Shown here: positions 1 to 64,000 of the stretch, piece after piece
How positions within the stretch are numbered: position 1 is the first letter of the stretch
Layout of the letters: each line of letters begins with the position of its first letter
Assembly: GCA_900473685.1 (NCBI GenBank)
Contig: UCNE01000010.1
Coordinates: 124,001-188,000 of the forward strand
Direction: 5' to 3'
DNA length: 64,000 nucleotides
Source: Hyphomicrobiales bacterium
GTDB taxonomy: Bacteria; Pseudomonadota; Alphaproteobacteria; Rhizobiales; Rhizobiaceae
Translations under genes and position numbers: made by a program
Notes under the pieces: generated by a model
Told to the model about the DNA's origin: nothing
What the model saw: the letters and a program-made list of their open reading frames with translations, nothing else
Databases searched by the model: none

Positions 1-309
1 GCAGCCGGTTTGGCGCGCCAGCGCCAGCGCATTTTCGGCGGCCAGGAGAAACCCATCCGTCACATCGCCACCCTGGCTTTCCAGTACGCGCGCAGCCCCG
101 GACAGGACGTCGCGGCCTGCCTTTCCGGCCGCAATCTCCGCCGGCAGGCGCGGCACCGGCATGCCGGCTGACATTTCCGGACAGATCGTCACCAGCCGCC
201 CCTCCTCGCGCCAACGGTCGAGCGCCGGATGCGCAAGCGGCTTGGCCTGCCCGTCATAACGGACGGCATGGCCCATGAGGCAGGCACTGACGAGGATCTT
301 TGCCCTCAT
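1..309 (-). CDS. DUF523 (TudS-like) protein, N-terminal part
   Basis: The first 103 codons of a protein that runs off the left edge. The reading begins at the ATG at 309 and has VSACLMG and VRYDG near the N-terminus, followed by TICPEMSAGMPVPR, the layout of the DUF523 family. Some members of this family (TudS) bind a 4Fe-4S cluster and desulfurate thiouracil; the cysteines in SACLMG and TICPE would be cluster ligands by analogy. The gene lies 10 bases beyond the glyS stop codon on the same strand, so it is probably cotranscribed with glyS. Family assignment is fairly sure; the substrate is inferred from the family only, and the C-terminal half cannot be seen. Confidence 0.8.
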   Translation of the reverse strand, partial: MRAKILVSACLMGHAVRYDGQAKPLAHPALDRWREEGRLVTICPEMSAGMPVPRLPAEIAAGKAGRDVLSGAARVLESQGGDVTDGFLLAAENALALARQTGC

Positions 310-319
310 CGGCTCCCTC

Positions 320-2590
320 TCACCCCGAAATCTTCGAGAAGTCCGCAACCGTTCCGGTCGCAGCGCGGATCAGACCGAGCAAAGCGAGACGATTGGAACG
401 GATGGCCGGGTCGTCGTCGTTGACGAGGACGTCGGCGAAGAATTGGTCGACCGGGCCGCGCAGCTTCGACAGGGCCTCCATGGCCGAGCGGAAGTCTTCG
501 CTGGCAATGGCTGCACTTGCCTCGGTGGAGGCCTGCGTTACGGCGGCATAGAGCGCCTTTTCGGCATCAAGCTTCAAGAGTGCCGGATCGACGATTGCAG
601 CGACCTGCGTGCCCTTCTTTTCTTCCGCCGCCAGAAGCTGCGTAGCGCGCTTGGTGCCGGCGAGCAGGTTCAAGCCCTCTTCCGAGGTGACGAAGGCGGT
701 GAGCGCTTCGACGCGGCGGGCGACCATCAACAGATCGTCGGCATCCGGGGTCAAAACCGCATCGATCAGGTCATGGCGGGCACCGAGGTCGCGGAGGTAA
801 ACTTTCAGGCGATCATGGAAGAAGGAGACGAGATCGGGCGACACACTTTTGAAACTTGGCTTGTTTAGGTGAGCCAGTGCAACAACCGAGGTTAAAGCAT
901 CAGGATCTGCTCCACTTTGCTCTAAGCGAACTGCCGCCTCAAAATCTTTATTGTACTCTTTGTCAAGTATTGAATCTTCAACTTCGCGGTGAGCGAAATC
1001 CACAAAGCTCGTTAGCCGCAACCGCACCTTCCGCTCCAACAAAATCCGCACGACGCCCAAGGCCGCACGCCGCAGCGCATAGGGGTCCTTCGAGCCTGTC
1101 GGCTTCTCGTCGATGGCCCAGAAGCCGATCAGGGTGTCGAGCTTGTCCGCAAGCGCGACCGTCAGGCCAACGGCATCGGCGGGAAGACGATCGGACGGGC
1201 CTTGCGGCTTCCAGTGGTCTTCAATCGCGGCAGCGACGGAAGCGTCTTCGCCCTGCAGGACGGCATATTTGCGGCCCATGATGCCCTGAAGCTCGGGGAA
1301 CTCCCCGACGGCTTCGGTGCGCAGGTCGGCTTTCGCAAGCACCACGGCGCGATCAACCAGCTTCGAATCCGCACCAGTAACCTTGGCCAATTCGGCGGCC
1401 AGTGTGCGGATTCGAGCTACGCGTTCGCCCTGCGTGCCGAGCTTGGCGTGGAATGTGACGTTCAGTGCATCGAGCTTGGCCATGCGCTGGTCGAGCGGCT
1501 TCTTCAGGTCCAGATCGAATTTTGCCGCCGAGGCTTCCAGCGTTTCGAGATCCGGCAGGTTGCCCTGGTCGCGGGTCCAGAAGTGCTTCGCATCCGAGAG
1601 ACGGGCACGCACCACCTTGCCGTTGCCGTGGATAATTTCCTTGCCGCCGTCCTTTGCCTCGATATTGGCAACGAGGATGAACTTGTTCGACAGCGTTTCT
1701 TCGCCCGGCCGGCGGGTGACGAAACATTTCTGGTTGGTCTTGATGGTGAGCCGGATGATTTCCGACGGGATCGCCAGATAGTCCTCTTCGAAGGCGCCCA
1801 TCAGCACCTGCGGCCATTCGACGAGACCGGAGACTTCCTCCAGCAATGCCTCGTCCTCGACCAATTCAAGGCCGCTGGCAAAGGCGATATTGGCGGCATC
1901 GGCCGCGATGATCTGCTTGCGGCGCTCGGCATCGAGGATGACCTTGGCCTTTTTCAGCTTCTCGATGTAATCGGCAAAGCGGCGCACGGTGATGGCTTCC
2001 GGCGCATGGAAACGGTGACCATAGGTGACGTTGGAGGCGACGACACCATCGACCTCGAACGGGATGACATGGGTTTCCTCGTGCTCGGGACCGAACAGGC
2101 AGACGATCGTCTGCAGCGGCCGCACCCAGCGCAACGAACCGGGCTTGGCCGAGGCGGCACCCCAGCGCATCGGGTTACCCCAGGGGAACGTGCGGATGAT
2201 GCCGGGCATCACCTCGGCAATGATCTCTTCTGCCGGACGGCCGGGCTTGACGATGTGGGCGACGTAGAAATCGCCCTTTTTCGGATCGCTATGCACATGC
2301 GCCTGATCGATCGAGGTGAGACCGGCCCCGCGTAAAAAGCCTTCGATCGCCTTTTCATTGGCATCGGTACGCGGCCCCTTGCGGTCTTCACGCACATCGG
2401 CGGATCGGGTGTTCAGGCCGCGGATATCGAGCGTCAGCCGGCGCGGCGTCCAGTATTCCCGGGCACCCTCATAGGTCAGCCCCGTCTCGACCAGCGCATC
2501 GGTCAAGAGCTTCTTCAGGTCACCGGCAGCCTTGCGCTGCATACGGGCCGGGATTTCCTCGGAGCGGAGTTCAAGCAGAAGATCGGGCAT
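320..2590 (-). CDS. glyS: Glycyl-tRNA synthetase beta subunit
   Basis: The tRNA-binding and editing-like beta subunit of the alpha2beta2 glycyl-tRNA synthetase; its partner GlyQ is at 9442-10404. The N-terminus ([13 protein letters not shown]) and the blocks [24 protein letters not shown] and TNQKCF are typical of bacterial GlyS, and the C-terminal DALR-type region contains [23 protein letters not shown]. The protein is 756 residues, about 55-60 longer than I expect for alphaproteobacterial GlyS. The excess lies at about residues 523-584, between [11 protein letters not shown] and [11 protein letters not shown], and is coded by DNA of about 45% GC. The ATG at 2590 gives the canonical start. 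Function is certain; whether the insertion affects it is not known. Confidence 0.97.
838..1023 (-). other. Low-GC in-frame insertion within glyS
   Basis: A stretch of about 186 bases inside glyS with about 45% GC (81 of 180 bases counted over 841-1020), against more than 60% on both sides. It codes about 60 residues with an unusual mix for this gene (Ser, Asn, Lys, Tyr and Phe rich, for example [12 protein letters not shown]). It sits between two conserved segments and keeps the frame open. Boundaries are estimated from where recognisable GlyS sequence stops and resumes. It could be a recent in-frame insertion or a divergent family-specific segment. Confidence 0.6.
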
Positions 2591-2683
2591 GGAATGGATG
2601 CTTTTCTAAGGGATCGATTGACTGCGGGGGATTTAGCAAGCCCTACAGCAAAAGTCATCCATTCAATGCGGAAAAGTCAGTGC

Positions 2684-2983
2684 TCAGGCGGCATCACGAA
2701 CCGGGATGCGTTCAATCTCGGTGCGTTTGCGTTCTGCTTCGATCTTCAGATCGTAACTCACCTGCAGATTCATCCAGAGTTCCGGTGTGGTATCGAAGAA
2801 TCTGGCCAGGCGCAGCGCGGTATCGGAGGTGATGCCTGTCTTGCCTGTGACGATCCGTTCGATGCGGGTCCTTGGAACGTTCAGCTTCTTGGCAAGCGTC
2901 CCGGCGCTCATTTCAAGCGGATCAAGATAAAGATCCTTCAGAATTTCACCGGGATGGATGGCCGGCAGGCCGGTATCACTCAT
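2684..2983 (-). CDS. higA: HigA-type antitoxin
   Basis: A 99-residue antitoxin of the HigA/VapI helix-turn-helix (XRE) family. It neutralises the HigB toxin coded just upstream and represses the shared promoter. Typical features are IHPGEILKDLYLDPLEMS at the start, the helix-turn-helix LAKKLNVPRTRIERIVTGKTGIT, and TALRLARFFDTTPELWMNLQVSYDL. An upstream in-frame ATG at 3163 lies inside higB; the ATG at 2983, 10 bases after the higB stop codon, matches the family's usual start and length. The gene order toxin then antitoxin is the normal HigBA arrangement. It ends about 90 bases upstream of the glyS start. Confidence 0.92.
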   Translation of the reverse strand: MSDTGLPAIHPGEILKDLYLDPLEMSAGTLAKKLNVPRTRIERIVTGKTGITSDTALRLARFFDTTPELWMNLQVSYDLKIEAERKRTEIERIPVRDAA

Positions 2984-2993
2984 CTGACTGTCC

Positions 2994-3278
2994 TCAATGA
3001 TAATCGACAATTTCCACGTCCTCGGCACCGCCGTTCGACCATCTGAAACAAATGCGCCATTGCTGGTTGATGCGGATCGAATACTGGCCTTCCCGATCTC
3101 CCGACAACTTTTCCAGCCGATTGCCCGGCGGCGAGCGCAAGTCTTTGACGTCGGATGCGGCATTCAACAGGATCAACAATTGCTGCGCCCGGCGCAGGAG
3201 ATCGACCGGAAAACCCTTTTTCACACTCCCGTCGGCCACGGACGGAGACAGTTTGCCCTTGAAAGAACGGATCACCAC
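2994..3278 (-). CDS. higB: HigB-type toxin (RelE/ParE superfamily)
   Basis: A 94-residue toxin of the HigB family, ribosome-dependent mRNA endonucleases of the RelE/ParE fold. It shows the family pattern: IRSFKGK at the N-terminus, LLILLNAASDVKDLRSPPGNRLEKLSGD in the middle and the C-terminal block YSIRINQQWRICFRW ending in VEIVDYH. The likely start is GTG at 3278 (a second GTG follows at 3275), with a GGGG stretch about five bases before it. It is the first gene of the pair with higA, under a promoter flanked and covered by two identical-arm operators at 3293-3345. Confidence 0.9.
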   Translation of the reverse strand: MVIRSFKGKLSPSVADGSVKKGFPVDLLRRAQQLLILLNAASDVKDLRSPPGNRLEKLSGDREGQYSIRINQQWRICFRWSNGGAEDVEIVDYH

Positions 3279-3292
3279 TCATCCCCAAAACC

Positions 3293-3345
3293 GTATCATA
3301 TACTGATACAACAATTTGGCCACGTCAAGTATCATTACCTGATAC
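3293..3345 (-). promoter_or_regulatory. higBA promoter with two identical operators
   Basis: Two perfect inverted repeats share the same arms: GTATCA-N5-TGATAC at 3293-3309 and again at 3329-3345, 36 bases apart. On the minus strand a -35 hexamer TTGACG (3328-3323) lies just downstream of the distal operator. With a 17-base spacer the -10 (CAGTAT, 3305-3300) falls inside the proximal operator. The layout suits autorepression by HigA or the HigBA complex. The repeats are seen directly; the binding protein is inferred. Confidence 0.75.
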
Positions 3346-3368
3346 AAACGCCACGGAGTAATTGAAAA

Positions 3369-5312
3369 CTACCACCCGCCTCCGCCACCGCCGCCGCCAC
3401 CACCGCCCGAAAAGCCGCCGCCGGAAGAAAAGCCGGAGGATGAGGAGCTGGGTGGCGGTGGGAGCGATGAGGACATGGTACTGGCCATCGAGCCTGCGAA
3501 ACCGCCCATACGGTCACCGAAGGAGCCGGCGGCGAAATTATTGCCGGTATACCAGGCCGGCTGGTAGGCGGCAGCACCGGCGGCTGCGGCCAAGAGCCAG
3601 CGGTCGAAGGTTTCCGACCAGGGTTTTTCGACGCCCAGCGCCACGGCATAGGGCAGAAGCTTCTCGAAATGCTGCGGTGACATCTCCGGCGCTCCGGCCA
3701 TGTTCATCCGGTCTTTTTCCGCGAGCGTCAGATATTGCCGCAGGCCATCGATGCCATCCATCATCTTCGAGCCGATCGGCGTCGGCGCGCCCATCAGATG
3801 GAAGAACAGCATGTTGACGAGCACAATGCCGCCGACGCTGATCAAAAGCGGCACCTGATGCGCCTCCAGCGCCATACTGATGAGCACCGCCAATACGCTG
3901 AGCACAGCAGCGACAACGAAGAACGTCAGGAAGGCGGCAGCGATCAGCGAGCCGATGCGGACAAACAGGCTGCCCCTCTTGTTGAAGACCTTGCCGATGG
4001 CAAGCGCAAACACCGAGATAACGATCGACGCGAAAACCGGCACGATGACCAGCGCGACGGTCGCTCCGTCGGCAACGCCCGCGATGCAAATGGCCAGCAG
4101 AAACAACACCGAGATCGCGATGCCGCCAACCACATAGGCAGTGTTGGCATGATAGTATTTGTTGCGGTGTTCCTTTTCCATGGCTGTGCGGAAATCCGCT
4201 CCGGCCTTCTGCACGGCCGGGCCATTCTCCTTGTCGATCGTCAGCTCGCCGTCATTGCGCTGCACCGCCGCCAGTACGGTGGCCTCACCGGTCGGCAGCG
4301 ACGGCGGTTTGGGCTTGTCCGTGCGGGTGATCACCAGCGAGTTCTTGAAATCCTTCAGGACGACATAACCGCCGACGGCGAGATTAAGCGCAGCCGCGGA
4401 AAGCGCCGTCCAGCCCTGGCCGGAAAACCCCTTGTTGTCGATATAGTTGACCAGCGCCGGGGAGATCCCGTCCGGCGCGTCCCAGCGCGGCACGATGACA
4501 CCGCGAGCCGGATCGCGGCCGACCTTCAGCCACATGCGCGAATAATAAAGCGCGGCGATGACGAAGCCCGTCATGGCGAGGATCGGCGGCAGGTGATCGA
4601 AAAACCACCAAGTTCTTTGCTGCGATACCGATGGCGGGTCAATGCTGCCCTTCGGCATCTTGACGGCAATGGTCAGCCCTTCATTGGCCTCAAGCCGGCG
4701 CGTCGTGGTGAAGACCAGCCGGTCGCCATCCTCGAGCGCGCGGGCATTCTTGCCGGTCGCGCCCTGGCCGCCGGTGAAGACATTGAGCGCTTCAGCCTTC
4801 ACGCCTGAGGGCAAGGCAACGGTGGCGGAGGCCTCCTCGATCGGAAACGCCCATTGGTTGCCGGTCACATTCCAGTAAAGCTCATCATGATCGGGAAAGA
4901 ACCGGATCTGGCGGGCAGTTTCGTAGGTAAACTGGAATGTATGCTGGCCATCGGCCAAGAACACGTCCTTGTCGCCGGTATAGATGCGGATGCCGCCGCT
5001 GATACTTTCGGTGCGGTATGGTTCCTCGGCGCCGTCCCGCTCGACGGAGATCAGCTTGAAATCGACCCGGACAGCGCGGCCGTCCGCGCCGGTCACGGTC
5101 AGCGGAAAATCGCGGTAGATGCCGCGCTTGATGCGGTCTCCCTCGACATTGGCGGTGATCGTTTCGGTGACGCTCAGCACACCGCTCTTGGCAACATCGA
5201 TCACGGAGCGATAGGCGGTAAACACCTCCTCGGCTCGTGCAACTCCACCCGTGGCGAGCAGGATGGTGAGGAAGAGGGAGAGCCATCCCAGCGCTGCAAA
5301 GACACGTTTCAT
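3369..5312 (-). CDS. DUF2207 membrane protein with glycine-rich tail
   Basis: A 647-residue predicted membrane protein of the DUF2207 (YciQ-like) family. It starts with a signal peptide ([15 protein letters not shown] to GVARA, then [25 protein letters not shown]), followed by an extracytoplasmic beta-rich DUF2207 domain with the family pattern [12 protein letters not shown] transmembrane segment follows near [18 protein letters not shown], then a cytoplasmic part, two or three more membrane helices, and a tail that ends in a run of glycines closed by tryptophan. The ATG at 5312 has a GGGGAGG ribosome site, which decides against the longer frame from 5396 overlapping aroA. Such proteins are often coded with LemA; here lemA is two genes upstream with aroA between. 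Function is unknown. Confidence 0.85.
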
Positions 5313-5355
5313 GCGATCGATCCCTCCCCGGCCCTGCGCCGTCTGTTCCGCCCGG

Positions 5356-6624
5356 TTAAGGCCGGTCGCCCTCAAGCCCGACGCCGAGCGAGGCAAGCTC
5401 GTCCCAATAACGCGGATAGGTCTTGGCGACGCAGCCGGGGTCGAGAATGGTGATGCCGTTGATCTTCAGCCCCGCCAGCGCAAAGCTCATGGCAATGCGG
5501 TGATCGGCGAAGGTATCGATATCAGCAGGCAGCGTCTGACCTGCGAGTTTCGGGTCGGAGGCCACGAGCAGATCGTCCCCCTCCTCGATGCCGAGGCCTG
5601 CGCGAATGTTGGAAAGGCCTGTGGACAACGCCCGCACGCGATCGCATTCCTTGACGCGCAGGTTCTCGATGCCGACGAAACGCACCGGTGTCTCGTTGAA
5701 GGCGGCGAGCACGGCAAGCGTCGGGATCGCATCCTGCATCTGCGAGCCATCGATGACGGCAGGCATATGCGGGAACGCAGCGATCACCTCATAGGCATTC
5801 GCATCCGGCTGCGAGAACGATGTTGCCGCGATGCCGAGATCGATCCGGCCGCCGGTCAGCACTTCCGCCGCCCAGAGATAGGTTGCAGCCGACGCATCCG
5901 GCTCGATCAGATAATCGGTGGCGTGATAGCCGGTCGGGGCCACCTGCCAGATCGACGGGCTGATCTGCGTCACCTGCGCACCGAAGGCCTTCATGGCGGC
6001 AACCGTCAAGTCGATATAGCCGCGCGCACCGATCTCTTCGCCGGCAAGCTCGATATTGATGGGACGGGAAGAGCCGGCTGCCGCCATCAGCAGGGCGGAC
6101 ACATACTGGCTGGAAAGGCCGGCATCGATGGTCACATGGTCCCTGGCAAAATCGCCAGTGCCGGAGACAGTGACCGGCGGGCAACCGGTTTCGGCTTCTA
6201 CCGCGACACCCAACGAGGTCAGCGCAGTCACCAGCGGCGCGATCGGCCGCTTGCGCATATGCTGGTCGCCATCGACAACGACGGTGCCATCGACGAGAGC
6301 CGCAGCCGCTGTCAAAAATCGGGTCGCAGTCCCGGCATTGCCAAGGAAAAGCGGCTTTTCCGGCGGCAGAAGCTTGCCGGATCCGGTGACGATGAACGTG
6401 GTATCGTCCGGCTCGGAAATCTCCACGCCCATGGCGCGCAAGGCGTCGGCCATGTAGCGGGTATCGTCGCTCTTCAGCGCACCCGTCAGGCGGCTGGTGC
6501 CCTTGGCAAGACCCGTCAGCAGCAGCGCCCGGTTGGTGATCGACTTCGAGCCGGGCGGACTGACGCGGCCTTCAAGCGGATGGCCGGGCGGAAGGATGGT
6601 CAGTTTCTGGTCTGCGGCGTTCAT
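5356..6624 (-). CDS. aroA: 3-phosphoshikimate 1-carboxyvinyltransferase (EPSP synthase)
   Basis: Joins shikimate 3-phosphate and phosphoenolpyruvate in the sixth step of the shikimate pathway. Visible family blocks are [13 protein letters not shown] (active-site Lys), [53 protein letters not shown] and [13 protein letters not shown]. Length is 422 residues. The glyphosate-site loop is closer to class I (GNAGTA) than to the CP4 class II type, but the position of E. coli Pro101 is Phe (TRFL instead of MRPL). Rhizobia usually carry aroA beside cmk and rpsA, which are absent here, so this may be a second copy. It lies between lemA and the DUF2207 gene, all on one strand. Confidence 0.9.
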
Positions 6625-6725
6625 GCTCTTGTCTCTTCATGCCTTCAGCACTGCCTGTCCGCGGCCGTGCATGCTCTTGTCGATTGTGGATAGCCGTCTA
6701 CGACGGAATGGCTTTTCCGGCTAGC

Positions 6726-7274
6726 TTAAAACTTCACCACCGGCACAGCGCGATCAGCCTCGTTGGTGATCTCGAAAAAGGCCGCCTTGGTAAAACCAAA
6801 GGGACCGGCGATGAAATTCGACGGAAAGCTTTCGACCTTGACGTTCAAGTCGCGGGCCGCCCCGTTGTAGTAGCGGCGGGCCATCTGCACTTCACCTTCG
6901 ATGCTTTCCAGCGATTGCTGCAACTCGGAAAAGTTCTGGTTGGCCTTGAGGTCGGGATAGGCTTCCGCCAGCGCGAACAGCTTGCCGAGTGCCTGGCTGA
7001 GCATGCCTTCCGCCGCAGCGCGCCCCGCGACATCACCTGCCGGCAGTGCCTGCGCCTTGTTTCGAAGGGCAACGACCTCTTCCAGCGTGCCCTTTTCATG
7101 GGCGGCATAGCCTTTGACGGTCTCGATCAGGTTGGGGATGAGATCAGCGCGGCGCTTCAACTGCACATCGATACCCGACCATGCCTCCTCCTTCACCTGC
7201 CGCGCCTTGACCAGGCCGTTATAGATGAAAATCAGGTACAGGATCACCACTGCACCAATGGCCAGACCAATCAT
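6726..7274 (-). CDS. LemA family protein
   Basis: A 182-residue protein of the LemA family: one N-terminal membrane helix (IGLAIGAVVILYLIFIYNGLV) followed by a long helical bundle with the typical motifs AWSGIDVQLKRRADLIPNLIETVKGYA, HEKGTLEEVVALRNKA and SLESIEGEVQMARRYYNGAARDLN. The ATG at 7274 has a GGAGGG ribosome site eight bases upstream and puts the helix at the very N-terminus, so the longer frame to 7346 is rejected. LemA proteins are anchored to the inner membrane; their role is not established. LemA and DUF2207 genes are commonly linked, which supports both calls here. Confidence 0.92.
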   Translation of the reverse strand: MIGLAIGAVVILYLIFIYNGLVKARQVKEEAWSGIDVQLKRRADLIPNLIETVKGYAAHEKGTLEEVVALRNKAQALPAGDVAGRAAAEGMLSQALGKLFALAEAYPDLKANQNFSELQQSLESIEGEVQMARRYYNGAARDLNVKVESFPSNFIAGPFGFTKAAFFEITNEADRAVPVVKF

Positions 7275-7475
7275 CAGGGTTTCCCTCCGCCGCTCGATTT
7301 GCCGCAGCTTAAGGATCGAACGCCGCCGTTGAAAGATAAATTTCAACCGCGCGCTTCACCCTATCCGTTTTCCCGTTTCAGCAGCCCCAGCCTGTTCCGC
7401 CGGGAACCGCGCGATGGCGGCGCCTGATCGATAGTGGGGCATCAGATCAACGCCGAACCGCAAAGCACCGCTCCC

Positions 7476-7673
7476 ATGAAACCGCTCGCCACCCTGATCA
7501 ACGTCATCGCCTTTTCGGCCCTGTTTTTTGCCTATGCGAGCGTCGGCACAGTCGAAAAGCCGGCCGGTGTCCGCCGTGCGATGCAGACCTATTCAGGTCA
7601 GTTGCCGACCGGCACGTTCCCCACACTGAAGCCTATCTGGCAGATCAGCACCGAAGCAGGCGACCTGATCTAA
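7476..7673 (+). CDS. Small hypothetical protein with N-terminal hydrophobic segment
   Basis: A 65-codon frame starting at ATG 7476 and coding MKPLATLINVIAFSALFFAYASVG, a signal-peptide-like or single membrane segment, then a polar region with TYSGQLPTGTFPTLKPIWQ. I do not recognise a family. There is no strong ribosome site, and an in-frame GTG lies further upstream at 7434. It is divergent from lemA and convergent with the monooxygenase gene. The hydrophobic N-terminus makes it more believable than a random frame, but it may not be expressed. Confidence 0.4.
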   Translation: MKPLATLINVIAFSALFFAYASVGTVEKPAGVRRAMQTYSGQLPTGTFPTLKPIWQISTEAGDLI

Positions 7674-7721
7674 GCAGGTTTTCGCTCCGGATACCGGAAT
7701 ACTGCCGGACTTGATATCTCC

Positions 7722-8060
7722 TTAGATATCGATGCAGCGATAAAGCCCCATATCCGTCTTGATGCCCAGCGTTGTCATGATCTGCTGACGGTCGATACCG
7801 GCCTGCCGGTCGAAGGCAGCGATGGCAAAAACAATACCGTCGATGACATGCTGCCCGGCAAACTCTATCACCGCGACGAAATTGAAAACGCCCGGCCCGG
7901 ACTGCTGCTCAAGAACACGCTCGGCGGCGACGCCCTCCTGGCGGCGCAAAATCGCGTGCGTCTTCGACATCAGATCGAGGAATGCACCCCGGCTTTCAAC
8001 CGGCACTGAGAACTTGTTGATACGGCAGAGCGGCGCATCGCCGGGAGACTGAAAACTCAT
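7722..8060 (-). CDS. Antibiotic biosynthesis monooxygenase (ABM) domain protein
   Basis: A 112-residue protein resembling the ABM ferredoxin-like family: PLCRINKFSVPVESRGAFLDLMSKTHAILRRQEGV followed by a short beta-alpha-beta repeat and FVAVIEFAGQHVIDG. Such proteins are small cofactor-free quinol or polyketide oxygenases, or act on reactive small molecules. The start at 8060 follows a 50-base leader downstream of a promoter whose 19-base spacer is a perfect SoxR-like palindrome (8116-8137). ABM proteins are among the recurring SoxR targets in pseudomonads and streptomycetes, which fits. The substrate is not known; family assignment rests on pattern and length. Confidence 0.7.
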   Translation of the reverse strand: MSFQSPGDAPLCRINKFSVPVESRGAFLDLMSKTHAILRRQEGVAAERVLEQQSGPGVFNFVAVIEFAGQHVIDGIVFAIAAFDRQAGIDRQQIMTTLGIKTDMGLYRCIDI

Positions 8061-8108
8061 CTGTGTCGTCCTTTGCTAGCGGCCACACGTTGCGGCCGGA
8101 CACAGCAA

Positions 8109-8139
8109 GTTCTAGGACCTCAACTATAGTTGAGGTCAA
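8109..8139 (-). promoter_or_regulatory. SoxR-type promoter upstream of the ABM gene
   Basis: A perfect 22-base palindrome at 8116-8137 has the core ACCTCAACTATAGTTGAGGT, close to the SoxR box CCTCAAGT-N2-ACTTGAGG. It fills the spacer between -35 TTGACC (8139-8134) and -10 TAGAAC (8114-8109), a 19-base spacer, which is the hallmark of MerR-family promoters. No soxR gene is in the window. Sequence and spacing are seen directly; SoxR as the regulator is inferred. Confidence 0.75.
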
Positions 8140-8166
8140 CAGGGTTTTCGTCTTTTTTTAGACTGG

Positions 8167-8187
8167 AAAATGCCGCCCATGACGGCA
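8167..8187 (-). terminator. Possible terminator of the diguanylate cyclase gene
   Basis: On the minus strand a short hairpin TGCCG-N7-CGGCA is followed directly by TTTT, 18 bases beyond the stop codon at 8205. The stem is only five pairs, so it may be weak. Confidence 0.45.
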
Positions 8188-8204
8188 CTCCAAAATTTCA
8201 GGAC

Positions 8205-9197
8205 CTATCTTTTCTGACCTAACTTACCCCATTCCACCGAGTCTTCCGGCGAAGGGACGGCCTCAAGGATCTGCCCGAAACAGACGACAGCGACGCGCTG
8301 TTCGCTGGTTTTGGCAATATACATATACTCGTCGGCCCGGCGGACGAAGGATGCAACGGTATCGTCGGGTTGCAAGAAAGTGACGCCGACGGCAGCGCCG
8401 GTATAGGTGACCTTTCCCTCGATAGCGATCGGCTTGAAAACGCGCTCCATGGCGTCCTGGACATTCTGCTGCACGTCTGCCGCCAGCTTCAGGTCGATAT
8501 CGAGCAGGACGACGAATTCATCGCCGCCGATTCTGGCGATGAAATCCGTGGCGCGAAAACTTTCGCGCAGGCGGCTGGCGATGGTTCTCAGCACCTCGTC
8601 GCCGGCGGCATGCCCCAGGGTATCGTTGACCATCTTGAAATCGTTGAGGTCGATGAAGGCCAGCGCCAGCTTGCGGTCGTTCAACATGCTGCGCGCGACG
8701 GCCTCGACGACCACCTCGTCGAAACAGGCCCGGTTCGGCAGACCGGACAGGGCATCGGTGCGGGCCGACGCCCGCAAGGCGTTCTCGATTTCGCGCTGCT
8801 GCCGGACACGCGCCGACACATCGACGATCACCTCGACATCGAAGGAGACACCATCGACCATGGTTCTCTGGGCCGAAATCAGCGTCGGGATGATCGTGCC
8901 GTCGGCATAGACCAGATCGACTTCTTCCAGCTCGTAGGATCCCACTTCCGCCAGCAGGCGATGGCGGCGGTCACGCGCCGGGTTGTCGATCGCGGCGCCA
9001 TCGGATGTCAGCTTCTTGCCGCGGATATTTTCCCATTTCAGGCCGGTCAGCTTCAGATAGGCGTCGTTGACCTTGGCATAGCTCGAGGTCTTGGTATCGC
9101 TGGTGGTAATCGCCATCGCAATCGGTGCGAACTCGAACATTCGCATCAACATCGAAGCCAAAACTTCCGCGGGGAGCGTATCCTCGTCGTCCATCAT
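8205..9197 (-). CDS. PAS-GGDEF diguanylate cyclase
   Basis: A 330-residue cytoplasmic protein. Residues about 20-130 form a PAS domain (EFAPIAMAITT, VNDAYLKLTGL, GSYELEEVDLVYADGT) and residues about 160-325 a GGDEF domain (TDALSGLPNRACFDEVV, LAFIDLNDFKMVNDTLGH, ARIGGDEFVVLL). The GGDEF signature is intact, so it should make c-di-GMP from GTP. No membrane segment is visible, so the PAS domain would sense a cytoplasmic signal. The ATG at 9197 has AGGA five bases upstream; the TTG at 9212 is less likely. It is alone on its strand, with a SoxR-type promoter beginning just downstream for the next gene. Confidence 0.92.
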   Translation of the reverse strand: MMDDEDTLPAEVLASMLMRMFEFAPIAMAITTSDTKTSSYAKVNDAYLKLTGLKWENIRGKKLTSDGAAIDNPARDRRHRLLAEVGSYELEEVDLVYADGTIIPTLISAQRTMVDGVSFDVEVIVDVSARVRQQREIENALRASARTDALSGLPNRACFDEVVVEAVARSMLNDRKLALAFIDLNDFKMVNDTLGHAAGDEVLRTIASRLRESFRATDFIARIGGDEFVVLLDIDLKLAADVQQNVQDAMERVFKPIAIEGKVTYTGAAVGVTFLQPDDTVASFVRRADEYMYIAKTSEQRVAVVCFGQILEAVPSPEDSVEWGKLGQKR

Positions 9198-9441
9198 TCG
9201 TCCTGAACCCAATCACGTGGACAAAGCTTAGAACAAACTCCTTAAACGCTTACTGAACAACCCGGCGCGCTCAAGCAATTGATTTCACGACCGCCAGGAG
9301 AACTTCCGAGTAATTCTCTCCATAATTGCAGTTTTGAGACGATTGCCGTTATTTTCCGGAAACCGGCATGCAACGACAATGCTGCACTCGGGCGTGCCGA
9401 GGCCAAGTTTATACAGCAAATCGGGCAGGCCGGTATCCGGC

Positions 9442-10404
9442 TCAAGCCGCGTCTTTTGCCAGATTGATGCCACCGGCATCCGTCAGCAGGAAGGCCTCGC
9501 CGCACGCTGTCGCGAGCGTACGCACGCGCAGAATGTAACTCTGGCGCTCGGTCACGGAAATCACGCCGCGCGCATCGAGCAGGTTGAAGACATGGCTGGC
9601 CTTGATGCACTGGTCATAGGCCGGAAAGACGCACTTGTGCAGGACCGCATTGGCGCTGCTATCAGGCGCACCGGCTGCCAGAAGCGCCATGCATTCCTTT
9701 TCGGCATCGACGAAATGCTGCTGCAGCATGGCCGTATTGGCAAATTCGAAATTGTGCCGCGAATATTCCTGCTCGGCCTGCAGGAAGACATCGCCATAGC
9801 TGATCTTCTCGTCGCCTTCGCGGCCGTTGAAATTCAGGTCATAGACGTTGTCGACGCCCTGGACATACATGGCGAGGCGCTCGAGGCCGTAGGTGAGCTC
9901 GCCGGAGACAGGCGAGCACTCAATGCCGCAGACCTGCTGGAAATAAGTGAACTGCGAAACTTCCATGCCGTCGCACCAGCATTCCCAACCAAGGCCCCAG
10001 GCGCCCAGCGTCGGGCTTGCCCAGTCGTCCTCGACAAAGCGGATATCATGCAGCAGCGGATCGAGACCGATGGCGGCCAGCGAACCGAGATAGAGTTCCT
10101 GCAGGTTCGGCGGATTGGGCTTCAGGATGACCTGGTACTGATAATAGTGCTGCAGCCGGTTGGGGTTTTCGCCATAACGGCCATCCGACGGGCGGCGCGA
10201 TGGCTGCACATAGGCTGCCCGCCACGGTTTGGGGCCAAGCGCCCGCAACGTCGTTGCCGGATGGAAGGTACCGGCGCCGACTTCCATATCGTAGGGCTGC
10301 AGAACCGCACATCCTTTGTCCGCCCAGTAAGCGTGCAGCGTCAGGATCAGCGCCTGAAAGGAGCGCTTGGGGTTCAAATGGTCCGGGAGAGCGGCGGCGG
10401 TCAT
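9442..10404 (-). CDS. glyQ: Glycyl-tRNA synthetase alpha subunit
   Basis: The catalytic alpha subunit that activates glycine; partner of GlyS. The sequence [45 protein letters not shown] and the class II synthetase segment [19 protein letters not shown] are diagnostic. I place the start at ATG 10404 ([16 protein letters not shown]), giving 320 residues, the usual size. The ATG at 10446 would add 14 residues with no better ribosome site, and a TTGACC -35-like hexamer lies just upstream of it. glyQ and glyS are on the same strand but about 6.9 kb apart. Its upstream neighbour is the divergent parDE module. Confidence 0.96.
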
Positions 10405-10517
10405 GGCATCAGTCCAGGTTGAGGGTATCTGGCTGTCTGGTGCCATGATGGGCGGAAGGGGTCAAGGGGCGGGCAAAGCTGGCGAAGCAGAAGTATCCGC
10501 AGCACGCGCCTGTCTCG

Positions 10518-10545
10518 TTGCAGGCAATTCACCCAATGTGATAAG
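10518..10545 (+). promoter_or_regulatory. Possible parDE promoter
   Basis: TTGCAG (10518-10523), a 16-base spacer and GATAAG (10540-10545) lie about 30 bases before the parD start, which has AAGGA seven bases upstream of its ATG. The match is moderate. Confidence 0.4.
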
Positions 10546-10572
10546 CTTTCGCCGCAACTTAAGGATCGGCAG

Positions 10573-10848
10573 ATGACCGTCAAAATCGCTATTGAGCTGG
10601 ACGACACACATCGGGAATTCGCGGAGAAAATGGTGGCTGACGGCATCTATCCCTCAGTCTCCAGCGTCGTTCAAGCCGGGATCGAGCAGATGATGCAAAA
10701 TGATACGACTCCTGCCGATCCATTGGCGGGAATGGCGGACGAAGTCCGTAGACGAATGGAGCTGCCGAAAGATCAGTGGATACCTTGGGATGGAGCAAGT
10801 CTTTTCGATGAGGTCAGAAGCAAGCTCGCCGAAAAATACAAAAGCTAG
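10573..10848 (+). CDS. parD: ParD-type antitoxin (ribbon-helix-helix)
   Basis: A 91-residue antitoxin. The N-terminal KIAIELDDTHREFAEKMVADGIYPSVSSVVQAGIEQM is the ribbon-helix-helix and dimer region of the CC2985/ParD family; the C-terminal part, rich in charged residues (DEVRRRMELPKDQWIPWDGASLFDEV), would wrap the toxin. The ATG at 10573 has AAGGA at a good distance. The toxin gene starts six bases after its stop codon. As in other such modules, the complex probably represses its own promoter. The module is divergent from glyQ. Confidence 0.9.
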   Translation: MTVKIAIELDDTHREFAEKMVADGIYPSVSSVVQAGIEQMMQNDTTPADPLAGMADEVRRRMELPKDQWIPWDGASLFDEVRSKLAEKYKS

Positions 10849-10853
10849 CGGGG

Positions 10854-11171
10854 ATGGTTTACCGCATCGTCAAGCACCCGCTCATTGACCGGGATATTTA
10901 TGATATCGCCGATCTTGTCGCAAGCTATGCGGGACTGTCCATCGGCTTGGCAAAGGCAACTGAGATCGTTCGAGTCATCGACAATCTTGCATATTTTCCG
11001 CACATTGGCTCATTGAGGCACGAATTGCTACCGGGCCTACGCGCAATTCCGGCCAGCGAAAAAGGCGTGGTTTGCTTCACTGTCGATGACCACGATCAAA
11101 GCGTTTTCATCATTTGCGTCTCCTATGCAGGCGCCGATTGGATGGCACGTGTCAAGGAACGTGGAGAATGA
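10854..11171 (+). CDS. parE: ParE-type toxin
   Basis: A 105-residue toxin of the RelE/ParE superfamily, coded directly after parD. The N-terminal YRIVKHPLIDRDIYDIADLVASYAG, the central FPHIGSLRHELLPGLRAIPASEKGVVCFTVD and the C-terminal VSYAGADWM fit the ParE fold; in characterised ParE toxins the target is DNA gyrase, but the RelE/ParE group is varied, so the target here is inferred. The start GTG/ATG region at 10854 gives tight coupling with parD. It ends two bases from the convergent gene at 11174. Confidence 0.88.
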   Translation: MVYRIVKHPLIDRDIYDIADLVASYAGLSIGLAKATEIVRVIDNLAYFPHIGSLRHELLPGLRAIPASEKGVVCFTVDDHDQSVFIICVSYAGADWMARVKERGE

Positions 11172-11173
11172 TA

Positions 11174-11362
11174 TCACTCCGGCTCCTTCAGCCGGTATTC
11201 CCCCGTTACCGGATCCTTGACCAGCGTGCCTTGCGTGCCGGTTTCCTCACGGCGGCGGGCTTCCTGCTGGCGGCGGCTCAGCTTTTCCGCGTCGGCCACG
11301 AATTTGCGGTAGCCGAACCAGGCGATGGCTGCAAACAGCAGCAGTAGAATTAGTTGCGGCAT
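11174..11362 (-). CDS. Small conserved membrane protein
   Basis: A 62-residue protein with one N-terminal membrane helix (PQLILLLLFAAIAWFGYRKFV), a charged helix (DAEKLSRRQQEARRREE) and a C-terminal TLVKDPVTGEYRLKEPE. I have seen similar small proteins beside S49 peptidase genes in rhizobia but know no function. A strong GGGAGGG ribosome site precedes the ATG. It lies 26 bases downstream of the peptidase gene on the same strand and is probably cotranscribed. Confidence 0.75.
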   Translation of the reverse strand: MPQLILLLLFAAIAWFGYRKFVADAEKLSRRQQEARRREETGTQGTLVKDPVTGEYRLKEPE

Positions 11363-11388
11363 GCGCCCTCCCCCGTTCCGTCAGACCA

Positions 11389-12255
11389 TCAAAGGCCGAA
11401 GCGGCCCCATAATGCTCTTTCCTCGGCCACCTCGGCAAGACCGGAAACGGCTGAGACGGCGAACCGCTCCGCCATTCCGCCCGCCATCGATGCACCCGGC
11501 TGGCGGCGGCCGAACAGGCCGCGCGAAGCGGAAACCAGTTGCAGCTGGATCTTGTCGCCAAACCGCTTTTTCAGCTCGCCGCGCATGTCGCCGAGGCTAT
11601 CGACCAGGCCAAGCTCCTGACCGCGTTTGCCGGTCCAGAACAGGCCGGAGAAGATGTCGGGCGTATCGGCGAGCAGGTGGCCACGCCGCGCCTTGACCAT
11701 GCCGATGAAGACCTCATGGATTTCGAGCTGCAGGCCCTTGAGGAACTCAATATCGCGTTCCTTTTCCGGCTGGAAAGGATCGAGCATCACCTTGTTGGAG
11801 CCGGCGGTATAGACACGTCGCTCGACGCCGATCTTCTTCAACAATTCCGGAAAACCGAAACCGCCGGACACGACGCCGATGGAACCGACGATCGAGGTCG
11901 GGTCGGCAATGATCTCGTCACCGGCAAGCGCGATCATGTAGCCGCCGGAGGCTGCCACATCCTCGACGAAGATGATCACCCGCTTCTTCTTTTCCTCTGC
12001 AAGGTCTCGGATGCGCTGGTAGATCAGCCTTGATTGAACGGGCGAGCCGCCGGGAGAGTTGACCGAGATGGCAACGGCGGGCGCGCCCTTCACCGAAAAA
12101 GCCTTTTCAAGCACGGGTGCGACCGCCGCCAGATTGAGCGCCGGGCGGAACTGGCTGCTGCCCGCCATGATCGCACCGTGCAGCCTGACGACCGGAATCG
12201 TTATACCGTCCTTGCGAAAACGCTTCGGCAACAGCTTCCTGAACAGTCCGGCCAT
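11389..12255 (-). CDS. sppA: S49 family (SppA/SohB-like) serine peptidase
   Basis: A 288-residue short-form S49 peptidase, thought to degrade signal peptides or membrane proteins. By comparison with archaeal short-form SppA, the serine nucleophile is Ser103 in EDVAASGGYMIAL and the general-base lysine is Lys155 in YTAGSNKVMLDPF. Other blocks are ISVNSPGGSPVQS and TSIVGSIGVVSGGFGF. There is no clear signal peptide, only an amphipathic basic N-terminus (MAGLFRKLLPKRFRK). The ATG at 12255 has AGGGAG six bases upstream and is preferred over the one at 12270. It forms a two-gene unit with the small membrane protein downstream. Confidence 0.9.
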   Translation of the reverse strand: MAGLFRKLLPKRFRKDGITIPVVRLHGAIMAGSSQFRPALNLAAVAPVLEKAFSVKGAPAVAISVNSPGGSPVQSRLIYQRIRDLAEEKKKRVIIFVEDVAASGGYMIALAGDEIIADPTSIVGSIGVVSGGFGFPELLKKIGVERRVYTAGSNKVMLDPFQPEKERDIEFLKGLQLEIHEVFIGMVKARRGHLLADTPDIFSGLFWTGKRGQELGLVDSLGDMRGELKKRFGDKIQLQLVSASRGLFGRRQPGASMAGGMAERFAVSAVSGLAEVAEERALWGRFGL

Positions 12256-12350
12256 CTGAACTCCCTGCATTCATTCAATCATTATACGTGCATTATGCGT
12301 GTTGGCATGTATGCACTGGCGCGGCAAACGCAATGGCAATGCCATGAAAA

Positions 12351-13130
12351 TCATCGATTGCGGTGATAGCCGGCACGGCCATTGTTCATATCGTCGACGA
12401 CGGTGGCGAACCTGTGCGTCTCCGCCTCATGCACGATCAGCGGCGCCCGCAGCGTCAATCGCGCCCGGCTCTGCTTGATCGCCGTCACAAGAATACGCAC
12501 CGCATTTTCACCAGCGCGCGGATGCAGGGGCGTAATTTCCATCCCGCCAAACCGGCCGCCGCAGGCCGAAATGATCTCGGCAATCGATTCAGGCCGGGCG
12601 ATCAGCGACAATTGCCCACCCGGCCTTGCAATAGCGCAGGCCGTGCGGATCCATGTGTCGAACAGCCCGTCGGTCATCGCATGTGCCTCGGCCTTCAAGG
12701 CATCCGGCGTCTTGCGGTCGGAAGCATCGTTGAAAGGCGGGTTCATGATGACGTGATCGAAACTGTAGTCGGCGAGACCGGCTGCAACCCTTGTCCGGCC
12801 CGTCAGTGATACGTCGGCTTCAAGAACGGAGATCCGGCTGACCAAGCGGGCATTATCCGCAAGTGCCAGGCTTCGCCTGGCAAACTGCGCCATCAGTGGC
12901 GACCGCTCGACCAGAACAATCGAGGCATTCTCGAGCCGCGAGGCAACAGCCATGCCGGCAGCACCCGCACCGGCGCCGAGATCGGCGACATGGCAGGGTT
13001 TCTCTGAAACGACCAGCGACGCCAGCAGCATCGCATCCATGCCCGACCGGTGTCCCTGTCCCAGCGGCTGGATCACCTGGAACCGGCCGCGGTGGAAGCT
13101 GTCGATGGTTTCGGTGGCCGCAGTCGTCAT
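12351..13130 (-). CDS. TrmN6-like SAM-dependent methyltransferase
   Basis: A 259-residue class I methyltransferase. The SAM-binding motif is VADLGAGAGAAGMAVASR and the catalytic motif is IMNPPFND, the NPPF type used for N6-adenine or exocyclic amine methylation. The N-terminal FQVIQPLGQGHRSGMDAMLLAS resembles the YfiC/TrmN6 tRNA(Val) adenine-37 methyltransferase group, so a tRNA substrate is likely but not shown. Its ATG overlaps the stop codon of the upstream DUF2007 gene by four bases (ATGA), so the two are translationally coupled. Confidence 0.85.
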   Translation of the reverse strand: MTTAATETIDSFHRGRFQVIQPLGQGHRSGMDAMLLASLVVSEKPCHVADLGAGAGAAGMAVASRLENASIVLVERSPLMAQFARRSLALADNARLVSRISVLEADVSLTGRTRVAAGLADYSFDHVIMNPPFNDASDRKTPDALKAEAHAMTDGLFDTWIRTACAIARPGGQLSLIARPESIAEIISACGGRFGGMEITPLHPRAGENAVRILVTAIKQSRARLTLRAPLIVHEAETHRFATVVDDMNNGRAGYHRNR

Positions 13131-13351
13131 GCGTCGCGCAATTCCGCCTCAAGCCCGGCATCGATCAGAACCTGCCGTGCCTCCTGCTCGTCGTCCTCAT
13201 CGACCATAAATCGGCGCGGCAACAGGCCGAGCGAACCTTCAAGAATGCTCATGCCCTGATCGGCAATGAAACAGCTGATGCCAGCGTCCTTCATCAGACT
13301 TTCGGCGAACGAGAGCACGACGGCGTCGTTGGTACGGATCAATTCCTTCAT
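13127..13351 (-). CDS. DUF2007 domain protein
   Basis: A 74-residue protein of the DUF2007 family (putative signal-transducing protein, PII-like fold in some members): MKELIRTNDAVVLSFAESLMKDAGI, then CFIADQGMSILEGSLGLLPRRFMVDEDDEQEARQVL. The start is the ATG at 13351; the longer open frame upstream has no family sequence. Its stop codon overlaps the start of the methyltransferase gene as ATGA. It is divergent from the polyprenyl diphosphate synthase gene. Function is unknown. Confidence 0.85.
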   Translation of the reverse strand: MKELIRTNDAVVLSFAESLMKDAGISCFIADQGMSILEGSLGLLPRRFMVDEDDEQEARQVLIDAGLEAELRDA

Positions 13352-13460
13352 TCCGGGTCGTTTTCCTGCCTTATTTGAGCAAGCGGGACAATTCGCCTCT
13401 TGCCGCCACAAGCCCCCCTTTCTATTGTCCGAACTGGAATTTGAACAGGAGTCCCTTGTG

Positions 13461-14477
13461 TTGGGCGTAGTGATACCGCTGGAAGACAGCAAAAACAAAC
13501 AGGCATCGGTCAAGCCGCTCGTCGACCTGACGAAGGCGGACATGGAGCGCGTCAACCAGCTGATCCTGTCCAAGGCGGGATCCGACGTCCAGATGATCCC
13601 GGAGGTCGCCAACCACCTGATCTCCTCCGGCGGCAAGCGCCTGCGTCCAATGCTGACGCTGGCATCGGCCGCCATGTTCGGTTTCAACGGCGACGCGCAT
13701 ATCAAGCTTGCGACCGCAGTCGAGTTCATGCACACGGCCACCCTCCTGCACGACGACGTGGTCGATGAAAGCGATCTGCGGCGCGGCAAATCGACCGCAC
13801 GGATGATCTGGGGCAACCAGGCCAGTGTGCTGGTCGGCGATTTCCTGCTTGGCCAGGCATTCCGCATGATGGTTGATGTCGGCTCGCTCGATGCGCTGGA
13901 TGTGCTGTCCACGGCCGCGTCCGTGATTGCCGAAGGCGAAGTGCTGCAGCTTTCCGTCGCCAAGAACATGGAGACGACCGAGGACGACTATTTGTCCGTC
14001 ATCCGCGCCAAGACGGCCGCCCTGTTTGCAGCCGCGTCCGAAGTCGGCCCGATCGTCGCCAAGACCGACAAGGCCAGCCGCAATGCACTGAAATCCTACG
14101 GCATGAATCTCGGCCTCGCCTTCCAGCTGGTCGATGACGTGCTCGACTATGGCGGCAAAGCGGCCGATCTCGGCAAGAATACCGGCGACGATTTCCGCGA
14201 AGGCAAGATCACCCTGCCGGTCATTCTGTCCTACCGTCGCGGCACAGCCGAGGAGCGCAGCTTCTGGCGCCAGGCGATCGAAGGCGGCGAGAGCGACGAC
14301 CAGAACCTGGAAAAGGCGCTGGGCCTGATCACCCGCTACGGCGGCCTGACCGACACTATTGCCCGGGCCCAGCATTACGGCACGATTGCCCGCGATGCGC
14401 TGGCACCGCTGCCGGAATCACCCTGGAAGGACGCACTCCTCGAGGTCATCGATTTCTGCATTGAGCGGGTGAGCTGA
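13461..14477 (+). CDS. ispB: Long-chain polyprenyl diphosphate synthase
   Basis: Makes the side chain of ubiquinone by adding isopentenyl diphosphate units. Both aspartate-rich motifs are visible: LLHDDVVDESDLRRG and QLVDDVLDYGG, together with SSGGKRLRPML. Rhizobia use ubiquinone-10, so the product is probably decaprenyl diphosphate. The start is TTG 13461 (then GVVIPLEDSKNKQ) or GTG 13458; an AGGAG at 13447-13451 suits either. The long frame back to 13266 overlaps the divergent DUF2007 gene and is not used. Length is 338 residues, normal for the family. Confidence 0.93.
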   Translation: MGVVIPLEDSKNKQASVKPLVDLTKADMERVNQLILSKAGSDVQMIPEVANHLISSGGKRLRPMLTLASAAMFGFNGDAHIKLATAVEFMHTATLLHDDVVDESDLRRGKSTARMIWGNQASVLVGDFLLGQAFRMMVDVGSLDALDVLSTAASVIAEGEVLQLSVAKNMETTEDDYLSVIRAKTAALFAAASEVGPIVAKTDKASRNALKSYGMNLGLAFQLVDDVLDYGGKAADLGKNTGDDFREGKITLPVILSYRRGTAEERSFWRQAIEGGESDDQNLEKALGLITRYGGLTDTIARAQHYGTIARDALAPLPESPWKDALLEVIDFCIERVS

Positions 14478-14745
14478 CCGGCCATTGCAAGGATCAGGTG
14501 CAGGCTTGAGGAATTTCTTGCCGCACTGCGCCAAAAAAGCCATTCTGTCCGTCCATGCTTCCGGGCCGCTGTCTGTTGATGCTCACGATCGAGTGAGCGG
14601 AAATTGACGGCGGTATGTCGAATTGCGTTTTGGCTTGCGTTCAAACCGATTCCGGTTTGCCGGGTTATGCGTTATTGATTTGGAATTGATTCCACGCGAA
14701 TCCGGCGACGGCGCCAAGGGCGCCGCCCGTAACGAAAGGCTTGTC

Positions 14746-16575
14746 ATGCGGCAAAAACACCTTCTTCGCCTGCTCAGTGGCGCGGCCTTCCTGGCCCTGG
14801 CGTCGTTTTCCGGCGCGGCCCCGAGCTTTGCCGAGGAAAAGCCTGCGGTTGAAGAAAGCAAGCCATTCGATCTCAACTCGGTCAACAGTTTCTCGGGCGC
14901 GTTTCTCGCTGCCCGCACGGCCGATGTCGATCATGACCTCGATACCGCGACCAAGCTTTATCGCACGGCGCTCGAATTCGAGCCGGACAATGTCGACGTC
15001 AAGCAGCGCCTGATGATCACCTCGCTGATGAACGGCGATTTCGACGGCGGCGCCAAGATTGCCGAAGAGCTGAAATCGGACAGCTCTGTCGAACGCATCA
15101 CCACCATCACCCGCGCCGTCGAGGCCATCCGCAAGCGGGAATATCGCCACGCGCAGAAAATCCTCAACTACCAAGGCCCGAACGATCTCGACCGGCTGAT
15201 GAACGGGTTGCTGCTGGGCTGGGCGAAGGCTGGCGAAGGCAAGCCGAAGGATGCGATCGCCGAGATCCAGGCGATGGAAGGGCCGGAATGGTTCCGTATC
15301 TTCAAGTCCTATAACCAAGGCGCCATTGCACTGGCCGCCGGCGACAAGTCCACGGCCCGTTCCAAGTTGAACGATGCCGTGCTCGACCGCGAAGGCGGCG
15401 CTGCTGCGCCCGACACGTTCATGCGCGCCGTCGTTGCACTGGCAAAGCTTGAAGCCCGCGATGGCAACAAGCAGAAGGCACTTGATGCGGTTTCGGTTGG
15501 CGAAGGCTTCATCAGCAATTATGCCCCGCTGAAGGCATTGCGCACCAGCATCGAAGAAGGCAAGCCGCAGGAACAGCAGGTCCGCAGCGCCACCCAGGGT
15601 GCCGCCTCCGTGCTGTTTTCGATCGGCGCTGCATTGAACCGCGATGGCGCCGAAGACATCGTCTCGCTCTATTTGCAGACAGCCCGGGCGCTCGATCCGG
15701 AAAGCGCCGATATCCTCGTCATGCTCGGCGGCATTGCAGAAAACCTGAAAAAGCCCGAGCGGGCTATTGCGCTGTACAAGAGCGTGCCGGAAAATTCGCC
15801 GATGCGGCGCCTGTCGGAAATGCAGCTGGGTCTCAGCCTTGCCTCGATCGGCAAGGTCGATGAAGCCAAGCAGCATCTGAAGGAGTTGATCGACCTCGAC
15901 CCGAAGGACGTGCGCAGCTACCTCGCCTATGGCAGCGTGCTGTCGGACGCCAAGGATTATAAGGAAATGGGCCTGGTCTATGACCGCGCGGTCGAGGCGA
16001 TCGGCCCAGTGCCGCAGCGCAGCGACTGGACGATCTTCTTCCAGCGCGGCATTGCCTATGAGCGCCAGAAGATGTGGGCCAAGGCCGAGCCGAGCTTCAA
16101 GAAGGCACTCGACCTCAATCCAGACCAGCCGCAGGTGCTGAACTATCTCGGCTATTCCTGGGTCGACATGAATATCAATCTCGATGAGGGCCTGGGGATG
16201 ATCCGCAAGGCGGTCGACCTGAAGCCGGACGATGGCTACATCGTCGATTCGCTCGGCTGGGCCTATTTCCGGATGGGCCGCTTCGATGACGCGGCGACCG
16301 AACTCGAGCGCGCCGTCGAACTGATGGCTGGCGATTCGACCATCAACGACCACCTGGGCGATGCCTATTGGCGTGTCGGCCGCAAGCTCGAAGCCGTGTT
16401 CCAGTGGAACCAGGCGTTGGCGCTGAAGCCCGAGGAAGCGGAGATCCCGAAGATCAAGGCAAAGATCGAAAACGGCCTGCCGCCGGTGGAGGTCAAGGTC
16501 CCGGCTGCCGCCGAAGCGGGTGATACCCAGCCGAAGAAGGTCGAGCCGGACGTTACCGCCGGCAAGAAATCCTGA
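14746..16575 (+). CDS. Exported tetratricopeptide repeat protein
   Basis: A 609-residue protein with a signal peptide (MRQKHLLRLLSGAAFLALA to PSFA, then EEKPAVEE) and tetratricopeptide repeats throughout: near the N-terminus DHDLDTATKLYRTALEFEPDN, and from about residue 400 on NYLGYSWVDMNINLDEGLGMIRKAVDLKPDD, DSLGWAYFRMGRFDDAATELERAVEL and DHLGDAYWRVGRKLEAVFQWNQAL. The C-terminus is Pro/Ala/Lys rich and low complexity. Such proteins are scaffolds in the periplasm or at the membrane; the partner is unknown. The ATG at 14746 has AAAGG upstream and directly begins the signal peptide, so the longer frame is rejected. ispE follows after 12 bases. A GC hairpin (14709-14725) lies 20 bases before the start. 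Confidence 0.88.
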   Translation: MRQKHLLRLLSGAAFLALASFSGAAPSFAEEKPAVEESKPFDLNSVNSFSGAFLAARTADVDHDLDTATKLYRTALEFEPDNVDVKQRLMITSLMNGDFDGGAKIAEELKSDSSVERITTITRAVEAIRKREYRHAQKILNYQGPNDLDRLMNGLLLGWAKAGEGKPKDAIAEIQAMEGPEWFRIFKSYNQGAIALAAGDKSTARSKLNDAVLDREGGAAAPDTFMRAVVALAKLEARDGNKQKALDAVSVGEGFISNYAPLKALRTSIEEGKPQEQQVRSATQGAASVLFSIGAALNRDGAEDIVSLYLQTARALDPESADILVMLGGIAENLKKPERAIALYKSVPENSPMRRLSEMQLGLSLASIGKVDEAKQHLKELIDLDPKDVRSYLAYGSVLSDAKDYKEMGLVYDRAVEAIGPVPQRSDWTIFFQRGIAYERQKMWAKAEPSFKKALDLNPDQPQVLNYLGYSWVDMNINLDEGLGMIRKAVDLKPDDGYIVDSLGWAYFRMGRFDDAATELERAVELMAGDSTINDHLGDAYWRVGRKLEAVFQWNQALALKPEEAEIPKIKAKIENGLPPVEVKVPAAAEAGDTQPKKVEPDVTAGKKS

Positions 16576-16587
16576 TTTCGCCTGTCA

Positions 16588-17520
16588 ATGGCAAGTAAGG
16601 ATGGCATTTTAGGATTTTCGCTGACGCGGACCGCGCCGGCGAAAATCAATCTAGCCCTGCATGTCGTCGGCCAGCGGGCCGACGGATATCATCTGCTGGA
16701 AAGCCTCGTGACCTTTGCCGATGCGGGAGACCGCATCGGCTTTTCTCTCTCCGATGAAGACCGCTTCACCATCTCCGGCCGCTTTTCCGCCGATCTGCCG
16801 CTGACCGGCGAGGCTGTGGCGGGAAACCTGGTGCTGAAGGCACGTGACCTGCTGCGCGCCCATCTGCGTGGAAACGGCATCAAGGCCGACCCGGTTCATC
16901 TGCATCTCGAAAAGAACCTGCCGGTCGCTTCCGGCATTGGTGGCGGTTCGGCGGATGCGGCGGCGACACTTCTCGGATTGCTGGAGCTTTGGAATGTTTC
17001 CATCGACCCCGGCAGCTTGCAGCAGATCGCGCTAACGCTGGGCGCCGATGTGCCGATGTGCCTTCACGGCCGGCCGCTGGTCGCGCGCGGCATCGGAGAA
17101 GACATCGAAGCGATAGCCGAATTTCCGGCCTTCCCGATGCTGATCGTCAACCCGCTGAAGGCGGTCTCGACACCGGTGATTTTCAAGCTCTTGAAGGACA
17201 AGACCAAGCCGCCGCTGGTGATGCCGCAAGACACGCCATCGCGCGACGGCTGGCTGGACGTGCTGAGAGCTCTGCGCAACGATCTGGAGCCGCCTGCGCG
17301 CGATCTGGAGCCGGAGATCGCGGCAGTCTCCAGCGCACTGGCGCAGACAGGCGCCTCCCTTGTGCGGATGTCCGGCTCGGGGGCCTCGTGCTTTGGCCTC
17401 CATGACAGTACAGCTGCCCGTGACGAGGCGGCAGCCGTTCTTTCCACCCGCAATCCTAACTGGTACGTTCTGGCCTGCAACAGCATCCGTGGAGAGGACG
17501 AGCGCAATGACCGAGGCTAG
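16588..17520 (+). CDS. ispE: 4-diphosphocytidyl-2-C-methyl-D-erythritol kinase
   Basis: The ATP-dependent kinase of the MEP isoprenoid pathway. GHMP-family motifs are clear: PAKINLALHVVGQRADGYHLLESL at the N-terminus, the ATP-binding LPVASGIGGGSADAAA, and VRMSGSGASCFGL near the C-terminus. Length is 310 residues, slightly above the usual 285-300. It follows the TPR gene by 12 bases and overlaps moaB by 14 bases, so the three genes are probably one transcript. With the polyprenyl synthase upstream it serves isoprenoid supply. Confidence 0.96.
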   Translation: MASKDGILGFSLTRTAPAKINLALHVVGQRADGYHLLESLVTFADAGDRIGFSLSDEDRFTISGRFSADLPLTGEAVAGNLVLKARDLLRAHLRGNGIKADPVHLHLEKNLPVASGIGGGSADAAATLLGLLELWNVSIDPGSLQQIALTLGADVPMCLHGRPLVARGIGEDIEAIAEFPAFPMLIVNPLKAVSTPVIFKLLKDKTKPPLVMPQDTPSRDGWLDVLRALRNDLEPPARDLEPEIAAVSSALAQTGASLVRMSGSGASCFGLHDSTAARDEAAAVLSTRNPNWYVLACNSIRGEDERNDRG

Positions 17521-18049
17521 GGAACCAAGACCTTTCGTTCCGGTCGGGATCGCGGTCCTCACCGTCTCCGATACGCGTACGCTGGCCGACGACCGCTCCG
17601 GCGACACGCTGGCTGCCCGCATCACCGATGCCGGGCACCGGCTCGAGGCCCGCGCCATCGTCCCGGACGACAAGCAGAGAATTGCGGCGCAGGTGAAGGC
17701 CTGGACGCTGACCGACACGATCGACGTGGTGATCACCACCGGGGGCACCGGCTTTACCGGACGCGACGTAACGCCCGAGGCACTGGAGCCTTTGTTCGAA
17801 AAGCGCATGGACGGCTTTTCCGAAGTCTTCCACCGGATTTCCTATGACAAGATCGGCACCTCGACGATCCAGTCGCGCGCCACCGGCGGCGTTGCCAATG
17901 CTACCTTCATCTTCGTGCTGCCGGGCTCGCCCGGCGCCTGCAAGGACGCCTGGGACGGTATCCTGAAGCAGCAGCTAGACTACCGGCACATGCCCTGCAA
18001 TTTCGTCGAGATCATGCCACGGCTCGACGAACACCTGAAACGCGGCTGA
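17507..18049 (+). CDS. moaB: Molybdenum cofactor biosynthesis protein MoaB
   Basis: A 180-residue MoaB/MogA-type protein that adenylates molybdopterin. Motifs: VLTVSDTRTLADDRSGD, VVITTGGTGFTGRDVTPEAL and FVLPGSPGACKDAWDGIL. The ATG at 17507 lies within the last codons of ispE, with GGAGAGGACGAG upstream. The longer frame from 17360 would overlap ispE by about 160 bases and has no family sequence there. No other molybdopterin gene is in the window. Confidence 0.95.
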   Translation: MTEAREPRPFVPVGIAVLTVSDTRTLADDRSGDTLAARITDAGHRLEARAIVPDDKQRIAAQVKAWTLTDTIDVVITTGGTGFTGRDVTPEALEPLFEKRMDGFSEVFHRISYDKIGTSTIQSRATGGVANATFIFVLPGSPGACKDAWDGILKQQLDYRHMPCNFVEIMPRLDEHLKRG

Positions 18050-18114
18050 CCGCCGTTTTTCTCCCCCATGTTCCATTTGGAACAGCGCGCCGGAATGCGC
18101 CATCGTAAAACTGT

Positions 18115-18140
18115 CCTCATTGAACGACAGAATGAGGAGG
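18115..18140 (+). promoter_or_regulatory. Hairpin covering part of a Shine-Dalgarno sequence
   Basis: CCTCATT (18115-18121) can pair with AATGAGG (18131-18137) across a nine-base loop. The 3' arm overlaps the very strong ribosome site GAGGAGG (18134-18140) of the 41-codon gene that starts at 18146. A perfect dyad GTTCCA-TT-TGGAAC lies further upstream at 18070-18083. Both are seen in the sequence; a role in translation control is inferred. Confidence 0.45.
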
Positions 18141-18145
18141 ACAAA

Positions 18146-18271
18146 ATGGCAGATATAGCCGGCGGCGCAAGCAACCTCCCCATCCAGATCACGGCAGACA
18201 GCATGAAGGTGGCGGATTTCACATTTCGAAAACCGTCCCGCAAAGCAATACGACGCGGCGGCTGGGTTTGA
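18146..18271 (+). CDS. 41-residue small protein, unknown function
   Basis: An ATG at 18146 preceded by GAGGAGG with five bases between, one of the best ribosome sites in the window, followed by 41 codons and TGA. The product starts MADIAGGASNLPIQI and ends with a basic stretch (FRKPSRKAIRRGGWV); it has no signal peptide or membrane segment. A factor-independent terminator follows at 18314. Ribosome site, terminator and isolation between moaB and a convergent gene argue for a real gene. I do not recognise a family. Confidence 0.6.
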   Translation: MADIAGGASNLPIQITADSMKVADFTFRKPSRKAIRRGGWV

Positions 18272-18313
18272 CGCGGCAAGCCATTTTAACGGTTCATTTT
18301 TCATGACGGCAGG

Positions 18314-18340
18314 GCAGGTCCGAAGGGGCCTGCTCTTTTT
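18314..18340 (+). terminator. Factor-independent terminator
   Basis: GCAGGTCC (18314-18321) pairs with GGGCCTGC (18326-18333) around a GAAG loop, with one U-G pair, followed by TCTTTTT. It lies about 40 bases after the small gene ending at 18271 and just before the convergent gene at 18355. Confidence 0.8.
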
Positions 18341-18354
18341 GCGGTGGGCCGCGC

Positions 18355-18891
18355 CTACAGGCTTTCCGCACCCGGGCGATTGGCGATAGCCACCCATGCC
18401 GGCACCAGCTCGCTGCCAAGCTTGCGCACCGCCCGGCCATTGGCGAAATCGCCAAGCCGCATGGAGGTCTTGGCGATCGCAGCCGCCTGCTGCTTCGACA
18501 GCAACAGGCCCAGTTCCAGCGGCGCCGGACGGGTGACGATGCGTTGCAGGAAAGGACGGCGATACTGCCGCGACGGTGAAAAGCGTGCCGGCATCTTGTT
18601 CAGCGACATATATTCCGCCACATCATCGATCCAGCGCCCCGCCGGCCGCGCACCCGCTTCAAGCAAAAGCAGCCAGTTGCCACGCGCCGAGCGGACGATA
18701 TCGGTCATGTCCCAACTGCTGCAGAAACGGGCGCCGGCCGCATCGGCCACGCGGCTCGAGCCGTCCTGCGAGCCATGATCCAGAATGATGACATCGCTCA
18801 CCAGGCCTTCCACGGCACCCGCCACCAGCGCCGACAGCGTCTGCGCAAGTTCGGCCTCGTTATCGCGGGTTTCGGTGATGATCGTCAGCAT
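18355..18891 (-). CDS. Glycosyltransferase family 2-like protein
   Basis: A 178-residue protein that resembles the N-terminal nucleotide-binding half of family 2 glycosyltransferases: LTIITETRDNEAELAQTLSALV, then DVIILDHGSQDGSSRVADAAGA and LLLLEAGARPAGRWIDDVAEY. The usual DxD metal-binding motif is not evident (EAGAR stands in its place), so activity is doubtful. The ATG at 18891 starts exactly at the first beta strand and has GGACGG upstream; the frame to 18963 adds an unrelated N-terminus. It is alone, between two plus-strand units. The true role is unknown. Confidence 0.65.
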   Translation of the reverse strand: MLTIITETRDNEAELAQTLSALVAGAVEGLVSDVIILDHGSQDGSSRVADAAGARFCSSWDMTDIVRSARGNWLLLLEAGARPAGRWIDDVAEYMSLNKMPARFSPSRQYRRPFLQRIVTRPAPLELGLLLSKQQAAAIAKTSMRLGDFANGRAVRKLGSELVPAWVAIANRPGAESL

Positions 18892-19078
18892 CGCCGTCCA
18901 TACCGCATCGCACACAGATTTTCCACAAGCCCAACGCCCGCCGGCGATTAACTTTTCATTCATGATGAATGCGTGGCATTAGCCCTGTATTTTGTTCTTG
19001 CAATGTTCTCATTTTCGCGATAGGAAAATAATCAGAGGATATCGGAACGTCTGCAAGGACCTGTCCCCGGAGAACCCC

Positions 19079-20236
19079 ATGAACGAGCTGTCTCAGATCA
19101 GGCAGGGTGCTTTGGCGCCTGCCAATACGGCAGATATGGCCGAAGCGATGATCGCCGGTTCCGGGTTGCGGATCGAGATCGACCGGCGGCGCGGCCGGGG
19201 TGCCGCGATCAACACGTCCGGCCGGTTCGAGCCGGTATCGCGGCAGTTGGAGGACGACGGCTGGGATTCACTGGAGGATCTGCCGGCCTTCAAGACCGAG
19301 GTCCAGACCGAAAAGCCACGCTCGATCATCAGCCGTAACGATTCGCCCGACATTCCGTTTGACCGCTCCGTCAATCCATACCGGGGATGCGAGCATGGCT
19401 GCATCTATTGCTTCGCGCGGCCGACACACGCCTATATGGGCCTGTCGCCGGGGCTCGATTTCGAGGCCAAGCTGTTTGCTAAACCGGACGCGCCAAAGCT
19501 TCTGGAGCGTGAACTGGCCAAACCCGGCTACAAGGTGCGTCCGATCGCCATCGGCACCAATACGGACCCCTACCAGCCGATCGAGAAGGAATGGCGGATC
19601 ATGCGCCAGATCCTCGAAGTGCTCAAAGCCGCCGATCATCCTGTGATGATCGTCACCAAATCGGCGATGGTGCTGCGCGACATCGACATCCTGGCACCGA
19701 TGGCCGAGAAGGGCCTGGCGAAGGTCGGGCTATCGGTGACGACGCTCGACCGCAAGCTTGCCCGCCTGATGGAACCACGGGCCTCGACGCCGTCCAAGCG
19801 GCTGGAAGCCATCAAGGCGCTGTCTGAGGCCGGCATTCCTTCGACGGTGATGATGGCGCCGGTTATTCCGGCCCTCAACGACCATGAGATAGAACGGGTG
19901 CTGGATGCCGGCAAGAACGCGGGAGCGATAAGTGCGAGCTACGTGCTGCTGCGACTGCCGATCGAAGTCAGCCCGCTGTTTCGCGATTGGTTGCTGCGCA
20001 ACTATCCCGATCGCTACCGCCACGTCATGTCGCTGGTCCGCTCAATGCGCGGCGGCAAGGATTATGACGCGGAGTTTGGCAAGCGCATGAAGGGTGCCGG
20101 CCCCTATGCCTGGCAGATCGGGCGCCGTTTCGAACTGGCGGCCAAGCGGCTGGAGCTGAATATCACCCGGCGGCCGCTGAACTGCGATCTGTTTGTCCCG
20201 CCGCTTGGGACCGGCGTCCAGCTGTCGCTGCTCTGA
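19079..20236 (+). CDS. PA0069-family radical SAM protein
   Basis: A 385-residue radical SAM protein. The cluster motif is CEHGCIYC (CxxxCxxC) in SVNPYRGCEHGCIYCFARPTHAY, followed by IAIGTNTDPYQPIE and VTKSAMVLRDIDIL, the pattern of the PA0069/Rv2578c group related to spore photoproduct lyase. The substrate of this group is not established. The ATG at 19079 has CGGAGA six bases upstream; the longer frame from 18992 is rejected. rnhB follows 150 bases later on the same strand. Confidence 0.9.
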   Translation: MNELSQIRQGALAPANTADMAEAMIAGSGLRIEIDRRRGRGAAINTSGRFEPVSRQLEDDGWDSLEDLPAFKTEVQTEKPRSIISRNDSPDIPFDRSVNPYRGCEHGCIYCFARPTHAYMGLSPGLDFEAKLFAKPDAPKLLERELAKPGYKVRPIAIGTNTDPYQPIEKEWRIMRQILEVLKAADHPVMIVTKSAMVLRDIDILAPMAEKGLAKVGLSVTTLDRKLARLMEPRASTPSKRLEAIKALSEAGIPSTVMMAPVIPALNDHEIERVLDAGKNAGAISASYVLLRLPIEVSPLFRDWLLRNYPDRYRHVMSLVRSMRGGKDYDAEFGKRMKGAGPYAWQIGRRFELAAKRLELNITRRPLNCDLFVPPLGTGVQLSLL

Positions 20237-20386
20237 CAAGGCGCACGAAGATTTCTCCGCAAGCGATCGCGGAGACAGAAATGCCGATGCTGTTATCTGC
20301 CCCGAAGCAGCATGGGTTATCCTCCGGCAACCGCCTCACTGCCGAAGGACTTGCAGGGAATCGGGCTTGTGTGCGAGTTTCGCCGC

Positions 20387-21070
20387 ATGTCACGACGCAC
20401 ACAGCCCGATTCCCCCTTTCTTTTCGATGCCATTGAAGGCCCTGATTTCAGCTTCGAGCTGGCCGGACGGCGCGATGGGCTCTGGCCGGTCGCAGGAACC
20501 GATGAAGCCGGACGTGGTCCCTTAGCAGGCCCGGTCGTTGCCGCCGCCGTCATCCTTGACCCGGACAATATTCCCGATGGCCTGAACGACAGCAAGCAGC
20601 TGTCGATCGCCCGCCGCGAAGAGCTGTTCGATATCATCCTGTGTACTTCCATCGTCTCGATCGCCTCGTCCGGAGCAGGCAGGATCGACGACACGGATAT
20701 CCGCAAGGCAAGCCTCGACGCGATGCGGCGGGCAGTCCACGGACTTTCCGTTCGTCCGGCGCTGGTGCTGGCCGATGGCCGGGACATACCACCCGGCCTT
20801 TTTTGCATGGGCAAGGCTGTCGTCAAGGGCGACGCCCGGTCGCTGTCGATTGCGGCCGCATCGATCATTGCCAAGGTAGCGCGCGACCGGATGATGACCC
20901 GCGCCGACCTGGTTTTCCCCGCCTACGGGTTTGCCACCCATGCCGGTTACGCCACGCAGCGCCACCGCAATGCCATCGGCGATCATGGCCCCTGCCCGCT
21001 CCACCGGATGAGTTTCAGGCCATTGCGGCAAGACAGCGCTGAAATGCCGGATGAAGAGTTGCCCGCCTGA
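20387..21070 (+). CDS. rnhB: Ribonuclease HII
   Basis: Cleaves RNA in RNA-DNA hybrids and removes misinserted ribonucleotides. The active-site block [21 protein letters not shown] carries the first acidic pair, with LVLADG and [12 protein letters not shown] further on. Length is 227 residues from the ATG at 20387 ([14 protein letters not shown]), compared with 252 from the upstream ATG at 20312. The gene lies downstream of the radical SAM gene. An EcfG-type promoter for the next gene begins 20 bases after its stop codon. Confidence 0.95.
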
Positions 21071-21090
21071 AAACGTGACTGCACCGGCTT

Positions 21091-21115
21091 GGAACAACAC
21101 CGCGTGTCCAGCGTT
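21091..21115 (+). promoter_or_regulatory. EcfG-type (general stress sigma factor) promoter
   Basis: GGAAC (21091-21095), a 16-base spacer and CGTT (21112-21115) match the consensus of the alphaproteobacterial general stress sigma factor EcfG/RpoE2 (GGAAC-N16/17-CGTT). The next plus-strand gene starts at 21257, which would give a 5' leader of about 135 bases. The match is exact; control by EcfG is inferred. Confidence 0.65.
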
Positions 21116-21256
21116 TAATACACCGGTCATTGACATAAAAAGACACAGCCGCGGTTTTTCTTGTGTGCGGCGTGCCGCGGGTAACAAACAGCCGGGCGGA
21201 CGGGTTATAGAACCAAGAACAATATCTACCCGCGATTCCCGTGAAAGGTTCGAACC

Positions 21257-21568
21257 GTGTTTTTCGGATTGATTTTCATCGCTGCGACAGCAGCGGCCAG
21301 CATTCCAGCAACGCCGGAACCAACCGCAGATGCCCTCCAATTGGATCTGCAGACCGCCTATAGCTGCAAGGATATCGACGGCCGCAAGGTCTGGAAGGGC
21401 GGGCTTGCCTATTACATCCAGTCGTTCGTCTATGACGACCAGACGCCGGAGGATACGGCGAACATGGCAACCGACGCGGTCCTGGCCGGGGACAACAGTC
21501 CTGAGACGATGCAGGAGTTTGCGCAGGCCTGCCTGACGATGGCACCGACTGCGAGCATGGATAACTAA
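21257..21568 (+). CDS. Small exported protein, unknown function
   Basis: A 103-residue protein starting at GTG 21257 (GAAAGG eight bases upstream). The N-terminus MFFGLIFIAATAAASIPATP is a short signal peptide or membrane anchor; the rest contains YSCKDIDGRKVWKGGLAYYIQSFVYDDQTPEDTANMA and one further cysteine (FAQACLTM), so a disulfide in the periplasm is possible. I do not recognise a family. An exact EcfG-type promoter match lies upstream, suggesting a stress-induced envelope protein. A bidirectional terminator follows. Confidence 0.65.
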   Translation: MFFGLIFIAATAAASIPATPEPTADALQLDLQTAYSCKDIDGRKVWKGGLAYYIQSFVYDDQTPEDTANMATDAVLAGDNSPETMQEFAQACLTMAPTASMDN

Positions 21569-21699
21569 GCCGCTTATCCAGCAACGCTTCACTCTTGAAC
21601 GACAAGCATCAGTGCCGAAGAAACTTTGCGGGCGGCGGGATGCCTGCCGGATCGCTTATCCGTTTTCACCCATCCGCGGACGACCCCATCAACAGACAC

Positions 21700-21729
21700 A
21701 AAAAAGGCCGGCGCGAGCCAGCCTTTTTT
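21700..21729. terminator. Bidirectional terminator
   Basis: AAAAAAGGCCGGC (21700-21712) pairs with GCCAGCCTTTTTT (21717-21729), with one mismatch, around GCGA. With A and T runs on both sides it can end transcription from the plus-strand gene ending at 21568 and from the ATP synthase operon ending at 21752. Confidence 0.88.
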
Positions 21730-21751
21730 CAAATCTTGTGAGTGCAGATAA

Positions 21752-22243
21752 TCAGTTCAAACGGGTCTTGACGTCGCTGATCGCCTTGGCGAACAGGGCT
21801 GCCTGCGTTGCCGCGTCGGACTTTGCCGTGATGACGCTTTCCGCGGCAGCAATGGCGATGTCGACGGCCGTTGCGCGAACCGAGTTGATCGCGTCGGTCT
21901 CGGCCTGCTTGATCTTCTGTTCCGACAGGGCCGTGCGGCGAGCGACGAATTCGTCGGTCTTCTGCTTGGCTTCGGCCGTCAGCATTTCGGCTTCGCGCTG
22001 AGCAGCGGCAACGATGTTGGCGGCTTCAGCTTCAGCTTCCTTGCGCTTCTTCTGGTATTCGACCAGCAGAGCCTGGGCTTCGGCGCGCAGGCGCTTGGCT
22101 TCAGCCAGTTCGTTGGTGATACGGCCGGCGCGCTCGTCGAGCGACTTGGCCAGCATGCCCGGAACCTTGAGGTAGACGACGAGAGCGAGGAAAAGCACCA
22201 AGCCGACGGTGGCCCAGAATGTGGCCAATGAGGTCAAATCCAT
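21752..22243 (-). CDS. atpF: ATP synthase F0 subunit b
   Basis: A 163-residue peripheral stalk subunit: one N-terminal membrane helix (FWATVGLVLFLALVVYLKV) and a long Ala/Glu/Lys-rich coiled coil (AEAKRLRAEAQALLVEYQKKRKEAEAEA). It links F0 to F1; in alphaproteobacteria it forms a b-b' heterodimer with the next-upstream gene. It is the last gene of the atpI-atpB-atpE-b'-b operon and is followed by a terminator. F1 genes are elsewhere, as is normal in this class. Confidence 0.96.
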   Translation of the reverse strand: MDLTSLATFWATVGLVLFLALVVYLKVPGMLAKSLDERAGRITNELAEAKRLRAEAQALLVEYQKKRKEAEAEAANIVAAAQREAEMLTAEAKQKTDEFVARRTALSEQKIKQAETDAINSVRATAVDIAIAAAESVITAKSDAATQAALFAKAISDVKTRLN

Positions 22244-22253
22244 GATGCTCTCC

Positions 22254-22862
22254 TTACTTCGCCGTTGCCTTGACCGCGGAAGCGATCTCGGCCTTCGATG
22301 CCTTGCCGCCGATCAACTGTTCGACAACGGCTGCCGCAGTTTCTTCAGCGATTGCTCCGACGTCGGCAAGTGCCTTCGTCTTGATATCGGCGATGCGGGC
22401 TTCCGCAGCGGAAATCTTGTTGTTCAGGCTGGCTTCAACCGCGGTGCGATCGGCAGCAGCCTTTGTCTTTGCAGCTTCGCGTGCCTCCGAGGCGATCGCG
22501 TTGCCCTTGGCCTTGGCAGCAGCCAGTTCCTGCTCGTAGGCAGCAATGGCGGCGTCCGCCTCTGCCTTCGAACGGGACGCATCATCGAGGTCGCGTGCGA
22601 TCGTGTCGTTACGCGTTTCGAGAATGCCACCGATGCGCGGCATGACGACCTTCGACATCAGAAGGTAGAAAAGACCGAAGGTAATCGCCAGCCAAAGAAG
22701 CTGCGATGCAAATGTCGAAGAATCGAAGGGCGGGAACACTCCCGAGCCATGTCCGCCTTCATGGGCTACACCGGTTTCGGTGTGGACCTCGCCGGCAGCG
22801 GCGTCGTGGGTCTCTGCGCCTTCGGTGGTGGTTGACTGGGCGTATGCCGCGGTCACAAACAT
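22254..22862 (-). CDS. atpF2: ATP synthase F0 subunit b'
   Basis: A 202-residue second b-type stalk subunit, found in photosynthetic bacteria and alphaproteobacteria. After a polar N-terminus rich in His and Glu ([24 protein letters not shown]) there is one membrane helix ([24 protein letters not shown]) and a coiled coil. The ATG at 22862 has GGAGGTGAGC directly before it, which decides the start over the ATG at 22880. The gene stops 10 bases before atpF. The extended N-terminus may be a processed leader (MFVTAAYAQ resembles a signal peptide end). Confidence 0.94.
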
Positions 22863-22933
22863 GCTCACCTCCAGGTGCATTCAGAAAAGATGCGGGCCGC
22901 GACCGAAACCGCGGCCCTGCCTTCAAGCAGGTC

Positions 22934-23161
22934 TTAGACCGCGAAAAGGAGAAGCAGAGCTACGAGCAGCGAGAAGATGCCCAGAGCTTCCGTAACGGCG
23001 AAGCCGAATACGAGACGGCCGAACTGGCTGTCTGCTGCCGACGGGTTGCGCAGGGCGCCCGACAGGTAGCTACCGAAAATGTTGCCGAGGCCGAGAGCCG
23101 TGCCGGCCATACCGAGGCAAGCGAGACCTGCGCCGATGTACTTTGCTGCTTCCGCGTCCAT
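22934..23161 (-). CDS. atpE: ATP synthase F0 subunit c
   Basis: A 75-residue ring subunit with two membrane helices (AAKYIGAGLACLGMAGTALGLGNIF and FGFAVTEALGIFSLLVALLLLF) joined by the polar loop ALRNPSA. The proton-carrying carboxylate is the Glu in AVTEALG. Length and sequence are typical of alphaproteobacterial c subunits. It lies between atpB and the b' gene in the F0 operon. Confidence 0.97.
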   Translation of the reverse strand: MDAEAAKYIGAGLACLGMAGTALGLGNIFGSYLSGALRNPSAADSQFGRLVFGFAVTEALGIFSLLVALLLLFAV

Positions 23162-23260
23162 GATTTTCTCCTTGAAATGGTTGTTGCGGCTAACTTTGGT
23201 ACTTTCACCGATCAGGACCGAAGAACGATCCGGAGCAGGAAAGCCCCACGACTTTATTCC

Positions 23261-24022
23261 TTAGTGGCCACCCGGGTGCACTGCGTCGTTGAGGTACATG
23301 CAAGTCAGCACCGCAAAGACATAGGCCTGGAGGAAGGATACGAGGAATTCGAGACCCGTGAGGGCAACGGTCATGATGAGCGGAAGGATCGCACCACCGA
23401 TACCCAGCGCGCCGAGGGTTCCAAGCGAGGCAACAAAGCCTGCGAACACTTTCAGCGTGATGTGGCCGGCCAGCATGTTCGCGAAAAGACGAACGGAAAG
23501 GCTGATCGGACGGGACAGGAAGGAGATCACTTCGATTGCAATAACCAAAGGCAGAAGGATACCAGGTACGCCAGAGGGCACGAACACATTGAGGAAGCCA
23601 AGGCCGTGCTTATAGAAACCGTAGAACACCACAGTGCCGATGACGAAGAGCGCAAGCGCAAAGGTCACGACGATCTGGCTGGTGACGGTGAAGAAGTAGG
23701 GAACCATGCCGAGCATGTTTGCTGTCAGGATGAACATGAACAGCGAGAACACCATCGGGAAGAATTTCATGCCGTGGGAGCCTGCGCCTTCGCGCAGCAT
23801 CGAGGCGATGAATTCGTAGGAAATCTCGGAGACGGACTGCATGCGGCCCGGAACCAGGCTGCGCGTCGACGTCGTGAAATAGAGGAAGCAGGTCGCGACC
23901 GCGAGCGTTGCCACCATGAACAGCGAGGCATTGGTGAAAGAGAAATCAATACCGCCAATTTCGATCGGAACGATCTTGTTGACCACAAACTGGTGTACCG
24001 GATCTACCTTATCGCCTGCCAC
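23261..24022 (-). CDS. atpB: ATP synthase F0 subunit a
   Basis: A 253-residue polytopic proton-channel subunit. Five or six membrane helices are visible; the essential arginine is in [20 protein letters not shown]. The N-terminal [19 protein letters not shown] and C-terminal [23 protein letters not shown] are typical of rhizobial AtpB. The gene is preceded by atpI and followed by atpE in the same direction. Confidence 0.97.
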
Positions 24023-24085
24023 AGCCGCTCTCTCTCGTTACGCACCGCCAAGGGGCGGATATTTCAACCTGCGACAACAGCGTGT

Positions 24086-24451
24086 TTACGCGTCGTCACT
24101 CTTGTTCTTGATGCCCTTGCCCAGCTGATCTGCCGGGTGAGGCGCTGCCACCATGCCCGCCGAACGCAGGACGTTCAGCACACCGGCACAAAAACCAAGC
24201 AGGAGAAGTACAATCATCCCCCACGGCCCTGTACCCGCAAAATGGTCCAAAAGATAGCCCAGAAGTGCACCAACAATGATCGCCGCCACAAATTCGCTCG
24301 AAAGCTTTATTGCGACCTGATAACCCTTGCGGTTCTGCGCAGCGCGCGCTTCATCCGCAGCGTATTTCGGATCTTCCTTGCGCTTTTCAGACAGCTCGGA
24401 CCCGAGGCGTTTCAGCCGGTCTTCCAGACCCTCTTTCCGGTTATCCGTCAT
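24086..24451 (-). CDS. atpI: AtpI family protein
   Basis: A 121-residue protein at the head of the F0 operon. The N-terminal part is charged (LEDRLKRLGSELSEKRKEDPKYA); two membrane helices follow (FVAAIIVGALLGYLLDHFAG and WGMIVLLLLGFCAGVLNVLR), the AtpI layout. AtpI assists assembly of the c ring or Mg2+ supply. The ATG at 24451 has GGGGAGG seven bases upstream; the ATG at 24481 has none. A sigma-70 type promoter lies about 110 bases upstream. Confidence 0.9.
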   Translation of the reverse strand: MTDNRKEGLEDRLKRLGSELSEKRKEDPKYAADEARAAQNRKGYQVAIKLSSEFVAAIIVGALLGYLLDHFAGTGPWGMIVLLLLGFCAGVLNVLRSAGMVAAPHPADQLGKGIKNKSDDA

Positions 24452-24557
24452 GTGGCGTCCTCCCCTTTTGCCGCCCGTCATGGTGATAAACCATGAGCTT
24501 GGTCACACAAAGGCCGGATTTGAAGCCACCCGCTCGGCCCGTTCTGAAGTCGGCCGC

Positions 24558-24586
24558 AACATAGTTTTAGGGGCCTGCATAGTCAA
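24558..24586 (-). promoter_or_regulatory. Promoter of the ATP synthase F0 operon
   Basis: On the minus strand TTGACT (24586-24581), a 17-base spacer and TATGTT (24563-24558) form a good housekeeping promoter, about 107 bases before the atpI start. No operator-like dyad is evident near it. Confidence 0.7.
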
Positions 24587-24745
24587 GGCACCCACGGGCC
24601 TTGTTGGGCCACAATATTAATCAATAAAAACAGTATCTTACAGTGAAAAAGCGAACGCTTAGCCGGATTCTGAGGGAATCACCCCGGGGCTTTGCCCGGT
24701 GATCGCGGGAATGAGTCCGCCCGGCGGCTACCGCTTGGCAGGCGA

Positions 24746-25924
24746 TCAGCTCCATCCGCCGCCATAGGTGCGGTAGAAGATGTGCTTGCCGATCTTGGAG
24801 ACCCGCTTCATCGTCGGACCCCAGTCAGGCTTCACATATGTCGCGTGATAATGCGTCGCGGAACCGACTTCGGGAAACCAGATTTTGCCGGCGGTGACGG
24901 CAAGGGCAATTTCCTTGGCGGTTGCCCAGGCGGAACGCGACCAGACGATGTCGGGAATGCGGTCGCAGGCAAACGAGAACTGGCACCGGTTATACCAATC
25001 CTTGTTCTGATAGACGACACCGCAGACGGTCGATGGATAGGCGGGATTGCGGACACGGTTGAGAATGACCTGGGCGACGGCTGCCTGCCCCTTCAACGTT
25101 TCACCACGCGATTCGAAATAGATGCCCGATGTCAGGCATTTTTGTTCGGCTTCGGAAAAAACCGTGGCGGGCAGCGGATTGGCGGCCCAGGCGTGGTCTT
25201 CGGGCGCGATATCAGGAATGAAGCGGCCTGCGGACTTGTTTTCCTTCAGGATCGAATCGAACGGCGACTGGCGGGCATAATCCGGCTCGGCGGGCGCATA
25301 GGCCGTGGCAAGGACATCGGCGGACGGGTTGGTCACCAGGCTTGCCAGCATCGGCGACATGCCGGGATCGGCCTTTGGCGCCTTCTTCTTGTAGAAGGCC
25401 GTGGCGATCTTGATTTCCTTGCCCTTGATATCCGGCCTGGAAAAGATCATCCGCTCCTCGGTATCGAACAGCGGATCGGTCAGGGAACTGGTGCGCTGCA
25501 GGATCGAGCCTGCGGTAAAATCCTTGGGCGGCGTCACCGGCACCACGGCGATGATCCGGCCCTTCTTGTCCTTGCGGTTGACCCGGTCTTCGTCTGTGCG
25601 CGGATCGGCCAGCTTCTGTTCGGCGGTCAGGGAGACCTTGCCGCCGCCGGGCAGCTCGATCCCTGCCCCGTCGCCGAGTGCGCCGGTGATGACCGGATCG
25701 TTGAAGACCATTTCGACCTGGTGCAGCGAGCCTGCCGGGGAGCGGGTCATGTGCATACGCCAGCGTTCGCCACCGCGGTTGATACCGGAGAGGAATGTTG
25801 CCAGATCGGAATGGGCCGAGACCGAGGGAAACCCGGCGAAAAGACCGATGCCAAGCATCAGGGGGGCAGCCCAGCGGGTGGACGACAAACGCGACTTGAG
25901 ATGCAACACTGAACTCTTACGCAC
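24746..25924 (-). CDS. SleB-type cell wall hydrolase
   Basis: A 392-residue exported protein. After a basic N-terminus and signal segment (WAAPLMLGIGLFAGFPSVSA) there is a long linker of unknown function, then at about residues 265-390 a Hydrolase_2 (SleB/CwlJ) domain: CLTSGIYFESRGETLKGQAAVAQVILNRVRNPAYPSTVCGVVYQ with the catalytic Glu in YFESRGE, then CQFSFACDR and ATHYHATYVKPDW. It probably cuts peptidoglycan glycan strands. The start is GTG 25924, with GGAG eight bases upstream; TTG 25927 is possible. It stands alone between the F0 operon and kup. Confidence 0.88.
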   Translation of the reverse strand: MRKSSVLHLKSRLSSTRWAAPLMLGIGLFAGFPSVSAHSDLATFLSGINRGGERWRMHMTRSPAGSLHQVEMVFNDPVITGALGDGAGIELPGGGKVSLTAEQKLADPRTDEDRVNRKDKKGRIIAVVPVTPPKDFTAGSILQRTSSLTDPLFDTEERMIFSRPDIKGKEIKIATAFYKKKAPKADPGMSPMLASLVTNPSADVLATAYAPAEPDYARQSPFDSILKENKSAGRFIPDIAPEDHAWAANPLPATVFSEAEQKCLTSGIYFESRGETLKGQAAVAQVILNRVRNPAYPSTVCGVVYQNKDWYNRCQFSFACDRIPDIVWSRSAWATAKEIALAVTAGKIWFPEVGSATHYHATYVKPDWGPTMKRVSKIGKHIFYRTYGGGWS

Positions 25925-26112
25925 CAACCGGACTCCACGCACTGGCAGACACGGGTCTCCATCCGGAAAAACCATCCGGAACGCATTTCCCCGCGGAAGT
26001 GAATCGGACAGGCGGCGCGCATTGCGCGTTTACCGCCTCAACTGCCGTGACAATGAAGCATTAACCTTGATGGTTGGTTAATGACATTGGCCGGCAACAA
26101 GGGGCCTGAACG

Positions 26113-26150
26113 CAAAAAACCTCCCGGCCGTGAGGTTCGGGAGGTTTTAT
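26113..26150 (-). terminator. Terminator after kup
   Basis: AAAACCTCCCG (26116-26126) pairs perfectly with CGGGAGGTTTT (26138-26148), with an 11-base loop. On the minus strand it is followed by a run of T, 15 bases after the kup stop codon; it may also act in the other direction. Confidence 0.88.
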
Positions 26151-26165
26151 GAGAAAACGGCTTCG

Positions 26166-28067
26166 TCAGATGATGACGTGCGAGCCCAGTTCCACCACGC
26201 GGTTGGTCGGCAGGCGGAAATAGTCGGACGGGTCGATGGCGGCGTTGGCAAGGCCGATGAACAGCCTGTCCTGCCAGTGCGGCATGCCCGATTGCGCATC
26301 AGGAACCAGCTTGCGGCGTCCCAGATAGAACGAGGTCGACATGATATCGAATTTCAGGCCGGTCTTGCGGAACAGGCCAAGCGCCTGCGAGACATTCTGG
26401 GTCTCCATGTAGCCGAAGCGCATTTCGAGCAGGCTGAAGCGTTCCGAAAGGCTGCTCGCCGTCACGCGCTGATCCTTCGGCACAACAGGGGTATTCAGCG
26501 TGCGGATCGTCAGGATGAAGTTCTGTGAATGCAGCACATGATTGTGCTTGATATTGTGCAGAAGTGCTGCCGGCGTCGATTCCGGATCACTGGTGAGGAA
26601 GATCGCCGTCCCCGGCACCGAGACCGGCGCATGCTCGCTCTTACGCTCGATCGATTTGACGAAGGACGCAAGCGGGATATCGGTATGCCGCGTCTTGTCG
26701 TGCAGAATCTTGGTGCCGCGCCGCCAAGTCCACATGATGACGATGATCGCAGCCGCAATCAGCACCGGCACGTAACCACCGTCATGGATCTTCAGCATAT
26801 TGGCGCCGAAGAAGATCATTTCGAGGGCGAGAAGCGGCAGAAGCGTGGCGATCGCCAGATAGAGCGGCCACCGCCAGCGCACCCGCACGAACTCATAGGC
26901 AAGGAACGTATCGACCACCATCGCGCCGGTGACGGAGATGCCGTAGGCGGTCGCCAGCGATTCGGACGAGCCGAAGACGAAGACCAGCAGCATGACGCCG
27001 AACATCAAGAGCATATTGACGTTGGGCAGATAGATCTGGCCGGTCTGGGTTTCGGATGTATGGAAGATCGCCATGCGCGGCAGGAAGCCGAGGTGGATCG
27101 CCTGGCGCGTCAGCGAGAATGCGCCGGTGATGACGGCCTGGGCGGCGATAATGGTGGCACAGGTGGCAAGGATGACGACCGGCAACAGCGCCCATTCCGG
27201 GAACATCAGGTAGAACGGGTCGGACATCGCTTCCGGGTTCTTCAGAACGAGTGCACCCTGCCCCAGATAGTTCAGCGCCAGAGCCGGAAAGACCAGACCA
27301 ATCCACGCCCACTGGATGGGCTTGCGGCCGAAATGGCCAAGGTCGGCGTAAAGCGCCTCGGCACCGGTGACCGTCAGGAACACCGCACCGAGGACGACGA
27401 TGCCGACATAGCCGGCATGAATGAGGAAGTGAACGGCATAATAGGGATTGAACGCCGCCAGAATACCGTAGTCATCGGTGATGTGGTTGATGCCGGCAAC
27501 CGACAGAACGATGAACCACAGAGCCATGATCGGGCCGAAGAATTTCGACACCGCTGCCGTACCGCGCGATTGCACGGCGAAAAGCAACAGCAGGATGACC
27601 ACCGAGATCGGCACCACATAGGGCGACAGCGTCGGAGTGACGAGTTTCAGGCCTTCGACAGCCGACAGAACCGACAGGGCCGGCGCAATGATCGCGTCGC
27701 CGATGAACAGGGCAGCACCGGCAATGCCGAGAAAAAACAGGCGGTTTGCGCGCTTGCTCGAATATTTCATCAACAGCGCCAGAAGCGACAGCGTGCCGCC
27801 CTCGCCATTGTTGTCGGCCCGCAACAGGAACAGCACGTATTTCAGCGTGACGATGATCGTCAGCGTCCAGATCATCAGCGAGATCAACCCGACAATTTCC
27901 AGACGCGTCACGCCGTCCGCCGCAACCGGGCGCAGGGCTTCGCGGAATGCGTAAAGCGGGCTGGTGCCGATATCGCCATAGACGACGCCAATCGAGCCAA
28001 GGGACAAAGCCAGAAGCTTCTTGATTTCCTTGTCGCGCGTCTCAGGGGTGGCTGCAGAATGGGACAT
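26166..28067 (-). CDS. kup: Kup-type potassium:proton symporter
   Basis: A 633-residue low-affinity K+ uptake protein of the KUP/HAK/KT family. The N-terminal signature [24 protein letters not shown] is diagnostic; [16 protein letters not shown] and [20 protein letters not shown] follow. There are about 12 membrane helices up to residue 460 and a cytoplasmic C-terminal domain. The ATG at 28067 ([16 protein letters not shown]) matches the family start; the longer frame to 28175 overlaps corA. It lies 17 bases downstream of corA and is probably cotranscribed, which would place K+ and Mg2+ uptake under one leader. Confidence 0.95.
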
Positions 28068-28084
28068 CTGAATATTTCGGGCTC

Positions 28085-29062
28085 CTAGAGCCAGCCTTTC
28101 CAGCGAAAGAAGTAGTAGGGGACGATGGCCGAAATCACCATGCCGATCACGGCCATGGGATAGCCAAATGCCCATTTCAGTTCAGGCATGAAATCGAAGT
28201 TCATGCCGTAAAGCGAAGCGACCAGGGTCGGCGGAAGAAACACGACGGCCGCGATCGAGAAAATCTTGATGATGGCATTCTGCTCGACATTGATCAGCCC
28301 GAGCGAAGCATCCAGAAGAAATGTGATGTTTCCCGAAATGAACGAGGCATGCTCCGACAGCGACTGGATATCGCGCGAAATCGTCCGGCAGAGTTCCTTG
28401 GTCTCGCGGTTTTCCTGCACCGACGGCACGGTATAGAGAAATGTCAGGACGCGGGAGAGCGAGGCAAGGCTGTCACGGGTCTTGGCCACCAGCCGGTGAT
28501 GCGACGCTACATCCATCAGCTTGGCTTCGAGATAATGCGGCGGGCGGCGCTTGCCGACGGGGCGGTCACCAAAAACCTGCAACGACAGGCCGTCGATCCG
28601 GGCAACAGCGATCTCAAGGATTTCCGCGGTGCGATCGACGATCGTTTCAAACAGTCGCGTCACCAGAACCGTTCCCGTGGCACAACCGCCGGGAATGCGG
28701 TGCATCGCTGCCGTGAACAGATCAAAGGCCTTGGGCTCGTCGTAGCGGATCGTGATCAGCATGCCACGAGCCAGAACGAAGGCCACATCCGTCAGTTCCG
28801 GATGACCGCTTTCAGCCTTGCAGACGAGCGAGGCGGTCATGAACACTGCGTCCTTCGCTGTGTAAAGGCGGCTGGACGGTTCGATATCCTTCAGGTCGTC
28901 GCGGGTGGGTACTTCGATACCGAGAAAACCTTCGACCAGCAGATCCTCCGCCTTGTCCGGGCGCAGCATGTCGATCCAGACCACACCGGACGGCAGGGAG
29001 GCAGGCGGCGTCGCCGCGCTGATGACCACGGCTTCACCATTGTCACGATAGGCAGTGATCAT
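28085..29062 (-). CDS. corA: CorA-type magnesium transporter
   Basis: A 325-residue CorA family channel. A large cytoplasmic domain (residues 1-265) is followed by two C-terminal membrane helices, with the selectivity motif YGMNF between LPPTLVASL and [13 protein letters not shown]. The start ATG at 29062 overlaps the stop codon of an upstream 48-codon ORF as ATGA. A promoter at 29377-29406 gives a structured leader of more than 300 bases. Mg2+ is the likely substrate; Co2+ or Ni2+ are possible. It is followed by kup after 17 bases. Confidence 0.95.
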
Positions 29063-29205
29063 GCTGCAGACCCTGGGCGCCCGCCCGCGATGTGGGCACG
29101 CGTGACCACCGTATCGATATGGCGACCGACGATAACAGGAGCCGGACTATGGCGAACCGGAACCAACCGGCCGTATGACATCAAAGCTGCGCGCGGCAGA
29201 TCCAT
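29059..29205 (-). CDS. Upstream ORF (leader peptide candidate) coupled to corA
   Basis: A 48-codon frame from ATG 29205 to TGA, which overlaps the corA ATG (ATGA). It starts MDLPRAALMSYGRL and has five prolines, at positions 4, 16, 21, 23 and 44. A GAGAG lies eight bases before the ATG, a weak ribosome site. No membrane segment or known domain is visible. In Salmonella, corA and mgtA are controlled through proline-containing leader ORFs (corL, mgtL); this frame has the same position but no sequence relation that I can show. It could also be a chance frame. Confidence 0.5.
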   Translation of the reverse strand: MDLPRAALMSYGRLVPVRHSPAPVIVGRHIDTVVTRAHIAGGRPGSAA

Positions 29206-29376
29206 ATGGAAACTCTCGTCGTTAACGACAAACCCTCAAACGGTCATCACGGTCATGCGGAGCCCGACGGAGGGCAGCACCGCTGGTGCATCCTTGCGGA
29301 TGCGGGGAGGCATATGGAGCAAGGCACGTTCAAAATCAATGCAGAAAGTGGCACGGCGCCACATTCTCGCCTAAAG
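29206..29376 (-). promoter_or_regulatory. Structured 5' leader of corA
   Basis: Between the likely transcription start (about 29370) and the leader ORF are several GC-rich hairpins: GCATCC-TTGC-GGATGC (29288-29303), GCACC-GCT-GGTGC (29277-29289, overlapping the former by two bases), GCCC-N6-GGGC (29262-29275), GTGGC/GCCAC near 29350, and the dyad TCGTTAACGA near the ORF start. Overlapping hairpins allow alternative folds. I know no named riboswitch that it matches. Confidence 0.45.
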
Positions 29377-29406
29377 ACTTAACGACGCTCCCTGCCCGAA
29401 TGTCAA
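29377..29406 (-). promoter_or_regulatory. Likely corA-kup promoter
   Basis: On the minus strand TTGACA (29406-29401), an 18-base spacer and TTAAGT (29382-29377). The -35 is perfect and the -10 moderate. It lies about 315 bases before corA, between corA and mrp. Confidence 0.55.
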
Positions 29407-29480
29407 CAGCGGGCGTTTGCCAGTCCTGTTTTCCGTAGGTGCCGCGGCAGATGTTGGAGAACGGGTGATTTCTTCGGCGC

Positions 29481-30668
29481 CTACTCGAACACGATGTTCG
29501 GCATGGTCCGGGCCTTGTCTCCCTGGTGGGCACCCACCTGTTCCCAGACCTTTTTGGCAATCTCGCGATAGACGCGGGTGATTTCGCTGTCGGGCTCCGA
29601 CGCAACGACGGGCGTTCCCGCATCAGACGTCTCGCGGATGCCCATGGTCAACGGCACTTCGCCAAGGAACGGCACGCCGATACGCTCGGCCTCCTTGCGG
29701 GCGCCGCCATGGCCAAAGATATCATAGCGGGCGCCGGTATCAGGCGCGATGAAATAGCTCATGTTCTCGACGATACCGAGCACCGGCACCTCGACCTTGC
29801 GGAACATCGCCAATCCCTTGCGGGCATCGATCAGCGCCAGGTCCTGTGGTGTCGAGACGATGACGGCACCGGCCAGCGGCACCTGTTGCGCCATGGTCAG
29901 CTGCGCGTCGCCCGTACCCGGCGGCATGTCCACCACCAGCACGTCGAGATCGCCCCAGGCGACTTCGCGCAGCATCTGCAGAAGCGCCGACTGGATCATC
30001 GGGCCGCGCCAGATCATCGCCACTTCCTCATCGACAAGGAAACCCATCGACATGACTTTCAGCCCATAATTTTCCATCGGCCGGATCATCCGGCCCTCGA
30101 TCTGCTGCGGCCGCCCGGAAATCTTCATGAGGCGCGGCATCGACGGCCCGTAGATATCGGCATCGAGAATGCCGACGCGCAAGCCATTAGCCTTCAGCGC
30201 CAAGGCAAGGTTGACAGAGGTGGTCGACTTGCCGACACCGCCCTTGCCGGAGGCAACCGCAATGATCGCGCCGACACCCGGGATGCCGGCTTTCGCCGCA
30301 GCCGTCGGCATGCGCGGTGCGGCAGCGGCCGGTGCGTGGCTGTGGCCCGCGTGCGAATGCCCAGCCTGCGAGGGCGCAGAGGCAGGCCGTTGGACCGGGG
30401 CGGAAGACGAAGAGCCCTTCTTATCGGCGGTCAGCGCCACCATGGCGCCCTTGACGCCCGGAATGTCCTTGACCACCCGCTCGGCGGCAGCCCGCAGAGG
30501 ATCAAGTTCGCGGGCGCGCTCCGCCGGCACGGTGATTGAGAAATACACCTTGGAATCGGAAATGAAGACATCCGAGACCAGACCCATATCGACGATATTG
30601 CCGTCCATATCCGGTCCGCGAACGCCCCTGAGCTTGTCGAGAACCTGTTCCTTGGTCACGCCGGTCAT
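29481..30668 (-). CDS. mrp: Mrp/ApbC-type iron-sulfur carrier ATPase
   Basis: A 395-residue protein: an N-terminal DUF59/MIP18 domain (residues about 5-80), a His/Ala/Pro-rich linker (AGHSHAGHSHAPAAAA), and a P-loop ATPase with the deviant Walker A SGKGGVGKST, then GILDADIYGPSMPRL and VVDMPPGTGDAQL. It should load or carry Fe-S clusters. The usual C-terminal CxxC is absent: the region reads MSYFIAPDTGARYDIFGHGG, and I find no cysteine in the whole protein. The ATG at 30668 has AGGAG eight bases upstream, better than the ATG at 30677. It is a single gene. Confidence 0.93.
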   Translation of the reverse strand: MTGVTKEQVLDKLRGVRGPDMDGNIVDMGLVSDVFISDSKVYFSITVPAERARELDPLRAAAERVVKDIPGVKGAMVALTADKKGSSSSAPVQRPASAPSQAGHSHAGHSHAPAAAAPRMPTAAAKAGIPGVGAIIAVASGKGGVGKSTTSVNLALALKANGLRVGILDADIYGPSMPRLMKISGRPQQIEGRMIRPMENYGLKVMSMGFLVDEEVAMIWRGPMIQSALLQMLREVAWGDLDVLVVDMPPGTGDAQLTMAQQVPLAGAVIVSTPQDLALIDARKGLAMFRKVEVPVLGIVENMSYFIAPDTGARYDIFGHGGARKEAERIGVPFLGEVPLTMGIRETSDAGTPVVASEPDSEITRVYREIAKKVWEQVGAHQGDKARTMPNIVFE

Positions 30669-30795
30669 GTCATTCACTCCTGCCGTCAGCGCGGCTGGCT
30701 CGCCCTGCTGTCTCTGTCATACGTTGTATCTTGGTATTAGATAATCGAGCCGGAGTGTTTCGCCAATGTGGCGGCTCAGAAAAACCGGAACAAAA

Positions 30796-30860
30796 GAAAG
30801 GCCGCTGTCAGCCGGGTGGTGTCCGTCCATCCGGGATCACCTTTGGCTGAAAGCGGCCTT
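30796..30860 (-). terminator. Long inverted repeat, terminator-like on the minus strand
   Basis: AAGGCCGCTGTCAGCC (30798-30813) pairs with GGCTGAAAGCGGCCTT (30845-30860) in 15 of 16 positions, with a 31-base loop. On the minus strand a T-rich run (TTTCTTTTGTT) follows. It lies between mrp and the chemoreceptor gene. The long loop is unusual for a terminator; a small RNA or palindromic repeat is possible. I see no gene in the 420 bases between 30669 and 31090. Confidence 0.5.
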
Positions 30861-31058
30861 GCCTGTCGCGACCTTCTTGGGCGCAGTCTTTATTACAGTC
30901 CCCTCTGGACATGCCTTTTACAAAGCAGGAACCGTGCCAGTTTGAGAAAACGCCGGAAAATACCGGTTTCCGGCCCATCCTTTTGCAACGTAGCATCAAG
31001 CGCGCTTACTTATTGTGCAGATGCGTTGCGCCGTTTCCAGCATTGCCGGATTTTGCAA

Positions 31059-31083
31059 CAGGGCGCCGGATAGCGGCGCCCTG
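31059..31083 (-). terminator. GC-rich hairpin after the chemoreceptor gene
   Basis: CAGGGCGCC (31059-31067) pairs perfectly with GGCGCCCTG (31075-31083) eight bases past the stop codon. On the minus strand it is followed by TTGCAAAAT, a poor T run, so it may protect the transcript end rather than terminate by itself. Confidence 0.55.
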
Positions 31084-31090
31084 CCCTCAC

Positions 31091-33490
31091 TCAAAATTCG
31101 TCCCAGCCATCATTGGCCGGAGCGGCGGCAGCCGCGGCGCCGCCATGTCCCTGAAACGCACCGGCGAGCTTCTGGCCGAGCGAGCGGGCCGGTGACTGCA
31201 CCGCCGGTGTTGTCACCGAGGCCGGCCGGATGCCCGGCTTAGACGGCAGGGAATTGCGGACGGGAGCAGCGGGCGCGCGGTGCTGACCGGTATCGGCCGG
31301 TACACGGTGCATCGCCTGCGACGTATCGCCCAGCTGGAAGTTCGACAGAAGCGTTGTCAGCGCCGAAGCTTCGGCGGCAAGCGTGTGGCTGGCAGCGGTC
31401 GATTCCTCGACCATGGCCGCATTTTGCTGGGTGCCTTGATCCATGACGTTGACGGCGCGGTTGATGTCGTTGAGGCCGATCGATTGCTCGCGGGCAGCCT
31501 CGACGATCGAGGAGACGCGCAGGTTGATCTCGTCGACTTCGTGGACGATCACCTCCAGCGCCCTGCCCGCCTGACCGACCAGCTCGACACCGGTCTTGAC
31601 CTGCTGGCCGGACTTCGAAATCAACGCCTTGATTTCCTTTGCGGCATTGGCCGAGCGCTGGGCGAGTTCACGCACTTCCTGGGCAACGACCGCAAAACCC
31701 TTGCCCGCGTCGCCGGCACGCGCGGCTTCGACACCGGCGTTCAAGGCGAGAAGGTTGGTCTGGAAGGCGATTTCGTCGATGACGCCGATAATGCTGGAGA
31801 TTTCCTGCGACGACGTTTCGATCTGGCCGACGGCATCGATGGCGCTCTTGACGACCGCGCTCGAAGTCTGTGCGCCGGATTTTGCCTTGGCGACCAGCTG
31901 GCCCGCTTCTTCGGCACGCACCGTCGAATCGCGCACCGATGCGGTGATCTCGTCGAGCGCTGCGGCTGTTTCCTCGACGGAGGCGGCCTGCTGTTCGGTA
32001 CGGCGGGCGAGATCGTCAGCCGATGTGCGGATTTCAGCGGAACCGGCCTGGATGCCGAGCGCGTTGTTGCCGACCGATTGCAGGGTCTGCTGCAAGGTGG
32101 TCATCGAACTGTTGAAGTCCTCACGCAGCGCATCGAGTGAGCCGATGAATGGCGTGGTCAGGCGGAACGTGACGTCGCCATCGGCCAGGCGCTGCAGGCC
32201 GGTGCCGAGTTCGGTGACAGCAAAGCGCATCTGACGCTCGTTCTCCTGGGTCTCTGCCGCGTGACGCTGGCGCTCTTCTTCGCTGAGCGTGCGGGTCTCT
32301 GCAGCCTCTGCCTCCAGGCGCTGCTTGGCGATAGAGGCATCGCGCAGAATGGCAAGCGAGCGGGCCATATCGCCGATCTCGTCGCTGCGCTCGGCATCGG
32401 CAATGGCGATGCCGGTATTGCCCCTGGCGATTTCGCCGGTTGCATTGACGATGGCTTCGAGGCGGCGGCGGAAACGGTTGGAGATCATCACGCCGAGCAA
32501 GACGAGCAGAACGGAGGCGGCGGCAATGATGATGACGGAAATCCACGCCATCTGCGTCAGGTAGGCAAACACGGTCGATTTCGGCACGGAAACGATCGCA
32601 TACCAGGCCGTATCCGGCAGCAGATGCACGGGAACGGCGACGGAGAGGAATTTGGTTCCATCCTCGCCGGCGACTTCGACCGGCTTGCCCGGATTTTCGA
32701 TCATCTGCTGCCAGGCGGCGGCATCGACGCTGCTATCCTTGAACGCCTTGCCGAGGTTGGCGGCGTTGACATGGCTGAGGAAGTGACCACCTTGCGAGAC
32801 CAGCGCGACATTGCCGTCGCCCAACGGTTTCATGTCGGCGAGTTTCGATGTCAGGCTGTCGAGCGCAATGTCGATACCGGTCACGCCGAGCGGCTTGCCA
32901 TCGACCGTGACCGGGCCGACGAGCGTGGTCATCATCACGTCCTTGCCGTCGACGACGTATTTATAGGGCTCGATCACAACCATCTTCTGTGCCTTGAAGG
33001 GCAACTGGTAATAATCTCCGGGGCCTGGCTTGTCGTAATCGACCAGCGGCGTCACTTCGATCTTGCCGCCGGAGCGCACCCAGTACGGTACGAAGCGGCC
33101 GGTCGCATCATGTCCCGGCTTGTTGACGTAATCCGCATCCTTGCCGTCAAAGGCATTCGGCTCCCAGCCGCTCCAGACGCCAAGCGCAAACGGGCTGTCT
33201 TCCAGCGCCTTCTTCATCATCGCATCGGCCGAGGTTCGGTTTGCAGCGCCGGATGTCTCGAGTGCCGAAAAAACGCTCTGGAAGGTGCTCACCAGCTGCA
33301 AGCCCTGCGACATCTGCGCCTTCAGATCGGCGGCAGTCAAAGCGGCGGCGGCATTCATTTCATCGACGCTGCGGCGTTTCACTTCGGAATAGGAGATCCA
33401 GAACAACGTTCCGGCAGTCACCACTGTGGCAAAGAGTCCGGTGGCAACAACGGAGAATATATTACGGGAAGTCGCAGTCTTGAACAGCAT
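31091..33490 (-). CDS. Methyl-accepting chemotaxis protein with dCache sensor
   Basis: A 799-residue chemoreceptor: first membrane helix at about residues 10-33, a periplasmic double Cache domain ([19 protein letters not shown], then PYWVRSGG and DYYQLPF), a second helix near [25 protein letters not shown], and a signalling domain with the hairpin tip [31 protein letters not shown]. The C-terminus DGWDEF fits the xWxxF tether that binds CheR and CheB. dCache domains with this pattern often bind amino acids, but the ligand is not known. The ATG at 33490 has GAGG seven bases upstream. No che genes are nearby. Confidence 0.95.
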
Positions 33491-33814
33491 CTCGTATCCT
33501 CGCAAGCGCGACGGCAACGGGCGAATGCCACAAGCGTTGCTGCGTCACATGACTATCATTCTTGGAAAAAGGTCCGGAGGATAACGTTCATGCGGCAGTG
33601 CAGTGCATCCTTTGCGGACGGACAATGCCGGCAACGTAAAAGCGCTTGACGATCCCTGCCCGATAAAGATCGAGGACAGAAATGTTTGCGCACCCTCCCA
33701 GTGAAATCATTTCACCGGCAATAAAGGTGCGCCGCAAATCTTAAAGTTCATCTAAAATGCCTGCAACAATCGTCGCTGCGGTACAATTCGCTACCAGCAC
33801 GCGAAGGATTACAC
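33491..33814. promoter_or_regulatory. Intergenic region with a perfect palindrome upstream of the chemoreceptor
   Basis: No gene is seen in these 324 bases. GTGAAATCATTTCAC at 33701-33715 is a perfect 15-base dyad, about 210 bases upstream of the chemoreceptor start and 100 bases after the end of the LuxR-type gene. It could be an operator for the chemoreceptor gene. No clear promoter hexamers were found beside it. Confidence 0.4.
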
Positions 33815-34570
33815 TCAGCTGATATACCCCTTCTTCATCGCCTTGACGACAGCCTGGGTGCGGTTGACCGCATCCAGCTTCTTGCTGACATGATTGAGGT
33901 AATGATTGACCGTGTGCTCGGACAGGCCGAGGATACCGGCGATCTCCGAACTTGTCTTGCCGGCAGCCGTCCAATTGAGACATTGGATCTCCCGCTCCGA
34001 CAGGGCGACAGGGGCACCCTTCCAGAACGAACTGATTTCGGTCAGGCGGTTGTAGACATGGATGGCGATCATCTGCAGTTCCATCATTGCAGACATTGGC
34101 AGATCGGTGCGGTCTCCCATCCAGATGACGGTCGCCCGGCTGCCATCGGCATCGTGAACCGGAAAGTAATTGGCCTGTAAAATCCCGTGTTCCCGCAACA
34201 GGGTAATATAACCGTTGGTCTGCGGCAGGCGGCTGCTTTCCTTTTCCCAATCTTCAAGCGTCAACTGGAACGGCGTCGTGGTTTCCCGCAGGCGACGAAT
34301 GCCGGTCGAATGCTTCAAGAGCGAAATGCTGTCATATGTATTGACGAGATCGGCCGGCATATTGGACAGAATCGAGGCGCTCGACAGCTTTTCCGCATCG
34401 AAGGACGGAACCACGCAGACAAGGAACACCTTGAACCCGAACGTCTGGGTGATCTTCTTCATGTAGCGGAGCGCATCGAACTGGGTTTCCAGCGCCGCGA
34501 TATCCGAGGCGAAATCGCCGCCGCGCGACTGCTCTTTTTCGATCGGATCTGCCATCAATGTATCGCGCAT
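33815..34570 (-). CDS. LuxR-family regulator with autoinducer-binding-like domain
   Basis: A 251-residue regulator: an N-terminal ligand-binding-like domain (residues about 30-170) and a C-terminal LuxR helix-turn-helix (ALSEREIQCLNWTAAGKTSSEIAGILGLSEHTVNHYLNHV). By eye against TraR, the contacts Trp57, Asp70 and Trp85 are replaced (Leu, Ser, Leu) and only Tyr61 (VNTY) is kept, so it probably does not bind a standard acyl-homoserine lactone. The ATG at 34570 has GGAG nine bases upstream. It follows a related gene (34682-35422) and precedes the chemoreceptor gene on the same strand. Relation to the motility regulators VisN/VisR is possible but not shown. Confidence 0.88.
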   Translation of the reverse strand: MRDTLMADPIEKEQSRGGDFASDIAALETQFDALRYMKKITQTFGFKVFLVCVVPSFDAEKLSSASILSNMPADLVNTYDSISLLKHSTGIRRLRETTTPFQLTLEDWEKESSRLPQTNGYITLLREHGILQANYFPVHDADGSRATVIWMGDRTDLPMSAMMELQMIAIHVYNRLTEISSFWKGAPVALSEREIQCLNWTAAGKTSSEIAGILGLSEHTVNHYLNHVSKKLDAVNRTQAVVKAMKKGYIS

Positions 34571-34681
34571 TCACAAACTCCACCGCACACCAGAGTGCGT
34601 TGCCGGCCAAACGCTTCAAAGCGCCGCCGATATTTCACTCTACGCATCATGCCGGTTTCCTGCTTGCATTCATAACATTTT

Positions 34682-35422
34682 TCAATTGATCAATCCGGCA
34701 CGTATTGCTTTTGCCACGGTTTGGACGCGATTGACAGAATCCAGTTTGCGGGTGGCACGGCTGAGATAGTGATTGACGGTATATTCCGAAAGATCCAGGA
34801 TTTTCGCCATTTCCGTGGTTGTCTTGCCAGCTGCCGCCCAGTGCAGGCATTCGATTTCACGCCGTGACAGCGCCGTAGGCGCCGGCGAGCGCATCTCCCT
34901 GATTTCACTCAGCCTGCCAAACAGGTAGCCGGCCTCGTAGGTCAATTCCTTCAGTTCGGCCGAACTGACCGCCTCGCGATTGCCGCCGAAACCGATTGCA
35001 CCACAGGTGCCGTGCACATCGTGGACCGGGATGTAGACACCGCGCCGCAGGTTACCGCGTTCGAACAGGCTGGCGGCCTCGTTTCCCTTGCCATCCGAGC
35101 GGCGGGGGGCATCAACAACCGCATCATAGGTGAAGGGAATGGTGCTCCTGCGCAGACGCGCAATGACCGGGCTGCCTGCCATCATGTTGGCGGTATCATA
35201 ATGGATCAGAAAATCCGCCGGCCAGTTCGTCATCACAACGGTTTCCGCCAGACTGCAGCAGGTTTTCGCCGGCACGACCATCACCACGAACCCGTGAAAG
35301 CCATAGACGCGTGAGACTTTTTCCAAGGCCTGACGGACATCCACTTCCCGTGCCATCGCCTCGGAACCCCGCTGGCCGGCGGCAACCGTTCTGGGTGATA
35401 GATGTCCGCTGAAATCCACCAT
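34682..35422 (-). CDS. LuxR-family regulator, paralogue of the next gene
   Basis: A 246-residue LuxR-type protein with the same layout as its downstream neighbour: ligand-domain segments VYGFHGFVVMVVPA, NWPADFLIHYDTANMMAGSPVIARLRRSTIPF and VYIPVHDVHGTCGAIGFGG, then the helix-turn-helix ALSRREIECLHWAAAGKTTTEMAKILDLSEYTVNHYLSRA. At the TraR contact sites it has Phe, Tyr, Ser, Pro and Tyr in place of Trp57, Tyr61, Asp70, Pro71 and Trp85. The ATG at 35422 has GAGG six bases upstream; the frame extends to 35485. The two genes probably arose by duplication and may act as a heterodimer. Confidence 0.87.
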   Translation of the reverse strand: MVDFSGHLSPRTVAAGQRGSEAMAREVDVRQALEKVSRVYGFHGFVVMVVPAKTCCSLAETVVMTNWPADFLIHYDTANMMAGSPVIARLRRSTIPFTYDAVVDAPRRSDGKGNEAASLFERGNLRRGVYIPVHDVHGTCGAIGFGGNREAVSSAELKELTYEAGYLFGRLSEIREMRSPAPTALSRREIECLHWAAAGKTTTEMAKILDLSEYTVNHYLSRATRKLDSVNRVQTVAKAIRAGLIN

Positions 35423-35640
35423 TTCTACCTCTTCCAGGCTCGCAGCCGTTGGAGCCGGCATCACGAGAACCCGGTCCGCAGCCACCCCAGCTTTCTCACC
35501 GGTTCAATCCCGGCAATCCCGGCTTCGAGGCGGGAGTTTCGAACGTCGGCAGGCACAGAATCTGATATATCAAAGCTACAGGTCCGGTTTCCCCGCGTCC
35601 AGCCGATTCAACTAATTAACCACCGGGGCATCACGAAAGT

Positions 35641-36453
35641 CTAACGGCCCGGCCCGAGACGGATTTCGACGTCTTCACTGATCGCCATCGCCACCTGACG
35701 AACCGTCTGCGCCCAGCTTTCCAATTGCTCCATCGTCACCCGGTATGCCGGCCCAGTCACGGAAATACCGGCGACAAAATCGAACCCGGCACCATGGATC
35801 GGAGCAGCAACACAGCGAATTTCTGTTTCGTGTTCCTCGCGATCAAAGGCATAGCCCTGCAATCGGGCCTCGTCCAGATCACACGTCAAAGACGCCACGG
35901 AAAGGTGTGTATTGGCGGTAAAACGATGGAAAGTCAGCTTGCCCAGCGTCTCGGTGAGCCTGTCCGGCGGCAGCACGGACAGCGCCGCCTTCCCAAGTCC
36001 CGTGCAGTAGACCGGCGAGGCGTTGCCGATCTGCGATTCCATCCGCACCGTCTGGCGGCTCTCGACCTTATCGACATAGATGATCTCGGTGCCGCGCAAG
36101 ACGCCCAGATGAACCGTCTCGCCGGTTTCTTCGTGCAGCCGCTGCAGATGCGGCGCCGCGACGACGCGGAATTGGTTCTTCGACCAGGACCGGTAGGCAA
36201 ATTTCAGAAGACGCAGGCCGGGCTCGTAGCAAAGATCGCGTCCTTGCGTCAGAAGCCCTTCCTCGACGAGATGGGAAAGTTGCCTGTGCAGGGTGCCGCG
36301 CGGCTGGCCCGACAGCGCCAGAATATCGCTGAACCGGAGCGGCCGGTCGGATGTGACGACCGTCTCCAGCACGGAAAGCACCTTGCCTAGCGTACCCGTC
36401 CCGCTATGCTGCGCGGAAGCAGACGAAGACATATCCGGATGATCCTGTTGCAT
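35641..36453 (-). CDS. IclR-family regulator of the galactose operon
   Basis: A 270-residue IclR-type repressor or activator. The N-terminal winged helix-turn-helix reads LGKVLSVLETVVTSDRPLRFSDILALSGQPRGTLHRQLSHLVEEGLL; the effector domain contains HLQRLHEETGETVHLGVLRGTEIIYVDKVE and GKAALSVLPPDRL. It is divergent from the galactose genes across 160 bases that hold a promoter and a perfect dyad (36538-36554), so it probably controls them in response to a pathway sugar acid. Confidence 0.93.
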   Translation of the reverse strand: MQQDHPDMSSSASAQHSGTGTLGKVLSVLETVVTSDRPLRFSDILALSGQPRGTLHRQLSHLVEEGLLTQGRDLCYEPGLRLLKFAYRSWSKNQFRVVAAPHLQRLHEETGETVHLGVLRGTEIIYVDKVESRQTVRMESQIGNASPVYCTGLGKAALSVLPPDRLTETLGKLTFHRFTANTHLSVASLTCDLDEARLQGYAFDREEHETEIRCVAAPIHGAGFDFVAGISVTGPAYRVTMEQLESWAQTVRQVAMAISEDVEIRLGPGR

Positions 36454-36489
36454 CCCACCTGCCGATTTGCCGCACGCCCGGCCTCCGGC

Positions 36490-36519
36490 TTGACAAGCCA
36501 GCGCCTCCAGCGCGATAAT
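36490..36519 (+). promoter_or_regulatory. Promoter of the galactose operon
   Basis: TTGACA (36490-36495), an 18-base spacer and GATAAT (36514-36519): a strong housekeeping promoter in the divergent intergenic region, pointing to the galactose genes. Confidence 0.75.
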
Positions 36520-36537
36520 TCCAAATAATAAGAGTCA

Positions 36538-36554
36538 GTTCCACATAATGGAAC
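36538..36554 (+). promoter_or_regulatory. Likely IclR-family operator
   Basis: GTTCCA-CATAA-TGGAAC is a perfect dyad about 12 bases past the expected transcription start, so a bound protein would block the polymerase. The arms resemble IclR-family sites (TGGAAA/TTTCCA type). A partial half-site ATTCCA lies at 36519-36524. The in-frame ATG at 36548 falls inside the dyad, which argues against it as the start codon of the next gene. Confidence 0.6.
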
Positions 36555-36613
36555 AAACCAATCATAAAAGCAAGCTGCCGTTCGATCGCTTGCATCCGGG
36601 AGAAAACACCATC

Positions 36614-37384
36614 ATGGCCTTGCCAGCCGCACATTTTCACGACCTCAAGGGGCGTGGCGTTCTGATCACCGGCGGCGGCTCGGGCATCGGCGCCGCTTTG
36701 GTCGAGGGCTTTGCCCGGCAGGGCGCGCGTGTCGCCTTTATCGACATAGCCGATGCCGACAGCCACGCGCTGGTGGAACGGCTTTCCCCCGTTGCCGATC
36801 ATGCCCCGGTTTTCATCCAGGCCGATCTGCGCAACATTGCCGCCGTCAAGTCCGCCGTCGATCGGGCAGCAAGCGCGACGGGTTCCCTCAGTATTCTCAT
36901 CAACAATGCCGCGCGCGACGACCGCCAGCAGCTTGAGGACGTCACCGAAGCGAGCTGGGACGAAAGCCAGGCCGTCAATCTGCGGCATGTGTTTTTCACC
37001 TGCCAGGCCGCTGCCCCGCATATGCGCCGGGCGGGCGGCGGCTCCATCATCAATTTCTCGTCGATCGCCTTCATGCTCAACATGGGTGAAATTCCGGCCT
37101 ACGCGACCGCCAAAGCCGGCATTGTCGGCCTGACCAAATCGCTGGCGGGCAAGCTTGGGCCGGATAATATCCGCGTCAATGCGGTTCTGCCGGGCATGGT
37201 GGTGACCGAGCGGCAGAAGAAGCTCTGGATCGACGAAGCGGCGATTGCCGGCATGATCGAAAAACAATGCCTGAAACACATGCTCGTCGCAGACGACATG
37301 GTTGGCCCCTGCCTCTATCTCGCTTCCGACTGTTCGGCGCGGATGACGGCACAGGCCATGATCATCGACGGAGGAGTATTTTAA
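36614..37384 (+). CDS. Short-chain dehydrogenase (galactose dehydrogenase-like)
   Basis: A 256-residue classical SDR: the NAD(P)-binding GVLITGGGSGIGAALVEGFARQGARVAFID, INNAARDD, and the catalytic Ser-Tyr-Lys in INFSSIAFM and AYATAKAG. As the first gene of an operon with DgoK, DgoA and a lactonase, it probably oxidises D-galactose to galactonolactone. I place the start at ATG 36614 (MALPAAHFHDL, GGGAG 11 bases upstream), which puts the glycine motif at the usual distance; the ATG at 36548 lies in the operator. The stop codon overlaps the dgoK start (TAATG). Confidence 0.88.
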   Translation: MALPAAHFHDLKGRGVLITGGGSGIGAALVEGFARQGARVAFIDIADADSHALVERLSPVADHAPVFIQADLRNIAAVKSAVDRAASATGSLSILINNAARDDRQQLEDVTEASWDESQAVNLRHVFFTCQAAAPHMRRAGGGSIINFSSIAFMLNMGEIPAYATAKAGIVGLTKSLAGKLGPDNIRVNAVLPGMVVTERQKKLWIDEAAIAGMIEKQCLKHMLVADDMVGPCLYLASDCSARMTAQAMIIDGGVF

Positions 37385-38301
37385 TGACGGCGGCATCCTA
37401 CGCGGCAGTGGATTGGGGAACCTCGAGTTTCCGCCTCTGGATCATCAGCGAGAGCGGCACGGTTCTGGCCGAGCGGCGTAGTGGCGAAGGCATGACGACC
37501 GCCGCCAAGACCGGTTTTTCCGGCATTCTGGAAAGCCATCTTGCCGCCGTCGCCGCGCCGCCGCATTTGCCGGTAATCGTCTGCGGCATGGCGGGTGCCC
37601 GCCAGGGCTGGGTCGAGGCAGGCTATCTGGATACCCCGGCCCCGCTCAGCGCCATCGTCAAGGCGGCCGTCACCGTGGCCGATACCAACCGGGATATCCG
37701 CATCCTGCCCGGCCTTGCCCAGCGCAGCCACGAGGCGCCCGACGTGATCCGCGGCGAGGAAACCCAGCTGCTCGGCGCGATTTCGCAGCTCGGCGGCGGC
37801 AGCCATCTCGTCTGCATGCCCGGTACCCACAGCAAATGGGTGCGCGTCACCGGCGGCATTGTCGACGGTTTTTCCACCTTCATGACCGGCGAGCTGTTCG
37901 ACGTCATCGCCAAACATTCGATCCTCAGCCATGCCATTGCCGATGCCGGTTCCTTTGCCAATGATGACCCGGCCTTTCTGGGCGCAGTTGCCAAGGCTGT
38001 GAAAAATCCGGCTCTGGCGACCAATCTGGTGTTCACGGTGCGCAGCGGCCAGCTGCTGCACGGGCTGTCCGGCGACGATGCCAAGGCCCGGTTATCCGGC
38101 ACATTGATCGGCCTGGAAATCGCCGGCGCGCTCGCCACCGCCAAACCCGGCAGCAGCATCTGCCTGGTGGCTTCCGGCGGGCTGGCAGGGCTGTATCAAT
38201 CGGCGCTCACCGCTCTCAATCTCAATCCCGTTATCATCGATGCCGATGAAGCCGTTCGCCATGGCCTTGCCGCCGCCGCCAACGCCATCTGGCCAGCCTG
38301 A
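37384..38301 (+). CDS. dgoK: 2-dehydro-3-deoxygalactonokinase
   Basis: Phosphorylates 2-keto-3-deoxy-galactonate in the De Ley-Doudoroff pathway. A 305-residue DgoK family protein: YAAVDWGTSSFRLWII at the N-terminus, VIVCGMAGARQGWVEAGYLDTPAP, DVIRGEETQLLGAI and CMPGTHSKWVRV. The ATG overlaps the stop codon of the dehydrogenase (TAATG), with GGAGGAG nearby, so translation is coupled. The aldolase dgoA follows after 13 bases. Confidence 0.95.
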   Translation: MTAASYAAVDWGTSSFRLWIISESGTVLAERRSGEGMTTAAKTGFSGILESHLAAVAAPPHLPVIVCGMAGARQGWVEAGYLDTPAPLSAIVKAAVTVADTNRDIRILPGLAQRSHEAPDVIRGEETQLLGAISQLGGGSHLVCMPGTHSKWVRVTGGIVDGFSTFMTGELFDVIAKHSILSHAIADAGSFANDDPAFLGAVAKAVKNPALATNLVFTVRSGQLLHGLSGDDAKARLSGTLIGLEIAGALATAKPGSSICLVASGGLAGLYQSALTALNLNPVIIDADEAVRHGLAAAANAIWPA

Positions 38302-38314
38302 AGGAAAACCCGCC

Positions 38315-38947
38315 ATGAACCGCATCCCCTTTCCACCGATGAAATATCCGCTGATCGCCATCCTGCGCGGCCTGAAGCCGGAGGAAACGCAGGGCGTCGT
38401 CGGCGCACTGATCGAAGCCGGATTTACCGCCATTGAAATCCCGCTCAATTCGCCCGATCCGTTCCGTTCGATCGAGATTGCCGTAAAGATGGCGCCGGCC
38501 GGTTGCCTGATCGGCGCCGGTACGGTTTTGACTACGGAACAGGTCGAAAGGCTCGACAGTGTCGGCGGCAAGCTGATGGTCAGCCCGAATGTCGAAACCG
38601 ACGTGATTGCGCTTGCCGCCGCCCGCGGCATGGTCACCATGCCAGGCGTTCTCACCCCGACCGAAGCGCTGGCCGCAGCCCATGCCGGCGCAACCGGCCT
38701 CAAGTTCTTTCCCGCCAGCGTGCTTGGCCCGGCCGGTATTGCGGCAATCCGCACCATCCTGCCGACGGACCTCGAAATCGCCGCCGTCGGTGGCGTTTCC
38801 GACACCAATTTCGGCGACTATGCCGCGATCGGCATCAAGAGCTTCGGCCTCGGTTCCAGCCTCTACAGGGCCGGCATGACCGCCGCCGACGTGTCCGAGC
38901 GGGCGCGCGTGACGATCAAGGCCTATGATGCGGTGTACGGAGCATGA
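38315..38947 (+). CDS. dgoA: 2-dehydro-3-deoxy-6-phosphogalactonate aldolase
   Basis: A 210-residue class I aldolase of the KDPG/KDPGal family that yields pyruvate and glyceraldehyde 3-phosphate. Motifs are LIAILRGLKPEE, IEIPLNSPDP (catalytic Glu), LIGAGTVLT and the Schiff-base lysine in ATGLKFFPASVLGP. The ATG at 38315 has AAGGA upstream. Its stop codon overlaps the start of the lactonase gene (ATGA). Confidence 0.95.
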   Translation: MNRIPFPPMKYPLIAILRGLKPEETQGVVGALIEAGFTAIEIPLNSPDPFRSIEIAVKMAPAGCLIGAGTVLTTEQVERLDSVGGKLMVSPNVETDVIALAAARGMVTMPGVLTPTEALAAAHAGATGLKFFPASVLGPAGIAAIRTILPTDLEIAAVGGVSDTNFGDYAAIGIKSFGLGSSLYRAGMTAADVSERARVTIKAYDAVYGA

Positions 38948-39828
38948 GCGAGACAATTCCCTTTTCCGGCAGGATCCTCAGCGATCTGACACTCGAACTC
39001 GGCGAAGGCCCGACCTTCGATCCCGCCACCGGCACCGCCTGGTGGTTCAACATCAAGGGCCGCGAGCTGCATGAACTGCACCTGGAAAGCGGCCGCAAAA
39101 CCCTGCATGTCCTGCCCTTCATGGGCAGCGTTCTGGCGGTTGTTGATCCTCAGCGCCAGTTGATCGCATCGGACAAAGGCCTGTTCATCCGCGACACCAA
39201 AACCGGCGAACTGAGCGCCTACGCAGCATTGGAAAGCAACTCCGGCAACCGATCCAACGACGGCCGCGTGCATCCGTCGGGCAGCCTGTGGGTCGGCACC
39301 ATGGGCCGCAAGGCCGAAAAGGAAGCCGGGGCCATCTATCATGTCGCCAAGGGCGCCGTGACACGGCTTTACGGCGGCATCAGCATTCCCAACGGCATCT
39401 GTTTTTCGCCTGACGGCAGCATCGGCTATTTCGTCGATTCCGCCATCAACCACATCATGCGGGTGGATCTCGATCCCACAACAGGCTTGCCGACCGGCGA
39501 AGCAACCGTGTTCAGCGACCAGAGCGGCGCACCCGGCGATGTCGATGGCGCCGTCTGCGACGCCGACGGCCGGATCTGGAATGCACGCTGGGGCCAGGGC
39601 GCTGTCGATGTCTATACACCTGACGGCACGCGGATTGCCCGCCATGCAGTCCCCGCCACCCAGTCGAGCTGCCCGGCCTTCATCGGCGCCAAGGCAAACC
39701 GCCTGCTGGTGACATCCGCCTGGCAGGATATGGATGACGCGGCGCGCAAGGCCGATCCGAATGCCGGCAAGACGTTTGAACTCGGCGTAACGGTCAATGG
39801 CCGTTTCGAGCCGGGCTACAAGCTTTAA
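38944..39828 (+). CDS. SMP-30/gluconolactonase-type sugar lactonase
   Basis: A 294-residue beta-propeller lactonase: LGEGPTFDPATGTAWWFNI (metal-binding Glu), SNDGRVHPSGSLWVGTMG, SIPNGICFSPDG and GDVDGAVCDADGRIWNARWG, which carry the family's metal ligands. In this operon it should hydrolyse galactonolactone to galactonate. It is coupled to dgoA by a four-base overlap and is the last gene; no galactonate dehydratase (dgoD) is present, so that step must be coded elsewhere. Confidence 0.92.
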   Translation: MSETIPFSGRILSDLTLELGEGPTFDPATGTAWWFNIKGRELHELHLESGRKTLHVLPFMGSVLAVVDPQRQLIASDKGLFIRDTKTGELSAYAALESNSGNRSNDGRVHPSGSLWVGTMGRKAEKEAGAIYHVAKGAVTRLYGGISIPNGICFSPDGSIGYFVDSAINHIMRVDLDPTTGLPTGEATVFSDQSGAPGDVDGAVCDADGRIWNARWGQGAVDVYTPDGTRIARHAVPATQSSCPAFIGAKANRLLVTSAWQDMDDAARKADPNAGKTFELGVTVNGRFEPGYKL

Positions 39829-39943
39829 GCCCAACAGGGCTACGCGACAGCGACGGATCAAACCATAGGCCGGGTTCAACACCCGGCTTTTCGGTTCCAA
39901 GATTTCATTAAACAGGCACGGTCCGCCGGAATCCGGTACGGCA

Positions 39944-40321
39944 TCACACACCGGCTACCCGCCATGGCGGTTCCTTTCTATTTGATCCGGCAAAATACAG
40001 CACGATCCGGTTGCCTGCGGGGTCGAACAGTTCGGCCTCGCGCCAAAGCCAGCTCTTGTCCTCCGGCGGGCTGGAGAACGTGACGCCGGTTTGCGTCAAC
40101 CGAAGCACGGTTGCGTCAAGATCGTCACATTCAAAATAGACCGTCGTTCCGCTGCCAGCATTTGCGCCCCGGTGAAGCGAAAACGTGCTGTCGCCGTCCG
40201 GGCAGGAAAAGCGGACATAATGCGGCCGGGCATCGACAATTGGTATCAGCCCCAGCGCACGATAAAAGCCCCATCCCGCATCGAGATCCTGCATTGTCAC
40301 GGTCACCTGGTTCAAGCGCAT
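39944..40321 (-). CDS. Glyoxalase/VOC-fold protein
   Basis: A 125-residue single-domain vicinal oxygen chelate protein: LNQVTVTMQDLDAGWGFYRALGLIPI at the start, HYVRFSCPDGDSTFSLHRG, VYFECDDLDATVLRLTQTG and AELFDPAGNRIVLYF. These are the two beta-alpha-beta-beta units typical of the fold. The substrate is not predictable. It is convergent with the galactose operon and divergent from the PRC-barrel gene. Confidence 0.85.
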   Translation of the reverse strand: MRLNQVTVTMQDLDAGWGFYRALGLIPIVDARPHYVRFSCPDGDSTFSLHRGANAGSGTTVYFECDDLDATVLRLTQTGVTFSSPPEDKSWLWREAELFDPAGNRIVLYFAGSNRKEPPWRVAGV

Positions 40322-40413
40322 TGGCCGAATTCCTTTCCGTTTCTGGTTACGCCAGCTTCAGTCGCCTGCTTATAAAACGAAAAGTTCCCTCCCCAATTGC
40401 ATATTTTTTTACG

Positions 40414-40438
40414 GAACCACCCTCCACCTGAGCCGTTG
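40414..40438 (+). promoter_or_regulatory. EcfG-type promoter of the PRC-barrel gene
   Basis: GGAAC (40414-40418), a 16-base spacer and CGTT (40435-40438) match the general stress sigma factor consensus exactly. The start codon of the next gene lies 80 bases downstream. PRC-barrel proteins are known members of such regulons in rhizobia, which supports the call. Confidence 0.75.
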
Positions 40439-40517
40439 TGTCTGCATCACCAGTGCGGCGGCAAGGATTTGAACCCCGCGCTTTGATCGACAAAAAGAAC
40501 GAAAAGGTAGGTTTATC

Positions 40518-41144
40518 ATGACCAAGAAACTCGTAGCTTCCGTCGCCGCAGGTGCACTGTTTGCAGGCGTCACCGTCTTCGCACCAATGAGCTTTGCTCG
40601 GGACACAACCCAGCCTTCGGCACAGCCGCAGACCATGGAAACGCCGATGAGCGGCACCGAACAGCCGGCTGACGCGATGAAGAAGCCGATGGACCAGGCT
40701 GCCGCAACCACGCCGGCTGCAGGTTCCGGTTACCTGACTGAACAGGGCGCTGACCAGATCGCGGCCAGCACCTATATTGGCCAGTCCGTCTATAATGCTT
40801 CGGATGAAAGCATCGGCGAGATCAATGACGTGATCTTCACCAAGGATGGCTCTGTCGAAGCAGCCGTGATCGGTGTCGGCGGCTTCCTCGGGATCGGCGA
40901 AAAGAACGTTGCGGTTCCGCTGGATACGATCACTGTTGCCGACGTGCCCAATTCCGACGACCTGAAGCTGACCACGGCGGAAACCGCCGATACGCTGAAG
41001 GCGGCGCCGGAATTCAAGACCAAGTCGCAGCAGGTGGCCGAACAGAACGCCAATGCCCCGGTCGATACGACAACCACGTCGTCAACGGCTCCGGCAGCGG
41101 ATCCTGCGATGAAGCCGGCTGAACAGCCTGCGACCAACCCGTAA
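40518..41144 (+). CDS. Exported PRC-barrel domain protein
   Basis: A 208-residue protein with a signal peptide (MTKKLVASVAAGALFAGVTVF to MSFA, then RDTTQ), a low-complexity Pro/Thr/Met/Gln segment, a PRC-barrel domain at about residues 85-155 (YIGQSVYNASDESIGEINDVIFTKDGSVEAAVIGVGGFLGIGEKNVAVPL) and a second low-complexity tail (TTTTSSTAPAADPAMKPAEQP). It is probably periplasmic and linked to stress through the EcfG-type promoter upstream. A GGTAGG stretch lies eight bases before the ATG. Confidence 0.9.
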   Translation: MTKKLVASVAAGALFAGVTVFAPMSFARDTTQPSAQPQTMETPMSGTEQPADAMKKPMDQAAATTPAAGSGYLTEQGADQIAASTYIGQSVYNASDESIGEINDVIFTKDGSVEAAVIGVGGFLGIGEKNVAVPLDTITVADVPNSDDLKLTTAETADTLKAAPEFKTKSQQVAEQNANAPVDTTTTSSTAPAADPAMKPAEQPATNP

Positions 41145-41169
41145 GCTTATTGCGGCTGGATGAGCTGAA

Positions 41170-41201
41170 ACGGCGGTGCGAAAGCGCCGCCGTTTCTGTT
41201 T
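41170..41201. terminator. Terminator between convergent genes
   Basis: ACGGCGGTGC (41170-41179) pairs with GCGCCGCCGT (41184-41193), with one U-G pair, around a GAAA loop, followed by TTCTGTTT. It ends the PRC-barrel transcript; it lies at the stop codon of the convergent flavoprotein gene. Confidence 0.85.
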
Positions 41202-43248
41202 AGAACAGCACCCCGTAGCGCAGCGCGTCATAAATGCCCGCGTGAATATTGCGGCTGGCGATCGCGTCGCCGATGCGGAACAGGTCGAACTCTCCGGCGG
41301 GATTGCTGATCCGGATCGGGTTTTCCTGGCGGATCAGCGCCTTGTAATCCACCGCGCCGAGATTGCGCGACAGCGGCTTCAGCGCGAGATAGAGATCGGC
41401 CATCGGCAGGGTTCCGTGTTCAACGACGACCTGGGCAACGCGTCTTTCGACCATCGCATTCGCCGTATAATCGGAGCCAAGCACGGCAACCAGTTGATTG
41501 CCCTCACGCCGCACTGATTTCAGCCTTGTGTTGATCGTCACCCGGACATTCTTCTCCGCAAAAGCCTTGGCATAGGGCACATGGTTCATGCCGCCGATTT
41601 CAGGGGCGAACATGCGCTCCGGCGAGACGATCTCCAGTTCGGCGCCACTTGCCGCAATCATTTCCGCGGCCGTCATACCAGTATGGGCGCCGTTATCGTC
41701 GTAGAGCAGAACCGGCCCCTCGGGTTTGACTGCACCGGCGATGATATCCCAGCTGGACACCACCAGGTCTTCGCCCGCTTCGAGAACCGGATTCTGGGCG
41801 ATGCCGCCGGTGGCGATAACCACCAGATCCGGCTTCCGCTCCAGAATATCATCCGCTTCGGCAAAGACATTGTAGTGAATGGGAACGCCGAGGCGCTCCA
41901 GTTCGGACAACCGCCAATCGACGATGCCAATCATTTCCTTGCGGCGCGGATTGCGGGCTGCGAGCAGGATCTGCCCACCGGCTTGCCCGGTCGCCTCCAA
42001 CACTTCGACCGAATGGCCACGCTCCGCCAGCACCCGTGCGGCCTCAAGTCCCGCTGGCCCCGCTCCGACCACGACGGCTTTCCGGACCGGTCCGGTTGTC
42101 TTCGAGATGACATGCGGGATGGTTGCCTCACGGCCTGTGGCGGCATTGTGAATACAGAGCGCACCGCCGCCTTCGTAGATGCGATCAAGACAGTAGGTGG
42201 CGCCGACGCATGGGCGGATCTGGTTTTCGCGGCCTTCGATGATTTTCCTGACGATATGCGGATCGGCGATATGGGCGCGCGTCATGCCGACCATATCGAG
42301 CTTGCCTTCGGCGATCGCATGGCGCGCGGTGGCGACATCAGCGATACGGGCGGCGTGGAACACCGGAAATTTGGTGGCGCTACGAACCTCGCCGGCGAAA
42401 TCCAGATGCGGCGATGCGGCCATGCCCTGGATGGGAATGACATTGGTCAGATGCGCATCGTGATCGATATGGCCGCGGATGATGTTGAGGAAATCGACCT
42501 TGCCGGATCCGGCCAGCCGTTTGGCGATCGCGACGCCTTCCTCGCGCGACAGGCCGATATCCCATTGCTCGTCTGCGACCATGCGGATACCGACAATGAA
42601 ATGCGGGCCGACAGCCTTGCGCACCGCATCGAGAACCATGTCGGAAAAGCGCATGCGGTTGTCGAGCGAACCGCCAAATTCATCGTCGCGATGGTTGGTC
42701 GCGGGAGACCAGAAACCGTCCATGAGATGGCCGTAGGCTTCGAACTCGATGCCATCCAGCCCTGCCGCCTGCATGCGCTGTGCGGCGCTGGCATAGTCGC
42801 CGACGATGCGCTCGATGTCCCAGTCCTCGATCTCCTTCGGAAACGCCCGGTGGGCGGCTTCACGCACCGGTGACGGCGACAGCACCGGCAGCCAGTCGCC
42901 CTTGTTCCATCCGGTGCGGCGGCCCAGATGGGTAAGCTGGATCATCACGGCGGCGCCGTGCTCATGACAGTCGTCGGCAATCTTCTTCAGCCACGGCACG
43001 ATCTCATCGGAATAGGCGTAGAGATTGCCGAAGGCGGGCGGCGAATCCTCCGAGACGATCGCCGAACCTGCCGTCATGGTCAGTGCGATGCCGCCCTTGG
43101 CCTTTTCGAGATGATAGAGCCGGTAGCGGTCTTTCGGCATGCCGTCTTCGGAATAGGCCGGCTCATGCGAGGTCGACATGATCCGGTTTTTCAATGTCAG
43201 GTGCTTAAGCTGATAGGGCTGAAGCAACGGATCTTTCGTCGAGGTCAT
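41200..43248 (-). CDS. StcD/TMADH-type flavin- and iron-sulfur oxidoreductase
   Basis: A 682-residue enzyme of the trimethylamine dehydrogenase/dienoyl-CoA reductase family: FMN TIM barrel (residues 1-350; LKNRIMSTSHEPAYSEDGMP, IQLTHLGRRTGW), an Fe-S segment and an ADP/FAD domain (KAVVVGAGPAGLEAARVLAERGH). It closely recalls rhizobial StcD (N-methylproline demethylase). The cluster motif reads CVGATYC and later C, so the second of the four TMADH cysteines is replaced by alanine. The ATG at 43248 has AGGA eight bases upstream. With the MttB-like gene 31 bases upstream it probably demethylates a betaine or methylamine. Confidence 0.87.
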   Translation of the reverse strand: MTSTKDPLLQPYQLKHLTLKNRIMSTSHEPAYSEDGMPKDRYRLYHLEKAKGGIALTMTAGSAIVSEDSPPAFGNLYAYSDEIVPWLKKIADDCHEHGAAVMIQLTHLGRRTGWNKGDWLPVLSPSPVREAAHRAFPKEIEDWDIERIVGDYASAAQRMQAAGLDGIEFEAYGHLMDGFWSPATNHRDDEFGGSLDNRMRFSDMVLDAVRKAVGPHFIVGIRMVADEQWDIGLSREEGVAIAKRLAGSGKVDFLNIIRGHIDHDAHLTNVIPIQGMAASPHLDFAGEVRSATKFPVFHAARIADVATARHAIAEGKLDMVGMTRAHIADPHIVRKIIEGRENQIRPCVGATYCLDRIYEGGGALCIHNAATGREATIPHVISKTTGPVRKAVVVGAGPAGLEAARVLAERGHSVEVLEATGQAGGQILLAARNPRRKEMIGIVDWRLSELERLGVPIHYNVFAEADDILERKPDLVVIATGGIAQNPVLEAGEDLVVSSWDIIAGAVKPEGPVLLYDDNGAHTGMTAAEMIAASGAELEIVSPERMFAPEIGGMNHVPYAKAFAEKNVRVTINTRLKSVRREGNQLVAVLGSDYTANAMVERRVAQVVVEHGTLPMADLYLALKPLSRNLGAVDYKALIRQENPIRISNPAGEFDLFRIGDAIASRNIHAGIYDALRYGVLF

Positions 43249-43279
43249 TCTGTTTTCCTGGAAGGAGAGATGCCGGATA

Positions 43280-44833
43280 TCAATACCAGGCATCCGCCAT
43301 GCTGCTCTTGCGTCGTGTCATATAGTCGTCCAGCGCCTCGTCGATTGCCACGTCCAGCGGCGGCGCTTCATATTCGGCCAGCGTCTTTTTCCAGCGCTTG
43401 TTGGCGCGCGCCGCCATGTCGGTCGAGCCGCCCTCCTCACTCCACTTCTCGAAGGGCTCATTGTCGGAGAGGGCGGAATCCCAGAACGCCGTCTGATAAT
43501 TGCGCATCGTGTGATCGCAGCCGAGAAAATGACTGCCAGGGCCGACCTGCAGGAACGCGTCCATCGCCAGCGTATTGTCGTCCACCACGACGCCCGCGAG
43601 GTAGGAATGCAATGCGCCACAAAAGTCCGTATCCATCACGAATTTCTCGTAGGACATCGCCAGAAGCCCATCGAGGAAGCCTGCAGAATGCAGGATGAAG
43701 TTGGCGCCGCAATGCACGGCAGACAGCATCGACATGACACCCTCCTGCATCGCCTGCCCATCCGGCAGCTTCGAGTTGGAGAAATTGCCGGCGCAGCGCA
43801 ACGGCAGTTTCAGCCGCCGGGCGAGTTGGCCGATCACCATCGAGCCAATGGCCGGTTCCGGCGTGCCGAATGTCGGCGAACCGGATCGCAGCGACATTGA
43901 GGACAGGAAATTGCCGAAAATCACCGGCGCGCCCTTGCGCTCCAGCTGCGTCAGCGCGCAGCCGGCCAGCGTCTCGGCATAGGACTGGGCAATCGCCCCG
44001 GCATTGGTGACCGGACCCATTGCACCGCCGAGAATGAAGGGCACGATGACCGCCGCCTGATTGGCGCGGGCATAGGCGCGCAGGGATTTCGTCATGGTGC
44101 CGTCCCAGACGAGCGGGGAATTGACGTTGACATTGCCAAGAATGACGCAGTTGCGGTCGACGAAATCGCGGCCGAAGGCGATCCGCGCCATGTCGATCGA
44201 ATCCTCCGCCCGGTCTTCGGCGGTGATGGAGCCCATGAAGGCGCGATCGGAATATTTGATATGGCTGTAGACCATGTCGAGATGGCGCTTGTTGACGGGT
44301 ACGTCGACCGGCTCGCAGATCGTGCCGCCGGAATGGTGCAGCCAGGGGCTCGACTGGGCAAGCTTGATGAAATTGCGGAAATCCTCCAGCGTGCCATAGC
44401 GGCGGCCCTTGTCGAGATCCATGACGAAGGGCGAGCCATAGGCCGGAGAAAAGACGACATTCCTGCCGCCGATCTCGACATTATGGGCGGGATTGCGGGC
44501 GTGCTGGGTAAACTGGGCCGGCGCTGTCGAAACGATTTCGTTCAGCATGCCCGGCTCGAAGCGGACAAGCAGACCATCGACCCTCGCCCCTGCCCGTTTC
44601 CAGTGCTCGATCGATGCGGGATCGTCGCGGAATTCGATGCCAACCTCTGACAGGATACGATCGGCGACGCGCTCGATCTTCTGGAGGTTTTCTTCGCTGA
44701 GGATATCGTAGGTCGGGATGTTGCGGGCGATATAGGGGACACCCGTAATCCTGGCCGAATTGTCACGCCTTGCCGGTCGCGCCGAGCGTGAACGTCTTGC
44801 CGGTTCTGCTTCGTTAGCCACAAGCGTTTCCAT
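43280..44833 (-). CDS. MttB-family (non-pyrrolysine) methyltransferase
   Basis: A 517-residue protein of the trimethylamine methyltransferase MttB family: YDILSEENLQKIERVADRILSEVGIEF, VFSPAYGSPFVMDLDKGRRYG, SGGTICEPVDVP and LDGLLAMSYEKFVMD. There is no in-frame stop, so it lacks the pyrrolysine of methanogen MttB and belongs with the glycine betaine/proline betaine type. No corrinoid protein gene is nearby. It starts at ATG 44833 with GGGGAGG upstream, is divergent from a LysR regulator and precedes the StcD-like gene. The substrate is unknown; a quaternary amine is likely. Confidence 0.88.
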   Translation of the reverse strand: METLVANEAEPARRSRSARPARRDNSARITGVPYIARNIPTYDILSEENLQKIERVADRILSEVGIEFRDDPASIEHWKRAGARVDGLLVRFEPGMLNEIVSTAPAQFTQHARNPAHNVEIGGRNVVFSPAYGSPFVMDLDKGRRYGTLEDFRNFIKLAQSSPWLHHSGGTICEPVDVPVNKRHLDMVYSHIKYSDRAFMGSITAEDRAEDSIDMARIAFGRDFVDRNCVILGNVNVNSPLVWDGTMTKSLRAYARANQAAVIVPFILGGAMGPVTNAGAIAQSYAETLAGCALTQLERKGAPVIFGNFLSSMSLRSGSPTFGTPEPAIGSMVIGQLARRLKLPLRCAGNFSNSKLPDGQAMQEGVMSMLSAVHCGANFILHSAGFLDGLLAMSYEKFVMDTDFCGALHSYLAGVVVDDNTLAMDAFLQVGPGSHFLGCDHTMRNYQTAFWDSALSDNEPFEKWSEEGGSTDMAARANKRWKKTLAEYEAPPLDVAIDEALDDYMTRRKSSMADAWY

Positions 44834-44923
44834 CGGATGCCTCCCCTTTTCTCAGTCGAGGCTAGCCGTGAAAAAGATCAGTGTAACGCTGGAAAAATTG
44901 GAGACATGATATAAGCTGAATTT

Positions 44924-45847
44924 ATGGAAACCCTGCGCCGCCTGCTGCCCTCCGCCTCCAGCCTGATCGTCTTCGAGGCGGCCGGCCGACATCAGAATTT
45001 CACCCGTGCCGCTAATGAGCTGGCGATGACGCAGGCCGCCGTTTCCTACGCGATTCGCGGGCTTGAGGATCAGCTCGGCGTGCCGCTGTTTCACCGGGTT
45101 CATCGTGCCGTACAACTGACGGAGGCAGGCGAAAAATTCCATGCCGACGTATCGCTCGGGCTGTCGCGCATCCAGAAATCGGCCGAGGAAATCCGGGCCA
45201 AGCGGCGCGAGACCAATGTGACGCTTGCCGCTTCCACCGCCTTTGCCTCGATGTGGATGCTGCCACGGCTGACGAAGCTGCGCGCTGACCTGCCCGAGAT
45301 CGACCTGCGCATCCAGACCAGCGTGCGCGATCTCGATCTGGAGGAAGAACCCATTCCATTGGCCATTCGCGGCGGCGGCGATCCGGTGAACTGGCCGCGC
45401 TACCATACGGCGCTTCTGGCGCCCGAGGTGATCTGCGCCGTCGCATCACCCGCCTTCGTCGAGGCCAACGGCATGCCGCAACGGCCGGCCGACCTGTTGA
45501 AGCACCCGTTGATCCATTTGGAAGAGCCGGTCCGGCAGGCCTATAGCTGGCAGGAATGGTTTGCCAGTGCTGGTGTTTCCTACCCGGCCAAGACGCGGCG
45601 GCTGACGCTGAACGATTATGTGCTGGTGATCCAGGCGGTGCTGGCCGGTGAAGGCATCGCGCTTGGATGGAACCATCTGATCGAGCGGCAGGTCCGTTCG
45701 GGTGCGCTGGTTCCCGTCGGCAATCACGTGCTGAAGACGGATCTGGCGTTTTACGTGGTGTGGCCACGGTCGCGCGAACTCAATCAGCAGGCACGCCGGG
45801 TGCGGGACTGGCTGCTGGAGGAAGGGCGCCAGGAACGGGAAGCGTAG
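44924..45847 (+). CDS. LysR-family (GcvA-like) regulator
   Basis: A 307-residue LysR-type regulator. Helix-turn-helix at residues 15-50 (LIVFEAAGRHQNFTRAANELAMTQAAVSYAIRGLEDQLGVPLF), then a periplasmic-binding-like effector domain; the N-terminus METLRRLLPS and the segment FTRAANELAMTQAAVS are GcvA-like. It is divergent from the MttB-like gene with only 90 bases between, so it probably controls that locus. The only ribosome-like GGAG lies 20 bases upstream of the ATG, and the dyad ATAA-N7-TTAT (44911-44925) overlaps the start codon. Confidence 0.9.
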   Translation: METLRRLLPSASSLIVFEAAGRHQNFTRAANELAMTQAAVSYAIRGLEDQLGVPLFHRVHRAVQLTEAGEKFHADVSLGLSRIQKSAEEIRAKRRETNVTLAASTAFASMWMLPRLTKLRADLPEIDLRIQTSVRDLDLEEEPIPLAIRGGGDPVNWPRYHTALLAPEVICAVASPAFVEANGMPQRPADLLKHPLIHLEEPVRQAYSWQEWFASAGVSYPAKTRRLTLNDYVLVIQAVLAGEGIALGWNHLIERQVRSGALVPVGNHVLKTDLAFYVVWPRSRELNQQARRVRDWLLEEGRQEREA

Positions 45848-45853
45848 CGCGGT

Positions 45854-47215
45854 TCAGACCGCGACGGAGAGCGACGGGCCGGTTTCCTGATACTTTTCGG
45901 CGAGATAGCGCAGTGTCGTGACGGAATCGGCCGGCTTGCCGTAGAAATAGCCCTGCCCCATGCCGCAGCCGAGGCCCTTCAGCTTCAGCGCCTCGGAAAA
46001 GTCCTCGATCCCTTCAGCGACGACTTCGAGGTTGAGACCCTCGCACATGGCAATGATCGCCTTGACGATATGCTCGGATGCCCGGTCGGCAGAGATGCGC
46101 GAAACGAAGGCGCGATCGACCTTGACCTTGTCGAACGAAAAATCACGCAGGCGGCCGAGGCTCGATTGTCCGGTGCCGAAATCGTCGAGCGAGATGCGCA
46201 CACCGGCTGCACGGAGTTCGGTGACGATCCTCTGGGCGACGTCCGCATCGGTCATGACGGCGGTCTCGGTGATTTCCAGCTCCAACCGGCGCGGATCGAG
46301 CCCGGCGCGCTGGATGATCGACAGCACATTGGCGCTGGTCATCGGATCCATCAACTGCGCCGAGGACAGGTTGAAGGACAGGAACAGTTCCTTCGGCCAG
46401 AGCAGTGCCGTTTCGGCAGCCTTGCGCAGCAAGGTCTCGGAAAGGGAATCGATAAAGCCGCGCTCTTCCGCCAGCGGCACGAAAACGGCCGGAGAGACAT
46501 AGCCGAGATCGGGATCGCACCAGCGGGCGAGCGCTTCGAAACCAACCACCATCTCCGTCTTCAGATCGACGATCGGCTGGAAATGCACATCGACTTCATC
46601 GGCGATGATGGCGTTGCGCAGCGCCTGCTCAAGCTGCGTCGCGCGTTTCATCTCCTGGGCGATTTCCTGGGAATAGACGGTAATCTGGCCACGGCCACGG
46701 CGCTTGGAACGGTAGAGCGCGGTGTCCGCACTCTTTAAAAGGTCCTCGAATTCCTCGCCGGCGAAGGGGTAAACGGCAAAGCCGAAGGATGCGGACAGGC
46801 GAACATTCCGCTCGCCGAGATCGAAGGGCGCTGACAGCACCTCTTTCAGCATCTGGCCGATCTTTTCGGCAGCCTTGCGCTCGAAGACCAGCGGCAAGAC
46901 GAAGGCGAACTCGTCGCCACCGGCGCGAATGACGGTGGCACCATCCGGAACGCAGGCCAGCAAGCGGTTTGCCACCTGGCAGAGGATTTCATCGCCGGCA
47001 GTGGGGCCGAAGAGATCGTTGATCGGCTTGAACCCGTCGAGATTGGCAAGGCCGATCGTGAACGGCGCGGGATCGCTGGCGCGATCGGCGGCAATTTCGC
47101 GCACCTTGTCACGCAGTCTGTAGGAATTGCCAAGCCCGGTCAGCGGATCGGTGTAGGCCATGGCGTGCAGGTCATTCCGGCTGATGTGCTGAGACGGTGT
47201 TTCAGCAGAATTCAT
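45854..47215 (-). CDS. GGDEF-EAL c-di-GMP signalling protein
   Basis: A 453-residue cytoplasmic protein with a GGDEF domain (residues about 20-185; TDPLTGLGNSYRLRDKV, ANLDGFKPINDLFG, RAGGDEFAFVL) and an EAL domain (about 195-440; FQPIVDLKTEMVVGFEALARW, ELEITETAVM, SLDDFGTGQSSL, VVAEGIED). Both signature motifs are intact, so it may act as a cyclase, a phosphodiesterase or both. No sensor domain is present; input may come from the PAS-receiver protein coded just upstream on the same strand. The start has GGGA eight bases upstream. Confidence 0.94.
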   Translation of the reverse strand: MNSAETPSQHISRNDLHAMAYTDPLTGLGNSYRLRDKVREIAADRASDPAPFTIGLANLDGFKPINDLFGPTAGDEILCQVANRLLACVPDGATVIRAGGDEFAFVLPLVFERKAAEKIGQMLKEVLSAPFDLGERNVRLSASFGFAVYPFAGEEFEDLLKSADTALYRSKRRGRGQITVYSQEIAQEMKRATQLEQALRNAIIADEVDVHFQPIVDLKTEMVVGFEALARWCDPDLGYVSPAVFVPLAEERGFIDSLSETLLRKAAETALLWPKELFLSFNLSSAQLMDPMTSANVLSIIQRAGLDPRRLELEITETAVMTDADVAQRIVTELRAAGVRISLDDFGTGQSSLGRLRDFSFDKVKVDRAFVSRISADRASEHIVKAIIAMCEGLNLEVVAEGIEDFSEALKLKGLGCGMGQGYFYGKPADSVTTLRYLAEKYQETGPSLSVAV

Positions 47216-47316
47216 AAACGCATTCCCAGGATTGGATTCAAGCAGTGTCAGGAACAGACGATGGGCATGGAGGGTTAAGATTTCGAAAGCGCTTCGGCCT
47301 CTCTTTCCCCATCTTT

Positions 47317-47334
47317 CTCCCTAATTCTAGGGAG
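47317..47334. promoter_or_regulatory. Inverted repeat between two signalling genes
   Basis: CTCCCTA (47317-47323) and TAGGGAG (47328-47334) form a perfect seven-base dyad around ATTC, about 100 bases upstream of the GGDEF-EAL start. There is no T run, so an operator is more likely than a terminator. Its use is not known. Confidence 0.35.
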
Positions 47335-47413
47335 TTGACATCGATACGGCTCAAGCCCGTGCTTTTGCTTGCCTTTCTCGAATTATTTTAGCCATTTCGA
47401 ACACATCGACTTT

Positions 47414-49150
47414 TCAACCGGCCATGCGCTCGGCTTTGGTGTTGACGAATTTGCGGTAGACGGCCTCGATCATGTCCGGACTGATCGGCTTGGTGATGTA
47501 GTCGTCCATACCGGCCAGTTTGCTTTGTTCGATATCGATGTCGAGCGCCTGCGCCGTGACGGCAATGATCGGCGTCTGGAAAGCCGCATTCTTCTCGAGA
47601 GCGCGGATGGCGCGCGTTGCATCAAAGCCGTTCATCACCGGCATCGAAACGTCCATCAGCACGAGGTTCGGCCGGTATTGCTGCCACAGCTTGACAGCCT
47701 CTTCGCCATTGGCGGCGATGCGATAGGATATACCGATCCCTTCGAGAATCTGGGCAAAGACGAACTGATTGATTTCGTTGTCTTCAGCAACCACGACCTC
47801 GACTTCCGGCATCGGCCTGCCGGTCAGGCTGGCTTCCGGCACGACGATATCCCAATCGGCCGGCCCCTCGGCTTCAGTCGAAGGCAGTGCGCCGATGCCG
47901 TTTTCGCACAATGCCAGAATGCTGGCGCGCAATTCGACGGCCTTCCAATCCCTGGCTATCACCAGCGACGGAGACACCGTCCAGCCCGCTACAGTGGTGA
48001 GTGTATCCGGCAGCGTGCCGTCGATCAAAAGGGCATCGATGGCAACGCCGCGCGACGCGCACGCATCCTTGAATGCTGCAAGCTCGGTGGTGTTTCTGAC
48101 CGCGCACGCATCAAAACCCCAGCGGCGCAACTGCGGAACCAGATTGGCTTCAAGAGCCGCAGCCGCTGTCATCAAAAGGATTTTCTGCTTGTTCTTCGTC
48201 TCCGGATCGATGATGACCCCGGCTTCGACCAGATGCTGCATATCGATCGACCGGAAGGGATCATAGCAATTCTGCGCTGGAACGAAGGCGCTGTAATCCC
48301 TGACCTCCAGCGGCGACCGGCCAACCATCACGTCATCCAGCCCGTTATAACCGATGACCAGATCGGTCACGTCGTTCATGCAGGTGACCAGCAGATATTT
48401 GCCGGGGTCGCCGAGACGGAACTTGCGGGTGACGACCCAGAGATCTTCACCGTCCGCCTGAACGATCTGCTCGGGCTGGCAGTGGACGATGCCGCTCTCC
48501 AGCGTTGCGCGGTCGGAGCGTTCGAATTTTTCGGCCAGATCCGGCTCGAGGAGATCCCAGACGGACCGCCCGAGGATGGCGTCCGGGGTCATGCCATGGA
48601 TGGCACAGAATGCCTTGTTGACGGCGATATAGCTGAGATTGCGATCCTTGACGCAGATCGGGTTGGGCAGGCAATCGAGAATGCCCTCGGTCAGCTCGAC
48701 GCGCTCCATATCGAGCTGCATCTGCTCTTCGCGTTTCTTCTGCTCGGAGACATCGCTGATCGCCACGATGCCGAGGCCATTCGACAGGCGCCGGTTGCGC
48801 ACGTTGATCCAGCGATGGCGGCCGATCCGCTCGACCACGTCGAAACGCTCGCGCCAGTGGTGCGACAGATGTTCGGAAATCCATTCGTCGCGATTGACGT
48901 GACGGCGGCTGGTCTCGGGCGCCGTACCGCTGCGCACGCCGGAATCGAAAATGGCGCCGAGAAAATCCTTCAGCCGGGTGCCGGCCTCCAGAAAATGCGC
49001 CGGAATGGGATAGAACTGGAGAATGGGGCGTGTAGCGAAAACAATCTCATCATTCCTGTCGCAGACAAGAATGGCCAAGCCGAGCGCGTCGAATGTCGCC
49101 TCAAGCACAGTTTTCTGGATGTTGGCGCCGAAAGACGCTACATCATTCAT
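47414..49150 (-). CDS. PAS-PAS-receiver protein without kinase domain
   Basis: A 578-residue protein. Two PAS-like domains are visible (residues about 15-140 and 155-290; LPNPICVKDRNLSYIAVNKAFCAIHGMTPDAILGRSVWDLLEPD), then a degenerate receiver-like region (about 330-440) and an intact receiver at about 453-575: VVVAEDNEINQFVF, the phospho-acceptor Asp in VLMDVSMPVMNGFDA, IIAVTA and ITKPISPD. I see no HisKA or ATPase domain and no output domain. The ATG at 49150 has GAGG eight bases upstream; the frame to 49273 is longer. It may be phosphorylated by another kinase and act on the GGDEF-EAL protein coded next. Confidence 0.85.
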   Translation of the reverse strand: MNDVASFGANIQKTVLEATFDALGLAILVCDRNDEIVFATRPILQFYPIPAHFLEAGTRLKDFLGAIFDSGVRSGTAPETSRRHVNRDEWISEHLSHHWRERFDVVERIGRHRWINVRNRRLSNGLGIVAISDVSEQKKREEQMQLDMERVELTEGILDCLPNPICVKDRNLSYIAVNKAFCAIHGMTPDAILGRSVWDLLEPDLAEKFERSDRATLESGIVHCQPEQIVQADGEDLWVVTRKFRLGDPGKYLLVTCMNDVTDLVIGYNGLDDVMVGRSPLEVRDYSAFVPAQNCYDPFRSIDMQHLVEAGVIIDPETKNKQKILLMTAAAALEANLVPQLRRWGFDACAVRNTTELAAFKDACASRGVAIDALLIDGTLPDTLTTVAGWTVSPSLVIARDWKAVELRASILALCENGIGALPSTEAEGPADWDIVVPEASLTGRPMPEVEVVVAEDNEINQFVFAQILEGIGISYRIAANGEEAVKLWQQYRPNLVLMDVSMPVMNGFDATRAIRALEKNAAFQTPIIAVTAQALDIDIEQSKLAGMDDYITKPISPDMIEAVYRKFVNTKAERMAG

Positions 49151-49429
49151 TGCATAGCCCTCATAACCTTGGCGGCTTCTTTTTCCGGGGACATGCTGAC
49201 GAACGCGCCGATCAGGCCGTATCTGGGGTTCCGTTCCCGGGCGGACAGCTGCGCCACAGGCTCCAAATGACAAAACCTGTGCTCATTCAGGTTGTTGCCG
49301 AACCTCGCAGCTTTGTATTAAAGCCTGATTAAACCCGGGCGACTTTGTCACAGACCTACACCCCGACACAGCCGGGGATAGTTGCTCCGGCGCACTTTTC
49401 ATGTGCAGCCGAATCCCGGACAATAGACC

Positions 49430-51229
49430 ATGGCCATCAAGCAACTCTCCGAAACCCTGATCAACCAGATTGCCGCCGGCGAAGTCATCGAACGGCCGGC
49501 CAGTGCTGCCAAGGAATTGATCGAGAACGCCCTCGACGCCGGCGCCACCCGCATCGAAATCGCCACCGCCGGCGGCGGCAAGACCTTGCTGCGGGTGACC
49601 GATAACGGCTCAGGCATGGGGCCGGACGATCTGGAACTGGCCGTACGCCGCCATTGCACCTCCAAGCTCGACGACAATCTTCTCGATATCCGCACGCTCG
49701 GTTTTCGCGGCGAGGCCCTGCCCTCGATCGGCTCGGTGGCACGGCTGACCATCACCAGCCGGCCGGGTGGCGCCAGCCACGGTGCCGAGATCGGCGTTTT
49801 CGGCGGCAAGCTGCAACCGGTGAAGCCGGCGGCCGTCAACCAGGGTACCGTGGTCGAGGTGCGCGACCTGTTCTTTGCCACGCCGGCGCGGCTCAATTTC
49901 ATGAAGACGGAACGGGCCGAGGCCTCGGCGATCTCCGAGGTCGTCCGGCGGATGGCGATCGCCTTTCCGGGCGTGCGTTTCGTACTGTCCGGCTCCGACC
50001 GCACGACGCTGGAATTTCCCTCCACCGGCGACGACCGGCTGGCCCGTATCGCCCAGGTGCTGGGCCGGGATTTCCGCGACAATGCGATCGAGATCGATGC
50101 CGAGCGCGAGGGGGCGCGGCTGACCGGCTTTGCCGGGGTGCCGACCTTCAACCGCGGCAACTCGCTGCAGCAATATGCCTTCGTCAACGGCCGTCCGGTA
50201 CAGGACAAGCTGATCTGGTCGGCGCTTCGCGCCGCCTATGCCGAGACCATCCCGCAAGGGCGCTATCCGGTGGCCGTATTGTCGCTGACGGTCGATCCGG
50301 ATGTCGTCGATGTCAACGTGCACCCGGCAAAGTCCGATGTCCGCTTCCGTGATCCGGGGATGATACGCGGCCTGATCATCGGCGCGATCCGCCAGGCGCT
50401 GGCGCAGGAAGGCGACCGTGCCTCGACGACGGGGGCCAGCGGCCTGATGCGCGCCTTCAGGCCGGAGCCGCAACGGCAAAACGCCAACTGGACAGCCGCC
50501 GCCTCGCCTTACCGGCCGATGGATTTCGGCGCGGCGCCCGCGGGTTTTGGCGAACGGCCACAGGCAGCCTTTGCCGAGATGGCGATGCCATCAGCCCGCG
50601 CGCCGATGAGCGAGCCGGAACTTGCCGCCGCTCCCCAGCCGGACAAGGCGCATCCGCTGGGTGCGGCGCGGGCTCAGCTGCACGAAAACTATATCGTTGC
50701 CCAGACCGAGGACGGCCTCGTCATCGTCGATCAGCATGCCGCCCATGAGCGGCTGGTGTTCGAGGAATTGCGCAAGGGCCTGAATTCGCGGCCGATCCCG
50801 GCCCAGGCCCTGCTCATTCCCGAGATTGTCGATCTGCCGGAAGACGATTGCGACCGGTTGATCAGCCATTCGGCCGAATTCTCAAGGCTCGGGCTCGGCA
50901 TCGAACGGTTCGGCCCGGGCGCCATCGCCATCCGCGAGACACCTTCCATGCTCGGCGAGATGGATGCGGTTGGGCTGGTACGGCAACTGGCCGACGAACT
51001 GGCCGAATGGGATACCGCCAACGGCCTTGCCAGCCGGCTCGACTATCTCGCCGCCACGATGGCCTGCCACGGCTCGGTGCGTTCCGGACGGCGGCTGCGG
51101 CCCGAGGAAATGAATGCGCTGCTCAGGCAGATGGAGGCAACGCCCGGGTCCGGCCAGTGCAATCACGGCCGGCCGACCTATATCGAGTTGAAGCTCTCCG
51201 ACATCGAACGGCTGTTCGGGCGCAGTTGA
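49430..51229 (+). CDS. mutL: DNA mismatch repair protein MutL
   Basis: A 599-residue MutL: GHKL ATPase motifs [37 protein letters not shown] and [11 protein letters not shown], a proline/alanine-rich linker (residues about 330-400) and a C-terminal dimer domain with [13 protein letters not shown]. That block fits the DQHAX2EX4E endonuclease motif, so this MutL should nick DNA itself, unlike the E. coli protein. No mutS is in the window. It heads a plus-strand pair with the DUF2093 gene. Confidence 0.97.
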
Positions 51230-51392
51230 GCATCCCAAGCCGTCAATTGCGCTGGAAATTACGGCAATGTCGCGCTAGAGCATGTCACGACAGATGACGC
51301 TGGAGCGCCTCATCCCGATCGCGTCCATTGCAGACGCCGCCGGGACGGCACGGCCAAAGAGCAGACGAAAAGTGATGCGAGGTCGCAGGACG

Positions 51393-51620
51393 ATGAACAG
51401 ATTTGAGGGCAACGGCAACCGGGAAGCCAAGATCCGCTATCTCGATGGCGATTTCCAGATCGTGCTGCCCGGATCGCATGTCATCTGCGCCATGAGCGGC
51501 GCCGTCATCCCGGTCGATGAACTGCGCTACTGGAGCGTCGCGCGGCAGGAGCCCTATGCCGATGCCGAAGCGTCCTACCAGGCAGACAAGCGCGCCGGCA
51601 TCCTGCCGAACCAGACGTAA
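51393..51620 (+). CDS. DUF2093 family protein
   Basis: A 75-residue protein of the DUF2093 family: MNRFEGNGNREAKIRYLDGDFQIVLPGSHVICAMSGAVIPVDELRYWSVARQEPYADAEAS. It is short, has a single cysteine and no membrane segment; the function is unknown. The ATG at 51393 matches the family start; upstream ATGs at 51282 give a non-conserved extension. It lies 160 bases after mutL and is convergent with lpxK. In rhizobia this gene usually sits in this neighbourhood. Confidence 0.85.
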   Translation: MNRFEGNGNREAKIRYLDGDFQIVLPGSHVICAMSGAVIPVDELRYWSVARQEPYADAEASYQADKRAGILPNQT

Positions 51621-51662
51621 ACCGGCGTCATTCCAACCGGGTCACCCACGGCGGTTCTGCGC

Positions 51663-52694
51663 TTAGGATTTGCGCAGGTTGCGGGTGCGCGCCGCCTTGA
51701 CCGCCGCGTCAATGATCTTGGCGGGTGACCCCGGATCGTCGAAACGGACCTCCACCTCGATCACCCGGCTCTTTTCCATCAGCTCCCCCGCCCGGCCATG
51801 TTCGGGCTCCAGCCGGACCATATCCTTGGCTGTGGTCACCAGCTGGTAGCCGTGGGCGGCGGCGTGATCGATGAGATCGCCGATCTCGTCCTCGGAAAAA
51901 TGATGATGATCAGGAAAGCTGCGGGTCTCGGCAATGACGGCTCCCGTCTCGCGCACCGTGCGAAAGAACTTTTCCGGATCGGCAATGCCGGCCCAGGCCA
52001 AAACCTGCACATCCTTCAACCCGCCATCATCGAGATGTTCGACATTGGCGGCATAGATCTGCTTGCCGGCCCGTGCCGAGCGGCGGATGAGGTCATCGGC
52101 GCGATCACCGTTGCCGATCTTCAAAAGCGCCGAGGCGTGGCGGATCTGCTGGGGGATCGGCGCCCGCACAGGACCGGCCGGGATCAGGAAACCATTGCCG
52201 ATGCCGCGGCGGCTGTCGATCACCAGCAGGGAAAAATCGAATGTCAGACGGGCGCTCTGGAAGCCGTCGTCCATGATGATGAGATCAACACCTTCGGCCA
52301 CCAGCCGGCGCGCGCCTTCGACACGCTTGCGGCAGATCACGGCCAGACCTTCACGCGCCAGGAGCAGCGGCTCGTCGCCGACGTCGCGAGCCCGGTGATG
52401 GGCCGGATCGACGACGGTGGTGACATCGAGCGAACCGCCATAACCGCGGCTGAGGAAACCCGGTTTCAGGCCTCGCTGGCGGGCAGCACGCGCCAGCGCG
52501 ATCGCAGTCGGCGTCTTGCCTGCCCCACCAACGGTGAAATTGCCGACGCAGATCACCGGAACCGGCACGGACGCACGCCGCGCATGGTCCATGCGCGAAC
52601 CGGAAACTCGTCCGTAAATCCACGAAAACGGCCAGAGGCCGTAGGCGCGCCAATCCGCTTTGGTCCACCAGAATGGCGGTGCATCAGAAACCAT
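51663..52694 (-). CDS. lpxK: Tetraacyldisaccharide 4'-kinase
   Basis: Phosphorylates the 4' position of the lipid A precursor at the inner membrane. A 343-residue LpxK: the N-terminal membrane-associated region [24 protein letters not shown], the P-loop [35 protein letters not shown] and MDDGFQ. In related genomes it directly follows waaA; here the flagellin and HAD genes lie between them. The start is GTG or ATG 52694 with no close alternative. Confidence 0.95.
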
Positions 52695-53013
52695 CAGTCC
52701 TTCCAGGCCTCCCGCGCCGGCCGGTCTCTCCCGGTTTTCGCAATCTCGTGCGCGGCAAATTCTTGTCCTATCGAAACATTTTTTTCAGCAGAAAAAACAG
52801 TCCCGATCCGCGACACCAAACGTCAGATTGCCGGGAATTGCAAGCCGCGCGCGCATCAGCAGCCGTGATCGGCTGTCGATGTGACACAGCCAAGCATGTC
52901 TGCGGCGCCTGCCACAACCCAAGCGGTATACCGAGTATTAACCAGACTACGGCACTCTCGGTTAACCAGGTTTGGTGCCTTCCGTTTTCCTGTTTTTCGT
53001 AGCGGATCTAAAA
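52695..53013. other. Intergenic region upstream of the flagellin gene
   Basis: No gene is seen in these 319 bases between the divergent lpxK and flagellin genes. Two direct copies of TTAACCAG lie at 52938-52945 and 52962-52969, 24 bases apart, 45-75 bases before the flagellin start. An AT-rich dyad TTTTTTC-AGCA-GAAAAAA is at 52780-52797. The copies could be binding sites for a flagellar regulator, but no clear promoter hexamers were found. Confidence 0.35.
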
Positions 53014-54096
53014 ATGAATATAAGTTTCAACTCGGCGGCCACCGCCGCTTTGGCGATTTTGCGCCATAATGACAGCACCCATGCCAAGATGCAGGATGTC
53101 ATCACCACCGGCATGCGGATATCGGAAGCCGCCGACAATGCTGCCTATTGGTCGATCGCAACCGATATGCGCAACACCACCAAGGCGACGAGCACCGTGA
53201 TCGACGCGCTGGAACTGGGCGCGGCCCTGGTGGACGTGTCCTATCAGGGGATGGAAGACCTGATCTCCATCACGTCCGAGATCAAGACCAAGATCGTGGC
53301 GATGAAGGAACCGGGTGTCGACCGCTACAAGGTCAGCGCCGAGATCTACGAGCTGGAAAAACAGTTTCTCTCGACCGCACAGTCCTCGTCATTCAACGGA
53401 CGCAACCTTCTGGCACCGGGCGATCTGCACTACACCGAAAAAAGCTATGTCGACGGCAATGGCAAAACACTGAACTACATCGAGATGAGCCCCCCGGATA
53501 CCAACGTCGCCTTTGGCGGCATCGTTGCCAGCTACACCAAGGGAACGGTTGGCATCATCAACATCTATGGCGACAGCAACCTCAACGTCTTCGGCCCCGC
53601 CACCTACAAGAACGCCGACGGCAGCACCTCGGCCCAGAACGGGCTGGTCGATACGCCGCAGGCCGACGGAATGACCGGCGGCGTGCCGCACCCGGACCCC
53701 GCAAAGACCACCGCATGGCTGCCAGCCTTTAACGGCCGCACCCAGATCGGTCTTGGTACCGACGATATGTTCAGCGCCTCGCATATGGGCGAAGTGCCTG
53801 CTGACCTGGTTGAAACCGCAACCGATCTTCTGCTGAAACGCTATGACGATATCCACAAGACGCTGACTGACCGCGCCGCGACGCTCGGATCGCTCAGCAT
53901 GCGCATCGACATGCAGACCGACTTCAACCGGACACTGACCTCGACGATCCAGAAGGGCATCGGCCGCCTGGTGGACGCCGACATGAACGATGCCTCGACC
54001 AAGCTCAAAGCCGTCCAGGCCCAAGTCCAGCTGGCCGTTCAAGCGCTCAACATCGCCAACAACGCGCCATCGTTGCTGATGCAGTTGTTCCGGTAA
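53014..54096 (+). CDS. Flagellin-family protein, isolated from other flagellar genes
   Basis: A 360-residue flagellin. The N-terminal D0/D1 region is recognisable (SFNSAATAALAILRHNDSTHAKMQDVITTGMRISEAADNAAYWSIATDMR), as is the C-terminal part (TLTSTIQKGIGRLVDADMNDASTKLKAVQAQVQLAVQALNIANNAPSLLMQLFR), while the middle is variable. The first residues (MNISFNSAAT) differ from the usual rhizobial MTSI start. The ATG at 53014 has a weak ribosome site. No other flagellar gene is in the window; it lies between lpxK and a HAD phosphatase. It may be a minor filament subunit or a transferred copy. Confidence 0.85.
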   Translation: MNISFNSAATAALAILRHNDSTHAKMQDVITTGMRISEAADNAAYWSIATDMRNTTKATSTVIDALELGAALVDVSYQGMEDLISITSEIKTKIVAMKEPGVDRYKVSAEIYELEKQFLSTAQSSSFNGRNLLAPGDLHYTEKSYVDGNGKTLNYIEMSPPDTNVAFGGIVASYTKGTVGIINIYGDSNLNVFGPATYKNADGSTSAQNGLVDTPQADGMTGGVPHPDPAKTTAWLPAFNGRTQIGLGTDDMFSASHMGEVPADLVETATDLLLKRYDDIHKTLTDRAATLGSLSMRIDMQTDFNRTLTSTIQKGIGRLVDADMNDASTKLKAVQAQVQLAVQALNIANNAPSLLMQLFR

Positions 54097-54111
54097 AAAG
54101 CCGATCGGACG

Positions 54112-54822
54112 TTAAACCAGCACCGTCTCGAGTTCGGTGATGTCGTTCAGGCAATGATCCGATGCCGCCGCAAGCGATTGCGGCGAGCCGGTGCCGGTGA
54201 GGACGGCAACGGTCAGGCCGACGCCTGCATTGCGGCCCATGTGCAGGTCGTGATTGTTGTCGCCGACAACGGCGACCTGGTGCGGCTCAAGTCCGGTCGC
54301 CGCGCAGAAACCATGCACCATGCCGGGCTGCGGCTTGGTGCCGAAGCCGCTGTCATAACCCGCGACATAATGCAGGTAGCCGTCGAAGCCGAAGCGCTTG
54401 GCAGTTTCGCGGATCGAGCGCTCATTGTCGCTGGAGGCAACGCCGAGGCGGTAACCCTTGGCATGCAGGTCTGCAAAGAAGCTGGCGAGATCGGTGACCG
54501 GTACCGCATATTCGGCCGAATTGGAAAATAGCCCATCAAGCTTCACCGTCAGCGCCTCGACCGTATAGGGCGCGCCGGCGGCGACCATGCCTGTGGCGAT
54601 CTCGACCGTGTTGCCCGCAGCAAGCAGGCTGTCGGGCAGCACATGGCCGGTATCCGGGTCCATGCCACCGGCGACCAGCAGGCGTCTTGCGAGATCGGCA
54701 TCACCATTGGCGGCGATGCTGGCGACTTCGTAATTCACCGGAACCCAGCTCTTCACATAATCGAGCAGCGTGCCGTCCTTGTCGAAGAGAATGCCGGAAA
54801 TGGTCTTGTCGGTCGTCATCAC
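54112..54822 (-). CDS. HAD-family phosphatase (phosphoglycolate phosphatase-like)
   Basis: A 236-residue HAD hydrolase: ILFDKDGTLLDY (motif I, nucleophile Asp), GVASSDNERSI (motif II), then KPQPGMVHGFCAATGL and VAVVGDNNHDLHMGRNAG (motifs III and IV). The alpha-helical cap between motifs I and II is like that of Gph-type phosphoglycolate phosphatases. The true substrate is unknown. It is convergent with the flagellin and lies downstream of waaA by about 20 bases, on the same strand, so it may be cotranscribed with it. Confidence 0.88.
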   Translation of the reverse strand: MMTTDKTISGILFDKDGTLLDYVKSWVPVNYEVASIAANGDADLARRLLVAGGMDPDTGHVLPDSLLAAGNTVEIATGMVAAGAPYTVEALTVKLDGLFSNSAEYAVPVTDLASFFADLHAKGYRLGVASSDNERSIRETAKRFGFDGYLHYVAGYDSGFGTKPQPGMVHGFCAATGLEPHQVAVVGDNNHDLHMGRNAGVGLTVAVLTGTGSPQSLAAASDHCLNDITELETVLV

Positions 54823-54842
54823 TGTCTCACCAGAAGAAAACG

Positions 54843-56156
54843 TCAGTTATCGCCGCGGGGCTGCAGCCGTGCCTTCACCGTCAGCGGGTTGATATAGGGT
54901 TCAAGCCCCCTGATCGTCGCCGACAATGCCCCGCGCATTTCATGCACGGTTTCGAGCCCGGCATCGATCATCTTGCGACGAACCTCGTCGTTGACCAAAA
55001 GATAATTCACGCCCTTGGCCAGCATCTCGACATCGCGGATGATCTTGGCGCTGCCGTTCTTGGCAAGCATCTGGTAGGTATCGCGAAAGTTCTGGACATT
55101 GCCGCCCGACAGGATGGCGCAGCCGAGCATGGCCGGCTCGAGCGGGTTCTGCCCGCCCTCGCCAAACAGCGAGCGGCCGACGAAGGCCACCTCGGTCAAA
55201 CGCAGATAGAGCCCCATTTCGCCGATCGTATCGCCGAGGAAGATGTCGGTTTCCGGCGTAATCGGATCGTTGCGGGTGCGCCGCGCGACCGTCAGCCCCT
55301 TTGATGTCAGCATCGTTTCGATCGCATCGCAGCGCTCCGGATGGCGCGGCACGATGATGGTCAGGAGGCCGGTGCGTTCCTTGAGGACGCGATGGACCAT
55401 GCCGGCGGCATTTTCCTCGCCCTCAAAGGTGGAGATGGCAGCCCAGGTCTTGCGATCGCGAATCTGCTGGCGGTAATGCTTCAGCGCGTTATTGTCATGC
55501 GGCGGCGCATCGGTATCGACCTTGAGATTGCCCGACACCATCACCGGCAGGGCACCGAGCGTGCGAAAACGGTCTGCATCGGCCTCGGATTGGGCGATGA
55601 CCAGGGCCAGGTTTTCAAACAGCGCATCGGCAAGCCAGAGACGTTTCTTCCAGCGGCCGAAGGTGCGGTCCGACAGCCGGCCATTGACCAGCACCTGCGG
55701 AATATGGCGGCGTCCGAGTTCCATCATCGTCATCGGCCATATCTCCGATTCCGCGATAATCGCCAGATCCGGCTCCCAATAATCGAGAAAACGGCTGACA
55801 GCCGGCTTGAAATCAAGCGGCACATATTGATGGATGACGCGCGTGCCGAGCCGTTCGGCGACGATGCGCGCAGATGTTTTCGTGCCGGTGGTCAACACGA
55901 CCGAAATACCGCGGCGCGAAACTTCGTTGATCAGCGGGATAATCGCTGTGGTCTCGCCGACGCTGGCGGCATGAAACCAGACCAGCGGCCCTTGCGGACG
56001 CGGCGCGCTGGCATGGCCATAGCGCTCCTGACGGCGGGCGCTATCTTCCTTGCCCTTGGCGGCGCGGGCGGCAAGATAGCCCCAGACGAGTGGATAGACC
56101 GCGGTGCCGATCCACCGGTAGCTGGACAAAGCCAGCCGGGCGAGCAATCGGGTCAT
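54843..56156 (-). CDS. waaA: 3-deoxy-D-manno-octulosonic acid transferase
   Basis: Adds Kdo to lipid IVA at the inner membrane. A 437-residue GT30 family enzyme: N-terminal anchor (LALSSYRWIGTAVYPLVWGYLAARAAKGKE), RRQERYGHAS, WFHAASVGETTAIIPLI, AESEIWPMTMMELGRR and the nucleotide-sugar region FGEGGQNPLEPAMLGCAILSG. It starts at ATG 56156, overlapping the stop codon of a 32-codon frame. With lpxK it serves lipid A-Kdo synthesis. The lysophospholipid acyltransferase-like gene (DUF374) that I expect next to it in rhizobia is absent. Confidence 0.95.
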   Translation of the reverse strand: MTRLLARLALSSYRWIGTAVYPLVWGYLAARAAKGKEDSARRQERYGHASAPRPQGPLVWFHAASVGETTAIIPLINEVSRRGISVVLTTGTKTSARIVAERLGTRVIHQYVPLDFKPAVSRFLDYWEPDLAIIAESEIWPMTMMELGRRHIPQVLVNGRLSDRTFGRWKKRLWLADALFENLALVIAQSEADADRFRTLGALPVMVSGNLKVDTDAPPHDNNALKHYRQQIRDRKTWAAISTFEGEENAAGMVHRVLKERTGLLTIIVPRHPERCDAIETMLTSKGLTVARRTRNDPITPETDIFLGDTIGEMGLYLRLTEVAFVGRSLFGEGGQNPLEPAMLGCAILSGGNVQNFRDTYQMLAKNGSAKIIRDVEMLAKGVNYLLVNDEVRRKMIDAGLETVHEMRGALSATIRGLEPYINPLTVKARLQPRGDN

Positions 56157-56251
56157 GAGGACAAAACTCCGGTGCAGCGGCCAGCCCGATCGCCGGCCGC
56201 ATCTGCGGCCTGTTCAGCCGCGCAGCTTGCCTGCCCGAAACGCCCCGGCAT
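56153..56251 (-). CDS. 32-codon micro-ORF bridging DUF4170 and waaA
   Basis: The gap between the DUF4170 gene and waaA is filled by one frame: its ATG overlaps the DUF4170 stop codon (TGATG) and its TGA overlaps the waaA start (ATGA). The product is Ala/Gly/Arg rich, with two cysteines, and resembles nothing I know. It could serve translational coupling, be the remnant of a deleted gene, or be chance in GC-rich DNA. Confidence 0.3.
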   Translation of the reverse strand: MPGRFGQASCAAEQAADAAGDRAGRCTGVLSS

Positions 56252-56487
56252 CAAGCCTGTTCCGGATCCAGCAACCGGTGCATGTGCACGATGAAATAGC
56301 GCATATGCGCGTTGTCGACGGTCAGCTGGGCCTTGGATTTCCAGGCTGTCAGCGCGCTGTCATAATCCGGGAAGATGCCAACGACATCGAGCTTCTCCAG
56401 ATCGCGGAACTCGACACCGGTGAGTGTCGTCAATTCACCGCCAAACACCAGATGCAGACGCTGCTTAGTTTCCAAATTCTGAGCCAT
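56251..56487 (-). CDS. DUF4170 family protein
   Basis: A 78-residue protein: QRLHLVFGGELTTLTGVEFRDLEKLDVVGIFPDYDSALTAWKSKAQLTVDNAHMRYFIVHMHRLLDPEQA, the DUF4170 pattern found across Rhizobiales. The function is unknown; genes of the family usually sit between cysQ and the Kdo transferase gene, as here. The ATG at 56487 (MAQNLETK) has AAGG six bases upstream, better than the ATG at 56499. Confidence 0.88.
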   Translation of the reverse strand: MAQNLETKQRLHLVFGGELTTLTGVEFRDLEKLDVVGIFPDYDSALTAWKSKAQLTVDNAHMRYFIVHMHRLLDPEQA

Positions 56488-56547
56488 CGGACCTTCCAAT
56501 TTTCTTGCCGTATTTTGCTTGTGGTTTGCGGCATCCAGCCGGAAAGG

Positions 56548-57360
56548 TCAATGGCCCTCCAGCCCTTGAGATGCTGCAATCAACGCCGGTAACGCAGGCT
56601 TTGCCGCCGCACACAGGACCGTATGGCGCACATTGGGGCGATTGTAGGAAAGCGGTTGCCCATCGAGATTGAAAAGCGCGCCGCCGGCCTTCTCCAGGAT
56701 CAGATCGGCTGCGGCAATATCCCAGTCATGCGCGTTTTTCTTGACGATCGTGCCATCGATGCGGCCATCGGCGATCATCGCAATCCGGTAGGCGAGCGAC
56801 GGCACATGGGGAATGCGCGACACACCGGCGCGATAACCGGGCTCCAGCAATCCAACCGTCTCTTCCGCAAGTGCGATCCGCAGAATGTCCGCACCGATTG
56901 GCTTGACCGTGATCGGCGCACCATTCTTCAGGGCTGGACCGGCCGATACCGCCTGGAACAATTCGCCAAGTGCCGGCGCGAACAGGACGCCAGCCACGGG
57001 ACGGCCAAGATGCACGACGGCGACGCTGACGCACCAGACATCCTTGCCGGCAATGAAGGCGCGGGTTCCGTCGATCGGATCGACGACGAAGACGGTGTCG
57101 CAACCGAGCCTCGCCTCGTCATCGTCAGTTTCCTCCGACAGCCAGCCATAGTTTGGCCGGGCGGCCAGCAGCTTTTCCTTGAGGATATCGTTGGCGGCGA
57201 AATCCGCCTCGCTGACAGGCGAGCGGCCGCCGTTCTTCCACTGAACGTCCGGATCCTTGCGGAAATAGGACATTGCCTTTTCACCCGCAGCCTTCGCCGC
57301 CATCGTGATCAGTTCCAGATCGCTGGACCATTGCTCCGGCGATGGGCGAACGGCATTCAT
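56548..57360 (-). CDS. cysQ: 3'(2'),5'-bisphosphate nucleotidase / inositol monophosphatase family
   Basis: A 270-residue metal-dependent phosphatase of the inositol monophosphatase superfamily: NGGRSPVSEADFAANDIL, LSEETDDD, VFVVDPIDGTRAFIAGK (metal-binding Asp residues) and HDWDIAAADLILEKAGG. The sequence is CysQ-like, which would hydrolyse 3'-phosphoadenosine 5'-phosphate; inositol monophosphatase activity is the alternative. It lies between pmbA and DUF4170 on the same strand. Confidence 0.87.
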   Translation of the reverse strand: MNAVRPSPEQWSSDLELITMAAKAAGEKAMSYFRKDPDVQWKNGGRSPVSEADFAANDILKEKLLAARPNYGWLSEETDDDEARLGCDTVFVVDPIDGTRAFIAGKDVWCVSVAVVHLGRPVAGVLFAPALGELFQAVSAGPALKNGAPITVKPIGADILRIALAEETVGLLEPGYRAGVSRIPHVPSLAYRIAMIADGRIDGTIVKKNAHDWDIAAADLILEKAGGALFNLDGQPLSYNRPNVRHTVLCAAAKPALPALIAASQGLEGH

Positions 57361-57416
57361 GTCAAACTTCCGTTTCCCGCGGCATCAGCCGCGTTAAAGA
57401 GATCCGTGTAGGGCGC

Positions 57417-58763
57417 TTACTTACCGGCGAGCGTCATGCCTTCAATGGCAAGCGTCGGGGCCGCAACGCCGAACTTGCGGTCGATATCGTCGGCCAGCGT
57501 GATCGCAAAGAACATCTGCTTGAGATTGGAGGCGATCGTCACTTCCGAAACCGGGAAGGTCAATTCGCCATTCTCGATCCAGAAGCCGGATGCGCCGCGG
57601 CTGTATTCGCCGGTGAGCATGTTGACGCCCTGACCGATCAGTTCGGTAACATAGAAGCCCGTTCCGATGCTGCGGATCAGGTCTTCGCGCGAGATATCGC
57701 CCGGTTCCAGCGCAAAGTTGGTCGCCGAGGGCGAGACTGCCGTGCCGCCGCGCACGCCGCGTCCATTCGTCTCCAGGCCCAGCTCCCGGCCGGTCGAGGT
57801 GGACAGGAACCACTGCTGCAGCACCCCATCCTCGATCATCGACAATTTCTGCCCGGTGACGCCCTCGCCATCGAACGGGCGGGACGATGAACCGCGCACC
57901 ACCAGCGGATCATCCGTAACGGTGATCCCGGCCTTCATCACCGGTTTGCCCATCATGTCGCGCAGGAACGAGGTCTTGCGGGCGACCGATGCGCCATTGA
58001 TCGCACCGGCGATATGTCCGGCGAAACCACGCGACATGCGCGGGTCGAACACGACGGTGACATTCTTCTGGGTCGGCACCTGGCGCGGGCCGATGCGGGC
58101 CACCGCCCGTTCGCCGGCCGTGCGGCCGATCTCGGCCGCAGATTTCAGATCGGCGAAATAAAGGCGGCTGTCGAAGTCATAATCGCGCTCCATCTTGGTG
58201 CCGTCACCGGCAATGGCGCTGACGGAGCGGCCGAAACGGGTACCCATATAGGCGCCGGAAAAGCCGTGCGAGGTAACCAGAACCAGACCGCCCATGCCGG
58301 CGGATGCACCGGCGCCGCTCGAATTGGTAACGCCGCTGACGGCAAGCGCTGCCTCTTCGGCTTCAAGGGCCGCGGCCGTCAGGATCTCCGTCGAGACATC
58401 CGTCGGGTCGTAAAGTTCGAGATCAGGATAGGAGCGTGCCAGACGCTCGCTATCGGCAAGGCTTGCATAGGGGTCTTCGGGCGAGGCTTTGGCCATCGCC
58501 ACCGCACGTTCGGCCAGAACCTTCAGATCGAAGCCCGGATTGGCTGAAACGCTGGCGACGCGGCGGCCGACGAAAACCCGCAGCGAAAAATCGTCGCTTT
58601 CGGAAGCGTCGGTGCCCTCGACCTTGCCCAACCGCACCGAGACGGAGCGGGAGCGGCCCCGGACCACCACGGCATCGGCCTGATCGGCACCCGCTTTCAG
58701 CGCCAAATCGACGAGCGCGGCCGCCCTTGTCTGCAGAACACCGGAATCGATAGTATCGGACAT
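57417..58763 (-). CDS. pmbA: TldD/PmbA family metallopeptidase component
   Basis: A 448-residue TldE/PmbA protein, the partner of TldD in a heterodimeric protease that matures small peptides such as microcins or antitoxins. Blocks include SESDDFSLRVFVGRRVASVSANPGFD, NSSGAGASAGMGGLVLVTSHGFSGAYMGTRFGRSVSA and GASGFWIENGELTFPVSEVTIASNLKQMF. It lacks the HExxxH zinc motif of TldD, as PmbA does. tldD is not in the window. The start at 58763 is the only good ATG. Confidence 0.93.
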   Translation of the reverse strand: MSDTIDSGVLQTRAAALVDLALKAGADQADAVVVRGRSRSVSVRLGKVEGTDASESDDFSLRVFVGRRVASVSANPGFDLKVLAERAVAMAKASPEDPYASLADSERLARSYPDLELYDPTDVSTEILTAAALEAEEAALAVSGVTNSSGAGASAGMGGLVLVTSHGFSGAYMGTRFGRSVSAIAGDGTKMERDYDFDSRLYFADLKSAAEIGRTAGERAVARIGPRQVPTQKNVTVVFDPRMSRGFAGHIAGAINGASVARKTSFLRDMMGKPVMKAGITVTDDPLVVRGSSSRPFDGEGVTGQKLSMIEDGVLQQWFLSTSTGRELGLETNGRGVRGGTAVSPSATNFALEPGDISREDLIRSIGTGFYVTELIGQGVNMLTGEYSRGASGFWIENGELTFPVSEVTIASNLKQMFFAITLADDIDRKFGVAAPTLAIEGMTLAGK

Positions 58764-58932
58764 GATTTAGCCTTTCATTCCCGCTCCATTTATTGTGCAG
58801 TAGGACCGGCATCAAGGGCATATCCTGATTCTTGATCGCCGCCTCCGGTCAAATGCCGAATTTCGGGCAAACTCCTGCCCAGCCAGACACGCCAGAGCTG
58901 CAAACGCCGCTGCGCGCCAGGAAAGAACACGT

Positions 58933-60792
58933 ATGTCGACGACACCTGCCCTCACCTCACAGGCCCTGCTCTTGCTTGGCGGCGCCGTCGTTGCAGCACC
59001 GCTGTTCAAGAAGCTCGGGCTCGGCACCGTTCTCGGCTATCTTGCCGCCGGCATCATCATCGGTCCCCTGCTGCACCAGATCACCGAGGGCGAGCAGATC
59101 CTCGGCTTTGCCGAACTCGGCATCGTCTTCCTGCTCTTTCTCATCGGGCTTGAACTGAAGCCGTCGCGTCTGTGGCAGATGAGGCGCGACATCTTCGGGC
59201 TTGGCACCGCGCAAGTGATTTTCTCCGGCTCGATCGTTACGGCCATCCTCTACGGATTTGGCATGCTCGACTGGAGCGGCAGCGTCATTACCGGCTTTGG
59301 ACTGGCCTTGTCGTCGACGGCCTTTGCTTTGCAGATTCTCGACGAGAATGGCGATACCAACACGCGCTATGGCCAGCGCGCCTTTTCAGTCCTCCTGCTA
59401 CAGGACCTGGCGATCGTGCCGCTTCTGGCGCTGATCCCGCTGCTCGCTCTGCAGGCCCCTGAAGATACGACGCCGCCCCTGCAGGATTTTGCCGTAGCGG
59501 TTGGCGCTATCCTGATCATGGTTGCCGCCGGCCGCTATCTGCTCAACCCGCTGTTCCAGGTCATTGCCCGCACAGGCGCACGCGAAGTGATGATCGCGGC
59601 GGCGCTGCTCATCGTTCTGGGGGCCGCCACGTTGATGCAACTCGCCGGGCTTTCCATGGCGATGGGCGCGTTTCTGGCAGGCGTGCTTCTGGCGGAATCG
59701 TCCTACCGGCATGAACTTGAAGCCGATATCGAGCCTTTCCGTGGATTGCTGCTCGCCCTGTTCTTCATGGCGGTCGGGCTGTCGCTCGACCTTAGTGTCA
59801 TCATTGAAAACTATGTGCTGATCCTGATCGCCGTGCCCTTGCTGATGCTGGTCAAGGCTCTGGTCATCTACACGCTCTGCCGGTTGACCGGATCACCCCA
59901 CAATGATGCCGTGCGGATCGGCCTGCTGCTGCCGCAGGGCGGTGAGTTCGGTTTCGTGCTGTTCACGGCCGCCGCCACGGCCGGGGTGTTTCCCGACAGT
60001 TGGGCTTCCTTGTTGATCGCCGTCGTCACCCTTTCGATGGCGCTGACGCCTGCTGCCTCCGCCTTGGCCGGGTTCCTCATGCAGGATCAGGAAGAAGCAA
60101 CGGAAGAGCTGGAAGAGGATTTTGATGGCGCCGGCGCCGATGTGCTGATGATCGGGTTTTCCCGCTTCGGCCAGATCGCCTCGCAGATTCTTCTGGCCGG
60201 TGGCCGCGAAGTGACGATCATCGACCATTCCGCCGCCCGCGTCCGGCAGGCGGCGACCTTCGGGTTCCGCATCTATTTCGGCGATGGAACGCGGCTCGAC
60301 GTGCTGCGCGCTGCCGGGATCGAGCGTGCCAAGATCGTCGCCATCTGCACCCAGAAACAGGAAATCACCGACCGCATCGTCGACATGGTCCAGTCCGAAT
60401 ATCCGAATGCCCGGATTTATGCGCGCGCCTATGACCGGCTGCACACCCTGTCCTTGCGGGCGCGCGGCGTCGATTACGAACTGCGCGAGACATTCGAGTC
60501 CGGGCTTGTCTTCGGGCGCAAGACGCTGGAAGGGCTGGGGATCGCCGACAATGAGGCACAGGAAATCATGAACGATATCCGCCGCCGCGACGAGGCCCGG
60601 TTGGTGGTGCAGGAAGCTGAAGGCATCAGCGCCGGGCGCGACATGCTGCATTTCGAACCGGTCAAGCCAGAGCCGCTGATCAAGCCGAGGCGCGAAGCAG
60701 CGCCCTCGTTGGCCGCCGACGACGATATCCTGCCGTCAGGCCCTGCCAGCAAGGCAAAGCCTGCAAACGACGTCCTGGCCGGAGCCGATTGA
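58933..60792 (+). CDS. Kef-type monovalent cation:proton antiporter
   Basis: A 619-residue CPA2 antiporter: 12 or so membrane helices to about residue 385 (AELGIVFLLFLIGLELKPSRLW, ALSSTAFALQILDENG, LLPQGGEFGFVLFT), a linker rich in Glu, and a TrkA-N/RCK domain (about 400-520; DVLMIGFSRFGQIASQILLAGGREVTIID, VRQAATFGFRIYFGDGTRLDVLRAAG). It probably exports K+ in a redox- or NAD-controlled way; the ligand is not predictable. It is divergent from pmbA. Confidence 0.9.
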   Translation: MSTTPALTSQALLLLGGAVVAAPLFKKLGLGTVLGYLAAGIIIGPLLHQITEGEQILGFAELGIVFLLFLIGLELKPSRLWQMRRDIFGLGTAQVIFSGSIVTAILYGFGMLDWSGSVITGFGLALSSTAFALQILDENGDTNTRYGQRAFSVLLLQDLAIVPLLALIPLLALQAPEDTTPPLQDFAVAVGAILIMVAAGRYLLNPLFQVIARTGAREVMIAAALLIVLGAATLMQLAGLSMAMGAFLAGVLLAESSYRHELEADIEPFRGLLLALFFMAVGLSLDLSVIIENYVLILIAVPLLMLVKALVIYTLCRLTGSPHNDAVRIGLLLPQGGEFGFVLFTAAATAGVFPDSWASLLIAVVTLSMALTPAASALAGFLMQDQEEATEELEEDFDGAGADVLMIGFSRFGQIASQILLAGGREVTIIDHSAARVRQAATFGFRIYFGDGTRLDVLRAAGIERAKIVAICTQKQEITDRIVDMVQSEYPNARIYARAYDRLHTLSLRARGVDYELRETFESGLVFGRKTLEGLGIADNEAQEIMNDIRRRDEARLVVQEAEGISAGRDMLHFEPVKPEPLIKPRREAAPSLAADDDILPSGPASKAKPANDVLAGAD

Positions 60793-60798
60793 TCCTTC

Positions 60799-61665
60799 TC
60801 AGCCCCGGGCTCTTGTACTGAAGGCGGCATCGAGCGCTGTTTTCAACTGATCCTTGATCCCGGCCGTCGCGGTCAGGACTTCCTGTGCGCGCAGAAAATC
60901 CATCACCCGGAAGCGGTTGACCTCAGGGCGGAGCAGGATATCCGGCGGATGCGTCTTCATCTTCATAGCGATGATCGACTGCATCATCAATTGGCTGGCC
61001 CCGAACAGGCTGTCGATCCGGCTCGGCATGGTTTCGCCGTCGCCATCCGGTCCGCCGACCACATCGACGGCGATGACGATATCGGCGAGACCCGTCAGAT
61101 GATCAAACGGCACCGGATTATAGATGCCACCATCGATCACCACGCGGCCATCGATGCGCACCGGCATGAAAACGGCCGGAAGAGCGGCCGAAGCGGCCAG
61201 CGCCTGATGCAGGTCACCGGCCTCGCAAACCCGCTCTGTCTGCCCGTAATAATCCGTCGTCATCACCTTCAACGGGATTTGCAGACCGGCGAAATCCTTC
61301 GGAATGGCATCCGGCAAGAAGGCAGGCAGGATGCGTTCGATGCTGAACTGGCCGACGCGAAAACCGCCCACCGCCTGCGAAAAACTCGCTGGCCGCAAGC
61401 TCCAGAGCCGGTTGACGATCTCCTTGCGCCGGCCGACCGTTGCCAGCGTATGGGCGCGGATATCGGCACCGCTCAGGCCGGCCGCCATGCCCGCCCCCAT
61501 GATCGCGCCGATCGACGAACCGGCAATGGCAACCGGGCGAATGCCGAGTTCATCCAGCGTTTCGATGACATGGATATGGGCAAGTCCGCGCGCGCCGCCA
61601 CCGCCAAAGGCAATGGCAACGGTCGGATCCGCTGATTTTTTCAATGTTTCGAGGCCTTGCGTCAT
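60799..61665 (-). CDS. Patatin-like phospholipase family protein
   Basis: A 288-residue patatin-like hydrolase of the RssA type: oxyanion loop AFGGGGARGLAHIHVIETL, nucleophile serine in AGSSIGAIMGAG (GxSxG) and the dyad Asp in VVIDGGIYNPVP. No signal peptide is seen, so it acts in the cytoplasm or at the membrane. The ATG at 61665 (MTQGLETLKKSADPTVAIAFGGG) matches family length; the longer frame to 61938 overlaps rsmD. It ends seven bases from the convergent antiporter gene. Confidence 0.9.
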   Translation of the reverse strand: MTQGLETLKKSADPTVAIAFGGGGARGLAHIHVIETLDELGIRPVAIAGSSIGAIMGAGMAAGLSGADIRAHTLATVGRRKEIVNRLWSLRPASFSQAVGGFRVGQFSIERILPAFLPDAIPKDFAGLQIPLKVMTTDYYGQTERVCEAGDLHQALAASAALPAVFMPVRIDGRVVIDGGIYNPVPFDHLTGLADIVIAVDVVGGPDGDGETMPSRIDSLFGASQLMMQSIIAMKMKTHPPDILLRPEVNRFRVMDFLRAQEVLTATAGIKDQLKTALDAAFSTRARG

Positions 61666-61684
61666 GCTCAGCGTCTTTCCGGTA

Positions 61685-62245
61685 TTACGCGGCGCGGTAA
61701 CGGTAGAAGTGCATCTTGGTTTCGCCGAACAGGCGATCGTCGATGAAGTCGAAACCATCCTGCAAGACGGGATGCACATCGGCCCGCTCTTCGAGAACGG
61801 CAAGCGCACCCGGCACCAGCCAGCCACCACTGGCGGCCGACGCCAGCGCCTTTTCGCCAAGACCCTTGCCATAGGGCGGATCGGCAAACAGGAAATTGAA
61901 CGGCTCGACGGTGCCGGCGGGACCAAGATCGGTCGCATCGCGGCGGAAGACGCGCGCCCGGCCGGTCAGGCCGAACGCTTCGATATTGGTGCGCAAGAGC
62001 CCCCTGCCCTCGGCGCCCATTTCAACGAACAGCGCCTGACGGCAGCCGCGCGACAGGGCTTCAAGCCCGACCGCGCCAGTACCGGCAAAGAGATCGAGAA
62101 CACGGCCACCGCTGAGCGCTTCCGGATAGGAATGGCTCAGGATGTTGAACAGGCTTTCGCGCGTCCGGTCCGTGGTCGGCCGAATATCGTTGGAATTGGG
62201 CGTTGCGAGCCCGCGCCCGCGAAACTCGCCACCGACGATCCGCAC
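61685..62245 (-). CDS. rsmD: 16S rRNA (guanine-966-N2)-methyltransferase
   Basis: A 186-residue class I methyltransferase: MRIVGGEFRGRGLATP, RPTTDRTRESLFNIL, the SAM site VLDLFAGTGAVGLEALSRG and the catalytic FLFADPPYGKG. These are the RsmD signatures. It is coded six bases after the RluB-type gene and 20 bases before the patatin-like gene, all on one strand, so rRNA modification enzymes are clustered. Confidence 0.95.
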   Translation of the reverse strand: MRIVGGEFRGRGLATPNSNDIRPTTDRTRESLFNILSHSYPEALSGGRVLDLFAGTGAVGLEALSRGCRQALFVEMGAEGRGLLRTNIEAFGLTGRARVFRRDATDLGPAGTVEPFNFLFADPPYGKGLGEKALASAASGGWLVPGALAVLEERADVHPVLQDGFDFIDDRLFGETKMHFYRYRAA

Positions 62246-62251
62246 CGGCGC

Positions 62252-64000
62252 TTAGTTCCCGCGTCCACGTGGCTTGCCGCCACCGGCTGGACGGCCGCCC
62301 GAGGGCTTGCCACCACCCGTGCCGGGCTTGCGGGGACCACCGGTTTTCGCGCCGAACGGCTTTGCGCCACCCGGCTTGCCGCCGAACGATTTTCCACCGG
62401 CCGGACGATCACCGTCGCGGCGCGGCGGGCGGTCACCCTGGGGACGATCTCCACGGGGCGGACGATCACCGAAATCACGGGGTTTGCGGTCGCCATCCTC
62501 ACGCGAGAAAGACTTTTCGCCAAAGGGCTTGCGCGGACGGTCGCCTTGCGGGCGATCACCGGCAGGCCGGTCGCTTCGCGGACGGTCCGAGAACGAACGG
62601 GCGCCTTCGGCACGCGGCTTGCGATCACCGAACGGCTTGTCGCCATCGCGGCGCGGCGGACGATCCCCCTGGGGGCGATCGCCACGCGGTGCGCGGTCGC
62701 CAAAACTGCGGCCACCACGATCATCACCACCGGAGCGCCGGCGGTCGCCACCACGGCCTTCGTCGCGGCTTGGCTCGTCGGTTGCGCGGATCCAATCGTT
62801 ATCGTCGGAATCGCGGGTGACGATCACACGCGGGCCACGGTCGGGCCGGTCGTAGACGGAGGCCTTCTTGCGGTCCGGATCGAACTTCCTGTTAGACTTG
62901 GCGGCCACGCCGTCCTTGTTTCGGCCGTAGCGCTTGCTCGTCGGAGCCCCTTCCGGGCGCTCGCGGCGGACTGGCTTCTCGGCACCATCGGCAGCCTGTG
63001 CGTCCTTCGGCTTCTTTTCCGCCAGCGGCTTGGCGCCCGGCGCCATCCAGACATTAGCCTTGCGGGCACGGAAACCCGGTTCGCGCTTCGGTTCGTCAAA
63101 TTTCGCAGCCGGCGCGTCGCGCCCGCCACGGTCATTGCGGTCAGCGCGGCCGCCGCTGCGGTCATCACGCCGTGTCGTATCCAGACGCGACAGAGCACGC
63201 TCGCGCTTGTCGCCGGCCTTTTCCTTGAAACCGCCGCGTTCGCGGGCTTCCGGCTTTCCGGCTGCCCATTCGTTCTTCTGCGGCTTTTCGTCTTCGGCGG
63301 CTGCAGCGTCGAAGATCGGCGCATCGAAATTCGCCTTGGCATCCTCGATCAGGCGCGGGCCGAGCTGATCGCGCAGCGTGCGGCCGCGGATTTCCTGGGC
63401 CTGGCCTTCCGGCAGTTCGCCGAGCTGGAACGGACCGTAGGAAATGCGGATCAGCCGGTTCACGTCGAGACCAAGCGCGCCCATGACGTTCTTGATTTCG
63501 CGGTTCTTGCCTTCGCGCAGGCCCATGGTGATCCAGACGTTGGATCCCTGAACCTTGTCGAGCGTCGCATCGATGGCGCCATAGAGCACGCCGTCGACGG
63601 CGATGCCGTCCTTCAGCTTGTCGAGGGCTGCCTGGTCGATCGATCCATGCGCACGGACGCGGTAGCGGCGCAACCAGCCGGTGGCAGGCAGCTCGAGAAC
63701 GCGAGCAAGACCGCCGTCATTGGTCAGTAGCAGCAAGCCTTCGGTGTTGATGTCGAGGCGGCCGATGGACAGGACGCGCGGCAATTCTTCCGGCAGGTTG
63801 TCGAAAACGGTCGGGCGGCCTTCCGGATCGGAATTGGTGGTCACCAGGCCGGACGGCTTGTGATAGAGCCACAGGCGGGTGCGTTCGATACCGCGGATCG
63901 GCTGGCCATCCACTTCGATGTGATCGGCGAGCGTCGCGTTGACGACCGGGCTGTCGAGCAGCTTGCCATTCAGCGAAACGCGGCCTTCCATGATCATGCG
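62252..64000 (-). CDS. RluB/RsuA-type pseudouridine synthase with long disordered tail (5' end outside)
   Basis: The gene enters from the right edge; the last 582 codons are seen. They begin inside the N-terminal S4 RNA-binding domain (MIMEGRVSLNGKLLDSPVV), continue with a catalytic domain (VLSIGRLDINTEGLLLLTNDG with the catalytic Asp, LREGKNREIKNVMGALGLDVNRLIRISYGPFQLGELPEG) to about visible residue 240, and end in a 340-residue tail rich in Gly, Arg, Asp, Pro and Lys. The family converts uridine in 23S or 16S rRNA to pseudouridine. Long RG-rich tails are common in rhizobial members. The tail holds a duplicated block. It is six bases upstream of rsmD. Confidence 0.93.
   Translation of the reverse strand, partial: RMIMEGRVSLNGKLLDSPVVNATLADHIEVDGQPIRGIERTRLWLYHKPSGLVTTNSDPEGRPTVFDNLPEELPRVLSIGRLDINTEGLLLLTNDGGLARVLELPATGWLRRYRVRAHGSIDQAALDKLKDGIAVDGVLYGAIDATLDKVQGSNVWITMGLREGKNREIKNVMGALGLDVNRLIRISYGPFQLGELPEGQAQEIRGRTLRDQLGPRLIEDAKANFDAPIFDAAAAEDEKPQKNEWAAGKPEARERGGFKEKAGDKRERALSRLDTTRRDDRSGGRADRNDRGGRDAPAAKFDEPKREPGFRARKANVWMAPGAKPLAEKKPKDAQAADGAEKPVRRERPEGAPTSKRYGRNKDGVAAKSNRKFDPDRKKASVYDRPDRGPRVIVTRDSDDNDWIRATDEPSRDEGRGGDRRRSGGDDRGGRSFGDRAPRGDRPQGDRPPRRDGDKPFGDRKPRAEGARSFSDRPRSDRPAGDRPQGDRPRKPFGEKSFSREDGDRKPRDFGDRPPRGDRPQGDRPPRRDGDRPAGGKSFGGKPGGAKPFGAKTGGPRKPGTGGGKPSGGRPAGGGKPRGRGN
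62411..62695 (-). repeat. Duplicated block in the pseudouridine synthase tail
   Basis: The 15-residue unit GDRPQGDRPPRRDGD is coded twice, at about 62411-62455 and 62650-62695, among many shorter Asp-Arg-Pro and Gly-Gly-Lys-Pro units. The coding DNA is also repetitive (ggacgatc-type words). It reads as expansion within a disordered RNA-binding tail. Confidence 0.6.

Follow-up and report, generated by a model that had tools for sequence, protein, structure and literature searches.

Organization of the corA–kup locus and the comparative sample

The window analyzed here, a 64,000-nucleotide stretch of a Hyphomicrobiales (Rhizobiaceae) genome, carries on its minus strand an mrp gene (30677..29481), a 418-base gap, corA (29062..28085) and kup (28067..26166), in this order.

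29481..30677, minus strand: mrp/apbC-like P-loop NTPase gene, NUBPL/ApbC-like by Pfam, a conserved neighbor upstream of corA
28085..29062, minus strand: corA, CorA-like Mg2+ channel of 325 aa (Pfam PF01544, E 1.2e-47)
26166..28067, minus strand: kup, K+ transporter of 633 aa (Pfam PF02705, K_trans)

The earlier note on this DNA had placed kup in the same unit after corA, and the position of kup was confirmed, with the gene beginning 17 bases downstream of corA and a kup match following corA in 67 of the 70 distinct relatives examined. A second CorA homologue, with 42% identity, is encoded elsewhere in the window's genome (G000:C35:114160-115110). An intrinsic terminator was considered and rejected: the single terminator-like site in 28500..30600 lies inside corA, and the mean for shuffled sequence, 1.8, is higher.

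For comparison, 180 loci were collected, in 173 of which the corA start was located at 50% identity or more, yielding 131 distinct upstream regions, with mrp upstream of corA in 128. The 32 regions with no recognizable promoter were excluded from every count of leaders and upstream open reading frames (uORFs), for which 99 leaders were used. The named loci among the closest CorA proteins (90-95% identity) include R. herbae, R. giardinii and Pararhizobium polonicum, and we refer to the window's relatives as Pararhizobium, a genus label that is our own reading rather than tool output. Among the 26 genomes of this genus, one (G023) gave no match; 25 genus loci were used.

A putative family-wide promoter upstream of corA

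29311..29339, minus strand: putative main promoter TTGATT-N17-CATATG, conserved family-wide
29378..29406, minus strand: TTGACA-N17-GTTAAG, the promoter of the earlier note, conserved at the genus level with variants (identity 0.785)
29348..29362, minus strand: GTGGC-N5-GCCAC inverted repeat, immediately preceding the conserved promoter and retained in 18 of the 25 aligned genus loci

A promoter with a perfect -35 element had been described 315 bases before corA. The TTGACA hexamer is present at 29406..29401 (minus strand), and the distance holds when measured from the -10-like GTTAAG (29383..29378), but as the main promoter this pair is a poor candidate, because its -10 element is weak and it is conserved, with variants, only in the genus. 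The likely main promoter lies 67 bases further downstream. Of the 131 distinct Rhizobiaceae regions, 98 contain the pattern TTGATT-N17-NATA upstream of corA, compared to a mononucleotide-shuffle expectation of 0.02, and any other spacer of 10 to 24 bases between TTGATT and NATA occurred in at most 4 of the 131. A scan of 28500..30600 for E. coli-type consensus promoters reported none, picking up neither the TTGATT nor the TTGACA site, so that the case for the TTGATT promoter is one of conservation. The rhizobial sigma-70 consensus given in PMC2873474 is CTTGAC-N17-CTATAT; the corresponding segment of the window, ATTGAT-N17-CCATAT, has two hexamers 17 bases apart and agrees with it at 9 of 12 positions by eye. 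This register would place the transcript start near 29304 and give a leader of approximately 241 nt. TTGATT-N17-CATATG, with a start near 29304, is likely to be the main promoter, and the TTGACA/GTTAAG pair may represent a second promoter or start.

The inverted repeat at 29362..29348 is a possible operator. A role as part of a regulon found no support, given that the genome contains 25 matches to the pattern versus 45 for a reversed-pattern control; GTGGC-N5-GCCAC is enriched neither in the genome nor in the 64-kb window. Separately, in ten loci (L052, L101, L102, L106, L110, L114, L116, L119, L126 and L131) the gap between mrp and corA spans 723-872 bases and TTGATT-N17-NATA was not found; these long gaps possibly harbor an inserted gene.

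Conservation and RNA structure of the leader

29170..29304, minus strand: conserved leader core, from the predicted start site to codon 12 of the uORF, delimited by pairwise identity
29288..29303, minus strand: 5'-terminal hairpin GCAUCC-GCAA-GGAUGC, 84% of cells paired in 21 sequences
29216..29231, minus strand: hairpin UUGUCG-UUAA-CGACGA, separated from the uORF start by 10 bases, 84% of cells paired
29059..29205, minus strand: uORF of 48 codons, with its ATG in the conserved block and its TGA overlapping the corA ATG (ATGA)

Across 19 genus loci, the mean pairwise identity is 0.425 beside mrp, 0.88-0.93 in the blocks from 29377 to 29206 and 0.579 in the uORF tail; within the core, it amounts to 0.925 (29304-29206) and 0.888 (29205-29170, uORF codons 1-12). 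The corresponding values for corA codon positions 1, 2 and 3 in 18 loci are 0.93, 0.965 and 0.68. Judged by these identities, a block of about 200 bases encompassing the promoter, the leader core and the uORF start is under strong nucleotide-level constraint, in contrast to the uORF tail.

The several overlapping GC hairpins previously described in the leader are reduced to the two small local ones listed above, with the folding energy of the leader being no better than that of its shuffles (z +0.51, +0.57 and -0.24). Covariation across relatives, which the earlier note had suggested as a check, proved weak: for 21 sequences of several genera (21 of the 26 prepared leaders entered the structure counts), RNAalifold returned no consensus pairs. 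A common RNA structure was also sought in, and rejected for, 17 Sinorhizobium/Ensifer leaders (RNAalifold energy -1.4), 13 leaders of the R. tropici group (-2.6), 15 genus and near loci (-11.7) and a mixed set of 27 (0.0). In the 5' hairpin (29303..29288), two pairs have changed on both sides, compared to zero in the hairpin at 29231..29216. A three-part fold consisting of the 5' hairpin, a middle stem and the pre-uORF hairpin pairs 74.9% of cells versus 39-48% for slid versions, over which it is favored because it was derived from the window sequence. The 17 cells of this fold with changes on both sides were matched by 12 of 500 shuffles, its covariation score by 126 and its percentage of pairing by 73; its number of pair types was reached by all 500 and falls below the shuffled mean. 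The two small hairpins are plausible; support for the middle stem is weak, with 57% of its cells paired.

No covariance model of Rfam 15, including that of the M-box, matched at the gathering score, the best hit remaining below this level with E 0.86, and no other copy of the leader was detected in the genome except for matches with E of 1 or more, making it single-copy. Two further reading frames of the region were dismissed as genes. The minus-strand ORF 29364..29236 has its ATG in only 3 of 25 aligned loci, by eye, and the plus-strand ORF 29206..29382 is open in 19 of 25 and of in-frame length in 15 of 25; the openness of the latter possibly stems from nucleotide conservation, because it overlaps the promoter and the conserved core.

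An open frame that ends on the corA start codon

The 48-codon ORF that had been reported to stop on the corA start is indeed present at 29205..29059 (minus strand), its TGA overlapping the corA ATG at 29062. It is preceded by a weak ribosome site, and its 48-aa product has no Pfam match. The overlapping TGA itself comes free of cost and is possibly a by-product, because residue 2 of CorA is Ile, which produces NTGAT at the corA start in 130 of the 131 loci; thus, only the open frame and its start need explaining.

An upstream frame that stops on or beside the downstream start, the arrangement of a coupled leader, is found in the window and in 77 of the 99 leaders, counting ORFs that begin with ATG, comprise at least 6 codons and terminate at the corA start. 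In 100 dinucleotide-shuffled leader sets, the mean number of qualifying leaders was 32 and the maximum 47 per 99. Taken alone, the ORF of the window is within chance expectation, but the retention of the frame across relatives exceeds it. Among the 77, short unshared frames in the Agrobacterium-type loci L120 (7 codons) and L137 (10 codons) and in L171 (6 codons) may be due to chance.

Counts within clades were restricted to loci bearing the start motif of the respective clade, namely, 23 of the 25 genus loci (L021 and L022 being outside), 17 Sinorhizobium/Ensifer loci and 15 of the 18 R. tropici-group loci (L096, L098 and L100 being outside), with L086, L089 and L090 kept separate. In Pararhizobium, the frame is open and overlaps the corA start in all 23 start-bearing loci, with six different start-to-stop lengths, every one a multiple of 3; L021, L022 and their relative L088 also keep this frame open, from a TTG located upstream. 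In Sinorhizobium/Ensifer, 15 of the 17 copies reach the corA start without a stop. The other two, L171 and L172, carry the same one-base insertion, which introduces a stop at codon 12, and have lost the main frame. The R. tropici group retains the open frame in 15 of 15 loci, and in the three loci with no start motif of this group, other ATG frames end at corA. Pooled over the three clades, 53 of 55 copies are open, and apart from the L171/L172 insertion, all lengths are multiples of 3.

Beyond codon 14, the 55 tails contain no stop in the uORF frame, whereas stops occur in 26 of 55 in the +1 frame and in 30 of 55 in the +2 frame. The sequences within a clade are related, and we allowed for this kinship by neutral simulation on the corA trees, using a simple substitution model in which indels are ignored; the probability that all tips remain open was 0.002 for the best-sampled clade and 0.066 and 0.052 for the other two. 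The preservation of 53 of 55 frames thus points to selection on the overlap and the open frame, with two of the three probabilities borderline. In three Ensifer-type loci (L086, L089 and L090), the frame is shifted, yet the ORF still abuts corA, its stop now lying at TGA-ATG; it is the open frame and this displaced stop that argue for selection. Six of the 7 Shinella-type loci have an ATG ORF of 9 codons that overlaps the GTG start of corA, each of these ORFs following AGGAG or GGGAG. Across the lineages, uORF length ranges from 9 to 66 codons. The Sinorhizobium-type uORFs of L051, L173 and L176, for instance, have the first 14 residues in common and comprise 63, 29 and 44 codons, respectively, with the tail changing in frame.

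The encoded peptide

Selection on the peptide was considered but not supported. For five groups of 15, 3, 6, 9 and 14 sequences, from which L171 and L172 were dropped owing to their frameshift and in which pairs differing by more than 45% were skipped, pN/pS in the uORF frame was 0.98, 0.94, 0.94, 0.70 and 0.79; all these values, including the two lower ones, are inside the shifted-frame range of 0.63-0.99. The layout had been likened to that of proline-containing sensors, a comparison that found no support in the peptide: proline is not enriched, with a frequency in Pararhizobium of 0.075 versus 0.101 and 0.101 in the other frames, and PP occurs in 3 of 55 peptides. The frequency of acidic residues is above that of the other frames in Pararhizobium (0.072 versus 0.006 and 0.040) and in Sinorhizobium/Ensifer (0.078 versus 0.042 and 0.049) and below it in the R. 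tropici group (0.041 versus 0.068 and 0.064). The genus core retains MDLP at the start of the peptide, with proline 4 kept only there. The first dozen residues are similar within each clade, where the nucleotides are conserved as a whole, and no run of residues common to the peptides of the three clades was found. Taken together, the alignments indicate that the frame is retained and that the peptide beyond its start is not.

Lineages without the frame ending at corA

No qualifying ORF was found in 22 of the 99 leaders, suggesting that the proposed coupling device is common but dispensable. By our own lineage grouping, the frame is missing from 4 of 6 Agrobacterium-type and 7 of 8 Neorhizobium-type loci, from all seven of the Leaf371 group, whose CorA proteins are the closest outside the genus (75-78% identity), and from L056, L064, L150 and L172. 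Ahead of corA, the Agrobacterium-type, Neorhizobium-type and Leaf371 groups carry a direct GGAG or GAGG site. The predicted leaders of Shinella- and Agrobacterium-type loci measure about 64-100 nt; in two of the latter (L061 and L062, 99 nt each), a tiny ATG ATG TGT TAG frame follows a purine-rich stretch and replaces the coupled ORF.

A model of corA control and its alternatives

We consider it probable, on comparative grounds, that the uORF is translated and hands ribosomes to corA by translational coupling, downstream of the conserved leader core. The corA–kup mRNA would start near 29304 from a housekeeping-type promoter, and the core, with its 5' hairpin and the hairpin adjacent to the ORF, would govern the frequency of initiation on the uORF. 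Ribosomes translating the uORF would finish at the corA start codon and either re-initiate or keep this codon open, such that corA output would track uORF translation. Selection appears to retain the start site, the open frame and the stop-on-start junction, and not the peptide.

Several known systems share parts of this layout. The leader ORF of Escherichia coli iraD (PMC5574718) likewise has a stop codon overlapping the start of the regulated gene and leader RNA elements located at the start region of the ORF itself; CsrA binding and coupling were demonstrated there experimentally, whereas the rhizobial case is known from conservation. By analogy to iraD, the stop-on-start overlap predicts a positive link between the uORF and corA (PMC5574718). 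In stop-start gene pairs coupled by termination-reinitiation (PMC6728339), two co-directed frames likewise overlap at ATGA, although the rhizobial upstream frame encodes an unconserved peptide. A Mg2+-related operon of Mycobacterium tuberculosis with an M-box (PMC12810186) likewise has a uORF downstream of its leader RNA, but the rhizobial leader matches neither the M-box nor any other Rfam family.

The enterobacterial corL-corA and mgtL-mgtA leaders resemble the rhizobial one in that a uORF stands ahead of a Mg2+ transporter gene (PMC11552253). For E. coli and Salmonella, PMC11552253 describes an inverse relation between the translation of corL and corA that operates through alternative stems and Rho. 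A similar attenuator, in which Rho would terminate transcription within the leader depending on the Mg2+-sensitive translation of proline or acidic codons, would fit the identity of the gene, the similar leader length, the presence of a uORF, the precedent of enterobacterial corA (PMC11552253), the elevated acidic residues in Pararhizobium and Sinorhizobium/Ensifer, and the MDLP start of the genus core. We nevertheless regard such an attenuator as very improbable. Prolines are not enriched, PP is rare (3 of 55), acidic residues are lower in the R. tropici group, and the clades have no run of residues in common; the peptide, unlike those of corL and mgtL, is unconserved beyond its first residues and exhibits no clear purifying selection. 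Furthermore, corL sits in an upstream stem-loop (PMC11552253), whereas the rhizobial uORF abuts and runs into corA, with no alternative structure detected and a folding z of about 0. Judged by composition, no C-rich, G-poor stretch typical of Rho loading was seen in the leader, C and G being about equal throughout, and the stop-on-start geometry implies positive rather than inverse coupling.

The core could alternatively be a ligand- or protein-binding RNA, that is, a riboswitch or regulator site, with the uORF gated as its output stage. Its identity within the genus (0.89-0.93), near that of corA codon position 1 (0.93) and well above that of the flanks (0.58 and 0.43), speaks for this possibility, as does the three-part fold (75% paired versus 39-48% when slid), even if that fold is favored by its derivation from the window sequence. 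Yet RNAalifold found no consensus pairs, 126 of 500 shuffles match or exceed the covariation score, the pair types are below the shuffled mean, an Rfam match is absent, and the Shinella- and Agrobacterium-type leaders (about 64-100 nt) are too short to hold the core; we judge this explanation unlikely. The possibility that the ORF is a functionless open frame in a GC-rich leader draws on the fact that frames of such length are common by chance, with 32 of 99 shuffled leaders qualifying on average, that the peptide is not clearly conserved and that the TGA comes free with Ile2. The 77 of 99 observed, the 55 diverged tails devoid of stops, the in-frame length changes and the simulation result for the best-sampled clade (P 0.002) render a chance origin, to our mind, quite unlikely.

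As to what the coupled leader might respond to, the earlier suggestion of an independent rhizobial control element of corA stands insofar as an ORF-containing leader is conserved in the genus, single-copy and lacking an Rfam match; its proposed mechanism does not. Mg2+ or K+ sensing by the leader is a guess. It is conceivable, if doubtful, that the core is an undescribed rhizobial cation-responsive RNA that switches the start of the coupling ORF, so that the Mg2+ channel and the K+ transporter would be set jointly by way of an ORF that serves solely to deliver ribosomes to corA. In Sinorhizobium fredii, kup was lower at low K+ by qRT-PCR, and KdpE does not bind the kup promoter region (PMC9239096); the kup section of that study does not treat the leader. 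The main text of a ribosome-profiling study of Sinorhizobium meliloti (PMC10117765) makes no mention of corA. In a full-text search covering few subscription journals, no paper on a rhizobial corA leader or uORF was among the matches listed, those on corA leaders being enterobacterial.

Implications

The comparative evidence reveals a conserved rhizobial feature with a corrected promoter, most likely a leader ORF coupled to corA. The corrected, predicted start site should be the basis for any reporter work. The combination of a frame that is kept with a peptide and a length that are free to vary provides a simple comparative signature for ORFs missed by screens for peptide conservation. If the coupling is true, uptake of Mg2+, and perhaps of K+, in legume symbionts and their relatives would be set by the hand-over of ribosomes from a leader ORF.
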